From contig JAGGWN010000025.1 in the NCBI GenBank assembly GCA_021157415.1, positions 1 to 49,821 of the forward strand: DNA of 49,821 bases, in the 5' to 3' direction. Both the position numbers and the translations under genes were made by a program. A model generated the notes under the pieces. That model made no database searches, was not told the origin of the DNA, and saw nothing but the letters and a program-made list of their open reading frames with translations. Position 1 is the first letter of the stretch; each line of letters begins with the position of its first letter. Source of the DNA: Bacteroidales bacterium (GTDB lineage: Bacteria; Bacteroidota; Bacteroidia; Bacteroidales; VadinHA17). Positions 1-49,821 of this stretch are shown in pieces.

Positions 1-1188
1 ACGCTCATGATCGCCTCCAAACTGGATTATAAAGCGGGAAAAGTATTGTCGGGGGAACTGCAAATCAATTATGCCCGGCGTAATCCACTGTATCATATCC
101 AATATCTCAATTCCGGTACGGACAGCTCGAACCGTTACTACGAAAAAGATCATGAGTTTACGCTCAACCATCTGAATACCTTGAAAGTATCCGGCAATAA
201 CTTGGTGCGTATCGGCATGTTATATACTCATTGGGTATCGCCCCATGGAAAACGATATTATTATGGCCACCGGGCCGACGTACACACCTGGTCGACCGTT
301 TTTACCGACCAGCAACAACTGGGTAAGTGGCTGCTCGACGCCGGTTTCAGGATATCCCGTGAGTACTACAAAGACTGGGCTGCCTTTTCCATAGAAGGAT
401 CCGGGAAGAAGTTCTCCGGTGTTCAGCCGATTACTAACGAGTGGCAGTCGCCCGTATGGCAGGCATCTGCCGGTGCAAGCTGGTCAGCCCATCGTCTTTT
501 ATCACTGCACACCAACCTAAGCGCCGGAATCGTCACACCTCGCAAGGGAGCCCTCACCGCAGACAGTCTTCCCCCGGTCAATGAGAAAAGAACCAATTTT
601 GATCTGGGACTTCGGAAAATGTTCGAAGGGCAGGGCTCACTGACCGTTACCACATTCCTGGTAAACAGAAAAGATGCCCTGGATTACAGTGGGAGTACCA
701 TGGAGCTGGAGAACGGCACTATCATTGAGTTATACAAGAACGAAGACAAACGTAACTATGGCATAGAGGTTGCCCTTCGTATGCAACTGGCCGGAGAGTG
801 GCTGCAGGGGTTTGCCAATGCAACCTTTATGAAAGGACAGACAGGCATCAGCAAAAACCGGATCGCCGACAAGGAGATCCCTTCCTTCATCGGCAACCTC
901 GGCTGTTCTTTTCAAAAAGCCGGTTTCGACGGTAATTTCTTCCTAAACTACACCGGCCCGTTCGAAAACGACCGTTTTATCAGCAAAACCTACCTGCAGG
1001 AACATGGCAAAGCACCACTGGGAAATTTCTTCAATATCTCCCTCACAGCAGGTTATTCTTTCGGAAAAAAAAGCAATACCCGGGTCTCCCTGGAAGTCAG
1101 AAACATCCTGAACACCCCTTTCCAGACGGTTCCCGGTTGGCCGGACTACGGCAGAAGAATTAATATAGGGATAAATCTCAGGCTTTAA
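1..1188 (+). CDS. TonB-dependent receptor, C-terminal beta-barrel part (cut by window start)
   Basis: The reading frame is open from the first base, so the gene begins upstream and only about 396 C-terminal residues are seen. They show the alternating aromatic and polar pattern of an outer-membrane beta-barrel. The end, roughly 'VRNILNTPFQTVPGWPDYG' followed by a short strand ending in Leu, is typical of the last strands of TonB-dependent receptors. Such proteins import a ligand across the outer membrane using energy from TonB/ExbBD. The plug domain and any CarboxypepD-like N-terminus lie outside the window, so the ligand cannot be guessed. The next gene on the same strand starts 283 bases later behind its own candidate promoter. 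The receptor may still belong with the ABC transporter and lipoproteins that follow. Confidence 0.85.
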   Translation, partial: TLMIASKLDYKAGKVLSGELQINYARRNPLYHIQYLNSGTDSSNRYYEKDHEFTLNHLNTLKVSGNNLVRIGMLYTHWVSPHGKRYYYGHRADVHTWSTVFTDQQQLGKWLLDAGFRISREYYKDWAAFSIEGSGKKFSGVQPITNEWQSPVWQASAGASWSAHRLLSLHTNLSAGIVTPRKGALTADSLPPVNEKRTNFDLGLRKMFEGQGSLTVTTFLVNRKDALDYSGSTMELENGTIIELYKNEDKRNYGIEVALRMQLAGEWLQGFANATFMKGQTGISKNRIADKEIPSFIGNLGCSFQKAGFDGNFFLNYTGPFENDRFISKTYLQEHGKAPLGNFFNISLTAGYSFGKKSNTRVSLEVRNILNTPFQTVPGWPDYGRRINIGINLRL

Positions 1189-1351
1189 GTGTTTCGTCAG
1201 AACATCTTTTCTAATCCCGCCTGTGTAAATTTATCAAAATACCCCGGTTATATATTTGATCCGCCCAAATCCAGACAATAAGGGGTGGCTGCAGGTGGAA
1301 GGTTTGGCGGAGGCACAAGCGGAATGTGAAGGAATTAATAAGATAAAAATT

Positions 1352-1382
1352 TTTAAACAAATGGAATATTTATGTAGGTTTG
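1352..1382 (+). promoter_or_regulatory. Candidate Bacteroidota-type promoter for the ABC transporter cluster
   Basis: A perfect -7 box TAGGTTTG lies at 1375-1382. TTTA, one base off the TTTG -33 box, lies at 1352-1355 with the usual 19-base spacing. It is about 90 bases before the permease start. This is inferred from the consensus only. The rest of the 1189-1471 spacer shows no gene. Confidence 0.45.
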
Positions 1383-1471
1383 TGAAAACGGAATAAATAC
1401 ATTGATAATCCCCGGCGTATCCGGTCAAGAAAGAAAGACCGTACATGCTATTCGTTTTAATAACTTAAAAG

Positions 1472-2608
1472 ATGTTGTTTCTCAAAGAAATAAAATATCG
1501 TAAATGGAATTTTCTTCTGGGTGTTCTGGGCATGATTACCGCTGTGGCGGTGGTGGTTTTTTTCATCGTAATGACCAAAGCCTCACAGAATGAGACCCGT
1601 CTTCTTACCCGTGCCATGGGCTTCAACCTGCGTATCATTCCTGATTCCACCGATATGAACAAATTCTGGATCAACGGATATTCCAACCTGACCATGCCCC
1701 AAAAATACGTGAAGGAACTGGTGGACAAAAAAGCATTTTATTATGCCCATCTCACTGCCACGCTGCACCATCGCATCACCTGGCAAGGCCTGGATGTGGT
1801 CCTGACGGGCATATCTCCGGACGAGCTGAACCCAAAAGGGAAGAAAAAGACCAAGATGATCTTTGCCGTGCCCCCCGGTAAAGTGATGGTCGGCTATGAG
1901 GTCGCACGTGCTGCCGAGATCAAAAGAGGAGCGAAGATCAATATTCTGGGAAAGCAATATACTGTCCAACGAACCCTTACGGAGACCGGCACAGAAAACG
2001 ATATACGCATTTATTTCGATCTGAGCGATCTGCAGCATCTCCTGCACCGTGAAGGTACTATCAGTGAGATTATGGCGCTCAACTGCATGTGTTCTGCCCA
2101 AGGAGATGATCCGCTTGGCGATTTGCGCAAACAATTACAGGCTGATCTCCCCAAAACCCAAGTGATTATGAATCGTACCATCGCCGTAGCCCGTGAAAAA
2201 CAACGCAAAATGATGGATAACTATTTTGCTGTCCTATTGCCTGTGTTGCTTATTATCTCCGCCATCTGGATGGGGACCCTGGCTATGATAAATGTGATGC
2301 AACGAAAGCAGGAGATCGGCATCTTGCGGGCATTGGGCTTTGGTAACCGTCATATCGCCGGTCTTTTCCTTTCCAGAGTGGTAAGCCTCGGCATTCTCGG
2401 CGCACTGTTTGGCTTTGTCGCGGGTACCTGGCTGGCCCTGCATTATGGACCGGAAGTATTCAAGGTATCCGCCCATTCGGTAAAACCGCTGTATAACCTG
2501 CTTTACTGGTCTTTTTTACTGGCCCCTTTGTTTGCAACCCTGGCCTCTCTTATACCGATTATATATGCCATCAGCAGAGAACCGGCAGATATGTTAAAAG
2601 AAGAATAG
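1472..2608 (+). CDS. ABC transporter permease, FtsX/MacB-like
   Basis: This 378-residue membrane protein has one N-terminal transmembrane helix (about residues 13-34), a large extracytoplasmic domain (about 35-245), and three C-terminal helices (about 248-275, 300-325, 345-368). This is the four-helix layout of FtsX/LolC/MacB-type permeases. The segment 'QRKQEIGILRALGF' (roughly residues 275-288) is the conserved cytoplasmic loop that couples to the ATPase in this family. The ATPase gene follows 3 bases later, so the two form one transporter. Such transporters usually move lipoproteins, peptides or lipids out of the inner membrane by mechanotransmission rather than importing solutes. The substrate is unknown. 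The neighbouring lipoproteins make a lipoprotein-handling or envelope role plausible. Confidence 0.85.
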   Translation: MLFLKEIKYRKWNFLLGVLGMITAVAVVVFFIVMTKASQNETRLLTRAMGFNLRIIPDSTDMNKFWINGYSNLTMPQKYVKELVDKKAFYYAHLTATLHHRITWQGLDVVLTGISPDELNPKGKKKTKMIFAVPPGKVMVGYEVARAAEIKRGAKINILGKQYTVQRTLTETGTENDIRIYFDLSDLQHLLHREGTISEIMALNCMCSAQGDDPLGDLRKQLQADLPKTQVIMNRTIAVAREKQRKMMDNYFAVLLPVLLIISAIWMGTLAMINVMQRKQEIGILRALGFGNRHIAGLFLSRVVSLGILGALFGFVAGTWLALHYGPEVFKVSAHSVKPLYNLLYWSFLLAPLFATLASLIPIIYAISREPADMLKEE

Positions 2609-2611
2609 ACC

Positions 2612-3295
2612 ATGACGATAGAAACACGAAAAGTAACCAAAATCTTCTGGCAGGGGAAAAAAGAAGTGGTCGCCCTGAACGGCGTGGATCTGGTTGTCAG
2701 AACCGGGAGTTTTGTGCTGGTCAAGGGTCCCAGCGGTTGTGGCAAGTCCACCCTGCTCTTTACCCTGGGAGGCATGCTGGTACCTTCTTCTGGCACGGTG
2801 ACGGTGGAGGGCCATTCTTTATACCGGATGACCGAACAGGAAAGAAACGGATACCGTGCCACCCATATCGGTTTTGTGTTCCAGTCCTATCACCTGCTTC
2901 CCTATCTGACCGTCCTGGAAAACATGCTCATATCACGGCAACTCCACAATAAAATGGTAACACGGGAAAAAGCCATCGAACTGGCTGCCTCACTGCATAT
3001 AGACCACCGCCTGCATCACAAGCCTTCCGGGCTGTCGGCCGGCGAAAAGCAACGGGCAGCCCTGGCACGGGCTTTCATCACCCAACCGGAGATACTCTTT
3101 GCCGATGAACCTACCGGCAACCTGGATCCGGTCAATGCCAAAGAGGTCATTGACCACCTGGTACGCTATCACAAAAACGGAAAAACCGTAATCATGGTCA
3201 CCCATGGCAACGAAGCTGACGATGTAGCAGATACAATATTATCCATGGAAAACGGACAAATCATACATACCACCCCTCTAAACTCTACCTCCTGA
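2612..3295 (+). CDS. ABC transporter ATP-binding protein, LolD/MacB-like
   Basis: This 227-residue nucleotide-binding subunit shows Walker A GPSGCGKST (about residues 39-47), a Q-loop in 'FVFQSYHLLPYLT', the signature LSAGEKQR, Walker B 'ILFADEPTGNLD' and the H-loop 'VTHGNE'. 'TGNLD' after Walker B is typical of the LolD/MacB/FtsE group that pairs with FtsX-like permeases. It starts 3 bases after the permease stop, so translation is probably coupled. It would energise the permease on the cytoplasmic side. It lacks the fused permease of true MacB, so the complex is a two-gene type. Confidence 0.92.
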   Translation: MTIETRKVTKIFWQGKKEVVALNGVDLVVRTGSFVLVKGPSGCGKSTLLFTLGGMLVPSSGTVTVEGHSLYRMTEQERNGYRATHIGFVFQSYHLLPYLTVLENMLISRQLHNKMVTREKAIELAASLHIDHRLHHKPSGLSAGEKQRAALARAFITQPEILFADEPTGNLDPVNAKEVIDHLVRYHKNGKTVIMVTHGNEADDVADTILSMENGQIIHTTPLNSTS

Positions 3296-3324
3296 ATCCA
3301 AACTCTTCCAATGATCCTCTTATT

Positions 3325-6300
3325 ATGAAACGTTTATTTCTCTTCTTCGTAGTCATTTCCTCGTGTTCATTGATTCTTTTCAACGCCTGTCAACAAACCC
3401 GTAAGGCCACTCCCAACGACTGGCCACAGTTCAAAAAAGACAACTACCGCAGCGGCGTCACACCGGTAGCTATTTTCGACAACACTTTCGGTCTTAAGTG
3501 GGTTTACAGAGCGCCCCAGGTCCCTGCGCCGGCCTGGTATGGTCCTGCCAGAGAAGATGCTTATGCCCTGAGCGGCCCACTGCCTTCCATGCGTGACTAT
3601 GACCTGGCGTACAGCCCCGTCATTGTCAGAGACAAATGGTATTACGGAAGCACTTCAGATGATGCCGTTCACTGCCTTAGCACCAAAACCGGAAGGGAAG
3701 AATGGATCTTTATCACAAACGGCCCGGTAAGAATAGCACCGACTTATTACAAAGGCAATCTTTACTTCGGCTCGGACGACGGGTATGTTTATTGCATCCG
3801 TGCCACCAGCGGCAAATTGAAATGGAAATTCAGCCCTTCAAAATCGGAACAGAAGTTATTGAACAACGGGCGTCTTATCTCTTTCTGGCCCGTCAGAACC
3901 GGTGTCATGATTGAAGATAACATTGCTTATTTCGGGGCTTCACTGATCCCGTGGAAAAAGAGCTGGTTGTGTGCCGTGGATGCCGAGACAGGTAAAGTAA
4001 AAGGACGACAAGGCACTTACGTCAGGGAAGCAGAGAATGTAACTTTTGAAGGTTCCATGGCCTCCTCGGGGGATCGTTTGATACAGCCTCAGGGTCGCAT
4101 ATCCCCGGTGTTTATCGACCGAAGAACCGGGAAAATAGAAGGGCAATTACCCGGCGCCGGGGGATGTTTTGTGCTGGTAACCCCCGATAAACATATCGTC
4201 CATCCGGAAACCTCACGGTTCAAGGAGATTGTGGACCTGCAAGTGGATAGAAAAAAGCCGGAATACATGTCTTTTAAAGGAGGCAAAGAAATGGTCGTAT
4301 CCGGAGATAAAAGCTATGTCCTTTCCGACCATGCCATCTCAGCCTACAATCGCAAAACCAAAGAAGTGCTGTGGGTAAACAAAACCTATCATGCCCACCG
4401 CATCATTATGGCTGATACGGTATTGTTTGCCGGAGCTACCGACACGGTATATGCAGTGTCCGTTACTTCCGGCCAGCCTCTCTGGCAAGGCAATGTGGAA
4501 GGAACCGTATATGCCATGGCGGCAGGTGACAGTGCCCTGTTCGTCTCTACGGGCGAAGGAAAAATCTATTGCTTCGCAAGGGGAGGTAACGAAACTACCG
4601 GAGCAAAGAACAAACAGGTAAAAGGCTGGAAAGACCCCCGGGAAGAAGAAAGTCGCCCGTTGGAATTCCCTCTGGGTCCTGTCGTGGATATCAGAGACAA
4701 ACATCATATCGCCATAGATTTCACTACGGCCAAACCTACTTTATGTACCCTGTACTGGCATTCCAACAACAACATTGAGAAAGCGGTTTACAAAGATCCT
4801 TCTCCGGCTCTGCAACATCATTTTGAGATTCCCGTCCGGAAAGATTTTGTTTACAGCTACCGGATTGAAGAAAACGGGAAAATGACCAAAGCCTATGAAT
4901 ACGATAATTTTTTCAATTATTCCGTTCCCGGGATCAAGGTTGCCGCAAGTTGGTTGTCAGACAAGAAAATAAATGTGTATGTGGATAATCTGATAAAAAG
5001 CAGCGGCATTCACAAAGGGCTTTGCCTGGTATTGAGCATGGGATCAGGACAGTTACCCGTAGCGCTGGCTCAAAAGACGGAACTGGATGTAATCGTGCTG
5101 GACGGGTCGTCTCAGAAAGTGCAAGGATTCAGAAAAAAACTTGAAAAAGAAGGTGTTTACGGCCGTCGTCTTTCGGCTTACACGATTCAGGACTTCCGGA
5201 ATATTCCCATTCAATCCGACCTGGCAGACCTGGTGATTTGCAACGGCAATGAATATCCGGCCGACGAAGTGATCCGCCTGACAGCCCCGCATGGCAAGGC
5301 TGTATATATGAAAGGAAAGGAAAAAGAGAAACTGATCAAACAATTCACGCAACAAACCCGTAATGCCAACAACCTGTGGCAGGTAACAAAAGATATTGTA
5401 AAGGTAAACGAAAGTTACATTTTCATTCTTTCGAAAAAAGAACCGGCGTCAGGAGGAGTATGGATCTCCGAATATGGAAAACCGGACAACAGTGCCTATG
5501 GCGGAGCCAGTATGTGGGGCACTACCTCCAGCGAAGAGTTTGAGATCCAGTGGATGGGACGTCCCGGTCCGCGTTTCCAGGCTGACCGCAACGGTCGGAA
5601 ACCTTCCCCCCTGGCTATCAACGGTAAGCTGTTTGTCCAGGGAAAAGAACGGATCGCTGCCATAGATGCTTACAACGGGACTATTGTCTGGACCAAATGG
5701 ATCCCCGGCTTTATCCGGATGAATGTGGTACGCGACTGCTCCAACTGGGCTGCCGATGAGAAATATATCTATGCCGTAAAAAAAGAAAAACTGCTGGTGA
5801 TAAACCAGCAAAACGGTTCTATCCTGACAGAGGTCAGGGTACCTGGTTATCCTACGGGAAAATACGACTGGGGCTACGTAGGTACCTACGTAGGAGCTCC
5901 TACCGGTATGGTGGTGGGAAGCGCTATTCCTTCCCACAGTGCTTTCGTCTCCTTTTACGGGGGATGGGGGTGGTATGACGCAACGCACGGGCCTGAAACC
6001 GACAAGGTGATGAGCTATAACCTCTTTGCCATACCTGCCGGAGGAGGAAAGATACTGTGGAAATACGAACACAAGCCTTCCATGATCATCAACTCCACCA
6101 TCACCCTCTATGACGGGAAAGCCTTTTTTGTGGAATCCGCTACTCCGAAGCTGACGGACAAGAAAAGAGGAGGAGAACATATCTTTGACAAAACGTATCT
6201 GGTTGCCCTCGATCTGAATGACGGATCGCTGCTCTGGAGAAAAGCGCTGGATAACAAACCCGGCGTATCCGCCTATTTTATGGCAGCCGGCCGGGACCGC

Positions 6301-7698
6301 CTGGTCATTGTATCTTCCCTGAAAGGTACTTATTACCTATATAACTATGGGGTAAAAAACGGCTCACTGAAATGGAAAAACGGTATGCCCTGGCCTTCCG
6401 ACAACCATGGCGGACATCTCTCACAGCCAGCCATCGTGGGAAACAGGCTGATGCTCAAACCCGGACTCTTCCGTATGGATACGGGAGAAAGACTGAATTA
6501 TGATGTGCCCAAAGCCGGCCATGGTTGTGCCTCTTATGCTCTTTCAGAGCAATCGGTTTTTTACCGGGGCGGAAGCGTCACCCAGTTCAATTTCGACACA
6601 CGCAAGTTCTCCAAATGGGAACGTCTGCGTCCCGACTGCTGGATCAGTACCATACCGGCACTTGGCATGGTGCTGTCACCAGAAGGAGGCGGCGGATGCT
6701 CCTGCGGTAACTGGTACGAGACCTCCATGGTCATGGCACCTAAATCCAGAGCCCCCGTCATGTTCTCGTTTGATGGTGACAGCCGCTTTACGGATACCCT
6801 GAGGGTTGGCCTGGTCCTGAAAAAGGGAGTCAAAGGAAAACTTTACTATACCCTGGATGGTTCGATGCCGGACAAGAACGCTTCTCCTTACTCCAGACCT
6901 GTCCTGCTGGATAAAAATACCGAGTTACGGGTTGCCCTTTATCTATCCAGAGGAGGCAGGGAAATAAAAATGATACGCAGCCGTTATTTTGAACGTTTGC
7001 GCCCCGCCCCGGTCATAGAACCACAGAACACTCTTAAAAAGGGAAAAAGAACCATACTACTCAAAAGAGTGGGCCATACAGGAACCATTCATTACACCCT
7101 GGATGGGAGCATTCCGGATCATAGATCACCTGTATATACCCACCGGATCGTCATCGATAAACCCGTCACAGTCAAGGCCGTTACTCTATGGAAGGATAAG
7201 AAAGGCCGGCCTTTCAAAAGTAAAGTAACTACCCTCAGCGTGCCGATCCCGGAAGTGATCCCTGCTGTGAAAGCAACCGTAAACCCCGGTCTGGTGGTAA
7301 ACTATTATGAAGGCGAATGGAAGCAAGTGCCTGACTTTGACCACATGAAAAGCATGAAGACGGCTGTTGTGAAGGAGATAAGCCTTGATCCTGCCAGGAA
7401 AACGGAACATTTCGGATTGTTGTTCACCGGGTATATCCGCATTCCTGAAGATGGTATCTATAAATTTTATCTTACCAGTGATGACGGCAGTAACCTGTAT
7501 ATCCATGGCAGGAAAATTATTAATAACGACGGAACTCACGGCATCCGTGAGAAGATGGGGCAGATCCCCCTGCAGGCAGGATTGCACCCCGTTAGGATAG
7601 AGTTTTTCCAGACGGTGACGAGCGTTACCTTGTCCTTGAAATGGGCAGGACCCTCCTTCGGAAAAGAAAATGTGCCTGCAGTTATTTTGTTTCATTAA
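3325..7698 (+). CDS. Giant lipoprotein: two PQQ-like beta-propellers, methyltransferase-like insert, chitobiase C-terminal-like repeats, PA14-like end
   Basis: This 1457-residue protein has a lipoprotein signal (hydrophobic 4-20, candidate lipidated Cys22). About residues 30-430 form PQQ/BamB-like beta-propeller blades ('GSDDGYVYCI', 'SGKLKWKF'). About 555-705 resemble a class I SAM-methyltransferase Rossmann fold, with a glycine-rich turn 'LSMGSGQLPVAL' followed by acidic strand 'DVIVLDGS'. A second propeller spans about 708-1125 and ends near a Cys-Ser-Cys-Gly motif (Cys1125, Cys1127). Two repeats of 'YYTLDGS-P' type (about 1146-1309) match chitobiase/hexosaminidase C-terminal modules. The end (about 1316-1456) looks like PA14 ('FTGYIRIPEDGIYKFYL', 'SDDGSNLYI'). 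It follows the ABC ATPase by 29 bases. Its function is unknown. The domains suggest a cell-surface or periplasmic glycan-facing scaffold. The methyltransferase-like part may be a non-enzymatic fold, as SAM is not expected outside the cytoplasm. Confidence 0.8.
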   Translation: MKRLFLFFVVISSCSLILFNACQQTRKATPNDWPQFKKDNYRSGVTPVAIFDNTFGLKWVYRAPQVPAPAWYGPAREDAYALSGPLPSMRDYDLAYSPVIVRDKWYYGSTSDDAVHCLSTKTGREEWIFITNGPVRIAPTYYKGNLYFGSDDGYVYCIRATSGKLKWKFSPSKSEQKLLNNGRLISFWPVRTGVMIEDNIAYFGASLIPWKKSWLCAVDAETGKVKGRQGTYVREAENVTFEGSMASSGDRLIQPQGRISPVFIDRRTGKIEGQLPGAGGCFVLVTPDKHIVHPETSRFKEIVDLQVDRKKPEYMSFKGGKEMVVSGDKSYVLSDHAISAYNRKTKEVLWVNKTYHAHRIIMADTVLFAGATDTVYAVSVTSGQPLWQGNVEGTVYAMAAGDSALFVSTGEGKIYCFARGGNETTGAKNKQVKGWKDPREEESRPLEFPLGPVVDIRDKHHIAIDFTTAKPTLCTLYWHSNNNIEKAVYKDPSPALQHHFEIPVRKDFVYSYRIEENGKMTKAYEYDNFFNYSVPGIKVAASWLSDKKINVYVDNLIKSSGIHKGLCLVLSMGSGQLPVALAQKTELDVIVLDGSSQKVQGFRKKLEKEGVYGRRLSAYTIQDFRNIPIQSDLADLVICNGNEYPADEVIRLTAPHGKAVYMKGKEKEKLIKQFTQQTRNANNLWQVTKDIVKVNESYIFILSKKEPASGGVWISEYGKPDNSAYGGASMWGTTSSEEFEIQWMGRPGPRFQADRNGRKPSPLAINGKLFVQGKERIAAIDAYNGTIVWTKWIPGFIRMNVVRDCSNWAADEKYIYAVKKEKLLVINQQNGSILTEVRVPGYPTGKYDWGYVGTYVGAPTGMVVGSAIPSHSAFVSFYGGWGWYDATHGPETDKVMSYNLFAIPAGGGKILWKYEHKPSMIINSTITLYDGKAFFVESATPKLTDKKRGGEHIFDKTYLVALDLNDGSLLWRKALDNKPGVSAYFMAAGRDRLVIVSSLKGTYYLYNYGVKNGSLKWKNGMPWPSDNHGGHLSQPAIVGNRLMLKPGLFRMDTGERLNYDVPKAGHGCASYALSEQSVFYRGGSVTQFNFDTRKFSKWERLRPDCWISTIPALGMVLSPEGGGGCSCGNWYETSMVMAPKSRAPVMFSFDGDSRFTDTLRVGLVLKKGVKGKLYYTLDGSMPDKNASPYSRPVLLDKNTELRVALYLSRGGREIKMIRSRYFERLRPAPVIEPQNTLKKGKRTILLKRVGHTGTIHYTLDGSIPDHRSPVYTHRIVIDKPVTVKAVTLWKDKKGRPFKSKVTTLSVPIPEVIPAVKATVNPGLVVNYYEGEWKQVPDFDHMKSMKTAVVKEISLDPARKTEHFGLLFTGYIRIPEDGIYKFYLTSDDGSNLYIHGRKIINNDGTHGIREKMGQIPLQAGLHPVRIEFFQTVTSVTLSLKWAGPSFGKENVPAVILFH

Positions 7699-7759
7699 AC
7701 ATGGTATGTATGGATTTTACCTTCCTGGATAAAGCTTTTGGTAATGTAAAAAGACAACC

Positions 7760-8803
7760 ATGAATAAGATTCTGTTTTTGATTCAGGTATCGGCGTTATT
7801 ATTTTCCGGACAAGCGCTTACGGGACAAACGGTAAGTTTACCCGATACCCTCCGGCAACAGATCCGCACCTACCTGGAAACCCGGTTTATGCCGATGTCG
7901 GCATGTCCGGGAAAGACTTTTGCCTCTTTCAGATTTCTTGGTAAATCGGATGAGGCACAGCCCGGATATGTTTATCTCTGGGTATATAAGGCCTGTTTTG
8001 TACGATCCTCCGAAGCACTTACCCGTAAGAACGCCGTAAGTCTGCCGGTACGACTTTCCTTTGCTTATCAACAGGGGAAAAGAATCCTTACGGTTCATGA
8101 TTTTCCTGGAGAAGGAACAGATTTTTCCAAGGATGTTCGTACATTGTTTCCACCGGAAATTCAGAAATATATCTTCGGAACGGAAAAATATCGTCGGGAC
8201 ATTCCTCTCTTGGAAAAACAAACACAAAAACTGGCTGAAGAATTTTTCAGCATCCATCCGGCCGGGAGACCGTATGACGCTGGGATAAGCTGGCACCAAT
8301 ACGATTTTGAGCCTGCCGGAATATGTCTTACCTGTCCGGAATCATGGAACCGGGATACCACCTCCACTTCTGTGAAGATAAGGCCTTTGGGCCTTCAGAT
8401 CTTTCCCTGGAAGGAAGGAGCAGCCCCGCTTCATCCCGTATTTTCTGCAAACCGGGTCCGGCTGGATGTTTATACAGGCAAACCTGGCATAGCCTGCTCA
8501 ACATATATCCATATGCCGGAAAAAATGGATAACCTGTCACTCTTCCGGAAAGAGATTGGTGTATTTTCCTGTACGGTACTGGAAGCCTCGGAAGGAGCTG
8601 CAGGAACCATTTATAAAAATCGTGTATATATTTTCACGCTGCCCGGCTCAGGCCAATGTGTTTTCTTCGATCTGAATTATTCGTTCAAAAGCGAGGGGGT
8701 TCATGAAGAATCCGGAAGACGGGATCATACATCCGCTTTTAAGGAAAAACAAACCATCCGGCTTACAGAGGAGATGATCCGATTACTGAAACCCCGTAAA
8801 TGA
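7760..8803 (+). CDS. Exported protein of unknown family
   Basis: This 347-residue protein begins with a clear Sec signal peptide (hydrophobic about residues 4-17, likely cut near 'ALTGQ'). I do not recognise the family. Several cysteines are scattered through the mature part, including pairs in 'PAGICLTCPE' and 'GIACSTY', which may form disulfides in the periplasm. No transmembrane segment follows the signal. It lies 61 bases after the giant lipoprotein and 58 bases before the next lipoprotein on the same strand, so the three are probably co-transcribed and part of one envelope system. A domain search is the only way to go further. Confidence 0.7.
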   Translation: MNKILFLIQVSALLFSGQALTGQTVSLPDTLRQQIRTYLETRFMPMSACPGKTFASFRFLGKSDEAQPGYVYLWVYKACFVRSSEALTRKNAVSLPVRLSFAYQQGKRILTVHDFPGEGTDFSKDVRTLFPPEIQKYIFGTEKYRRDIPLLEKQTQKLAEEFFSIHPAGRPYDAGISWHQYDFEPAGICLTCPESWNRDTTSTSVKIRPLGLQIFPWKEGAAPLHPVFSANRVRLDVYTGKPGIACSTYIHMPEKMDNLSLFRKEIGVFSCTVLEASEGAAGTIYKNRVYIFTLPGSGQCVFFDLNYSFKSEGVHEESGRRDHTSAFKEKQTIRLTEEMIRLLKPRK

Positions 8804-8861
8804 GGCGTTAATATTTTTGGAATGTGCAAAGGATAAGAATTTCAGAATTAAAATTAATTTT

Positions 8862-9938
8862 ATGCGTTTGATAAAATCCGGAGTAAGACACTGGATCATT
8901 TTTATAAGTCTTTTCTCCATGACTTTTCCTGCCATCTCCTGTCGTTATACGATTCGTGATATTGGCTACAGTTCCTTGAACCTGGAAACATATCTGCTTT
9001 ACCTGGAGTCCGATACCGTACAATATGGGCAGGTAGTGAAAGCATTCATACATCTGGGAGAAGTTTACTCTGCCGATGCCAACATACGTTACCGTCTGAC
9101 CCATACACCCGGACAAGCGCCGGAAATACAGATTCGAAACAGCCGCGGCATGATCCTGGAAAAACAGATGATACAAACACCGGAGGATGTCCGGGTGTTT
9201 TACAAACGGACCCTCTTTTCCCCTTTGCAGCAGATCCTTTCGCAACAGGTCGGCAATGTCTTTGCATTTATGGTTTGTTATTATGAGAAAGACAACAGGC
9301 AGATCAATGCACGCGTAGAAAGAACCCTTGAACAGTTCCGGAAAATAGCTCCTACGCTGGATAAGAAAGTATCTGAGGAAATAATGAAAATTCTGATCCC
9401 GGCCGGGAAACGGCAGGAAGAAGATCTCATCTTTAAGGCCATGGAACTGGATCCTGAAAACCCGGCACCTGTCATCATGATCCTGTACGGGCGGGGACGA
9501 CTGGTGGGAGACCCTCTGGTAGGAGAGGAGATCACGGTGGATCACCTCCTCAAACAATTGGTGATGCTGGGTACCGATTGTGAGTGCGGCATCGATCTCA
9601 GCCCACTGTTGAAACGAGCCATTCCTCTTTATTGGGATAATATAATGCGACAAGAGGTGACGGATATGCTGGGTTTCGATGTGGAGAATCCCATGACCAC
9701 CACTGAAATGGAAAGGATTCTCTCTAAAGAACCGCTGGAAACCGGCACCGCTGATCCTTCTTTTGCCCCACAGGTGATAAATCTGGACCAGAAGCTGGGC
9801 ACCATAGCAAATCAGCAGGAGGAACCCGTTACGGGGGATGGCATGAGTAAAACTTTACGTTATTCCCTGCTGTCCGGTGCCCTGCTATTCCTGCTTATCA
9901 TGGCCGGCGTGGTTATTATTCTGAAGCAAAAGCATTAA
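8862..9938 (+). CDS. Lipoprotein with CxC motif and C-terminal membrane anchor, unknown function
   Basis: The start at 8862 is preferred over an in-frame ATG at 8817 because it puts the hydrophobic signal at the N-terminus. The 358-residue product then has a lipobox-like 'AISC' with Cys27. The mature part opens with 'RDIGYSSLNLETYLLYL', is mostly helical, and holds 'TDCECGIDL', a CxC pair that could bind a metal or form a disulfide. A single hydrophobic helix near the C-terminus ('LLSGALLFLLIMAGVVIIL') is followed by 'KQKH', which would tail-anchor it in the inner membrane with the bulk in the periplasm. It closes the left-hand cluster. No family is recognised with certainty. Confidence 0.7.
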   Translation: MRLIKSGVRHWIIFISLFSMTFPAISCRYTIRDIGYSSLNLETYLLYLESDTVQYGQVVKAFIHLGEVYSADANIRYRLTHTPGQAPEIQIRNSRGMILEKQMIQTPEDVRVFYKRTLFSPLQQILSQQVGNVFAFMVCYYEKDNRQINARVERTLEQFRKIAPTLDKKVSEEIMKILIPAGKRQEEDLIFKAMELDPENPAPVIMILYGRGRLVGDPLVGEEITVDHLLKQLVMLGTDCECGIDLSPLLKRAIPLYWDNIMRQEVTDMLGFDVENPMTTTEMERILSKEPLETGTADPSFAPQVINLDQKLGTIANQQEEPVTGDGMSKTLRYSLLSGALLFLLIMAGVVIILKQKH

Positions 9939-10002
9939 TGCCACCTTGCCATTATCTCTGTTCCATGTAACCTAAGCCTATACGATCATCAGGGACACGG
10001 AC

Positions 10003-12174
10003 TTACAGCCAAAAACTATAGGTCAGTTTGAAAATCAATTGGTTGGACTCGTAAGCAAAGCGATCTTCTATATTTTTCGCCACATTGTGGTTATAAACGA
10101 TGAAAAGATCACCTTTGGGAGCAAAGGTCCAGCGAAAACGGGTATTAGCTCCGATGGATCCGCTAATATTATCATATTGTAAATAGGAACTGAGCTGCAT
10201 ATCCGAAGAAAAGTTCAGTTGTAGTCTTCCGCCGAAGAGACTCTGGTCAAAATCCCCGTAAGGCAGTGAGGCGATATTTCTTTCATAATTCAGTTCGATG
10301 ATCATCCACCGGAAAGGCCGCAGGAATATCTGTAGCTCGATCTGATCGAGCCAACCTCCGTAAAAACCTCCGAACCACCAGGTAGCCTGTCCGTTTACCG
10401 GCCGTTTGGTAGCCGTCTGCAATTCAAGACGGGAGCGGACCCAGTTATATCCGCCTTCCGGAATGATCACACCGGGAGATATTTCAAAAGGCTCTTTCAG
10501 ATACTCACCGGCCGGCTTAATGTTAAACTCAAAACGGTCCCCGCTCTCCAGCCGGAAATGGAAAGGGGCGGTAAATACGGTATAACTCTCCCAGTGATTG
10601 CCGATATCGGTTACAAGGTAATAATAGGATTCGAAGAAAAACTGACGGATAAACTTAATCTTCTCAGGCCGTGGCATGTAATCTACCGAGAGGGAATACA
10701 TTTTTACCCCCCGGCGTGGCACAAAACCCAGGGAAGGATTAAACTGCCCACCAATATATTTATAGGAAGCAAAGATATCCCATTTATCATTGGGGAAATC
10801 AAAGGATACCCCATAAGCCGAACGGTCGCCGGTCAGGTCCTGTCGCCAATTATATAGTCCCCACACGCCTGCTTTAAGGTTCTTATCACCCTTAAAATGG
10901 CTTGTCTGATAAGTAAAATCCACACCGGCCATAGCGCTGCCGCTGCGTCCTGCCGGATCGCCCAGGGTAGAAATAAGACCAACGGTTGACTCTTTGAATA
11001 TGTTTTGCTTAACCCTGACCACCCCCATGTTGGTGGGAGAGAGGGTCGTATCCAGTTTGCCCGTATGGGTTACCAGCGCCCCGAAATTGGTTTTATTTAC
11101 TTTTCCGTTGATCTTGCCTCCGGCAACCAAAGGGACTTCCCTGCCCTGGTACAAACCAATACGCCGGCTGTTAAAAGGCAGGAGGTTACGGGAAGATAAT
11201 CCCAATCCGAAAGAATAGATATCGGCTCCTTCCAGAAAAAATTGACGTTTTTCAGGAAAAAAGAGAGAAAAACGGGTCAGGTTGGTACGCCGTGTATCCA
11301 CTTCTGTCTCTGCAAAATCGGTATTCATCGTCAACTGGCCCGTGATTTCCGGCGTTATACGCTGAATTACGTCCAGGCTCGGTTTCAGAGTATATCCTGC
11401 CTCTTCTCCTGCCGACCGGGACATATCGCCCACCACCGACGGCTTGATGGTCATCCCCAACCCCAGGTTAAAACGGGGCAGATCATCCAACAAACCCGCC
11501 ACATACACCTGTGCTACACTATAATCCAGTTTTGCACCGCTCCAGCGATCGGTTTCCTGTAACCGTTGTATCCTTCTTTCTATATTGAAACCCCATGTTT
11601 TCAAGTCTTTTCCGAAGGTCATCGAACGAACAGGGATACGTATCTCCACAGACCAGTAATTTTTCCCCCGGAAGGTTTTGGCATCCCATATCCCGTCCCA
11701 GTTCTGGTCTTCATCCTCCCCATGACGCTCAGACAAAGCATCATAACGCGCTCCGCCGGGATTTACCGCAAAAATATAACCGGTTCGTCCATCCTGGTAA
11801 GTATCAAAAACAAATTTTATATAATCTTCTCCCCGTAGATAAGAATCCCTGGCTTTGGAGTAACTGACGATTTTGTCAGGTTGATTGTCGTAGCAAATAA
11901 TACCTAGAAAAATCTCCTTGTCATCAGCCATTACTCTTACCACCGTGGGAAAAGTCGGGGTAGCCCCTTCTGCCGGCTCAACCATGATCAGATTGGGAAT
12001 AGAATCTATTTCTCTCCAGCAGGCCTCATCCACCCTTCCGTCGAAATGAAAACCTCCAGTATATTTTCCTGTTTTCAAAAGGGGCTTGGCCATCGTTTCC
12101 TGCGAAAGAACTACAAAACGGCCAGAACCAACCAAAATGATAGTAACCAGAATAAAAACCAGCTTTTGTTTCAT
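10003..12174 (-). CDS. DUF5916 family outer-membrane protein with N-terminal CBM9-like domain
   Basis: The start at 12174 is chosen because the sequence from there ('MKQKLVFILVTIILVGSG') is a proper signal peptide; an ATG at 12213 would add 13 residues in front. The product is 723 residues. Residues about 30-200 resemble the carbohydrate-binding family 9-like domain ('FDGRVDEACWREID', 'FDTYQDGRTGYIFAVNPGG'). The remainder is a long beta-barrel of the DUF5916 type with repeated aromatic strands and a final 'KLTYSFWL', a classic barrel C-terminus. These proteins are widespread in Bacteroidota and are often annotated as hydrolases, though no catalytic role is established here. It is divergent from the esterase gene at 12364, with which it may share regulation. 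Confidence 0.85.
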   Translation of the reverse strand: MKQKLVFILVTIILVGSGRFVVLSQETMAKPLLKTGKYTGGFHFDGRVDEACWREIDSIPNLIMVEPAEGATPTFPTVVRVMADDKEIFLGIICYDNQPDKIVSYSKARDSYLRGEDYIKFVFDTYQDGRTGYIFAVNPGGARYDALSERHGEDEDQNWDGIWDAKTFRGKNYWSVEIRIPVRSMTFGKDLKTWGFNIERRIQRLQETDRWSGAKLDYSVAQVYVAGLLDDLPRFNLGLGMTIKPSVVGDMSRSAGEEAGYTLKPSLDVIQRITPEITGQLTMNTDFAETEVDTRRTNLTRFSLFFPEKRQFFLEGADIYSFGLGLSSRNLLPFNSRRIGLYQGREVPLVAGGKINGKVNKTNFGALVTHTGKLDTTLSPTNMGVVRVKQNIFKESTVGLISTLGDPAGRSGSAMAGVDFTYQTSHFKGDKNLKAGVWGLYNWRQDLTGDRSAYGVSFDFPNDKWDIFASYKYIGGQFNPSLGFVPRRGVKMYSLSVDYMPRPEKIKFIRQFFFESYYYLVTDIGNHWESYTVFTAPFHFRLESGDRFEFNIKPAGEYLKEPFEISPGVIIPEGGYNWVRSRLELQTATKRPVNGQATWWFGGFYGGWLDQIELQIFLRPFRWMIIELNYERNIASLPYGDFDQSLFGGRLQLNFSSDMQLSSYLQYDNISGSIGANTRFRWTFAPKGDLFIVYNHNVAKNIEDRFAYESNQLIFKLTYSFWL

Positions 12175-12246
12175 GATCCTCAATTTTTCAGTTTTCAAAA
12201 GTAAAATTTTCATCCAAAGAAGAAAAAAGAATGCACGGTTTCTTCT

Positions 12247-12271
12247 AAATCTTAAGCATACTTAAGGATTT
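12247..12271. repeat. Inverted repeat in the divergent spacer between the DUF5916 and esterase genes
   Basis: AAATCTTAAG and CTTAAGGATTT can pair over 10 positions with one bulged G around a CATA loop. It has no T-tract on either side that would make it a good terminator. Its place in a divergent promoter region fits an operator or a 5' leader hairpin, but this is only inference. Confidence 0.35.
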
Positions 12272-12363
12272 AAGGATTTTTTATTATTTTTATTGCAATG
12301 ACAGACAGAAATCGCACGAATACTGCGGTGGGTGAGAGAATTTTAAATAGTAACCCTGGTATT

Positions 12364-13650
12364 ATGAAAAGAAAATCATGGATTTTCATATTTATTGTTA
12401 TAATTTTTTTGTTGGGGGGAAGGATTGTGCCTGCACAGAAGGTAAACTTCGATGAATCCAAAGTGCCTGCATATGAACTACCCGATCCGCTGATTCTGGA
12501 GAACGGGGAGAAGGTGACAACACCCGGACAATGGTGGCAGCAAAGAAGACCGGAACTGCTGAGGTTGTTTGAAGAAGATATATACGGCAAAGTGCCCGGT
12601 CATCTGCAGCACATGTCCTTCAGGGTACGTTCCGTCAACCGGCAAGCCCTGGAAGGCCAAGCCACACGGAAACAGGTAACGATACTGTTCACTGGGGACG
12701 ACAACGGACCCATGATGGACTTGCTGATCTACATCCCCAACAAGGTGGAGAAACCCTGTCCGGCTTTTCTGGGACTCAATTTTTATGGCAACCAGAGCAT
12801 CAGTAAGGACACGGGTATTTTTGTCACCCGGTCGTGGGTGAGGAACAACGAAGCATACGGTATCACGGAGAACAAAGCCACAGAAATATCCAGGGGTGTA
12901 CGGGCTTCCCGCTGGCCCGTAAAAATGATACTGGAACAGGGCTATGCACTGGCAACAGCATACTATGGCGATATCGATCCGGATTATGATGACGGATTTC
13001 AAAACGGAGTGCAACCCTTGTTCTATAAGAAAGGACAACATAAACCTGCACCTGAGGAGTGGGGTTCGATAGCGGCCTGGGCCTGGGGACTCAGCAGAGC
13101 CCTGGACTATCTCGAAAAAGATGAGAATATTGATGCACATCGCGTAGCCGTCATGGGCCACTCACGCCTGGGAAAAACTGCGCTATGGGCAGCTGCCGAA
13201 GATCAACGTTTTGCACTGGCAATTTCAAATATGTCGGGTTGTGGAGGTGCAGCTCTTTCACGCAGACGATACGGAGAAACCGTGGAGAGGATCAATACTT
13301 CTTTCCCGCATTGGTTTTGCACTAATTTCAAAAAATACAACGATCATGAAGATTCCCTTCCGGTTGACCAACATGAATTGATTGCTCTCATAGCACCGCG
13401 ACCCGTTTATATCACGGCGGCCATAGAAGATCGATGGGCTGACCCGAAAGGCATGTTCCTGGCAGCCAAATATGCAACACCTGTTTACAGACTCCTGGGA
13501 AAAACCGGACTGCCGGATCATGCAGCAATGATCCCGGGACACCCGGTCATGGGAACGATCGGCTTTCACTTACGCCCCGGCAAGCATGACGTAATAGACT
13601 ATGACTGGCAGCAATTCCTGATCTTTGCCAATAAATTCCTGAAAAAATAA
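12364..13650 (+). CDS. CE15-like glucuronoyl esterase / acetylxylan-esterase-like alpha/beta hydrolase
   Basis: The chosen ATG (12364) gives a 428-residue protein starting with a signal peptide; an in-frame ATG at 12298 would add 22 polar residues. The nucleophile motif is G-H-S-R-L-G-K with Ser267, the GxSRxGK form typical of carbohydrate esterase family 15. Next come 'SGCGGAALSRRRYGET' and 'ERINTSFPHWFC', also characteristic of CE15. A likely catalytic His408 sits in 'PGKHDVIDYDW'. Family members cut the ester between lignin alcohols and 4-O-methyl-glucuronic acid on xylan, outside the inner membrane. Bacterial members often have broader activity. No polysaccharide-utilisation genes (SusC/D pair) are seen beside it. 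Confidence 0.82.
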   Translation: MKRKSWIFIFIVIIFLLGGRIVPAQKVNFDESKVPAYELPDPLILENGEKVTTPGQWWQQRRPELLRLFEEDIYGKVPGHLQHMSFRVRSVNRQALEGQATRKQVTILFTGDDNGPMMDLLIYIPNKVEKPCPAFLGLNFYGNQSISKDTGIFVTRSWVRNNEAYGITENKATEISRGVRASRWPVKMILEQGYALATAYYGDIDPDYDDGFQNGVQPLFYKKGQHKPAPEEWGSIAAWAWGLSRALDYLEKDENIDAHRVAVMGHSRLGKTALWAAAEDQRFALAISNMSGCGGAALSRRRYGETVERINTSFPHWFCTNFKKYNDHEDSLPVDQHELIALIAPRPVYITAAIEDRWADPKGMFLAAKYATPVYRLLGKTGLPDHAAMIPGHPVMGTIGFHLRPGKHDVIDYDWQQFLIFANKFLKK

Positions 13651-13702
13651 TACAAGCCGGTATTTTTTTCCCGGGAACAGGATAATTAAGCCTGTTTCAG
13701 GT

Positions 13703-13710
13703 TATCTTTG
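13703..13710 (+). promoter_or_regulatory. Perfect -7 box upstream of cinA
   Basis: TATCTTTG matches the Bacteroidota -7 consensus TAnnTTTG. I see no TTTG at the matching -33 position. If used, transcription would start near 13717 and leave a leader of about 180 bases before cinA. Confidence 0.35.
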
Positions 13711-13718
13711 TCCTCCAA

Positions 13719-13885
13719 ATGAACTACCCCCGGGCAGGCCCGTCTGTCCGGTGTCAGCCGGGCAGGCATGCTGTCGCTGAGGCCTCGGCCAAAGGTTACG
13801 CCGCCGGTGGACGCTTCAGCGCCTTTCTTTGCCAAAGGCTTCGAAAGGCACTGCGGGCACCCATATCGGAAGGCGAAAGCGGATT
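13719..13885 (+). other. G+C-rich leader segment before cinA, possibly a small dispersed element
   Basis: This stretch is visibly richer in G+C than both flanks and contains CGGGCAGG-type repeats (GGGCAGGC occurs twice, at about 13732 and 13768) and 'GCCAAAG' twice (about 13788 and 13831). An open frame of 65 codons runs through it from 13719 into cinA, but its Arg/Ala/Gly-rich composition does not look like a normal protein and I do not call it a gene. It may be a repeat element or a structured leader RNA. Confidence 0.35.
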
Positions 13886-13899
13886 AAAACATTTGGAAA

Positions 13900-15156
13900 A
13901 TGGAAATAAAAACTGAAATTATTACCATTGGCGATGAGATCCTTATCGGTCAGATCGTTGACACCAATTCTGCCTGGATGGCAGAGAAACTGAATAATGC
14001 GGGAATCTCCGTTTATCAGATCACTACCATAGCCGACAACAGAGAACATATCCTGAAAACAGTTCAAGCGGCACTGGACCGCGTGGACATTGTCCTGGTG
14101 ACAGGAGGTCTGGGACCTACCAGCGATGATATCACAAAGAAAACACTGGCTGAATTTTTTCATTCCAGCCTGGTTTTAAATGAAGAAGTACTGGAGTCGG
14201 TCCGGCAAAGGCTGGAGGAAAGAAATATTCAGTTAAATGACCTGATCAGAGGACAGGCTTTGGTTCCTGACAAATGCCAGGCTTTTGTCAATGAATGGGG
14301 AACCGCACCGGGGATGTGGTTCGAAACCAACGGCAAAGTTCTGGTTTCTATGCCGGGTGTGCCTGTTGAAATGAAAGGGATTATGGAAAAATATGTGATT
14401 CCTAACCTAAAGTTAAAGTATAAGTTACCTTCTATACAGCACAGAACATTACTTACTTATGGGACATTCGAGGCTCATCTGGCCGAACTGCTTGAAGACT
14501 TTGAAAAGGACCTTCCGTCCCATGTTAAGCTGGCTTATCTGCCCTCAGCCGGCAGAGTGCGACTTCGTCTTACAGCAAAGGGTGACACCCGCAAAAAGCT
14601 GACATCTTTACTGGATCGTTTGGAAAAGGAGATGATGGAACGGATCGGGGAATATGTGTACGGAAAAAACGGAGACACCCTGGAACAGATCGTTGGAGAA
14701 CTCCTTCGAAAAAGCGGAAAAACCCTTTCCACAGCAGAAAGTTGTACGGGAGGAATGGTATCCCATCTGATCACTACGGTGCCAGGAGCTTCGGATTATT
14801 ACAAAGGCTCTGTGATCTCCTATGCCAATGAGGTCAAGATCCGGGAGCTGGGTGTGTCTGAAAAAGATGTCATCACTTACGGCGCCGTGAGCCGGGAGGT
14901 GGTGGAACAAATGGCTGCCGGGGTTAGCACCAGGCTCAAAACGGATTATGCCATCGCTATTTCCGGCATTGCCGGCCCTACAGGTGGCACTCCTGAAAAA
15001 CCGGTGGGCACCGTCTGGATAGCCGTAAAATCCCCGGAAAAAACAGTGACCTCAAAATTTATTTTCGGCTTTACCCGCATGGAAAATATCACCCGGGCAG
15101 CCTTTACATCACTGAATATGTTAAGAAAAGTGTTGATGAATGAATCTTTTCATTAA
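13900..15156 (+). CDS. cinA: CinA-like protein, nicotinamide-nucleotide amidase
   Basis: This 418-residue protein has the two-domain CinA layout. The N-terminal molybdopterin-binding-like (COG1058) domain starts 'TIGDEILIGQIVDTNSAW' and contains 'VTGGLGPTSDDITKKTLA' near residues 66-85. The C-terminal CinA amidase domain (from about residue 255) carries 'LSTAESCTGGMVSHLIT', 'GSVISYANEVKI' and 'AISGIAGPTGGTPEKPVGTVW'. The C-terminal domain deamidates nicotinamide mononucleotide for NAD recycling; the N-terminal domain may act as an ADP-ribose pyrophosphatase. It is followed on the same strand by the ribosomal protein block, which has its own candidate promoter. Confidence 0.95.
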   Translation: MEIKTEIITIGDEILIGQIVDTNSAWMAEKLNNAGISVYQITTIADNREHILKTVQAALDRVDIVLVTGGLGPTSDDITKKTLAEFFHSSLVLNEEVLESVRQRLEERNIQLNDLIRGQALVPDKCQAFVNEWGTAPGMWFETNGKVLVSMPGVPVEMKGIMEKYVIPNLKLKYKLPSIQHRTLLTYGTFEAHLAELLEDFEKDLPSHVKLAYLPSAGRVRLRLTAKGDTRKKLTSLLDRLEKEMMERIGEYVYGKNGDTLEQIVGELLRKSGKTLSTAESCTGGMVSHLITTVPGASDYYKGSVISYANEVKIRELGVSEKDVITYGAVSREVVEQMAAGVSTRLKTDYAIAISGIAGPTGGTPEKPVGTVWIAVKSPEKTVTSKFIFGFTRMENITRAAFTSLNMLRKVLMNESFH

Positions 15157-15171
15157 AATCTTTCTCATTTA

Positions 15172-15203
15172 TTTGATTTTCTCAGGAAATTTACCGTATT
15201 TTG
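15172..15203 (+). promoter_or_regulatory. Candidate promoter of the rpmB-rpmG block
   Basis: TTTG at 15172-15175 is followed after 21 bases by TATTTTG at 15197-15203, a near match to the Bacteroidota consensus (one T short in the -7 box). It lies about 40 bases before rpmB. Confidence 0.4.
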
Positions 15204-15243
15204 CGCTCACTTTTAAAATGCATTAATTTCAACACCGAGAAAG

Positions 15244-15486
15244 ATGTCGAGAGTTTGTCAAATAACAGGAAAAAAGGTGGTTTCGGGAAATAATGTTTCC
15301 CACTCAAAACGCAGGACCAGAAGAAAATTCTATCCCAATCTTTTTGTTAAAAAATTCTACCTTGAAGAAGAAGACCGGTTTATCACCCTGAAGGTGTCTG
15401 CTGCCGGCCTGCGCACGATCAATAAAAAGGGACTGGGTCCTGCATTACGGGAAGCCAAAGAAAAAGGTTATATTGAAACGTATTAA
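15244..15486 (+). CDS. rpmB: 50S ribosomal protein L28
   Basis: This 80-residue basic protein begins '[20 protein letters not shown]', the typical L28 start with a conserved TGK and an asparagine-histidine turn. It continues with '[14 protein letters not shown]'. The length fits bacterial L28. It is a structural part of the large ribosomal subunit. It leads a compact block with rpmG (11 bases downstream) and a DUF4295 gene, an arrangement characteristic of Bacteroidota. Confidence 0.97.
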
Positions 15487-15497
15487 TTGATAAGATC

Positions 15498-15680
15498 ATG
15501 GCTAAGAAAGGAAACAGAATACAGGTAATCCTGGAATGTACCGAACACAAAACAAGCGGTATGCCAGGAACATCCCGGTATATCACTACCAAGAACCGGA
15601 AAAATACTCCGGAAAGACTGGAACTGAGAAAGTATAATCCTATTTTGAAACGCTACACCCTACACCGGGAGATAAAATAA
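15498..15680 (+). CDS. rpmG: 50S ribosomal protein L33, zinc-free type
   Basis: This 60-residue protein reads '[18 protein letters not shown]', then '[20 protein letters not shown]', which is the L33 signature. Only one cysteine remains, so the zinc-ribbon CxxC pairs of the zinc-binding form are absent. This is the C-minus form, usual in Bacteroidota. It is co-transcribed with rpmB and the DUF4295 gene. Confidence 0.96.
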
Positions 15681-15687
15681 TAACATC

Positions 15688-15843
15688 ATGGCAAAAAAAG
15701 TTGTTGCAACACTGAAAACAGGAGAAGGTCGCTCTTATACCAAAGCCATACGCTTTGTAAAATCTCCAAAAACAGGCGCCTATACCTTTCGCGAAGAAAT
15801 CATTAACAAAGAACACGTGAAAGATTTCTTCTCCAAAAAATAA
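15688..15843 (+). CDS. DUF4295 family small protein
   Basis: This 51-residue basic protein starts 'MAKKVVATLKTGEGRSYTK' and ends 'KDFFSKK'. This matches DUF4295, a Bacteroidota-restricted family that sits right after rpmG. Its place and charge suggest an accessory ribosomal or ribosome-associated protein, but no role is established. It starts 7 bases after the rpmG stop and is followed by a good terminator, so it ends the transcription unit. Confidence 0.9.
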   Translation: MAKKVVATLKTGEGRSYTKAIRFVKSPKTGAYTFREEIINKEHVKDFFSKK

Positions 15844-15863
15844 AGACATTGTACTCTTTCATG

Positions 15864-15895
15864 AAAAGCTTCCTTCCCAAAAGGAAGCTTTTTTT
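15864..15895 (+). terminator. Rho-independent terminator after the DUF4295 gene
   Basis: A 10-base stem AAGCTTCCTT / AAGGAAGCTT (15866-15875 with 15881-15890) around a 5-base loop is followed by a T-run to 15895. It ends the rpmB-rpmG-DUF4295 unit 20 bases after the last stop codon. Confidence 0.9.
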
Positions 15896-15921
15896 ATGTC
15901 GCCTTAACCTTTTTTATGCCG

Positions 15922-15941
15922 AGATGCACGGTCGTGCGTCT
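15922..15941. repeat. Short near-perfect palindrome between the DUF4295 gene and ftsY
   Basis: AGATGCACG and CGTGCGTCT form a 9-base stem (one G:U pair) around GT. It has the look of short dispersed palindromes built on 'GACGCACGG'. It precedes a TATCTTCG box at 15953-15960 that may be the ftsY -7 element. Confidence 0.45.
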
Positions 15942-15982
15942 ATACAAATTATTATCTTCGCAGAATAAATACAGGATCAAAC

Positions 15983-16978
15983 ATGGGATTGTTTTCAAAA
16001 AAGAAAGAGAAAGCGGAGACACGCACTCCCGGGGCAGAAAAGTCTGTACCCAAAAGTCTGGACCAAGGTCTTGAAAAGACCAAAGAAAGCGTTTTAAAGA
16101 AACTTTCCAGGGCGGTTGCCGGCAAATCCAGAGTAGATGACGAAGTATTGGATAACTTGGAAGAAATTCTTATTACTTCCGATGTGGGGGTAGATACCAC
16201 CCTTCAGATTATTGAACGGATCGAAAAACGGGTATTCCGTGATAAATATCTCGGCACGGACGAGTTGAACCGTATCTTACGCGAAGAAATCGCCGCCTTG
16301 CTCGCCGAGCAACCGGCAGCCGAAGGCACGGGCTTCAGCCTTGAAGGATTGCCTCGCCCATATGTAATCATGGCTGTCGGAGTGAACGGGGTGGGGAAGA
16401 CCACCACCATCGCCAAACTCGCTTATCATTATAAGAAAAATGGGTATCAGGTAGTTCTTGGCGCTGCTGACACTTTCCGTGCTGCCGCCATAGATCAACT
16501 CCAGGTATGGGCTGACAGGGTGGATGTGCCTTTGGTAAAACAACAGATGGGTGCCGACCCTGCCTCCGTGGTATTCGACACCCTGCAGGCCGCCAAAGCC
16601 CGCCATACGGATGTAGTAATCATAGACACTGCCGGCCGCCTGCACAACAAGGTAAACCTGATGAATGAACTGGGGAAAATCAAACGGGTTATGCAGAAAG
16701 TAATCCCCGAAGCACCGCATGAAATATTGCTGGTCCTGGATGGTTCTACCGGCCAGAATGCCTTTGAACAGGCCCGGCAGTTTACCGAAGTGACACAGGT
16801 GAATGCTATTACCGTCACCAAACTGGACGGAACCGCCAAAGGAGGAGTCGTCATTGGCGTGTCGGGACAGTTTCACATACCGGTTAAATACATCGGCATC
16901 GGCGAAGGAATGGAGGACCTCAGGCCTTTCGACAAAGATGAATTTGTAGCCTCTCTTTTCCCTTCCAACCAAACCTGA
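15983..16978 (+). CDS. ftsY: Signal recognition particle receptor FtsY
   Basis: This 331-residue SRP GTPase has a short charged N-terminal region with many Lys/Glu. A helical N domain follows at about residues 30-110, then the G domain with GVNGVGKTTT (G1, about 133-142), 'DTFRAAAIDQLQ', 'DTAGR' and 'TKLDGTAKGG'. 'GIGEGMEDLRPF' at the C-terminus is a family hallmark. It receives SRP-bound ribosomes at the inner membrane for co-translational insertion. The next gene, rimO, begins 9 bases after its stop, giving the ftsY-rimO pair known from Bacteroidota. Confidence 0.97.
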   Translation: MGLFSKKKEKAETRTPGAEKSVPKSLDQGLEKTKESVLKKLSRAVAGKSRVDDEVLDNLEEILITSDVGVDTTLQIIERIEKRVFRDKYLGTDELNRILREEIAALLAEQPAAEGTGFSLEGLPRPYVIMAVGVNGVGKTTTIAKLAYHYKKNGYQVVLGAADTFRAAAIDQLQVWADRVDVPLVKQQMGADPASVVFDTLQAAKARHTDVVIIDTAGRLHNKVNLMNELGKIKRVMQKVIPEAPHEILLVLDGSTGQNAFEQARQFTEVTQVNAITVTKLDGTAKGGVVIGVSGQFHIPVKYIGIGEGMEDLRPFDKDEFVASLFPSNQT

Positions 16979-16987
16979 TAACTCCAC

Positions 16988-18301
16988 ATGCCCGTCCCAC
17001 AGAATAAAAAAGTTTCCGTCATCACCCTGGGATGTTCCAAGAACACCGTTGATTCAGAAGTTTTGCTTCATCAACTTAAAGAAAGCGGCCTGCAGACCGA
17101 CCATGACCCGAAGCATTTCGACGGTGGCACAGTGATCATCAATACCTGCGGGTTTATCCGCGATGCCAAGGAAGAATCTATCGAGATGATCCTGACTTTT
17201 GCAGAAGCCCGTAAAAAGGGAACCATAGAACAACTGATCGTTATGGGGTGCCTTTCACAAAGATATCAGGAAGAGCTGAAGACCAACATTCCTGAAGTAG
17301 ATCATTTTTTTGGGGTACACGATCTGAAAGAAATCGTGGAAACGGCAGGAGGAAGATTTTACCCGGAGTTGCTGACACATCGTTCCCTGACTACTCCGCC
17401 ACATTATGCCTATTTAAAGGTTTCGGAAGGATGCGACCGTACATGCGCCTTCTGCAGCATACCGGCCATACGGGGGCCTCATATCTCCAAACCGGTGGAG
17501 GATATCCTGACAGAAGCAAAACAGTTGGTCTCCGGTGGAGTCAGGGAGATCATGTTGATTGCCCAGGATCTTACCCTGTATGGCAGGGATCTCTATGGAA
17601 AACAGAAACTACCTGAGGTATTGGAAAAACTGTCGGACATACCGGGACTGGATTGGATCCGACTGCACTACGCTTATCCGTCCTCTTTTCCATGGAAGAT
17701 CATTCCCCTGATGAAGGAGAAGAATAACATCTGCCATTATCTGGACATCCCTTTTCAGCATATCTCGGATCCTGTCCTGAAAAAAATGCGTCGGGGACAT
17801 ACGGAAAAACAGATCCGCACCATGATTGCGCACCTGCGAAAGGAAATCCCGGACCTGGCCCTGCGTACCACCTTCCTGGTCGGGCATCCCGGTGAAACGG
17901 AAAAAGATTTTCAGAAACTCCTGAATTTTGTCCGGGAAAGCCGGTTTGACAGACTGGGCGTATTTCCATATTCCCATGAAGAAGGCACGTATGCCGGCAT
18001 TCATTATAAAGATGAGATCCCGGAAAAAGAAAAAATGAAACGCGTAGAAAAAGTTATGATCCTGCAGGAAGAGATCGCTCTCCGGATGAATAAGGAAAAA
18101 GTGGGAAAGACGTTTAAGGTATTGATAGATTACCGAGAGAAGGATTTCTGGGTGGGCCGTACCCAGTACGATTCTCCCGAGGTAGATCAGGAAGTGTTGA
18201 TACCTGTCGGGGAAAAGACAAAAATAAAACCCGGGCAATTTTATTCGGTAAAAATCACCCGGGTTGAAAACTTCGATCTGATCGGCGTATTAGAGAAATA
18301 A
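16988..18301 (+). CDS. rimO: Ribosomal protein S12 methylthiotransferase RimO
   Basis: This 437-residue radical SAM enzyme adds a methylthio group to the conserved Asp of ribosomal protein S12. The N-terminal UPF0004 domain holds the auxiliary-cluster cysteines in 'TLGCSKNTVDSE', 'NTCGFIRDAKEES' and 'VMGCLSQRY'. The radical SAM cluster motif is 'CDRTCAFCSIPAIRG' (about residue 150). A C-terminal TRAM domain follows (about 375-437). The start 'LGCSKN..DSE' and 'IPAIRG' fit RimO rather than MiaB. It is coupled to ftsY and is convergent with clpC, leaving only 5 bases between the stop codons, with no clear terminator between them. Confidence 0.96.
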   Translation: MPVPQNKKVSVITLGCSKNTVDSEVLLHQLKESGLQTDHDPKHFDGGTVIINTCGFIRDAKEESIEMILTFAEARKKGTIEQLIVMGCLSQRYQEELKTNIPEVDHFFGVHDLKEIVETAGGRFYPELLTHRSLTTPPHYAYLKVSEGCDRTCAFCSIPAIRGPHISKPVEDILTEAKQLVSGGVREIMLIAQDLTLYGRDLYGKQKLPEVLEKLSDIPGLDWIRLHYAYPSSFPWKIIPLMKEKNNICHYLDIPFQHISDPVLKKMRRGHTEKQIRTMIAHLRKEIPDLALRTTFLVGHPGETEKDFQKLLNFVRESRFDRLGVFPYSHEEGTYAGIHYKDEIPEKEKMKRVEKVMILQEEIALRMNKEKVGKTFKVLIDYREKDFWVGRTQYDSPEVDQEVLIPVGEKTKIKPGQFYSVKITRVENFDLIGVLEK

Positions 18302-18306
18302 CATTC

Positions 18307-20865
18307 TTAGGTTACGCCTCCTGTTTCTTCTTTCGTAGACTTTTTTTTCTCTTCTTTCGGTTTTGTGACTTTGATGGTGATTTGCTCTTTCTTGCTGTCA
18401 TAACCCACCGAGATAATATCATCTTCCTTGATGTCCGACTTAATAATGGTCTCTGCCATCGGGTCTTCCAGGTATTTCTGGATGGCCCTTTTCAACGGAC
18501 GGGCCCCATATTGGATATCATATCCTTTCTCTGCAATAAAGTTTTTTGCGGCCGGAGAGATTTTGAATTTATACCCAAGATTATCAATCCGTTCATACAA
18601 TCCTTCCAGTTCGATATCAATGATCTTCAGGATATCATCCCGATCAAGAGAATTGAACATCACGACATCATCCACACGGTTCAGAAATTCCGGAGCAAAA
18701 GTTTTTTTCAGTGCTTTCTGAATTACGCTTCTTGCATGAGCATCCCTGCTTTCTTTCTTGGCAGAAGTGGTAAAACCCACGCCCTGACCGAATTCTTTCA
18801 ATTCGCGCGTACCGATATTGGAGGTCATGATCACGATGGTATTCCGGAAATCCACCCGGCGTCCCAGGCTGTCGGTAAGTTGACCTTCATCCAGCACCTG
18901 CAGCAAAATATGATAAACATCCGGATGGGCTTTTTCAATCTCATCCAGTAAAACAACCGAGTAAGGTCTTCTTCTGACCTTTTCCGTTAACTGACCTCCT
19001 TCTTCATAACCCACATACCCGGGAGGGGCCCCCACAAGACGGGAAACGGAGAACTTCTCCATATATTCGCTCATATCAATCCGGATCAGGTTTTCCACAC
19101 TGTCGAAGAGATACTGAGCCAGTACTTTGGCCAGTTGTGTTTTACCCACACCGGTAGGACCCAGGAAGATAAAAGTACCGATCGGTTTATTGGGATCTTT
19201 CAACCCGGCCCGATTTCGCTGAATGGATTTCACCACTTTCCCTACCGCTTCATCCTGTCCGATGATCCTCTCTTTCAGTTCATCCTGCATCTTCAACAGC
19301 CGCATTCCTTCGGCCTGGGCAATCCGCTGCACGGGCACACCGGTCATCATGGCAACCACTTCGGCCACTTTTTCTTCATTCACGATTTCACGGTTTTTCG
19401 ACAGCTCTTTTTCCCACTTGTCTTTTTCCACCTCCAGTTGGTCCAGGAACATTTTTTCCTGGTCTCTGTATTTGGCAGCCCGTTCAAAGTTTTGATTTTT
19501 AACAGCCAGTACCTTTTCTTTCTTGGTTTGTTCCAGCTCTTTCTCAATCTGCACAATGCGGTCAGGCACCACGATGTTGGTAATATGGACTCTCGAACCG
19601 GCTTCGTCCAGGGCATCAATAGCCTTGTCGGGCAGGTGCCTGTCAGTGATGTACCGGTTGGTAAGCTTCACACAGGCTTCCAGGGCTTCATCCGTATAGA
19701 TCACATTGTGATGATCTTCATATCTCTCCTTGATATTTCGGAGGATATGCATGGTTTCTTCCATATTGGTAGGTTCCACCATCACTTTCTGGAACCGTCT
19801 TTCCAGGGCACCGTCCTTTTCGATATGTTGGCGGTATTCATCCAGGGTGGTAGCGCCGATGCACTGTATATCTCCGCGTGCCAGAGCCGGTTTCAGCATA
19901 TTGGCTGCATCCAGCGAGCCGGTAGCTCCGCCGGCCCCCACGATGGTATGTATCTCATCAATGAATAAAATAATATCGGCATTCTTCGAAAGCTCATTCA
20001 GGATCGCTTTCATACGCTCCTCAAACTGACCACGGTATTTAGTGCCGGCCACTATGGAGGCCAGATCAAGAGTAACCACACGCTTATCAAACAATACGCG
20101 GGACACCTTCCGTTGGACAATCCTCAGTGCCAGACCTTCCACAATCGCCGATTTTCCGACACCGGGTTCACCGATCAGGATGGGATTGTTTTTCTTCCGC
20201 CGGCTTAAGATCTGTGCCAGCCGTTCTATTTCTTTGTCACGGCCTACGATCGGGTCAAGCCGGTCTTCTTCGGCAGCCCGAGTCAGGTCGATACCGAAAT
20301 TATCAAGCACCGGCGTTTCCGAAGTGCTTTTCGGAGAGGGGGAGGAGGGAGCACCACCTTTACTGCCCCTGAAACCTTTCGATTCCTCTTCCTCTTCTTC
20401 CTCACCGGGAAAATCAGCCGATGCTTCCGCCTGATTGTCCAGAATCTCATCCCGCACCAGTTCGTAATCTACATTCATATCATGAAGCTTCACCGTCACC
20501 AGCGAAGTCTCATCCTTTAATATGGCCAGCAACAAATGACCCGTATCAATCAGGTCGTTCTTGAGCGCCCTGGCTTCAAGATATACCAGTTTTAATACAC
20601 GTTCCGAGGAACGTAACAACGGGATATTGTCGGCCGTGCTGATCTCCAGCGGACGGTCATTTCGCAAACTGCCCTCTATGGCCTTTTTAAGGTCGAACAG
20701 ATCAACCCCCAAAGCCAGCAACACATCTACGGCCAGACCTTCTCCATCACGTAAAATCCCTAAAAATAAATGTTCCGTGCCTATATAGGCATTCCCCAGC
20801 CGGATGGCCTCTTCCTTGCTGTAATTCAGCACATCCTTTATCCTTTGTGAATATTTTCCTTCCAT
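18307..20865 (-). CDS. clpC: ATP-dependent Clp protease ATP-binding subunit ClpC
   Basis: This 852-residue Hsp100 unfoldase has two Clp N repeats (residues about 5-145), then a linker very rich in Glu/Ser. The first AAA domain follows ('[15 protein letters not shown]', Walker B 'ILFIDEIHT'), then a short middle domain with a UVR-like segment '[15 protein letters not shown]'. The second AAA domain has '[16 protein letters not shown]' and 'LLDEIEKAH'. 'GQGVGFTT' in the second domain is the IGF-type loop that docks on ClpP, so it should feed a protease rather than act as a ClpB disaggregase. No clpP or mcsAB genes are nearby. It is divergent from gyrA. Confidence 0.95.
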
Positions 20866-20938
20866 AACAATGATCTCCTTATTACCTCAATTTTAAAAGA
20901 TCAATAATCATTGACCTGTCTCTCCTTCTTCCTTCTAT

Positions 20939-20946
20939 CAAAGATA
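20939..20946 (-). promoter_or_regulatory. Candidate -7 box of clpC
   Basis: Read on the minus strand this is TATCTTTG, a perfect TAnnTTTG box about 74 bases before the clpC start. No TTTG is found at the usual -33 distance. Confidence 0.35.
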
Positions 20947-21018
20947 AAAAATAAACGTAAACATTGTAACTATTAAACTACAAATATAATCAAAAAAGAA
21001 CTTTTTTATGCAATCCTT

Positions 21019-21040
21019 TATAAACAGTTTTTTGTTTATA
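21019..21040. repeat. Inverted repeat in the clpC-gyrA divergent region
   Basis: TATAAACA and TGTTTATA form perfect 8-base arms around GTTTTT. It lies about 40 bases before TACTTTCG at 21081-21088, a plausible gyrA -7 element, so it could be an operator for either gene. The rest of 20866-21129 is A+T-rich and holds no gene. Confidence 0.4.
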
Positions 21041-21129
21041 AATCTAGCTCTCAAAAGGCTATTATTCCATAATATTTCACTACTTTCGTGCGTTCAAAAT
21101 CAATTAACCGGGAAAGATTAACAATAAGT

Positions 21130-23622
21130 ATGCCAGAACTGGAAAATATTATTAAGATCAACATCGAAGAGGAGATGAAATCGGCCTACATCGACTACTC
21201 TATGTCGGTGATTGTGTCAAGGGCGCTGCCTGATGTTAGGGATGGACTAAAACCTGTGCATCGCAGGGTTTTATACGGGATGTATGAATTGGGTGTTCTT
21301 TCCAACCGGCCGACAAAAAAATCAGCCAGAATCGTTGGGGAGGTGCTGGGTAAGTTTCATCCTCACGGCGATTCTTCTGTATATGATGCCATGGTCCGTA
21401 TGGCACAGGAATGGTCACTGCGTTATCCTCTTGTTGAAGGACAGGGAAACTTCGGATCCATCGATGGCGACAGTCCTGCCGCTATGCGGTACACCGAGGC
21501 CAGACTGAAAAAAATCGCCGAAGAAGCCCTGGCGGATATAGACAAGGATACGGTTGATTTCCAACTGAATTTTGACGATACGCTGAAAGAGCCTACCGTA
21601 CTCCCAACACGTGTTCCGCTATTGCTGATCAACGGCGCTGCCGGCATTGCCGTAGGAATGGCTACCAATATTCCTCCGCACAACCTTACGGAGGTGGTGG
21701 ACGGGTTGGTAGCACAAATCGACAATCCTGATATTTCGATCGATGAACTGATGCAGTATATCAAAGGACCGGACTTCCCGACAGGAGGCATTATCTATGG
21801 TTTCCAGGGAATCAGGGATGCTTATGAAACCGGGCGCGGACGGATCGTGGTCAGAGCCAAAACGGAAATTGAAACCACTCATTCGGGGCGGGAACAAATC
21901 ATTGTTACCGAGATCCCTTATATGGTCAACAAGGCTGACCTTATCAAAAAAACAGCCGATCTGATCAATGATAAGAAAATCAACGGCATTTCCTATATCA
22001 ACGACGAATCCGACAGGAACGGTATGCGTATCGTAATTATCCTGAAAAAGGATGCCAGCGCCAATGTCGTTCTGAATACCCTCTTCAAATATACCCAGTT
22101 ACAGTCATCCTTCAATGTAAACAGCATTGCCCTGGTAAAAGGCAGACCCCGTCTCCTGAACCTGAAACAACTGCTTCATTACTTCATCGAACACCGTCAT
22201 GAGGTGGTGGTCAGAAGAACCCGGTATGAACTGAAGCAGGCAGAAAAACGGGCTCACATCCTGGAAGGCCTTCTCATAGCACTGGATCATCTGGATGCAG
22301 TGATAAAACTCATCCGTGCCTCTAAAACGGTGGAAGAAGCCCGGGAAGGTCTGATGCGTGAATTTGAACTCTCTGAGGTCCAGGCACGGGCCATTCTCGA
22401 TATGCGCCTGCAGAAATTAACAGGACTGGAAAGAGAAAAAATAAGAGCAGAATATGACGAGTTAAAGAAACAAATTAAATACATGCAGGAAGTACTTGAT
22501 TCCGAAGTACTTCAGATGAAGTTAGTAAAAGATGAGTTGCTGGAGATCAAAGAAAAATACGGAGATGAAAGAAGGACAGATATCCTGCCTGATCCCGGCG
22601 AATTTAATCCGGAAGATTTTTATGCGGATGAAGAGGTAGTCATAACCATATCTCATCTCGGCTATATCAAAAGAACGCCGCTGACCGAATTCAGACGCCA
22701 GAACAGAGGAGGGGTGGGAGCCAAAGGCAGCACCACCAGAGACGAAGACTTTATCGAGCATTTGTATATTGCCACCATGCACAATACCATGCTTTTCTTC
22801 ACGGAAAAAGGAAGGTGCTACTGGCTGAAAGTATGGGAAATCACCGAAGGAAGCCGGATATCCAGGGGACGCGCTATCCAAAATATGATCAATATCGATC
22901 CGGACGATAAGGTAATGGCATACATCAATGTAAAATCCCTGAAAGACGAGGATTATATCAATTCCCGTTACATCGTCCTGGCTACCAAAAAGGGAGTAAT
23001 CAAGAAAACCCGCCTGGAAGCGTTCTCACGTCCCCGTCAAAACGGGATCAACGCTGTGACGATCCGGGAGAACGACCAATTGCTGTCCGCAGCTCTCACC
23101 AACGGAAATCAGGATGTGTTGCTGGCAGTGCGTTCGGGCCGCGCCATAAGATTCCCCGAAAATAAGGTCAGAGCCATGGGCCGTGGTGCCGCCGGTGTGC
23201 GCGGAATTACACTGAAAGGAAAAAATGACGAAGTGGTCGATATGGTATGCATCGAATCGGAAGAACAAACCATCCTGGTCGTTTCCGAAAAAGGATATGG
23301 AAAAAGATCCAGAGTGGATGACTACCGGATTACAAACCGGGGAGGAAAAGGCGTCAAAACGCTTAATATTACCGAGAAAACAGGCGCTCTGATCGCCATG
23401 AAAGCCGTTACCGATGTAGGCGACCTGATGATCATCAACAAGTCGGGGCTGGTCATCCGGATGCCGGTCAGCGACCTTCGCATCATGGGACGTGCTACCC
23501 AGGGGGTGCGGCTGATAAGCCTGCGAAATGGAGACTCCATTGCAGCCGTAGCCTATGTGGAAGTAGAGGATTCCGGCGAAGAATTAATGGGCGACATAAC
23601 AGAACCCGAAGAAATTTCATAA
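21130..23622 (+). CDS. gyrA: DNA gyrase subunit A
   Basis: The ATG at 21130 is chosen because '[20 protein letters not shown]' is the normal GyrA opening; the longer frame from GTG 21088 begins inside the likely promoter. The product is 830 residues. The breakage-reunion domain contains '[17 protein letters not shown]' and catalytic Tyr121 in '[10 protein letters not shown]'. The quinolone-determining region reads '[16 protein letters not shown]', with the usual Ser and Asp kept, so no resistance substitution is seen there. The C-terminal domain carries a GyrA-box-like '[11 protein letters not shown]', which supports gyrase rather than topoisomerase IV. It introduces negative supercoils together with GyrB, which is not in this window. 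Confidence 0.97.
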
Positions 23623-23636
23623 CTTTTGGCAAAGAT

Positions 23637-23670
23637 TTTGCAACCGTAAACATAAAATGTTTTATTTTTG
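23637..23670 (+). promoter_or_regulatory. Candidate promoter of the TPR protein gene
   Basis: TATTTTTG (23663-23670) is a perfect -7 box. TTTG at 23637-23640 lies 22 bases upstream, slightly wider than the usual 19. It is about 60 bases before the start codon. Confidence 0.45.
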
Positions 23671-23731
23671 AACGTTATTATACGAACGTATCATTTTAAT
23701 TGACAATAGTTTTTTATAAAAATTTATTAAC

Positions 23732-24919
23732 ATGAAAAAAATAGGATTATTACTGATAGGGGCGTTGCTCCTGAGTACCCTGACTTATGCACAGAAAGGG
23801 AAAGTGGCGGCAGCGCTTTCCTATCTGGATAACGGGGAACTTGAAAAAGCCTTGCAAACGGTTGAAATTGCTGAGAAAAATCCGAAAACTGCCAACTGGT
23901 ATAAAACGTATTATGCCAAAGGCAGGATATTGCAGGCTATTGCCGAATCCAAAGACCCGAAAGTTAAAAAACTGGTCGAAAATCCCGTGGTTAAAGCTTA
24001 TGAGAACTATCAAAAAGCCATCAAACTGGACGAAAAAGGCAGGATAACCAAGACCATCGAGATTTATCTCCCCATGCTGAACAATGATTTTATTAATATG
24101 GGTGTCAAAGCATTCCAGGATCAAAAATTCGAGGAAGCCATGAAAGCCTTTGAATATGCCTTAAAAGTTGGCCAAGACAAGGTTTTCGGAGGAGTCGTCG
24201 ATACAAGTCTGATTTACAACGCAGGACTGGCCGCCTACAACGGGAAACTTTGGGATAAGTCCATTGAGCACATTTCCAAAGCCATAGACATGAATTACGG
24301 GGGAAGCGCCGCTTACATCCTGTTGAAAAATGCCTATCTGGAAAAAGGAGATACCCTGGCCGGTAAAAAAGCCTTGCAAGCCGGTTTTGATAAATACCCT
24401 ACGGATAAAAACATAATCTTTGAACTGATCAACTATTATCTGCTTATAGAAAACAACAGCCAGGCAGCACTGGATTATATCCGAAAAGGATTGGAAAAAG
24501 ATCCCGAAAATGCCTCTTTGTATTTTGCAGAGGGCCTCGCGCTGGACAAAATCGGAAAACATCAGGAAGCCATCCGGGCCTATAAGGAATCCATTGCCAG
24601 AGACTCTACCTTCCTGAATTCCTATTATAACCTGGGGGCACTGATTTTTAACGACGGGGTGAACATGTTCAACGAGTGCAATAAGATCATGGATAATGAT
24701 AAGTTTAAGGCTTGTGTTGCCCAGGCAGATAAAAAATTCAAAGAATCCTTGCCGTATCTGGAAAGAGCCCATGAATTGGATCCGAAAGAGATCAACACCA
24801 TGGAAACCCTTAAAGTTCTCTATTACCGTTTGCATATGTATGACAAAAGGGATCAGATCATTAAAGAACTTGAGGCTGTCAAAAGTGGCACAGGTACCGG
24901 AGGAGAGGAAAAGAAATAA
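23732..24919 (+). CDS. Exported tetratricopeptide-repeat protein
   Basis: This 395-residue protein has an N-terminal signal peptide ('MKKIGLLLIGALLLSTLTYA'). The rest is helical TPR-like repeats, with clear units around 'DKSIEHISKAIDMNYGGSAA', 'PENASLYFAEGLALDKIG' and 'QEAIRAYKESIARDSTFLNS'. TPR arrays bind partner proteins. Here they would act in the periplasm or at the outer membrane. It sits alone between gyrA and a terminator, so the context does not point to a partner. Similar proteins commonly follow gyrA in Bacteroidota, but their role is not known to me. Confidence 0.85.
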   Translation: MKKIGLLLIGALLLSTLTYAQKGKVAAALSYLDNGELEKALQTVEIAEKNPKTANWYKTYYAKGRILQAIAESKDPKVKKLVENPVVKAYENYQKAIKLDEKGRITKTIEIYLPMLNNDFINMGVKAFQDQKFEEAMKAFEYALKVGQDKVFGGVVDTSLIYNAGLAAYNGKLWDKSIEHISKAIDMNYGGSAAYILLKNAYLEKGDTLAGKKALQAGFDKYPTDKNIIFELINYYLLIENNSQAALDYIRKGLEKDPENASLYFAEGLALDKIGKHQEAIRAYKESIARDSTFLNSYYNLGALIFNDGVNMFNECNKIMDNDKFKACVAQADKKFKESLPYLERAHELDPKEINTMETLKVLYYRLHMYDKRDQIIKELEAVKSGTGTGGEEKK

Positions 24920-24942
24920 TACTATTTTTACCAACATGTAAT

Positions 24943-24983
24943 AAAGAGGGGGAGGTGATTGTACATACTTCCCTTCTTTTTTT
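24943..24983 (+). terminator. Probable terminator after the TPR gene
   Basis: AAAGAGGGGGAG (24943-24954) pairs with 24968-24979 over 12 positions, two of them G:U, around a 13-base loop, and is followed by a T-run. It lies 23 bases after the stop codon. Confidence 0.6.
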
Positions 24984-25037
24984 ACTTAATAGTTAACATA
25001 ATATTAATTATAGGACATTTACAGTAAACTTACGACT

Positions 25038-25502
25038 TTACCGGATAAGTTCCACACCCATCCGCACCAGCCAGTACAAGATCCAAATAGTACCGAGAAT
25101 GATAAATATTTTTTTTATTACCAGGGATTTATGTTTTTTTATTACGTTGTCTATCATCGATATACCAGTTGTTATTTTAACCGTTATTTCAATAAATAAG
25201 ATAACGGCAAGCGTATAGATCACGGGGCCGAGAAGATGTAGTCTGAATGCATCGGCAAAATGAAAATGCACGAATGCATTCAACGACCTGCTCATCCCGC
25301 AGGTTGGGCAACTCAGGCCGGTAAGCTCATGAAAACGACATCTCAGGATTCCGGTATCCCCTGCATTTGTCAGAAACGGAAACAGGAGAAACCCCAGCAG
25401 CAGGGCTGCCCAGAATAGATAAAGGATCTTCGACGGAACAAACGCAGCTGGTTTTAGAACGTTATCCTTTTCCTGAACCGGCCCTGATTTTCCTGCATTC
25501 AT
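25038..25502 (-). CDS. DUF2752 family membrane protein
   Basis: This 154-residue protein has an N-terminal helix (about residues 24-46), then the DUF2752 hallmark 'LTGLSCPTCGMSRSLNAF' (about 58-75). Two further hydrophobic segments follow (about 87-105 and 126-150). The conserved CPxCG motif with following Arg defines this family of small inner-membrane proteins. Their function is unknown; the cysteine pair could be redox-active or metal-binding. It is the second gene of a minus-strand pair, 40 bases downstream of the membrane protein at 25543-26478. Confidence 0.85.
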   Translation of the reverse strand: MNAGKSGPVQEKDNVLKPAAFVPSKILYLFWAALLLGFLLFPFLTNAGDTGILRCRFHELTGLSCPTCGMSRSLNAFVHFHFADAFRLHLLGPVIYTLAVILFIEITVKITTGISMIDNVIKKHKSLVIKKIFIILGTIWILYWLVRMGVELIR

Positions 25503-25542
25503 TTTGACAGTACATTGTTCAGTACATCCATCAATTTATAGA

Positions 25543-26478
25543 TCAGGAGATTTCATCCTGCTTGCGGGGTTGTGGAAATATCTTAAATTCGTCTCCGAAT
25601 TGCTGGAGAAATTCTACGCTGAATGCCCGGAAAGTTATCGAAACCGGCAGCATGATAACGGATCCGATATACGGAATGATTAACAATATTCCTCCTATGC
25701 AACAGGTCATCAGTGAAAAGGCGACTGCAGCCAGGATAACCATGATTACCAGCAGGAAAACAAACAGACCATAAACCAGAAAGTACCAGAAATGTTTTCC
25801 CAGCAATTTGAGAAACACGCTCCATGCCCGGGTAGCCTTTCCCCGGTTTTTGTACATAATTGGGACAACGAAATCGTTGAGAAACAATCCGATATATTGG
25901 GTAATAATGATTGTTGTCAGAAAGATCATTACCATGCCCACCACGGTTCCAATGGTTGCTGTTTTCGGAAAGTCTGCATGATAAATACCCAAAAACAAAG
26001 TATAAAACAACAGGAAAAGTAGCAGAAAGACTGTAAAAACGATCAATCCGTAAATCAGTCTCCAGACAAAGAGTGAATTCCCCTCACTCCTGTATTCATG
26101 CCACGGCCGCGAAACTGCTGCTTTATTGTGTACCACATTATCCAAAAACATAAATTTTCCCCGTGAACTGAGCCAGTTGAACAGGATGATCAACCCAAAG
26201 ATGAAAAAAACACCTAACAGGATCAATCCGCTCCACCAAATATGATTTGCCAGCCAGTTCCAGGCAGTATGAGGAAATTCAGCCAAATTATCCCAGTCAA
26301 CTCCGTGGGTGTGATCTTTCCAGGAAGAACTCCCGCTCCCACCGTGTCCGCTTAACAGATCAGCCAGAAAGGCCGTAAACCCGATGGTAAACCATTTGCC
26401 GATGTCAAACGGATGAAAAAGAATCTCTTTCATCCGATTCCAACCCTTTGAAAGGGGAAATGCATATGATATATTCAT
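25543..26478 (-). CDS. Polytopic membrane protein of unknown function
   Basis: This 311-residue protein has about five or six hydrophobic helices (roughly residues 80-105, 142-170, 180-207, 230-262 and 262-285). It has a Gly/Ser/His/Trp-rich polar loop near residues 44-80 and begins with an amphipathic 'LSKGWNRMKEILFHPFDIGKW' type segment. No transporter or enzyme motif is recognised. Its layout resembles hypothetical membrane proteins found next to DUF2752 genes. It is divergent from the glycyl radical operon. A TAATTTCG-like box on the minus strand at 26532-26539 might be its -7 element. Confidence 0.65.
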   Translation of the reverse strand: MNISYAFPLSKGWNRMKEILFHPFDIGKWFTIGFTAFLADLLSGHGGSGSSSWKDHTHGVDWDNLAEFPHTAWNWLANHIWWSGLILLGVFFIFGLIILFNWLSSRGKFMFLDNVVHNKAAVSRPWHEYRSEGNSLFVWRLIYGLIVFTVFLLLFLLFYTLFLGIYHADFPKTATIGTVVGMVMIFLTTIIITQYIGLFLNDFVVPIMYKNRGKATRAWSVFLKLLGKHFWYFLVYGLFVFLLVIMVILAAVAFSLMTCCIGGILLIIPYIGSVIMLPVSITFRAFSVEFLQQFGDEFKIFPQPRKQDEIS

Positions 26479-26651
26479 AATCGTTCGTCGTTTTGATTAT
26501 GGGAATAAGATAGTCCATTCTCAGGAAAAAACGAAATTATGTAAGAAAATAACTAAAAGCTTCGGAAATATAATGCATTGCTACACACTTTTCCAGCCCG
26601 AGGGTGCAACCCGGATATAAAAATAATCCAGTATATTCATCTGAAAGTAAT

Positions 26652-26682
26652 TTTGTTTACATACGAAAATATATTACATTTG
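26652..26682 (+). promoter_or_regulatory. Promoter of the glycyl radical operon, with a candidate operator inside
   Basis: TTTG (26652-26655), 19 bases, then TACATTTG (26675-26682) is an exact match to the Bacteroidota promoter. The leader to the first ATG (26709) would be only about 20 bases. The arms ATACGAAA (26661-26668) and TTTGTAT (26680-26686) form an inverted repeat with one mismatch across the promoter. This is a natural place for the operon's own DeoR repressor to bind (inference). Confidence 0.8.
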
Positions 26683-26708
26683 TATATAAGAATCCTGCAC
26701 AGTAGAAA

Positions 26709-27599
26709 ATGATATTTAATATTCAGCGATTTTCAACACATGACGGCGAAGGCATCCGGACCCTGATCTTCTATAAAGGTTGTCCGCTTCATTGCCAATG
26801 GTGCAGCAATCCCGAAGGCATTTCATATGGCTACAGTATCCTGTACAACCAAAACCTTTGTAAAGATTTCGGTGAATGCATGGCCACTGAAAAAGAAGCA
26901 ATAGCCAGAACCAATAAACATGGTATCCGAATCGACCGGAAAAAGGTAACCCATCCGGAAAAATTAATCGATGTCTGCCCTGCGAAAGCGCTGACTGTTA
27001 GCGGCTCTAAGCTGGGTGTCAACGACTTGCTTCATGAAGTAGAAAAAGACACCCCTTTTTACAGTCATGGCGGAGGGGTTACCCTTTCAGGCGGAGAACC
27101 GTTGTCCCAGGGAGAAGAGCTGACCTCCCTCCTACGGGAACTGAAACACAAAAATATCAGCGTCAACATAGAGACATCCCTTCATGTAAATTGGAGCCAA
27201 GTGGAAAGATGCATTGATCTGACTGATACTTTCCTGGTGGATATGAAACATACCGACAAGGACAAATTCACACGTTTTACCCGGGGAGATGCGGCCCTGG
27301 TAATGAACAACCTGGTTAAACTTACCGAATCGGCAGCCAGGATTATTATACGTATCCCGGTAATTCCCGGGTTTAATCATTCGGAAAAAGAAATGAAACA
27401 GATCATTGATTTTATACATTCATTGAACCGTATCCACACCATTCATTTTTTACCCTACCATACGTTTGGTGTGGAAAAATACAAAATGCTGGGCATGAAG
27501 TATATTTTCGGACCTGAAAAACCGGTGCGGGATGATGAATTGACAACTTATATTCATTATGCACAATCCAAAGGATTTCAGACAAAAATCGGAGGTTAA
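26709..27599 (+). CDS. Glycyl-radical enzyme activating protein, YbiY-like radical SAM
   Basis: This 296-residue radical SAM enzyme should install the glycyl radical on the lyase encoded next. The cluster motif CxxxCxxC is Cys25-Cys29-Cys32 in 'KGCPLHCQWCSNPEG'. 'VTLSGGEPLSQG' and 'DTFLVDMKHTDKDKFTRFT' match the activase family. The end, 'IHFLPYHTFGVEKYKMLGMK', closely recalls E. coli YbiY. The ferredoxin-like insert has only three cysteines (51, 57, 90), fewer than the eight of two full auxiliary clusters. The start is fixed by 'MIFNIQRFSTHDGEGIRT', the standard opening. One base separates its stop from the lyase ATG, so the two are translationally coupled. Confidence 0.93.
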   Translation: MIFNIQRFSTHDGEGIRTLIFYKGCPLHCQWCSNPEGISYGYSILYNQNLCKDFGECMATEKEAIARTNKHGIRIDRKKVTHPEKLIDVCPAKALTVSGSKLGVNDLLHEVEKDTPFYSHGGGVTLSGGEPLSQGEELTSLLRELKHKNISVNIETSLHVNWSQVERCIDLTDTFLVDMKHTDKDKFTRFTRGDAALVMNNLVKLTESAARIIIRIPVIPGFNHSEKEMKQIIDFIHSLNRIHTIHFLPYHTFGVEKYKMLGMKYIFGPEKPVRDDELTTYIHYAQSKGFQTKIGG

Positions 27600-27600
27600 G

Positions 27601-30021
27601 ATGATTACGGAAAAACAACAGACCACTTTATCAAAAAGGATTTCCGATTTACGGGAAAAAGTGTTACGTGCAAAGCCTTCGGTATGCACCGAAAGGGCCA
27701 AGTTTTATACACAGATCTATCAGGCCAATGAAGATAAGCCCGTTATTGTCAAACGTGCACTGGCATTGGAGAAAACCCTGAAAAAGATGACGATTTTTAT
27801 TGACGAGGGCGAGCTTATCGTTGGAAATCAATCTTCTCAGCACAGGGCTGCTCCTATTTTTCCAGAATATGCCGTGGAATGGCTTTCCCGGGAGATGGAC
27901 AATCTGGATAAGCGTCCCGGAGATGCTTTTTTTATCACGGAAGATCATAAAAAGGAACTGCTTAAAATTGCCGGATGGTGGAAGGGAAAAGTGCTCTGGG
28001 ACCGGGGCAGGGCAAATATGTCGCAGGAATTACGTGATCTGCAGGACGCAGCAATCATCAAGGCTACCGGAAACCTTACCTCCGGCGACGGACACATTGC
28101 CGTGGATTACCCCCGGGTTCTCTCTGCAGGACTTGAGGGATACCTGCAGGAAATCAGATATTACCACCGGCAGGTAAAAAGATACGAACGGGAAGGTGTG
28201 AAGAAAGATCATTTTTACACCGCTTTGACAATTTCCGTCAAAGCGCTCCGGGCATTTATCCTGCGGTACCATGACCTGGCTTTGTCCATGAGCAAGCATG
28301 AAATAAATCCGCAAAGAAAAACGGAGTTGCTGACCATCGCTCAAAATTGTGAAATCATTGCAGAAAAACCTCCACAAAATTTTTACCAGGCCCTGCAATT
28401 AACTTATTTCATACACTTGTCGCTGCAGATAGAAAGCAACGGCCATTCTGTCTCCCTGGGCAGAATGGATCAGTATCTATTCCCCTATTACCAACACGAT
28501 CTTATCACCGGTAACATTACGAAAGATTTTGCTGCAGAATTACTTGAAAACACATGGATAAAACTATTGACAATCAACAAAATAAGACCCTGGTCACACA
28601 CCCGTTTTTCAGCCGGTGGACCTTTATATCAGAATGTTACCATAGGCGGGCAAACCTCCGACGGAAAAGATGCCGTTAACGACCTGAGTTTTCTGATCCT
28701 TGACACGGTCGGAAGGATGAGGCTTACACAACCCAATCTTTCTGTAAGGTTTCATAAAAACATAAACAATGATTTTATGATGGCCTGCATGCAGGTCATT
28801 GAAAAAGGTTTTGGTATGCCCTCTTTCAACAATGATGAGGTTGTCATTCCAGGATTGCTGAGACTGGGCGTAGAACCGCAAGATGCCTATGACTATTCGG
28901 CCATCGGATGTATTGAGATCGCCGTACCGGGAAAGTGGGGATATCGCTGTACGGGCATGAGTTTTCTGAATCTGATGAGGGTCTTCCTGGCTTCCTTATA
29001 TGACGGACTCGACCGGCAGTCCGGAAAAGTATTCCATAAAGGAACAGGTCATTTCAGGGACTTTTCCTCTTTTGAGGATGTGTTCAGGGCATGGCAGCAT
29101 CAGATAAAATACTACACCCGGAAAACCGTGGAAATTGATACCGCAGTGGATACGGCTCTGGAAGAGAATGTGCCGGATCTCCTTTGCTCGGCTTTTGTGG
29201 ATAGTTGTATATCCCGTGGAAAAACCATCAAAGAAGGGGGTTCCAAGTATGATTTTATCTCAGGTCTGCAAGTGGGGATTGCCAACCTGGGCAACTCGCT
29301 GGCAGCCATTAAAAAACTGGTTTTTGAAGACAAAGTGATCTCAAAAGAGCAACTCCTTGATGCCCTGGAGAATGACTATGAAGGAGAAGAAGGGGAAAAG
29401 ATCAGGCAGCTGCTGTTGAATTTTGCCCCGAAATACGGGAATGATGATGATTATGTTGATCTTCTTTTAAGAGATGCTTACAGGGAGTTTATCAGTGAAC
29501 TGGAACAGTATCACACCACCCGGTACAACCGCGGCCCCATAGGTTGCAAATACTATGCAGGTACTTCCAGCATTTCAGCCAATGTACCCAGCGGAGCGGT
29601 CGTTCCGGCCACCCCCGACGGCAGAAAAGCATTTACCCCGGTAGCCGAAGGGAGTTCCCCCTCTTCCGGAACCGACTTACAGGGCCCCACAGCCGTATTC
29701 AAATCGGTGGCAAAATTACCCACGGAAAAGATAATGGGCGGAGTTCTTCTGAATCAAAAACTTAGCCCGGCTACTATCCGGAAAGACCAGGATAAACAAA
29801 AACTGATATCTATCATCCGTACTTTTTTTGAAGACCTGAAAGGATGGCATGTACAGTACAACATCGTTTCCCGGGACACCCTCCTGGCAGCCAAAAAAGA
29901 TCCTGAGAAATACAGGGATCTGATCGTAAGGGTTGCCGGATATTCCGCTTTTTTTACTACTTTATCCCCCGATACACAGGACGATATCATTGCACGGACG
30001 GAACATTCATTAACTTTCTGA
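27601..30021 (+). CDS. Glycyl radical enzyme, YbiW-like (candidate 1,5-anhydroglucitol-6-phosphate lyase)
   Basis: The ATG at 27601, directly after the activase stop, gives 806 residues, close to E. coli YbiW (about 810). The catalytic centre is Cys437 in 'SAIGCIEIAVPGKWG' with Glu439 two residues on. This GCxE form belongs to the C-O/C-N lyase and dehydratase branch, not to pyruvate formate-lyase. The radical site is Gly780 in 'VRVAGYSAFFTTLSPD'. Segments 'PQDAYDYSAIGCIE', 'KWGYRCTGMSF' and 'GLQVGIANLGNSLAA' match YbiW as I recall it, more closely than PflD. YbiW opens the ring of 1,5-anhydroglucitol-6-phosphate to 1-deoxy-fructose-6-phosphate. The enzyme is cytoplasmic and destroyed by oxygen. 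The family call is firm; the substrate is inferred. Confidence 0.9.
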   Translation: MITEKQQTTLSKRISDLREKVLRAKPSVCTERAKFYTQIYQANEDKPVIVKRALALEKTLKKMTIFIDEGELIVGNQSSQHRAAPIFPEYAVEWLSREMDNLDKRPGDAFFITEDHKKELLKIAGWWKGKVLWDRGRANMSQELRDLQDAAIIKATGNLTSGDGHIAVDYPRVLSAGLEGYLQEIRYYHRQVKRYEREGVKKDHFYTALTISVKALRAFILRYHDLALSMSKHEINPQRKTELLTIAQNCEIIAEKPPQNFYQALQLTYFIHLSLQIESNGHSVSLGRMDQYLFPYYQHDLITGNITKDFAAELLENTWIKLLTINKIRPWSHTRFSAGGPLYQNVTIGGQTSDGKDAVNDLSFLILDTVGRMRLTQPNLSVRFHKNINNDFMMACMQVIEKGFGMPSFNNDEVVIPGLLRLGVEPQDAYDYSAIGCIEIAVPGKWGYRCTGMSFLNLMRVFLASLYDGLDRQSGKVFHKGTGHFRDFSSFEDVFRAWQHQIKYYTRKTVEIDTAVDTALEENVPDLLCSAFVDSCISRGKTIKEGGSKYDFISGLQVGIANLGNSLAAIKKLVFEDKVISKEQLLDALENDYEGEEGEKIRQLLLNFAPKYGNDDDYVDLLLRDAYREFISELEQYHTTRYNRGPIGCKYYAGTSSISANVPSGAVVPATPDGRKAFTPVAEGSSPSSGTDLQGPTAVFKSVAKLPTEKIMGGVLLNQKLSPATIRKDQDKQKLISIIRTFFEDLKGWHVQYNIVSRDTLLAAKKDPEKYRDLIVRVAGYSAFFTTLSPDTQDDIIARTEHSLTF

Positions 30022-30025
30022 ACCT

Positions 30026-30985
30026 ATGGGCAGAATCCTTTGCGGTGTGGATATTGGCGGTACAAAGTTTGCCATCGGACTTGTTGATGAAAAAGGCACA
30101 ATCATTGACAAGATTTACAGCCGGGACCATGTCGGAAAAAACGAAGAAGATCTGGTAACGTTGGTGACCGAAAACATCCGGGAGATCATGGCAAGAAACA
30201 GGTTGCAGGAAACAGATCTGCCCGGCCTGGGAATCGGGTTTGCCGGTCACATCCGTTACCGTGACGGGGTAGTCATCACCACTTCAAACCTGAAAGGGTT
30301 TAAGAACTATCCGCTGAGAGAAGCTTTCCAGACCCGGTTTAACACTCCCGTAAAACTGGACAACGACGCCAATGCACAAGCTTTTGGAGAATATAAATTC
30401 GGTGCCGGACAGGGGGTGGATGATATGGTCTTTCTCACCGTCAGCACAGGGATAGGCGCAGGCATAATCATCAATAAGAAACTTTACCGGGGCACAACCG
30501 GAACTGCCGGAGAGTTTGGCCACACCATTGTAGAACCCAAAAGCGATCTGGTCTGTACCTGCGGAAATCGCGGTTGTCTGATGGCCTGTGCCAGTGGCCT
30601 GGCTCTCCCCTCCCTGTACAAAAAAAAGCTAAAGGAAGGGAAAAAAAGCATACTGCCTCTTCCCCCCGATTATGACCTGTCCAAAATAGACGGCCGGATT
30701 TTGAAAAAAGGCCTTGATATAGGCGATCCTGTCTCCCGTGAGATTATCCTGGAGTGCGGATATTATATGGGTGTGGGCATCTATAATATCTTTCAGGCAC
30801 TCAATCCACCGCTTATCGTTTTGGGTGGAGGACTGACCAACTGGGGAGACCTGTACCTGGAGAAAATACAGTCTACTTTTTATGAACTGGCCCGCGATAT
30901 GATCTTTGATCCGGTGGAGATAAGCGTTTCAGAAATTCACGGCGATGCCGGTGTTATCGGTGCTGCCGCTTTAACCCTCGAATAA
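30026..30985 (+). CDS. ROK family sugar kinase with an altered GCLE motif
   Basis: This 319-residue cytoplasmic protein lacks an N-terminal helix-turn-helix, so it is a kinase rather than a ROK repressor. The phosphate-binding 'VDIGGTKFAIGLV' lies at residues 8-20 and the catalytic base Asp114 in 'LDNDANAQAFGEYKFGA'. Zinc ligands are His166 in 'EFGHTIVE' and the cysteines of 'CTCGNRGC' (177-184). The usual Glu of GCLE is Met186 (Cys-Leu-Met). In ROK hexokinases of known structure that Glu lies near the sugar O1/O2. It starts 4 bases after the lyase stop and 3 bases before the regulator, so it belongs to the same operon. A likely role is phosphorylating the sugar that the lyase then cuts. Confidence 0.9.
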   Translation: MGRILCGVDIGGTKFAIGLVDEKGTIIDKIYSRDHVGKNEEDLVTLVTENIREIMARNRLQETDLPGLGIGFAGHIRYRDGVVITTSNLKGFKNYPLREAFQTRFNTPVKLDNDANAQAFGEYKFGAGQGVDDMVFLTVSTGIGAGIIINKKLYRGTTGTAGEFGHTIVEPKSDLVCTCGNRGCLMACASGLALPSLYKKKLKEGKKSILPLPPDYDLSKIDGRILKKGLDIGDPVSREIILECGYYMGVGIYNIFQALNPPLIVLGGGLTNWGDLYLEKIQSTFYELARDMIFDPVEISVSEIHGDAGVIGAAALTLE

Positions 30986-30988
30986 ACG

Positions 30989-31735
30989 ATGTTGAACAAA
31001 AGACAAAATAAAATACTGGAGATTCTGGGTCAAAACCACCGGACCTCTGTGAACAGGCTTTCTGATATGCTGAAGGTTTCCTCGGTTACCATCCGGCAGG
31101 ACCTGAATATACTGGAAGCCGAAGGCTTCCTGAAGCGCATCCACGGAGGGGCCGTATTGACAGACGCAGACGACCTGACCAACCGGCTGGGCATTAATTA
31201 TGAAAAGAAACTCAGGATAGCACGTAAACTATCTTCTTTTGTACACGACGGAGCAACCATTCTCATCGAATCAGGTTCCGTAAATGTCCTTCTGGCCCGG
31301 GAACTGGTGAGAACAAAAAAAGTATCCATCATTACTACAAACGTTTATATTGCCAGACAGTTCCGTAAAAATGAGCAAGCCAATATCATTCTCCTCGGAG
31401 GGATTTATCAGCACGACAGCGAATCCCTGGTCGGGAAAATGACCAAAGTCTGCATCGATCAGATAAATATTGACAAGGCTTTTATGGGCATTGACGGTTA
31501 TACCACTGATGCCGGTTTTACATCCCGGGACCTGTTACGGGCTGAGGTATCCGCTTACATCATCGGAAAAGCACAGGATGTCTTTATCGTCTCAGACTCA
31601 AGCAAATTCGGAAAAAAAGAACTGACCAATATCTGTTATCCGGAAGATATACAGCACATAGCCACCGACAAAGGGCTGGCCTCCGTGTTTCAGGACGAAT
31701 TCAACAGCGCAGGCATTGATCTGATCCTGGCATAG
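30989..31735 (+). CDS. DeoR/GlpR-family transcriptional regulator
   Basis: This 248-residue protein has an N-terminal DeoR helix-turn-helix (residues about 5-58: 'RQNKILEILGQ', 'VSSVTIRQDLNILEAEGFL', 'RIHGGAVL'). A DeoR sugar-phosphate sensor domain follows (about 75-235), with 'FMGIDGYTTDAGFTSRDLL' and 'DVFIVSDSSKFGKKEL'. Members are usually repressors released by a phosphorylated sugar, here perhaps the kinase product or the lyase product. It is the last gene of the operon, 3 bases after the kinase stop. It probably controls the operon's own promoter. Confidence 0.92.
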   Translation: MLNKRQNKILEILGQNHRTSVNRLSDMLKVSSVTIRQDLNILEAEGFLKRIHGGAVLTDADDLTNRLGINYEKKLRIARKLSSFVHDGATILIESGSVNVLLARELVRTKKVSIITTNVYIARQFRKNEQANIILLGGIYQHDSESLVGKMTKVCIDQINIDKAFMGIDGYTTDAGFTSRDLLRAEVSAYIIGKAQDVFIVSDSSKFGKKELTNICYPEDIQHIATDKGLASVFQDEFNSAGIDLILA

Positions 31736-31788
31736 CACCGGATTAAAGGTTTAACCCAGGAAAACGGTCAGTAGTAAAATTTTATCCC

Positions 31789-31828
31789 AGATACGCATCC
31801 TGAAGCTCGAAAGAGCTTCGAGGTATCT
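31789..31828 (+). repeat. GAAA-tetraloop hairpin after the DeoR gene
   Basis: GAAGCTC and GAGCTTC (31802-31808, 31813-31819) close a GAAA loop. The stem extends through CCT/AGG and, across a 5-base bulge, AGATA/TATCT. It has no T-run, so it is not a terminator by itself. It could be a 3' stabilising structure. Confidence 0.4.
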
Positions 31829-31857
31829 GCGTCCGGCACAGAACAAATCTTTTAAAC

Positions 31858-31886
31858 AAAAAAGCCCGGCAAAACCGGGCTTTTTA
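31858..31886. terminator. Bidirectional terminator between the glycyl radical operon and the cold-shock gene
   Basis: GCCCGG (31864-31869) and CCGGGC (31875-31880) form a strong stem around CAAAA, flanked by A-runs on the left and T-runs on the right. It can therefore end the plus-strand operon and the minus-strand csp gene. Confidence 0.9.
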
Positions 31887-31902
31887 TTGAGTGAAGTACT
31901 TT

Positions 31903-32094
31903 TTATGCTAAACGAACCTCGACGGCATTCATTCCTTTCCTGCCTTCTTTCAGTTCGAAAGTTACTTCGTCATCTTTGGTGATCTCATCCACCAAACCGG
32001 AAACGTGTACAAAATAATCTGTTTCTGTTTCCGTGTCCATAATGAAACCATAACCTTTGGATTCATTAAAGAATTTTACTTTTCCTGTCTTCAT
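31903..32094 (-). CDS. Cold-shock domain protein
   Basis: This 63-residue single cold-shock domain starts at ATG 32094 ('MKTGKVKFFNESKGYGFI'); a longer frame to 32127 adds 11 hydrophobic residues that do not fit the family. RNP1 is 'KGYGFI' and RNP2 'YFVHVSGL'. It is an RNA/ssDNA-binding chaperone, usually induced by cold or growth changes. Many copies exist per genome, so no csp letter is given. It lies on the opposite strand between the glycyl radical operon and the permease gene. A -7-like TACCTTTG on the minus strand lies at 32125-32132. Confidence 0.95.
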   Translation of the reverse strand: MKTGKVKFFNESKGYGFIMDTETETDYFVHVSGLVDEITKDDEVTFELKEGRKGMNAVEVRLA

Positions 32095-32140
32095 TGTAAT
32101 AAAAATATAAATTAATAATGGCGACAAAGGTAATCAAATA

Positions 32141-32171
32141 TTTGACAATGACCATGAAAAAGTTATTTTTG
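32141..32171 (+). promoter_or_regulatory. Promoter of the GntP-type permease gene
   Basis: TTTG (32141-32144), 19 bases, TATTTTTG (32164-32171) matches the Bacteroidota promoter exactly and gives a leader of roughly 13 bases. The palindrome CAAATATTTG (32135-32144) covers the -33 box and could be an operator. Confidence 0.75.
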
Positions 32172-32190
32172 CTCAAAATAATTAGCATTT

Positions 32191-33552
32191 ATGCACCTTC
32201 CGGCCTGGTACATCCTGTTTGTATTGATCTCTGCGGTTGCTTTGCTGCTGGTACTGGTTCTGAAATTACGTATTAACGCTTTCATCGTCCTGCTGATCAC
32301 GGCCATATATGTAGGTATCCTGTCAGGTATGCCTTTGCAGAAGGTATTGGACAGCATACGGGAAGGGATGGGCAACACCCTGGGATTTGTAGCCATTGTG
32401 GTGGGCCTTGGAGCCATTTTCGGACAAATCCTCGAGAGTTCGGGCGGCGCCGAGTCGCTGGCCCGGGGACTGATCGGCAAGTTCGGAAAAGACAAAGCCT
32501 CCTGGGCTATGACCATCACGGGCTTCCTGGTCGCCATACCTGTTTTTCTGGATGTGGGATTTATCCTGCTGGTGCCGCTGGTCTATTCCCTCTCCCGGGA
32601 TACCAAAAAGTCATTGTTATACTACGGGATTCCCCTGCTGGCAGGCCTGGCTGTCACCCACAGTTTTATTCCCCCCACCCCTGGTCCCGTGGCGGTAGCG
32701 GATATCCTTCAGGTACCTCTGGGATGGGTTATTCTCTTCGGCTTTATTCTTGGTATTCCTACCGCCATCCTGGCAGGACCTGTCTTCGGAAAATATATCG
32801 CAAAAAAGATCAATGTACCGCCACCGGATTACTTTTTATCAGACCAGACACCCGTCAAAGACAAGCTGCTACCTTCTTTCCGCCTGACAGCCATCATCAT
32901 CGGGATCCCTTTGTTTCTGATCCTGCTGAATACATTCACCACCCTGATGGTAAAGACTGCTGCGGTCCCATCATCTTTTTTAACGGATCTGCTCATCTTT
33001 CTGGGCCATCCTTATTCAGCCCTGCTGCTGGCTACCTTGCTGGCCATGTATCTCCTGGGGATAAGAAGGGGACTGTCCAGCCGTAAGATACAGGACCTGA
33101 GCGTAAAAGCGTTGGCCCCTGCCGGAATAATCATCCTCATCACCGGAGCCGGCGGAGTGCTGAAACAAGTTCTGGTTGACAGCGGAATAGGAAAAGTTAT
33201 TGCCGATTCCATGGCATCCTCTCCCCTCTCTCCCATTATCCTGGCCTGGCTGCTGGCAGCCGTGGTACGCATCACCCAGGGTTCTGCCACCGTGGCGATG
33301 ATCACCGCTGCAGGAATCATGGCTCCCATTCTTCAGGAAACACCCCTGAATGAACCCAATATGGCTCTGGTGGTCATTGCCATCGCTTCAGGTGCCACCA
33401 TCCTCTCCCATGTCAATGACAGCGGTTTCTGGCTGGTAGGAAAATATTTCGGAATCGATGAAAAACAAACCTTGCAATCCTGGACTGTTATGGAAACCAT
33501 TATCGCCGTTTCCGGTCTCCTCCTTACACTCATCGCCAGCCTGGTCATCTAA
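32191..33552 (+). CDS. GntP family permease
   Basis: This 453-residue inner-membrane transporter has about 12 or more hydrophobic segments. GntP family features are seen: 'GFVAIVVGLGAIFGQILESSGGAE' type region near residues 65-90, 'AIPVFLDVGFILLVPLVY' (about 113-130), 'HSFIPPTPGPVAVADIL' (about 154-170) and 'SHVNDSGFWLVGKYFG' (about 408-423). Members import gluconate, related sugar acids, fructuronate or glycerate with protons. It has its own promoter but lies just 450 bases after the glycyl radical operon. It may supply the sugar for that pathway, though a neutral anhydrohexitol would be an unusual substrate for this family. Confidence 0.92.
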   Translation: MHLPAWYILFVLISAVALLLVLVLKLRINAFIVLLITAIYVGILSGMPLQKVLDSIREGMGNTLGFVAIVVGLGAIFGQILESSGGAESLARGLIGKFGKDKASWAMTITGFLVAIPVFLDVGFILLVPLVYSLSRDTKKSLLYYGIPLLAGLAVTHSFIPPTPGPVAVADILQVPLGWVILFGFILGIPTAILAGPVFGKYIAKKINVPPPDYFLSDQTPVKDKLLPSFRLTAIIIGIPLFLILLNTFTTLMVKTAAVPSSFLTDLLIFLGHPYSALLLATLLAMYLLGIRRGLSSRKIQDLSVKALAPAGIIILITGAGGVLKQVLVDSGIGKVIADSMASSPLSPIILAWLLAAVVRITQGSATVAMITAAGIMAPILQETPLNEPNMALVVIAIASGATILSHVNDSGFWLVGKYFGIDEKQTLQSWTVMETIIAVSGLLLTLIASLVI

Positions 33553-33577
33553 CCTGACTTCCGGATCCTTTAAATAT

Positions 33578-33625
33578 GTATTTAAATAAATAATTAAATA
33601 CGTATTTAAATATTTATTTAAATAC
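33578..33625. repeat. 48-base A+T-only-like palindrome between convergent genes
   Basis: Two 24-base arms (33578-33601 and 33602-33625) are reverse complements with one mismatch and no loop, centred on ACGT. Each arm is itself made of TATTTAAATA units (33579, 33603, 33615 and a shortened copy at 33593). It lies between the convergent permease and DUF3108 genes and could form a cruciform or act as a terminator-like or protein-binding element. Confidence 0.8.
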
Positions 33626-33666
33626 TTACCCGGGTCCTTTTGTAGTACAGACACATATCCTTATTG

Positions 33667-34461
33667 TCATTCAACTTTCCTCAGGACGCCTTTGGGATCT
33701 TTCAGTCCCTTAAATCCCGTAAGAACACATTTCAGAGACCCTATAGGCAGTTGAGCCTTGATCTTAACAGGTACAAAATTCCGGTCGTCCGTCACCCATA
33801 TCTGAAGTTGTTTCTCTTTGGTAAAGGTCTTGTTATTTGTGGTATCCGGGACAAACTTCAGACAGTGTACCTTGCCGAAACGTGTTTTTACCGTTTTCTT
33901 TCCCTTGTATTTGATACGTATATCCAGAAACTGATCGTCAAAGAAGGTATAAAGGCTGATCACCTGGTTCTTTTCCAGGTTGTGTGAAAAGAGGTGTCTT
34001 CTGGCAAAATAAAAAGCGGAAAGGATATCCAGCGTATTGTCGGGTGCCGGGTGGTCGCCCGAATGGAGGCTGCGGATAAAATGCCGGTCCCGGAAAAACA
34101 ACAATTCATTGTAACGGGTATATTTATTCTCCCGTATATTGCGTATAGCTTTAATAGGCAGGCCACTAAGAATATGGATATAGGACTCATAGGTATCCTG
34201 TATGGGTGAAAATACGGCAAAAATGCCGCTGGTATGTGCCTCTGCCTTTACATGATACATATAGTCATAACCGACGGGAACCAGCTCAATGACCATACTC
34301 GCCTCTCCTCCCTTTATCCAGCCGTAGGCCACATCAAAATACAATTCTTCTCCCGACTGGAAAGCCGTATTGACATACGGAACTTTACCCCCGGGTATAT
34401 TTGTCGTAAAAAAAGGATAGGCTGACAAAAGGGAAAACACATATATAAACCATGTAATCAT
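33667..34461 (-). CDS. DUF3108 domain protein
   Basis: This 264-residue protein begins with a short hydrophobic segment (residues 2-18), probably a signal. 'GEELYFDVAYGWIKGGEASM' near residues 38-57 and 'RIKYKGKKTVKTRFGKVHCLKF' type strands fit DUF3108, a periplasmic beta-rich family common in Bacteroidota. Its function is not established; the lipocalin-like strands suggest a lipid or envelope role. It starts 16 bases after the stop of the AGCS symporter on the same strand and is probably the last gene of that unit. Confidence 0.85.
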   Translation of the reverse strand: MITWFIYVFSLLSAYPFFTTNIPGGKVPYVNTAFQSGEELYFDVAYGWIKGGEASMVIELVPVGYDYMYHVKAEAHTSGIFAVFSPIQDTYESYIHILSGLPIKAIRNIRENKYTRYNELLFFRDRHFIRSLHSGDHPAPDNTLDILSAFYFARRHLFSHNLEKNQVISLYTFFDDQFLDIRIKYKGKKTVKTRFGKVHCLKFVPDTTNNKTFTKEKQLQIWVTDDRNFVPVKIKAQLPIGSLKCVLTGFKGLKDPKGVLRKVE

Positions 34462-34477
34462 ATTCTGTTTTCTGCAG

Positions 34478-35863
34478 CTATTGTAAGGATCCGTTCTTTT
34501 TCATTCTGGAAAAATAATCTTTCGCAGCTTTTTTTACTTTCGGGGCCAGGAGCAGAGCTGAAGTCATGGTAGGAATGGCCATCAGGGCAAAAGATCCGGA
34601 AACAAGGCTTTCCACAGCCGTCAGAGAAGCTACTGAAGCAATCAGGATGGTGACCACATAAAAGATCGTATATCCGTCCCGGGCAACAGGACCTGCCAGA
34701 AAGTTGGAACATTTCCCGCCATAGTAGGAATATGAAAACATGGTAGACAGGGAAAAGACCAGTACAGCCAGCATCAGAATATATTGTCCGGCAAAAGGGA
34801 TGGCTTCATTAAACGCTCTTACAGTCAGGGATATTCCGTTCTCGTCGCCAGTTTTCCAGACGTCTGTCACCAATATTGCCAGGGCTGTGAGGGTACATAC
34901 AATCAACGTATCAATAGCCGGTCCCAGCATAGCCACAAGACCTTCCCTCACAGGCTCGGTGGTCTTGGCAGCACCGTGAGCCATGGGAGCGGTCCCGATC
35001 CCTGCCTCATTGGAAAATGCCGCCCGACGGGCCCCCAGGATGATCAATCCTCCCAATGCTCCTCCCAACATAGCGCTTCCATGATAATTTTCAGCATTAA
35101 AAGCATTAACGAAGATCATGGCCAGGTATGCCGGCACACGCTGGTAATGTATGATCAGGATGATCATCACGGCAAGAAAATACAAAACTACCATGAAAGG
35201 GACCAGACGGGAGGCTACCCTCCCGATACGCCTGATACCGCCAAAAATGACAATCCCCACAATTCCCGTAATGACCATACCCGTGATCAGGTGAGACATA
35301 AAGCCGGCATGTACCCCAGCCGGGGTAAGGATCACATCATGGAAAATGGCTGTGAGCTGATTGGCCTGAAAAATAGGCAGACTGCCAAACAGTCCTGCCA
35401 GACTGAAGAACACCGCCAACGGTAACCATTTCTTCCCCAGGCCCTCAACAATGAAGTACATGGGGCCCCCCTGTACTTCCCCTGTCCGGTCTTTTCCGCG
35501 GTACATGACGGCCAGTGTTGCAGTAAAGAATTTTGTGGCCATACCCACCACGGCCGTCACCCACATCCAGAAAATAGCTCCCGGCCCTCCGACAGCGATG
35601 GCAATTGCCACACCACTGATGTTTCCCATACCCACCGTGGCAGCCAGGGCCGTGGACAAGGCCTGGAAATGATTGATCTGACCGGGATCATCCGGATTAT
35701 CATACTTTCCGCGCAAAATGTTTACGGCATGTCCTATGTACCTGAACGGAACAAATCCCGAATAGATCAGAAAAAACAATCCACCACCCAGTAAAAGAAC
35801 CAGTAACGGTATATCCCATATCCAGTCTGCAAATGCAATGATCGCCTGCTCAATTCCACTCAT
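34478..35863 (-). CDS. Sodium:alanine (AGCS family) symporter
   Basis: This 461-residue transporter has about 10-11 membrane helices. AGCS hallmarks are seen: 'LSTALAATVGMGNISGVAIA' (about residues 69-88), 'GPGAIFWMWVTAVVGMATKF', 'GEVQGGPMYFIVEGLGKKW' and 'RRAAFSNEAGIGTAPMAHGA'. It imports alanine or glycine with sodium. On the minus strand it follows the molybdoenzyme genes by 55 bases and precedes the DUF3108 gene by 16 bases, so the four may be one unit. The link between amino-acid uptake and the oxidoreductase is not obvious. Confidence 0.95.
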   Translation of the reverse strand: MSGIEQAIIAFADWIWDIPLLVLLLGGGLFFLIYSGFVPFRYIGHAVNILRGKYDNPDDPGQINHFQALSTALAATVGMGNISGVAIAIAVGGPGAIFWMWVTAVVGMATKFFTATLAVMYRGKDRTGEVQGGPMYFIVEGLGKKWLPLAVFFSLAGLFGSLPIFQANQLTAIFHDVILTPAGVHAGFMSHLITGMVITGIVGIVIFGGIRRIGRVASRLVPFMVVLYFLAVMIILIIHYQRVPAYLAMIFVNAFNAENYHGSAMLGGALGGLIILGARRAAFSNEAGIGTAPMAHGAAKTTEPVREGLVAMLGPAIDTLIVCTLTALAILVTDVWKTGDENGISLTVRAFNEAIPFAGQYILMLAVLVFSLSTMFSYSYYGGKCSNFLAGPVARDGYTIFYVVTILIASVASLTAVESLVSGSFALMAIPTMTSALLLAPKVKKAAKDYFSRMKKNGSLQ

Positions 35864-35918
35864 TCAAAATACGGTTTATATAATCGGTTCCGGATTTCTG
35901 CATCTGTCTCCTGATCTG

Positions 35919-37253
35919 TTACCCTGCTTTGTTTTCGGACTTTTCGTAATATTTTCCGAAAGATACAAACATTCCGGGTATTTCCTGTTCCAGATAGAAC
36001 TCTATTCTGTCAACGATCTCCCCTGCCAGGAGAATGGTGAATAACAACGGCAGAAAGGCAGGGCCGGTGATCAGATAAAAAGCTGACGAAGCCAATGCCG
36101 TTAAACGGATCACCAGAAAAGTGAGATACCTGATCTTGCCATAGCGGTACAGGCTCATCTTTCGTATCAGGTATAAGCCAATTTTTAAAAACAGGATAAA
36201 CAGAATGGCATAAGCCTGCATCCAGGCGATGCTGATCCATAGCAGGCCTGTCAGCATAGTACTGCTGCTGTGAACAAGAAACAACCACCTGTTCTCTGCA
36301 AAACGATAAACCTGATCCATGACCCACAGTGTCAGTACTCCTGTAACAAGGGCAACCAGACCTAAAAAGGGCTTGCCAGGCCAAAGGAAAAACAGCAATG
36401 AACTGGCAAAGAACAAAGAAAAGCCAATGATTTCCCGGCTCAACCAGGAATGCCTAACATTCCGCATGGCCTTCAGAGCCCTTGCCGGTTTCCCCAGATG
36501 TAACAGACTCAGTCCGGTGGCGAGCAGTCCAATCCCCGCAAAAATGAGAAAAAACACAGTGTGCGGGTGAATGAGGTTCCGTGCCAGTATCCCCGTCATC
36601 AAAGGTACGAGCAAGGTAAACGACAGCAGGCTCCATTCCCGTTTCAGACTGATCTTTTCTGCTCGGTCCCGGGTCAGAACCTGCTTTTCTTCATCATCCG
36701 GGGAATAACGGTACGAAATATCCGGCACCGGGGGAACCGGGGCAGTCTTCATTTGCAAAAGCGGAACCGTATTTTTTTCGGGAAACCCGGCAGCCTGTAC
36801 AGCTGTTTCCGGTTCAAACGCTATAAAAGACAATGCATCTACCGGGCATCCCGCCACACAGGCCGGCTCTTCTCCCCGTTGCAACCTTTCCGTGCAAAAA
36901 GTACACTTTTCCATTGTCCCGGCGGTCTCATTGAATTGAGGGGCATCGTAAGGACATGCCCATGTGCAATAGCGACAGCCTATACATGCGTCCCGGTTCA
37001 GTATGACCGCTCCGGTAACCGGATCGCGGGAATAGGCCCTGGCCGGACAGGCAGGAATACAGGGAGCTTCCTGACAGTGATTGCAGGCCAGCGAATAAAA
37101 AAATACAGGCAACCCGGGCAACCGGAACGGGTTGAAGGTATATACTTGTCGCCAGGGTACAAAGGACTCCCCTTCGTTGGCAATAGAACAGGCTATTACG
37201 CAAGCTTCACAGCCCACACAAGCCTCCCTGTCAAATACAAACCCCCTGTTCAT
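35919..37253 (-). CDS. Fused DmsB/DmsC-like subunit: ferredoxin plus membrane anchor
   Basis: This 444-residue protein joins two normally separate subunits. Residues about 1-170 are a DmsB-type electron-transfer domain with four cysteine groups: 'CVGCEACVIAC', 'CNHC-x4-CIPACP', 'CIGCRYCTWACP' and 'CTFC-x10-CVAGCP', enough for four [4Fe-4S] clusters. Residues about 215-440 form a DmsC/NrfD-like anchor with about eight helices that would exchange electrons with menaquinol. The start overlaps the catalytic-subunit stop by 4 bases (ATGA), so they are made together. It passes electrons between quinones and the molybdoenzyme. Fusion of B and C is unusual compared with the three-gene dms/psr layout. 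Confidence 0.92.
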   Translation of the reverse strand: MNRGFVFDREACVGCEACVIACSIANEGESFVPWRQVYTFNPFRLPGLPVFFYSLACNHCQEAPCIPACPARAYSRDPVTGAVILNRDACIGCRYCTWACPYDAPQFNETAGTMEKCTFCTERLQRGEEPACVAGCPVDALSFIAFEPETAVQAAGFPEKNTVPLLQMKTAPVPPVPDISYRYSPDDEEKQVLTRDRAEKISLKREWSLLSFTLLVPLMTGILARNLIHPHTVFFLIFAGIGLLATGLSLLHLGKPARALKAMRNVRHSWLSREIIGFSLFFASSLLFFLWPGKPFLGLVALVTGVLTLWVMDQVYRFAENRWLFLVHSSSTMLTGLLWISIAWMQAYAILFILFLKIGLYLIRKMSLYRYGKIRYLTFLVIRLTALASSAFYLITGPAFLPLLFTILLAGEIVDRIEFYLEQEIPGMFVSFGKYYEKSENKAG

Positions 37254-39289
37254 ATTGTTTTTTCTATCTCTACCAGGTTATCATGAAAAGCCGTACCATA
37301 TCCCATATCGGTTTCGCGGGGAGCACTCAGAAAGTTCACCCCTCCCCCTTCGCTTATCCAGTAACCATTGGGCATGACCACACACCCGGGCAACAGACCG
37401 TAATCGTAGTGACAGCGGACTTTCAGTTCGCCCCTGCTGTTGAATATCCGGATACGGTCTCCGTTAGCGATTCCTCTCCGGCGGGCATCCTCCGGATTAA
37501 TCCCGGCCACCGGCCCGGGGTCCACCTGTTTGATAACCCGTAAGTTCCCAAATTGTGAGTGAATCCTGTTCTTGGTATTTGGTGTCAGCAAATACAGCGA
37601 ATATTTACTCTTCTCCGGAACTTCTTCAGGAAGGTTAAAGGAAGGCAAAGGGTCCACACCCCATAGCCCGGCTATTTTTTCGGACAATAATTCGATTTTT
37701 CCACTGGCTGTAGAAAAATGTCCGTCCGCAAACGCTATCTCTTCCGTGTCAGGTGCCATCACAGGCTGTCCTGCAAGTTTATCCCATGTAAGTTCCGGAT
37801 ACTTTTCCAGTTGTTGTTTCAACCAGTTTTCCAGCGCCTCATTATCGCGTGGCAGAATGCCCTGCAATTCATGTTCGCTGTAACCCAGTTCCCTGGCCAG
37901 CAGATAATATATTTCCGTTTCGGGTTTCACTTCTCCCGGAGGGTCAATGACTTTTTGTCTGAGTTGAATGTAGGGGTTCCAGTATGAACCCACCAGATCT
38001 GCCTGCTCAAACATGCTTTTGGCCGGCAGGACGATATCTGCTTCCCGGGCGGTATCCGTCATAAACTGTTCCACGACCACACAGAATTCTGCTTTTTCGA
38101 AAGCTTTCAGCACACTTCCCGTATCGGGATTCTGCGTCACCGGATTGCCGCGTTCCACCCAGATCATCTTTATTTCGGGATCCTGCTGACTTAGCAGGTC
38201 CTTTCCCAGACGGGCTTTGGATACCGATTGTCTGAACAGGTTGTCGTTTCTGTTCGGGTAATAAGACAGTGGTTCTTTAATCTTGTCAAACACATAGCTC
38301 TGCAAGTTGGCATAATGCCAGCAGGCTCCCGGCTTGCCTATATTCCCTGTAATCACCGAAAGGCTCAGCAAACACCGGATCGTTTGGCCCCCATTGGTAT
38401 AACGCTGCAAGCCGTACCCCGGGATCAGTGTCATGGGACGTATCTCCCCGATCATACCGGCAAGCTTCATCACATAATTCACAGGGACGCCTGTAAGCCG
38501 GCTCACATGTTCCGGAGTATATTGGGTAAGAGATTTTTTGAAAGCCTCATATCCCTTCACCTTCTTGCTTATAAATTCATGGTCCACCAGGTTATTTTCT
38601 ATCAAATAGCGGGCAATACCCAGGGCCAGGGCACCGTCTGTCCCGGGGCAGGGCTGGATCAGCAGGTCGGCCTTTTCGGCGGTGAGGGTACGCCGGGGAT
38701 CTATCACCACCAGCTTAGCCCCCTGATTCTGAGCTTTCCGTACAAAGAGCATTTCCTGTACATTTGTTTCTGCCGCATTTTTACCCCACATCACAATCAG
38801 CCTTGCATTCTCCAAATCCCACGGCACATTGTGCCGGTTATCGCCCAGCGTAAGCCGGGTGGCTTCCAGTCCTGCCGGCCAGCAAAGATTGCCATAAGGG
38901 ATGGTGGCCCCCCCAAACAAACGCCAGAAAGCCATGGAAAAATCATTGACCAGTCCCGAGGAACCACTGGAAGCATAAAAGAAAATGCTATGAGGTCCGA
39001 AATTGTCTCTGTAATGCGACATGTTCCCTGCGATCTCGCGGAGGGCTTGCGGCCAGGAAATTCGCTGAAAAAGGCCTTCTGCATCCTTTTTCAGGGGATA
39101 CAAAATCCGGTCTGCGGCATAAACCCTTTCCGGATAGCTTTGTCCCTTCAGGCACATCCCTTCCGGGGTGGCACGGTTGGCAGGTTGTGCACTATATCCG
39201 GTTATTCGCCCATCTTCCACATGTACCCGGAAGCTGCAGGTACTGTAACAATTTCTGGGACATACGGTATTGATCCGTTGAATTGCCAT
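37250..39289 (-). CDS. Molybdopterin oxidoreductase catalytic subunit (DMSO reductase superfamily), no Tat signal
   Basis: This 679-residue enzyme starts 'MAIQRINTVCPRNCYSTCSF'. A [4Fe-4S] site is formed by Cys10, Cys14, Cys18 and Cys46 (C-x3-C-x3-C-x27-C). Near residue 130, 'ATIPYGNLCWPAGLEATRL' places Cys136 where the Mo/W ligand usually sits, suggesting a cysteine-ligated centre rather than the serine of true DMSO reductases. The MopB C-terminal domain (about residues 560-679) includes 'NSRGELKVRCHYDYGLLPGC'. No twin-arginine signal is present, so it should stay in the cytoplasm. The substrate is unknown (candidates include polysulfide, thiosulfate, oxyanions or aldehydes). Confidence 0.92.
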   Translation of the reverse strand: MAIQRINTVCPRNCYSTCSFRVHVEDGRITGYSAQPANRATPEGMCLKGQSYPERVYAADRILYPLKKDAEGLFQRISWPQALREIAGNMSHYRDNFGPHSIFFYASSGSSGLVNDFSMAFWRLFGGATIPYGNLCWPAGLEATRLTLGDNRHNVPWDLENARLIVMWGKNAAETNVQEMLFVRKAQNQGAKLVVIDPRRTLTAEKADLLIQPCPGTDGALALGIARYLIENNLVDHEFISKKVKGYEAFKKSLTQYTPEHVSRLTGVPVNYVMKLAGMIGEIRPMTLIPGYGLQRYTNGGQTIRCLLSLSVITGNIGKPGACWHYANLQSYVFDKIKEPLSYYPNRNDNLFRQSVSKARLGKDLLSQQDPEIKMIWVERGNPVTQNPDTGSVLKAFEKAEFCVVVEQFMTDTAREADIVLPAKSMFEQADLVGSYWNPYIQLRQKVIDPPGEVKPETEIYYLLARELGYSEHELQGILPRDNEALENWLKQQLEKYPELTWDKLAGQPVMAPDTEEIAFADGHFSTASGKIELLSEKIAGLWGVDPLPSFNLPEEVPEKSKYSLYLLTPNTKNRIHSQFGNLRVIKQVDPGPVAGINPEDARRRGIANGDRIRIFNSRGELKVRCHYDYGLLPGCVVMPNGYWISEGGGVNFLSAPRETDMGYGTAFHDNLVEIEKTI

Positions 39290-39463
39290 TTACGGTTTGT
39301 GGTTTGCTGTCGAAAGATAAAGAAAATAATGCTGGAACCGCTTAAAGAATATCTGCATTCCGGATAAAACCGCCGCAACTTCCGGCAAACCGTTCATCTG
39401 ATCAAGAAACCTTCAGGAGCTTTTTTCCCCGGGCCTTAATCACTATTTCCGAACGTCTGTCAA

Positions 39464-40273
39464 TCAGCCTTCAAAAGGGGATTCCGGTTCTCTGGACATA
39501 AAATAGAGCGTCAGACGGTCCATCAGGCGCGGCGAAAACTTCCGCAAAAAGAATACCGCTTTTCCTGTCGGTGTCAGCACAACGAACCTTCGGTTATTTT
39601 TGATTCCGAAATAGATCTTCCTGGCCACCTGGTCTGCCGTCATCATCTTTCCCTCCACCCGGGGTGAGATCATCTGGGGGGTTCCCAGTGCTGTCAATGC
39701 CACTTTACGGATATTGGTGCTGGTAAAACCGGGCGCAATGATAGAAACATGAAGGCCCTGACTACGATACTCCATACGCAAGGTCTCCAGGAATCCGTGC
39801 ATGGCAAATTTGGAAGCGGAATAGGCTGTCCGCCCAGGCAGACCCTGAAAACCGGCCAGCGAAGAAATTCCGGTCACCGTTCCTTTGGACTCAAGCAGGT
39901 AAGGAAGGGCAAATTTCGTGCAGTATACCGTGCCCCAGAAGTTGGTCTGCATCACTGTATGAAACACCTCCAGCATCATTTCTCCGAAAACAGCCCGCAT
40001 GCTAATGCCGGCATTGTTAATCAGGATGTCTATCCGGCCGAAACGATCGACCGTTTTATCTATCAAATTTTTACAATCACTTTCTTTTCTGACATCTGTA
40101 GGAACGGTCAGAACCTTTATACCCTTCTGACGAAAATCATCCTCTATCTTTAGTAGTCTGTCCTTTGATCTGGCAGCCAGCACCACTGTGGATCCCTTGT
40201 CCCCGAAAAAACGGGCCGTAGCATACCCTATTCCCGATGTAGCCCCTGTTATGATTACAACACTGTCTGTCAC
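39464..40273 (-). CDS. Short-chain dehydrogenase/reductase
   Basis: This 269-residue classical SDR appears to start at GTG 40273; the ATG just upstream is out of frame. The NAD(P)-binding motif TGATSGIG lies at residues 10-17, 'NNAGIS' near residue 86, and the catalytic 'Ser ... YSASK' set in 'GISSLAGFQGLPGRTAYSAS' near residues 137-158. 'AARSKDRL' after beta-2 suggests NADP preference. The substrate is unknown; C-terminal 'FFLRKFSPRLMDRLTLY' gives an amphipathic tail seen in several lipid-acting SDRs. It stands alone, and a -7-like TATATTTG on the minus strand (40305-40312) may drive it. Confidence 0.92.
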   Translation of the reverse strand: MTDSVVIITGATSGIGYATARFFGDKGSTVVLAARSKDRLLKIEDDFRQKGIKVLTVPTDVRKESDCKNLIDKTVDRFGRIDILINNAGISMRAVFGEMMLEVFHTVMQTNFWGTVYCTKFALPYLLESKGTVTGISSLAGFQGLPGRTAYSASKFAMHGFLETLRMEYRSQGLHVSIIAPGFTSTNIRKVALTALGTPQMISPRVEGKMMTADQVARKIYFGIKNNRRFVVLTPTGKAVFFLRKFSPRLMDRLTLYFMSREPESPFEG

Positions 40274-40455
40274 TGGCTTTTTTTCATTAAAAAAATAAAA
40301 AAATCAAATATATAATTATATACGGCTTTTTCCCACTTTTCAGAAAGAATTTATGGAAATCCCTGATGAATACTTTCGCTATTTGATTGATTATCTATCT
40401 TTTTCTGTTTCCTCTTTTGACTTACAAAGAAAATCCACTCTATTTTTTGAATTAT

Positions 40456-40486
40456 TTTGCAAAAATAAAATAGGTTATTACCTTTG
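40456..40486 (+). promoter_or_regulatory. Promoter of tRNA-Lys
   Basis: TTTG (40456-40459), exactly 19 bases, TACCTTTG (40479-40486) is a perfect Bacteroidota promoter, ending 14 bases before the mature tRNA. Confidence 0.85.
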
Positions 40487-40500
40487 CACACCGAAATTCT

Positions 40501-40573
40501 GATCCAGTAGCTCAGTTGGTAGAGCACATCCCTTTTAAGGATGGGGTCCAGGGTTCGAGACCCTGCTGGATCA
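40501..40573 (+). tRNA. tRNA-Lys (anticodon TTT)
   Basis: A full cloverleaf can be drawn: acceptor GATCCAG with CTGGATC, D-stem GCTC/GAGC, anticodon stem CATCC/GGATG with loop CTTTTAA giving anticodon TTT at 40534-40536, and T-stem CAGGG/CCCTG with loop TTCGAGA. The CCA end is not encoded. It has its own promoter and terminator. No integrase or att-like repeat is seen beside it. Confidence 0.97.
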
Positions 40574-40580
40574 CAACAAT

Positions 40581-40616
40581 AAAGAACCTGGTTTTTGGAC
40601 CGGGTTCTTTGTTTTA
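40581..40616 (+). terminator. Terminator after tRNA-Lys
   Basis: AAAGAACCTGG (40581-40591) pairs with CCGGGTTCTTT (40600-40610, one G:U) around an 8-base loop, followed by GTTTT. It lies 8 bases after the tRNA. Confidence 0.88.
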
Positions 40617-40806
40617 TGTCTTCCTGATCTATTTCCCGAAATTCCGGTAGGGTCGCAACGCTTAATATTATTTTTATACTATATTTAGAAATATTCTAAA
40701 ATAAATCCCCCACTGCAAGCAGATGGTGGGTCTTCATGGAGTTGTTATTTCGCCTTCGCGTTCCGCTATGGCAGAATAAATAATTATATTTGTAAAAATA
40801 TATGAT

Positions 40807-41052
40807 ATGGATAACCGTGATTGGAAAATAGAGAAAAATATAGCTGAAAAGATATTTTTTCTGCCGGATGAAAAGGTGGCAGAAAATTTCATCAAAAAAA
40901 TACGAAAGTTATCACGAAAAGAAGATCATCCCATCAGACTGCGCAGGATAAGCAACCTGGAAGTCAGGATACGCATGCCCATACTTGTTCCGGGCAGCTA
41001 TGATGAGAAAGAAGTACGTATATTAAATATCATTAACCGGCTGGCAAACTGA
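40807..41052 (+). CDS. Small protein of unknown function
   Basis: This 81-residue, strongly basic protein starts 'MDNRDWKIEKNIAEKIFFL' and has a Lys/Arg-rich middle ('FIKKIRKLSRKEDHPIRLRR'). It has no signal peptide, membrane segment or cysteine. It is preceded by a perfect -7 box TATATTTG at 40785-40792 but without a matching -33 box, and its codon use looks normal, which supports a real gene. I do not recognise a family. It ends 42 bases before the MEMO-like gene on the same strand. Confidence 0.55.
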   Translation: MDNRDWKIEKNIAEKIFFLPDEKVAENFIKKIRKLSRKEDHPIRLRRISNLEVRIRMPILVPGSYDEKEVRILNIINRLAN

Positions 41053-41094
41053 TCATGATTTTATATAACTCTGGATTATCATATTTATCCGGCC

Positions 41095-42201
41095 ATGAAA
41101 ACAATAACACGTTTCTCTCGTTTTTTCCTTTTCTGTTTTTCTTTCACTCTGTTTTTAAGCTGTATCAGGCCTTCCGGTACCACGCAACACTCCGATAAGC
41201 TCAGGGGGCTTGTGGACACCGTGGGTTTCGCCCATGAGAGCTGGCAGATGGACCGTTTGATGCAACGCATTCATCTTTATGAGGGAGATTCTCTTCTTCG
41301 CTGGCAGGAGAAAAATTTTAACTGGCGGGTTTGTATATCTCCTCACGACGACTATACATACGTCGGGTATCTTTATCCTGCGGTTTTGTCTCATGTCCAT
41401 GCTCCGCTGGTAATCCTTTTCGGCGTGGCTCACAAAGCCCGGCTTCTGGGATTACAGGATAAGTTAGTAACGGGTACCTTCTCGCAGTACAGAGGTCCCC
41501 GGGGCAATATTGCCGTATCGCCCCTCCGGGAAGAGATCATGGCAGGCATTGACACCTCTTTTTATACCGTCAATGACTCTATGATGCGAATAGAGCATTC
41601 TCTGGAAGCGTTGCTGCCTTTTTTACAGTACGACAACCGGAATTTGCAGATTATTCCCGTTTTGGTGCCCTACATGTCCTTTGACCGGATGCAGGAGATC
41701 AGTACCGCCCTCGCACGCTCCGTTCGCAGGGTAACTGAAAAACATGATCTCACCTGGGGAACGGGATATGCCATCGTAATCTCGACCGATGCCGTTCATT
41801 ATGGTGATGAAGACTGGGGCGGAAAAAACTTTGCATTCTACGGAACAGACAGTGCAGGACTGGCAAAAGCAGTGGCACATGAACATGAGATCATGGACAG
41901 CACACTGGTTGGACCCTTATCCCCCGGACGCATTAAAAAGTTTACCCGGTATACGGTGCAGGAGAATGATTATAAAACCTATAAATGGACCTGGTGCGGA
42001 AGATATTCGGTTCCTTTCGGGCTATTAGCAGCATGGCACCTGCAACAGCTTACGGGAACCAAGCCCCTCTCCGGAGAGCTGGTAGGTTATCGCAACAGTA
42101 TAGACCACAAGCCGATTCCCGTAGATGATCTTCATATGGGAGTGACCGCACCGGCCAATATCCACCATTGGGTAGGATATGCAGCGATAGGGTATAGATA
42201 G
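41095..42201 (+). CDS. MEMO/AmmeMemoRadiSam-B family lipoprotein
   Basis: This 368-residue protein opens with a lipoprotein signal ('FSFTLFLSC', Cys23). The mature part matches the MEMO family: 'CISPHDDYTYVGYLYPAVL' (about residues 80-100) replaces the common 'PHAGYxYSG', and 'IEHSLEALLPFLQY' and 'VISTDAVHYGDE' are the other conserved blocks with His and Asp residues. MEMO folds resemble class III extradiol dioxygenases and may bind a metal. In most prokaryotes MEMO accompanies AMMECR1 and a radical SAM protein, but neither is present here. A lipid-anchored, exported form is uncommon to my knowledge. Confidence 0.85.
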   Translation: MKTITRFSRFFLFCFSFTLFLSCIRPSGTTQHSDKLRGLVDTVGFAHESWQMDRLMQRIHLYEGDSLLRWQEKNFNWRVCISPHDDYTYVGYLYPAVLSHVHAPLVILFGVAHKARLLGLQDKLVTGTFSQYRGPRGNIAVSPLREEIMAGIDTSFYTVNDSMMRIEHSLEALLPFLQYDNRNLQIIPVLVPYMSFDRMQEISTALARSVRRVTEKHDLTWGTGYAIVISTDAVHYGDEDWGGKNFAFYGTDSAGLAKAVAHEHEIMDSTLVGPLSPGRIKKFTRYTVQENDYKTYKWTWCGRYSVPFGLLAAWHLQQLTGTKPLSGELVGYRNSIDHKPIPVDDLHMGVTAPANIHHWVGYAAIGYR

Positions 42202-42232
42202 TCAGAGATTAGAAAAGACGGAGGACCGCCTT

Positions 42233-43945
42233 TCATTGTTTACTTATAATCATGATTTTTCCTATCTGTGTTTCTCCATTTCCAAAATCAATGATAACGA
42301 TATAAATGCCATTACTTAATCCTGAAATATCTATACTGCCAGTAATTTTATTGTTGTTATAAACACATGCTCCCAATGAATTAATAATTTTAACGTTCTC
42401 TATAACCGTTATATCCTCTGTTTTAATATTTAGATATTGGCTTGCGGGATTTGGATAAATTCTAATTTGATTTTGTTTTGTAATTTGTTTAATTCCTATC
42501 AGGAGTTCTGGATTATTAAAAACATGATCTAAATAATCCAGTCGCCTATTTAACCAGTTAGAAGTATAGATCAAATTATCAAAATCTAAAAAATTACAAT
42601 CTGGCCACGCAATTAATTCTCTTTTATAAACTCCGTTTGATTTCAAATATTCGAATTGTGTGTTTAAAATGCCCATAATATTATCATGCGTAATTAAATT
42701 TTCTCTTAATTCGTTCCATCTAATTTTAAGGCGGTTTCTAAAACTATTATACTTTAATAATCTATCATAAAAACCATTTGTTAAAATGTCATTGGTGATA
42801 TTTTCCTGTGTCCCATTCCAAATAATTCCATATGTGCCATCTAAATCCCAAGGAATATAGAAATAGGGTTCATTCATATTATATTTGGCAACAACTATAT
42901 TTTTTCCCGTGTTATCCGTTGCTCTTAAAAGATTTAGGAAAATAAAATAATTTACTGCATTATCAATATCAAACCTTTTCTCATAGTTTTCAGAAAAAAC
43001 AATACTATCCTCATCAATGACAAATTTCACAAATTCATAAATATTACCCCAACTGATTTCCTTTAACGGATACTCATATTCAAATCCATCCCATAACTTA
43101 CTGCTATTATCGTATGAGGAGAGCGAGGTATATGTTGATGCCCCTCCCCAACCAATACCTTTGTAAAGTTCTCCCCTTATTTCACCTTCTTTATACTTTT
43201 TTAGTTTAAATTGTTTTCTATCTGGTCTTTCACTTAAAGCGTACACGCCTCTATATTGGTTATTCAGAAATAATTCCACATATTCCTGGTGCACTCCATT
43301 TATTGCCTCAGGCTCGTCACCTATATAGTAAAGTGTATCAATCTTTCGCCACATTTCAAAATTAGCCTTACTGCGCAGTCTGAGAGGTTCATTATACATC
43401 GCTTGAATATTCCAATCATCATCACTTCTCATTCCAAGAATACTAATATTTCTTGTTTTGCTCCCGGTCTCATCTTTCCAAAACTCAATTCTAAAAGATT
43501 TTTTTGGCAGTGTCTGTGTCCAACCGCCTCTATATTCAATCCCTATACTGTTTGCTATATAATCACCGTTACTTTGACACAATGAAAATTGTGCATAAAC
43601 TCTTGGTTCATCAACTATGGTATTGTTTGTGAATATGTTTATTACAGGTAGTTGAGTAAAATATATCTCAAAATATTTACTCTCTGAATCAGTGGCTTCA
43701 TAAGTTTTTCCATACTCAAATTCTTCTATGGATGAAACAAAAGTGTAATGATGATTACCTGATTGAATAGTCTTTTTTTCTTCGGGATATAAAGAATTTA
43801 GCTCATCGATTTCCTGATTAATCAAAACAATTCCTCTTTCTACATCCTCACTAATGTAAATTGGGTCAATTTCTACCATACCATTTTGAGCATAATTAGA
43901 AACTACCGGTAAGTTTATTGCTATAATCAGTATTAGTATTTTCAT
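42233..43945 (-). CDS. CotH kinase-family protein with type IX secretion sorting domain
   Basis: This 570-residue protein has a signal peptide (residues 1-19). The CotH domain (about 95-450) shows 'IGIEYRGGWTQTLPKKSFRI', 'YVELFLNNQYRGVYALSERP' and the kinase-like active-site block 'FYIPWDLDGTYG' near residue 370. The last about 80 residues ('IRIYPNPASQYLNI' through 'GLSNGIYIVIIDFGNG') are a Por secretion system C-terminal sorting domain, so the product should be exported by the type IX system and anchored at the surface. The gene is clearly richer in A+T than its neighbours and uses many AAA, AAT, ATA and TTA codons, which suggests recent acquisition. Its substrate is unknown. Confidence 0.93.
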   Translation of the reverse strand: MKILILIIAINLPVVSNYAQNGMVEIDPIYISEDVERGIVLINQEIDELNSLYPEEKKTIQSGNHHYTFVSSIEEFEYGKTYEATDSESKYFEIYFTQLPVINIFTNNTIVDEPRVYAQFSLCQSNGDYIANSIGIEYRGGWTQTLPKKSFRIEFWKDETGSKTRNISILGMRSDDDWNIQAMYNEPLRLRSKANFEMWRKIDTLYYIGDEPEAINGVHQEYVELFLNNQYRGVYALSERPDRKQFKLKKYKEGEIRGELYKGIGWGGASTYTSLSSYDNSSKLWDGFEYEYPLKEISWGNIYEFVKFVIDEDSIVFSENYEKRFDIDNAVNYFIFLNLLRATDNTGKNIVVAKYNMNEPYFYIPWDLDGTYGIIWNGTQENITNDILTNGFYDRLLKYNSFRNRLKIRWNELRENLITHDNIMGILNTQFEYLKSNGVYKRELIAWPDCNFLDFDNLIYTSNWLNRRLDYLDHVFNNPELLIGIKQITKQNQIRIYPNPASQYLNIKTEDITVIENVKIINSLGACVYNNNKITGSIDISGLSNGIYIVIIDFGNGETQIGKIMIISKQ

Positions 43946-44010
43946 TAATTATGTTATCTTCCTTCATGAATGATAACGACGAATAAGAAAGCTAAAAGAA
44001 GGCCGAAAGA

Positions 44011-45348
44011 TTATAAATCCATCAACAGTTTGTTTCCGTTTGAACGCCTGGCGGCATTCTCAAATTTATTGACCGTCTCAACAACATCTTTTACCAGTTG
44101 CAAATCAGGAATCTGAATATGATGACTGCCTCTTTTTTCCCATTGATCAAGAACATATTGTACGTTAATCTTATGAATGTCCACCGCCGGCAAGTATCCT
44201 TGTTCCCGGGGATTGTCCGTCACCGTTTCAACCAGCACCCCCGCATCCAGTAATTCATTCAAAGCTCTTCTGACAAGCCTGATGGGAAGTTTCATCCTGT
44301 CCGAAATTTCATAGGATGTCATGGGTTTTTCTCCCCTGGCAAACCGTTTGACGATCACTGTGGCAATCAACACCAACACTTTTTTATAAATGGAAATGCT
44401 TATGTTTTCCGTATCCGCCTCAAACTCATAATGTCGCACATTCTGATAAGCAAAAGAAAGTTCAGCGCCAAACAACACGATCAGCCAGCTTACCTGAAGC
44501 CATATCATAAACAAGGGCAGGGCAGCAAAACTACCATAGATGGCATTATAACGGGATACGCCAACCTGAAAATGTACATACCCCCATTGCACGAGCTGAA
44601 AAAGAGTACCCGCTACAATTCCGGCCAGGAGAGCAGCTACGAATTTTACTTTCGTATTGGGCATGATCAGATAGATCATCACGAACAACAGCCACATCAT
44701 AAAGTATGGAGCAAAGCGGATCAGGCTGATAACCAAAGGTCCCAGATATCCCATAACCAGATTTCCCTGATTGGCATTTCCAAAACGGGACATGATAAAA
44801 ACCGTTACACTCCCCGACAAAAACATCAACACCGGAGCAATCAGTAAAATGGCAATGTAATCACTGAACTTTCTGAAAAAAGAACGTGATTTATTTACCT
44901 GCCAGATATTATTGAAAGCGCTCTCGATATTTGACAGCACCTTGATCACCGCCCAAAAAAGAAGCAATAGGCCAAAACCGGCGATAAAACCTCCTTTGGT
45001 GATCTCCAGCATTTTATTGGCAAAATCTATGGCCCAGTTTAATACCTCTTTCTGACCCTGAAAATTATTCATCAGTTCCTGAGTGACCCTGGCTTCAAGA
45101 CCAAAGCCTTTGGCTATCCCGAAAATCAGGGCCAATACCGGGACAATAGACAATAAGGTATAATAGGTAAGCGCCGAGGCGCGTACTTGTACTTTATCTT
45201 CAGAAAATCCCCTGAATGCCAGTACAATAATACGTAACTGACGATAAAAAAAAGATTTATGCTTTGGCAGCTCTTCCAGGGGAATCCGCCAGATGTCAAC
45301 AGAGATAAAACGAATCAGACGGGTAATAATGTCTTTGAACTTTTCCAC
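44011..45348 (-). CDS. YihY/BrkB family inner-membrane protein
   Basis: This 445-residue protein starts at GTG 45348; the nearby ATG is out of frame. The YihY core (about residues 30-305) has around six helices and 'VRASALTYYTLLSIVPVLAL' (about 56-75), 'YGSFAALPLFMIWLQVSW' and 'LFGAELSFAYQN', the family hallmarks. The remaining about 130 residues look like a winged-helix domain ('MTSYEISDRMKLPIRLVRRA'), an extension common in Bacteroidota forms. The family was once named ribonuclease BN in error; its true role is unsettled, possibly lipid or solute transport. It is divergent from comB. Confidence 0.93.
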   Translation of the reverse strand: MEKFKDIITRLIRFISVDIWRIPLEELPKHKSFFYRQLRIIVLAFRGFSEDKVQVRASALTYYTLLSIVPVLALIFGIAKGFGLEARVTQELMNNFQGQKEVLNWAIDFANKMLEITKGGFIAGFGLLLLFWAVIKVLSNIESAFNNIWQVNKSRSFFRKFSDYIAILLIAPVLMFLSGSVTVFIMSRFGNANQGNLVMGYLGPLVISLIRFAPYFMMWLLFVMIYLIMPNTKVKFVAALLAGIVAGTLFQLVQWGYVHFQVGVSRYNAIYGSFAALPLFMIWLQVSWLIVLFGAELSFAYQNVRHYEFEADTENISISIYKKVLVLIATVIVKRFARGEKPMTSYEISDRMKLPIRLVRRALNELLDAGVLVETVTDNPREQGYLPAVDIHKINVQYVLDQWEKRGSHHIQIPDLQLVKDVVETVNKFENAARRSNGNKLLMDL

Positions 45349-45483
45349 TGTCGATCATTAATTAGAAGACTGTACGCAAAGCATTTGGCCCTTTTAAAAA
45401 ATAGCTTTGCGGGATAAATATAAGCAACTTCTCCGAATTTTCTTTTTGAATGTGTACTTTTACCTCCTCTTTTAACAGAAAAA

Positions 45484-46176
45484 ATGAAGATTCAATATCT
45501 GCAATTTACGGAAGGGGCAGAAAGAGCCAGAGGTATTGCCGTGATCATTGATGTGTTCAGAGCTTTTTCCACATCCTGTTATCTGTATGGTCAGGGCGCA
45601 CAAAATATCCTGGTTACAGATTCGGTGGAAGATGCCTATCGTTACAAAACAGACCATCCGGACACTCTTTTGATTGGCGAAAGAAATGAACAAATGATTG
45701 ATGGATTTGATTATGGGAACTCCCCCTCTGCCATTATCAAAAAGGATTTCAGGAACACCACCGTTATTCTAACCACCAGTGCCGGCACCAAAGGTTTGGT
45801 AAAGGCTTCCGGTGCCGACAAAGTGCTGGCAGCCGGATTCGTCAATGCGCCGGCGACAGCTGCTTTTTTAAGCTACCAGAACCCTGAAACCGTCAGTTTG
45901 GTGGCCATGGGATATAATGCGGTAATCCCTGCAGATGAAGACCGTCTTTGCGCAGAGTATATCAGTGCTTTGCTGAAAGGGAAAAACCCGGATTTTCAAC
46001 CCATGAAAGAAGTAATCAGAAACGGTACCGGTGCCCGCTTTTTCGATCCGGAAAACCGAAACTCTCCCGAAGAAGATTTTTCCCTCTGCCTGCAGCCCGG
46101 ACGCTTTCCATATGTTCTGGAAGCCATCCCATGGAGAAATTTTATCTACCTGAAAAAAACCGAAATTAATCCGTGA
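45484..46176 (+). CDS. comB: 2-phosphosulfolactate phosphatase (ComB family)
   Basis: This 230-residue protein matches ComB: 'AVIIDVFRAFSTSCYLYGQG' (about residues 19-38), 'LLIGERNEQMIDGFDYGNSP' (about 60-79), 'VILTTSAGTKGL' (about 92-103) and 'AMGYNAVIPADEDRLCAEYI' near 140. ComB removes phosphate from 2-phosphosulfolactate, giving sulfolactate, first described in coenzyme M synthesis. In bacteria it marks sulfonate metabolism. No ComA (phosphosulfolactate synthase) or ComC lies in the window, so the bacterial role here is open. The next gene starts 7 bases after its stop. Confidence 0.9.
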   Translation: MKIQYLQFTEGAERARGIAVIIDVFRAFSTSCYLYGQGAQNILVTDSVEDAYRYKTDHPDTLLIGERNEQMIDGFDYGNSPSAIIKKDFRNTTVILTTSAGTKGLVKASGADKVLAAGFVNAPATAAFLSYQNPETVSLVAMGYNAVIPADEDRLCAEYISALLKGKNPDFQPMKEVIRNGTGARFFDPENRNSPEEDFSLCLQPGRFPYVLEAIPWRNFIYLKKTEINP

Positions 46177-46183
46177 TTTCAAA

Positions 46184-47320
46184 ATGACAGATACAGAAGC
46201 CTTCGTCAGATCCATTCAACGCCCCACCCTTTTGGTGAATGAATCCATCTGCCGCAACAATATCGAAAGGATGTCTGCTCTGGCACAACGTAGCGGAATC
46301 ACTTTCAGGCCCCACTTCAAGACCCATCAATCAGCCTCCATCGGAACATGGTTCAGAGAAAACGGAGTCTTTTCCATAACGGTTTCCAGCCTGACGATGG
46401 CCCGGTACTTTGCCGGTCATCATTGGAAAGACATCACAGTGGCTTTCCCCGTAAATCTGCGGGAAATAAATGAGATCAATACACTGGCTGAAAAAATTCA
46501 GCTGAATCTGCTTGCAGATCATCCGGTAGTAATAAAGACCCTTGCCGGACAACTAAAACATGAAACAGGGATATTTATTGAGGTGGATACGGGTTCCCAT
46601 CGTACAGGTGTAAACTGGGAGAATACGGATATGATCGATGCATTACTGGAAACGATTGGCAAGTCCGGAATTTTACGGTTTCGGGGATTTCTTTCGCATA
46701 CCGGAAACATTTATTCGGCCTCTTCAAAAAATGAAATAATCAGGTTGCATAGAACGGCCACAGACCGCATGAACTTCTTAAAAGAAAGATACCTGGGTTC
46801 TTTTCCTGATTTGATCTTGTCGCTGGGTGATACACCGTCATTCAGCCTAACAGACACTGTCCGCAATATTGATGAGATGAGACCCGGCAATTTTGTTTTT
46901 TACGATCTGATGCAACAGCAGTTGGGCGCCTGTTCCTACGAGGATATTGCCGTAGCGGTAGCCTGTCCCGTAGTAGCTTCCTATCCGGAAAGAAATGAAT
47001 TGGTCGTTTATGGTGGTGCTATCCATTTTTCAAAAGAACACCTGATACAGGAAAAACAAAAAATCTATGGACTGGCTGTCCGGTTTACGGAGAATAAATG
47101 GGTGCCGCTGGAACCGGCTGCGCCATTGACAGCCTTATCTCAGGAACACGGCATACTGCATATGGACAACCGGCAAATAGCTGCTTTTCAGCCCGGTGAT
47201 CTGATATATATTCTTCCGGTGCATTCCTGTCTTACAGCAAACCTGATGGGGAAATATCTGACTACCACGGGGAAAGAGCTCGACCATATGAACGGATCAT
47301 ATGAACCTTTTCATTTATGA
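46184..47320 (+). CDS. D-threonine/D-serine aldolase-like PLP protein (alanine racemase N-terminal fold)
   Basis: This 378-residue cytoplasmic protein has a fold-III PLP barrel. Lys46 in 'FRPHFKTHQ' is the likely Schiff-base lysine, with 'FIEVDTGSHRTGV' and 'FLSHTGNIY' in the barrel. The C-terminal domain ends with the divalent-metal pair His347 and Cys349 in 'LPVHSCLTANLM', as in metal-dependent D-threonine aldolase and D-serine dehydratase. Reactions in this family cleave or dehydrate D-3-hydroxyamino acids. The exact substrate cannot be told. It overlaps no other gene but is tightly coupled to comB (7 bases), and tlpA-like follows 27 bases later. Confidence 0.88.
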   Translation: MTDTEAFVRSIQRPTLLVNESICRNNIERMSALAQRSGITFRPHFKTHQSASIGTWFRENGVFSITVSSLTMARYFAGHHWKDITVAFPVNLREINEINTLAEKIQLNLLADHPVVIKTLAGQLKHETGIFIEVDTGSHRTGVNWENTDMIDALLETIGKSGILRFRGFLSHTGNIYSASSKNEIIRLHRTATDRMNFLKERYLGSFPDLILSLGDTPSFSLTDTVRNIDEMRPGNFVFYDLMQQQLGACSYEDIAVAVACPVVASYPERNELVVYGGAIHFSKEHLIQEKQKIYGLAVRFTENKWVPLEPAAPLTALSQEHGILHMDNRQIAAFQPGDLIYILPVHSCLTANLMGKYLTTTGKELDHMNGSYEPFHL

Positions 47321-47347
47321 ATATTTACGTTAATAATCAATAATCTT

Positions 47348-47959
47348 ATGAGTAAGCTCCGGGAAAAAGTTAAAAATTATTTCAAAAAGAAAAAGACCGT
47401 CTCCATTGTTTTGGATTTTCTGTTTTATGCCCTGATCATATTATTCATTATTCCCGGCACCCGGAAAACGATCCTGCCTGTTTTCATGCGTACCATCCTG
47501 CATCCGCCACTGAAAAAAGTATCTACCATGCCTTTGCAAAAAATCACGGAAAATGATTATCAATGGCCCCTGAATAATTTGGACGGGGAACAGGTTTTTC
47601 TTGGTGATTTTAAACAACAGGTCTTGTTCATCAATTTCTGGGCTACCTGGTGTCCTCCCTGCCGGGCAGAAATGCCGGGGATCCAAAAACTTTATGAAAA
47701 ATATGGCGACAAGGTGAAATTTCTCATGATTACCGCCGAAGATCCCGGCATTGTAAAAACCTATCTGGCAAAAAACAGTTACACTTTTCCCATTTATCTG
47801 CAGAAATACAAAGCCCCTGTGGTATTCCGGTCCAGTTCCATCCCGGCCACCTTTATTGTGGATACCAAAGGGGGTATTGTGCTGGTACACAAAGGGGCCA
47901 GTAAGTGGAATTCCGGGAAAATTGAACATTTGCTGGATACGCTGATTGCTGAAAAGTAA
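47348..47959 (+). CDS. TlpA-like membrane-anchored thioredoxin
   Basis: This 203-residue protein has one N-terminal membrane helix (about residues 18-36) and a periplasmic thioredoxin domain. The active site is Cys102-Pro-Pro-Cys105 in 'FWATWCPPCRAEM', with a cis-proline in 'SSIPATFIVDTKG'. It would reduce or oxidise disulfides in the periplasm, for example in cytochrome or lipoprotein maturation. It probably ends the comB unit. A 12-base palindrome ATAACCGGTTAT lies just after it (47978-47989), between it and the convergent helicase gene. Confidence 0.93.
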   Translation: MSKLREKVKNYFKKKKTVSIVLDFLFYALIILFIIPGTRKTILPVFMRTILHPPLKKVSTMPLQKITENDYQWPLNNLDGEQVFLGDFKQQVLFINFWATWCPPCRAEMPGIQKLYEKYGDKVKFLMITAEDPGIVKTYLAKNSYTFPIYLQKYKAPVVFRSSSIPATFIVDTKGGIVLVHKGASKWNSGKIEHLLDTLIAEK

Positions 47960-47995
47960 AAAGGGGAACGGGAAGGAATAACCGGTTATAGCAGT

Positions 47996-49821
47996 TTATT
48001 CGAACAGCCCGGAGATTTCTTCCTTGCTCAGTTTTTTTAGCAGCGACTCTTCCGTCTGCATGATATTCGCAGCAAGATGGGCTTTTTTCTGCTGATAAAG
48101 CATGATTTTCTCCTCGATGCTATCCTTGCTGATCATCTTATACACCATCACCTTGCGGGATTGTCCGATACGATGGGTACGGTCAACGGCCTGTCGTTCC
48201 ACTGCCGGATTCCACCAGGGATCCAGGATCATGACATAATCGGCTGCCACCAGGTTCAACCCGAACCCTCCGGCCATGATTGAGATAAGAAAAATACGTA
48301 TATCTTCTCTTTCCTGAAATTGCTTAACGGCTTCTTTCCTTTTTGTCTGGGTAACACTGCCTGTTAACATAACATAAGGGACACCCTCTTTTCTGAATTG
48401 ATGCTCAAACAACTGCAATATCTTTACAAAAGAAGAAAAGATCAGGATCTTATGCCCCTCACTGGCAACGGTATGAATCATTTCAATGGCCTCCTCAAAC
48501 TTTCCGGAATCACCCGGATAAGAAGGATCTACAAGTACGGGATGATTAGCTGCCAGACGCAACCGTGTCAGACCCTGCAGGACAGGGATCATCATGGAGG
48601 AAGCACCTCCCTCACTCATAAGCTTCAATACGGCATTACGTACTTTTGCCTTCTCTTCTTCATAGAAATGCTGCTGATCATCACTCATCTCCGTAAAGAT
48701 CCGTTGTACGGCCAGATCAGGTAGATCGGAAGCTACTTCTTCCTTGGTGCGACGCAATATAAAAGGCTGTATCAGCAAACGCAGTTTCTGCAAGACCTTT
48801 TCATCCTGTTGTTTTTCTACAGGAAAAACAAATTTATCCTGGAAAAAGCGGTAGCTCCCCAGTAAACCCGGGTTGATGAACTGCATCTGGGCCCACAGAT
48901 CATTGAGCGAGTTCTCCACCGGGGTTCCGGTAAGCACGATTTTCTGAGAAGCACGTATCTGCATAACAGCCTTGAAAATAAGAGAATCCGGATTTTTAAT
49001 GTAACGGCTTTCATCCAGCACCACAAGATCAAACACACGTCGTGCAAAAAGGGCAATGTCTTTACGCAACAACCCGTATGTTACCAGGACGACATCATAG
49101 ACATCAAAATATTCAAAATATTTTTCCCTGTTTGTCCCGGCGTAAACAAAAACCCGCAATCCGGGAGCAAAACGATTGATCTCTTCTACCCAGTTAAATA
49201 CCAGAGACTTGGGCACCACAATCAAACTAAGGGTAGCAGGCTCTTCACCGGTATATTGCTTTTCCGTGCTTTGCTCTTCAAACAAATTTAACTGTATGGC
49301 TTCGTCTTTTGGGGGTTCCCTTCCGCCGGGAAAAGACATCCCCGTATTATTTTTATGCTTCGTAATCTTCCGGATCAGGGCAATGGACTGTACGGTCTTG
49401 CCAAGTCCCATATCATCAGCCAGGCATCCTCCAAAACCATATTTCCTCAGGTTCATCATCCATCCGTATCCTTTTCGCTGATAAGGCCGCATGTCTGCAT
49501 TAAAACCTTCCGGTAAGGGATAAGCTTCCTGCTTCTCAAGCATGGATATGATCCTATTTTGGATATCATGCCTGTCAGCCACCCCGGGTGTCTTCTCCAG
49601 CAATGAGAGATGATGCTTCCGGATTCTGATCTCCTCGCCGTTAAATTCTCCGAATTGTAACAGGTCTTCATATTCAGCAAACCATTCCTCCGGAATAACA
49701 GCTACAGAACCATCCGGTAATACATACTCCCGGATCTTGTTCAGGATATGATCTTTCAGGCGTATGAAAGGGATTCTGTACGACCCGAACTGCACTTCAG
49801 CCCGTAAATCAACCCAGTCGA
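47996..49821 (-). CDS. SNF2/RapA-type helicase, C-terminal part (cut by window end)
   Basis: The frame is open to the last base, so the N-terminus lies beyond the window; about 607 residues are seen. Helicase motifs follow in order: I 'ADDMGLGKTVQSIALI', Ia 'VVPKSLVFNWVEEI', II 'VLDESRYIKN' (DESR in place of the more common DEAQ/DEAH), III 'LTGTPVENSLNDLWAQM', V 'LISIMAGGFGLNLVAADYV' and VI 'QAVDRTHRIGQ'. Such bacterial Swi2/Snf2 ATPases translocate on double-stranded DNA. Many Bacteroidota carry this long form with an N-terminal SWIM or SNF2-associated domain, not visible here. Its role (repair, transcription recycling or defence) is not clear from context. Confidence 0.93.
   Translation of the reverse strand, partial: DWVDLRAEVQFGSYRIPFIRLKDHILNKIREYVLPDGSVAVIPEEWFAEYEDLLQFGEFNGEEIRIRKHHLSLLEKTPGVADRHDIQNRIISMLEKQEAYPLPEGFNADMRPYQRKGYGWMMNLRKYGFGGCLADDMGLGKTVQSIALIRKITKHKNNTGMSFPGGREPPKDEAIQLNLFEEQSTEKQYTGEEPATLSLIVVPKSLVFNWVEEINRFAPGLRVFVYAGTNREKYFEYFDVYDVVLVTYGLLRKDIALFARRVFDLVVLDESRYIKNPDSLIFKAVMQIRASQKIVLTGTPVENSLNDLWAQMQFINPGLLGSYRFFQDKFVFPVEKQQDEKVLQKLRLLIQPFILRRTKEEVASDLPDLAVQRIFTEMSDDQQHFYEEEKAKVRNAVLKLMSEGGASSMMIPVLQGLTRLRLAANHPVLVDPSYPGDSGKFEEAIEMIHTVASEGHKILIFSSFVKILQLFEHQFRKEGVPYVMLTGSVTQTKRKEAVKQFQEREDIRIFLISIMAGGFGLNLVAADYVMILDPWWNPAVERQAVDRTHRIGQSRKVMVYKMISKDSIEEKIMLYQQKKAHLAANIMQTEESLLKKLSKEEISGLFE

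Follow-up and report, generated by a model that had tools for sequence, protein, structure and literature searches.

How could a bacterium with no match to enzyme I of the sugar phosphotransferase system (PTS) feed a glycyl radical lyase whose nearest characterised relative, YbiW, works on a sugar phosphate? 1,5-Anhydroglucitol (AG) is a naturally occurring sugar. The YbiY-YbiW route of E. coli, anhydroglycolysis, was reportedly described by Ma et al. in 2024; it includes steps performed by FsaA and GldA. According to a review, bacterial AG breakdown has recently been linked to both YbiW and PflD, which act on 6-phosphates made by the PTS (PMC12441222). We analysed a 49,821-nt stretch of DNA (the window; contig JAGGWN010000025.1, assembly GCA_021157415.1) from an uncultured Bacteroidales bacterium, in which a YbiW-like lyase is accompanied not by PTS genes but by a kinase.

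Four genes, all on the plus strand, make up the operon (26709-31735). A radical SAM glycyl-radical-enzyme activase resembling YbiY (26709..27599; TIGR02494, 313 bits, cut-off 174) is followed by the 806-residue lyase (27601..30021), a kinase of the ROK family (30026..30985; PF00480, 231 bits, cut-off 22.9) and a DeoR-family regulator (30989..31735; DeoRC PF00455, 146 bits, cut-off 31.8). Open reading frames and profile matches define all four genes, and the gaps of 1, 4 and 3 bases between them are as an earlier note on this DNA had read them. A longer lyase frame opens at 27559, but many relatives align by tblastn from the first residue of the version starting at 27601. Upstream lies TTTG-N19-TAcATTTG (26652..26682, plus strand), which we take to be a promoter of the Bacteroidota type. 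Matches to this motif are not rare, with four on the plus and two on the minus strand of the window, the operon's own included, and the exact pattern occurs in 10 of the 38 upstream regions examined.

What kind of lyase is it? YbiW is its closest characterised sequence by a wide margin (1032 bits and 58% identity, against 626 bits for glycerol dehydratase and 528 bits and 39% identity for PflD), which bears out the likeness that the earlier note had pointed out. The protein scores 1021 bits with TIGR01774 (cut-off 678) and carries the features of a glycyl radical eliminase: the CxE motif C437-I438-E439 (28909..28917), a C-terminal RVAGYS motif with the radical residue G780 (29938..29940), and a paired activase. 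H333, N379, R383, C437 and E439 are invariant in all 81 YbiW-type sequences aligned; PflD has Ser in place of His333. The name of the TIGR01774 family, formate C-acetyltransferase/glycerol dehydratase, might suggest another glycyl radical enzyme (formate acetyltransferase, glycerol or diol dehydratase, hydroxyproline dehydratase) that adjoins a kinase by chance. We regard this as very improbable: the lyase stays under the cut-off of every curated equivalog that it matches (HypD, 576 of 1100 bits; CutC, 503 of 1050; HpsG, 586 of 1000; PflD-type PRK09983, 625 of 1109), and the genome encodes a separate HypD above its cut-off, at 1212 bits.

Alignment and phylogeny, proposed earlier as the check on the lyase, gave a divided answer. 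The catalytic residues are intact, as are H333, N379 and R383; the protein nonetheless belongs to a clade that is sister to the gammaproteobacterial YbiW group and lies outside it (SH-aLRT 100 for the split, in a rapidly built LG+G4 tree whose outgroup branches are long). That tree took in 13 of the 30 gammaproteobacterial loci plus E. coli and omitted three truncated or split lyases (L021, L025, L043). In addition, the loop R329-F336 (28585..28608), RPWSHTRF here and RSGSHSKA in YbiW, differs at positions 330, 331 and 334-336 in a comparison of aligned residues. The loop probably lines the pocket; the same stretch does so in a related enzyme. Its differences are fixed: W331 in 49/50, T334 in 50/50 and F/Y336 in 49/50 sequences, against G, S and A/T in gammaproteobacteria. 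Glycerol and diol dehydratases, too, have Arg at the position of R329, which led us to reject this residue as a phosphate ligand. A reading of specificity for AG or 1,5-anhydromannitol (AM) from shared residues was likewise given up, because PflD sides consistently with neither group over the 27 fixed differences between the window's clade and the gammaproteobacteria.

Does the kinase hold a clue to the substrate? As in ROK glucokinases and NagK/NanK, the ATP-site motif (DxGGT), the catalytic Asp (in DNDAN), the Asn-Asp, Glu and His sugar contacts (ExGH among them) and the zinc motif (CxCGxxGCx) are all present, and Pfam finds only the ROK domain, without a DNA-binding domain. Unlike in those kinases, the final acid of the motif E163-x-GH166...CTCGNRGCLM186 (30512..30583), a Glu or Asp that engages the 1-hydroxyl, is replaced by Met186. 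GCxM occurs in all 46 ROK proteins found in loci with YbiW-type lyases, at a position where the motif normally has Glu. A control set of 34 loci contained 30 Glu, two Met and two proteins without the motif; the two Met proteins are this operon's own kinase and one beside a lyase, so that Glu is found in 30/30 of the other motif-bearing ROKs. In NagK, D187 (GCID) engages the 1'-hydroxyl of the sugar (PMC10031466); we equated it with Met186 by counting residues. Loss of this acid from every lyase-locus ROK fits a substrate without a hydroxyl at C1, for example a 1,5-anhydrohexitol. On the ROK tree, for which the L051 kinase, fused in one frame, was trimmed to its last 330 residues, the change from Glu to Met maps to a single origin (support 94) and thus counts as one conserved event, not as many independent ones. 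A single-sequence AlphaFold model of the kinase was set aside (mean pLDDT 37).

The genome gave no match to PTS enzyme I (PF02896), which was detected in 14/14 controls, so that the 6-phosphate is expected to come from a kinase. The earlier proposal that a kinase takes the place of the PTS is strengthened by this absence and by the Met186 substitution, both read from sequence. Could the linked ROK instead be an ordinary glucokinase, a side activity of which makes inhibitory 1,5-anhydroglucitol 6-phosphate (AG6P) that the lyase then clears? The best NCBIfam match of the kinase is ROK_glcA, at 223 bits (below the cut-off of 260), and AG6P is termed a hexokinase inhibitor (PMC10439028). However, loss of the acid that binds the 1-hydroxyl in 46/46 kinases is unexpected for a glucokinase, and of the four further ROKs in the genome two carry the complete GCLE motif. 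We judge such a salvage or detoxification role improbable.

Our favoured explanation, which we hold to be reasonably probable, is an operon that controls itself through its DeoR protein and serves to consume a 1,5-anhydrohexitol under anaerobic conditions; it would be a version of E. coli anhydroglycolysis that depends on a kinase. From gene order, motifs, clades, operator conservation and the missing enzyme I and TAL_FSA matches we infer the following chemical steps and regulator action. The sugar, most likely AG and possibly AM, would enter through some transporter, and the ROK kinase would phosphorylate O6 with ATP, a task of the PTS in E. coli, with Met186 in place of the acid that would contact a hydroxyl at C1. 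The activase would put the radical on Gly780, and Cys437 would take a hydrogen from the 6-phosphate, so that the ring C-O bond breaks to give a 1-deoxy-ketohexose 6-phosphate (from AG6P or AM6P this would be 1-deoxyfructose 6-phosphate). An aldolase other than FsaA, or another route, would act next. The regulator would occupy the promoter until an inducer, perhaps a sugar phosphate, binds. The activase and the YbiW-type lyase, with their shared catalytic and signature residues, parallel E. coli YbiY-YbiW, whereas the ROK replaces the PTS and the lyase has its own loop and clade. E. coli PflD-PflC, encoded alongside Frw PTS genes, FsaB and GldA, performs this kind of reaction on an anhydrohexitol 6-phosphate according to the review (PMC12441222), but that system is fed by the PTS.

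Is the module complete, as had been claimed? The FsaA-like aldolase and GldA-like reductase that were to be sought in the genome were not recognised, and no conserved linked transporter came to light, so the claim of completeness is not supported. PF00923, the profile for FsaA/FsaB (TAL_FSA), has no match in this genome, rated 100% complete, and was positive in 10/14 controls, Bacteroides ihuae included; it is likewise absent from 20/50 carrier genomes, the completeness of which is not stated. The sole PF00465 protein most resembles YqhD-type PRK15138 and scores below the PRK15138 cut-off. Two other aldolases, DeoC (the one PF01791 protein; 158 bits, cut-off 117) and a class II FBA, were not assigned to the pathway. 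Would a different sugar explain the missing FsaA? The same chemistry might act on another sugar unsubstituted or blocked at C1, such as a 1,5-anhydrohexitol epimer of the allitol or galactitol type or a related compound; opening of a differently configured ring would not yield 1-deoxyfructose 6-phosphate, and FsaA would be unneeded. The PF00923 absences and the fixed loop residues W331, T334 and F/Y336 agree with this, as does a distant Chloroflexota relative, in which a GCxM ROK and a lyase occur together with a gene resembling allulose-6-phosphate epimerase (126 bits, cut-off 271), next to a cluster annotated for allose transport. H333 and N379, however, are the same as in YbiW, and overall identity to YbiW is 58%; we consider an epimer unlikely, though the least unlikely of the alternatives. 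Against the favoured explanation stand the missing FsaA-family and GldA matches, the altered loop 330-336, the lack of a conserved transporter, the single origin of Met, the absence of DeoR from 6 of the 22 Bacteroidota loci whose sequence extends far enough to either side, and the scarcity of the operator in gammaproteobacterial loci (given below).

Is the operon regulated? The regulator combines HTH_DeoR and DeoRC domains, as do YciT and SrlR, but falls below the curated cut-offs for both (YciT, 230 of 450 bits; SrlR, 152 of 350). A predicted operator (26635..26668, plus strand) agrees with the consensus of a conserved operator at 29/34 positions. It overlaps the promoter, and the second of its two half-sites, a TTTCATWYGAAA-type palindrome, lies inside the promoter spacer. 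Scoring covered this operon and 37 of the 49 loci L003-L051, the other 12 having no activase start by the pattern used; for four of the 37 the sequence downstream was too short, and these were set aside from the test against DeoR. A score of at least 24 was reached in 26/26 scored loci with a DeoR gene versus 1/7 without. This co-occurrence points to DeoR control of its own operon and is in keeping with the regulated module that had been claimed. Among YbiW loci of gammaproteobacteria a DeoR gene follows ybiW in 22/30, and a related operator reaches the threshold between fsaA and ybiY in only 4/30, the E. coli ybiW locus being below it. Genome-wide, the operon's operator is the only match within two mismatches; at three mismatches there are six further matches versus three for a reversed control pattern. 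One of these (L097) sits within a long open reading frame, by eye an ABC exporter; on rescoring, another (L100) reached 27/34. This non-exhaustive search, with one of the six sites inspected and the other five rescored, revealed no hidden aldolase or transporter.

How widespread is the arrangement? Of 36 Bacteroidota loci, 31 have at least 1000 bp of sequence beyond the lyase, and in all 31 a ROK gene follows it immediately; the full four-gene order recurs in 15/22 with room on both sides. The arrangement is thus more than chance. In 30 gammaproteobacterial loci, by contrast, phmmer with this operon's ROK (E 1e-10) matched none, while fsaA or fsaB is present in 28/30. We tentatively propose, giving it somewhat less than an even chance, that the ROKs of lyase loci form a new subfamily of 1,5-anhydrohexitol 6-kinases marked by Met, and that together with the YbiW-sister lyase and its own loop they constitute a PTS-independent pathway across Bacteroidota, Spirochaetota, Bacillota and Planctomycetota, with a distant form in Chloroflexota, that ends here in an aldolase or route unrelated to FsaA. 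If true, anaerobic use of such sugars would extend to lineages without a PTS, a one-residue kinase marker (Met for Glu) could be searched for in any genome, and the missing aldolase would become a target to hunt.

Clustering of neighbouring genes in Bacteroidota found neither a conserved transporter nor a conserved aldolase beside the operon; the clusters that were typed (gyrase, TPR, thioredoxin-like, Mg-chelatase-like and others) reflect lineage-specific synteny only. Downstream, a hairpin followed by a T run (AAAAAGCCCGG-CAAAA-CCGGGCTTTTT; 31858..31885, plus strand), read directly and not returned by a scan, is likely a terminator between the operon and the GntP gene (32191-33552). Lying beyond this hairpin and having its own promoter match, the GntP gene is not counted in the unit; among Bacteroidota loci it recurs downstream only in two close relatives, L005 and L010. 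In Vibrio tubiashii (L055), too, there is a weak GntP match in the neighbourhood of ybiW.

The four genes named by the earlier note as activase (26709-27599), lyase (27601-30021), ROK kinase (30026-30985) and DeoR regulator (30989-31735) match domain scans in every case, and they lie on the forward strand at the positions it gave, separated by 1, 4 and 3 bases. The genome comprises 3.275 Mb in 128 contigs and has a completeness rating of 100%. Which glycyl radical enzyme does the lyase most resemble? In the alignment proposed by that note, E. coli YbiW is nearest, with 58.3% identity (468/803) versus 39.2% for PflD; identity to the genome's own hydroxyproline dehydratase is 35.5%. Searched against solved structures, the lyase scores 1032-1039 bits with YbiW and with 6xs4, a homologue of 811 residues, compared with 626 for glycerol dehydratase and 528 for PflD. 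Catalytic C437, E439 and G780 are all intact in the alignment. A quick LG+G4 tree with 68 rows, where the places of long outgroup branches are unsure, unites 48 non-gammaproteobacterial lyases, that of the window included, in a sister group to the 14 YbiW rows from Gammaproteobacteria (split support 100). Two further lyases, from Enterococcus and Chloroflexota, belong to neither group. The hydroxyproline dehydratase is the genome's second glycyl radical enzyme, encoded by a separate gene (L002, G000:C11:26231-28594) and typed as trans-4-hydroxy-L-proline dehydratase (1212 bits, cut-off 1100).

The two sister groups differ in a loop at positions 329-336 (window numbering). Non-gammaproteobacterial rows read R-P/S-W-S-H-T-R-F/Y, with Trp331 in 49/50 (Ser in L054, a spirochaete locus), Thr334 in 50/50 and Phe/Tyr336 in 49/50, versus Gly331 and Ser334 in 31/31 and Ala336 in 30/31 gammaproteobacterial rows. 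This loop probably lines the substrate pocket, because it aligns with S334, D339 and F340 of HypD, residues that contact or shape the substrate site (PMC7077986). His333 and Asn379 are common to all 81 YbiW-type rows; in PflD, Asn379 is retained and position 333 is Ser. A third loop type, RSQSHTLS, occurs in a lyase of 53% identity on an Enterococcus raffinosus megaplasmid (L116, NZ_CP072889.1), in a PTS setting with EIIA/EIIB/EIIC-GAT genes and two DeoR genes nearby.

Among the matches listed, a ROK gene directly follows the lyase in 31/31 Bacteroidota loci with at least 1000 bp there (36 Bacteroidota loci in all). In the 14 other non-gammaproteobacterial loci listed it adjoins the lyase in 6 and lies somewhere in the locus in 11 (L030, L035, L047 and L050 being non-adjoining cases). 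The 30 gammaproteobacterial loci listed have no ROK match, and 28 of them contain fsaA/fsaB. All 46 ROKs found in lyase loci (the window, 44 loci and a Chloroflexota plasmid) end the zinc motif in GC-x-Met, with Met186 replacing Glu in the window. A control of 34 loci with one ROK each, weighted to high-scoring ROKs (the best-scoring among those listed for 60 genomes of the order, the window's and the genome's four others), has 30 Glu, 2 Met and 2 without the motif. The earlier note's idea of a dedicated kinase gains residue-level support. The two Met types are the window's ROK and one beside a lyase in another genome of the order, G057. Met types form one group on the tree (support 94), so the substitution arose once, long ago, and was retained in several phyla; it is no case of repeated convergence.

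What does this residue do in related kinases? In human ManNAc kinase, five residues bind the sugar, H569 and E588 of the motif among them (PMC2742894). In NagK the 1'-OH is engaged by an acid, D187, and the D187N variant has a kcat/KM for GlcNAc of 0.26 instead of 2.1 (PMC10031466); counting along the alignment identifies this residue as the acid of GCID in the 7p7i chain. The remaining sugar contacts are conserved, and the simplest reading is that the kinase would accept a sugar without a C1 hydroxyl. According to a 2025 review (PMC12441222), YbiW and PflD act after PTS phosphorylation, opening the ring to 1-deoxyfructose 6-phosphate. Among the papers listed in the largely open-access literature searched, no ROK-fed version of this pathway was found. 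The substrate of the operon is probably a 1,5-anhydrohexitol.

The unit is rare and patchy within the order, yet present in several phyla among the matches listed (80 of 157 related loci). A lyase of at least 75% identity occurs in 8/393 genomes of the order, the window's included; two of the eight are fragments and one has an internal stop, and the next matches stand at 41-42% identity and below. Spirochaete loci L036, L042, L044 and L047 share sugar ABC transporter clusters (typed in L042), and Bacillota L035 and L039 with Spirochaetota L050 and L054 share a ribose-type ABC transporter (typed in L035 and L039), which is what intake without a PTS would require. In L042 the sugar ABC transporter lies between a PflD-like lyase (138-2570, minus strand) and a YbiW-sister lyase (6995-9397) with ROK and DeoR. 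On a Chloroflexota plasmid (L117, 5484-11325, CP069395.1), a lyase of 44% identity, a GCxM ROK and an activase accompany a gene resembling allulose-6-phosphate epimerase, next to a cluster annotated for D-allose transport, a neighbourhood that hints at other anhydrohexitol epimers as substrates.

Is the pathway complete, as the earlier note proposed? The primary YbiW study (Ma et al. 2024) reportedly includes FsaA and GldA steps in E. coli. A search of the genome for an FsaA-like aldolase gave no match to PF00923, the family of transaldolase and FsaA, which matches in 10/14 controls, Bacteroides ihuae included. The sole PF00465 alcohol dehydrogenase, sought as a GldA-like reductase, is nearest YqhD-type PRK15138. 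PF02896 likewise has no match in the genome and matches in all 14 controls, hence no PTS enzyme I signal. With no FsaA-type or GldA-type gene recognised, the module is not complete as proposed, and its main gap lies in what becomes of the lyase product. Some PF00923 protein occurs in 30/50 genomes of carrier loci and in 4/7 high-quality carriers of the order sample, sets that overlap, since the places found in G408 and G226 are identical to those in G001 and G005. Four of these PF00923 proteins were classified: two are FsaA-type (one above the cut-off, one just below), one exceeds a transaldolase cut-off and one is below all cut-offs.

Having no PEP-utilizers_C (PF02896) match, the genome also lacks any PEP synthase and pyruvate phosphate dikinase of that type. 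Directly before the alcohol dehydrogenase gene (L085, 1477-2616) lies a protein at 390-1457 that, by its motif, we take to resemble anhydro-MurNAc kinase. Next to the lyase, RmlD-like short-chain reductases of one cluster turn up repeatedly in Spirochaetota and one Planctomycetota locus (L042 2745-3638, the member typed; L047 9591-10553; L049 276-1124). In a Spirochaeta locus (L045, 6671-8026), a 452-aa protein starting at the lyase stop codon looks by eye like an FAD/NAD-dependent oxidoreductase and matches no NCBIfam family at E 1e-15.

The operon is a real and conserved unit, probably under the control of its own DeoR protein. A predicted 34-base DeoR operator (26635-26668, forward strand) overlaps the promoter and starts 74 bases before the activase start. 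Best scores in 38 upstream regions average 26.8/34 versus 20.0 in shuffles, a mean somewhat favoured since part of these regions also served to build the consensus; 27/38 reach at least 26, versus 0.03% of shuffles. Scores of at least 24 occur in 26/26 scored loci with DeoR versus 1/7 without DeoR but with room (L028), giving a Fisher p of 6e-6 with loci counted as independent and kinship ignored. A second convincing operator was not found in the genome, nor was one at the E. coli ybiW locus at the threshold used for gammaproteobacterial loci; 4/30 of the latter (L070, L075, L081, L082) carry the operator between fsaA and ybiY. Bacillota L030, L035 and L039 and Spirochaetota L036 have the operator in the position seen in the window. 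Downstream of the operon, a GntP-family gluconate-type transporter gene (32191-33552) has a promoter match of its own, and a GntP gene also lies downstream in two relatives, L005 and L010.
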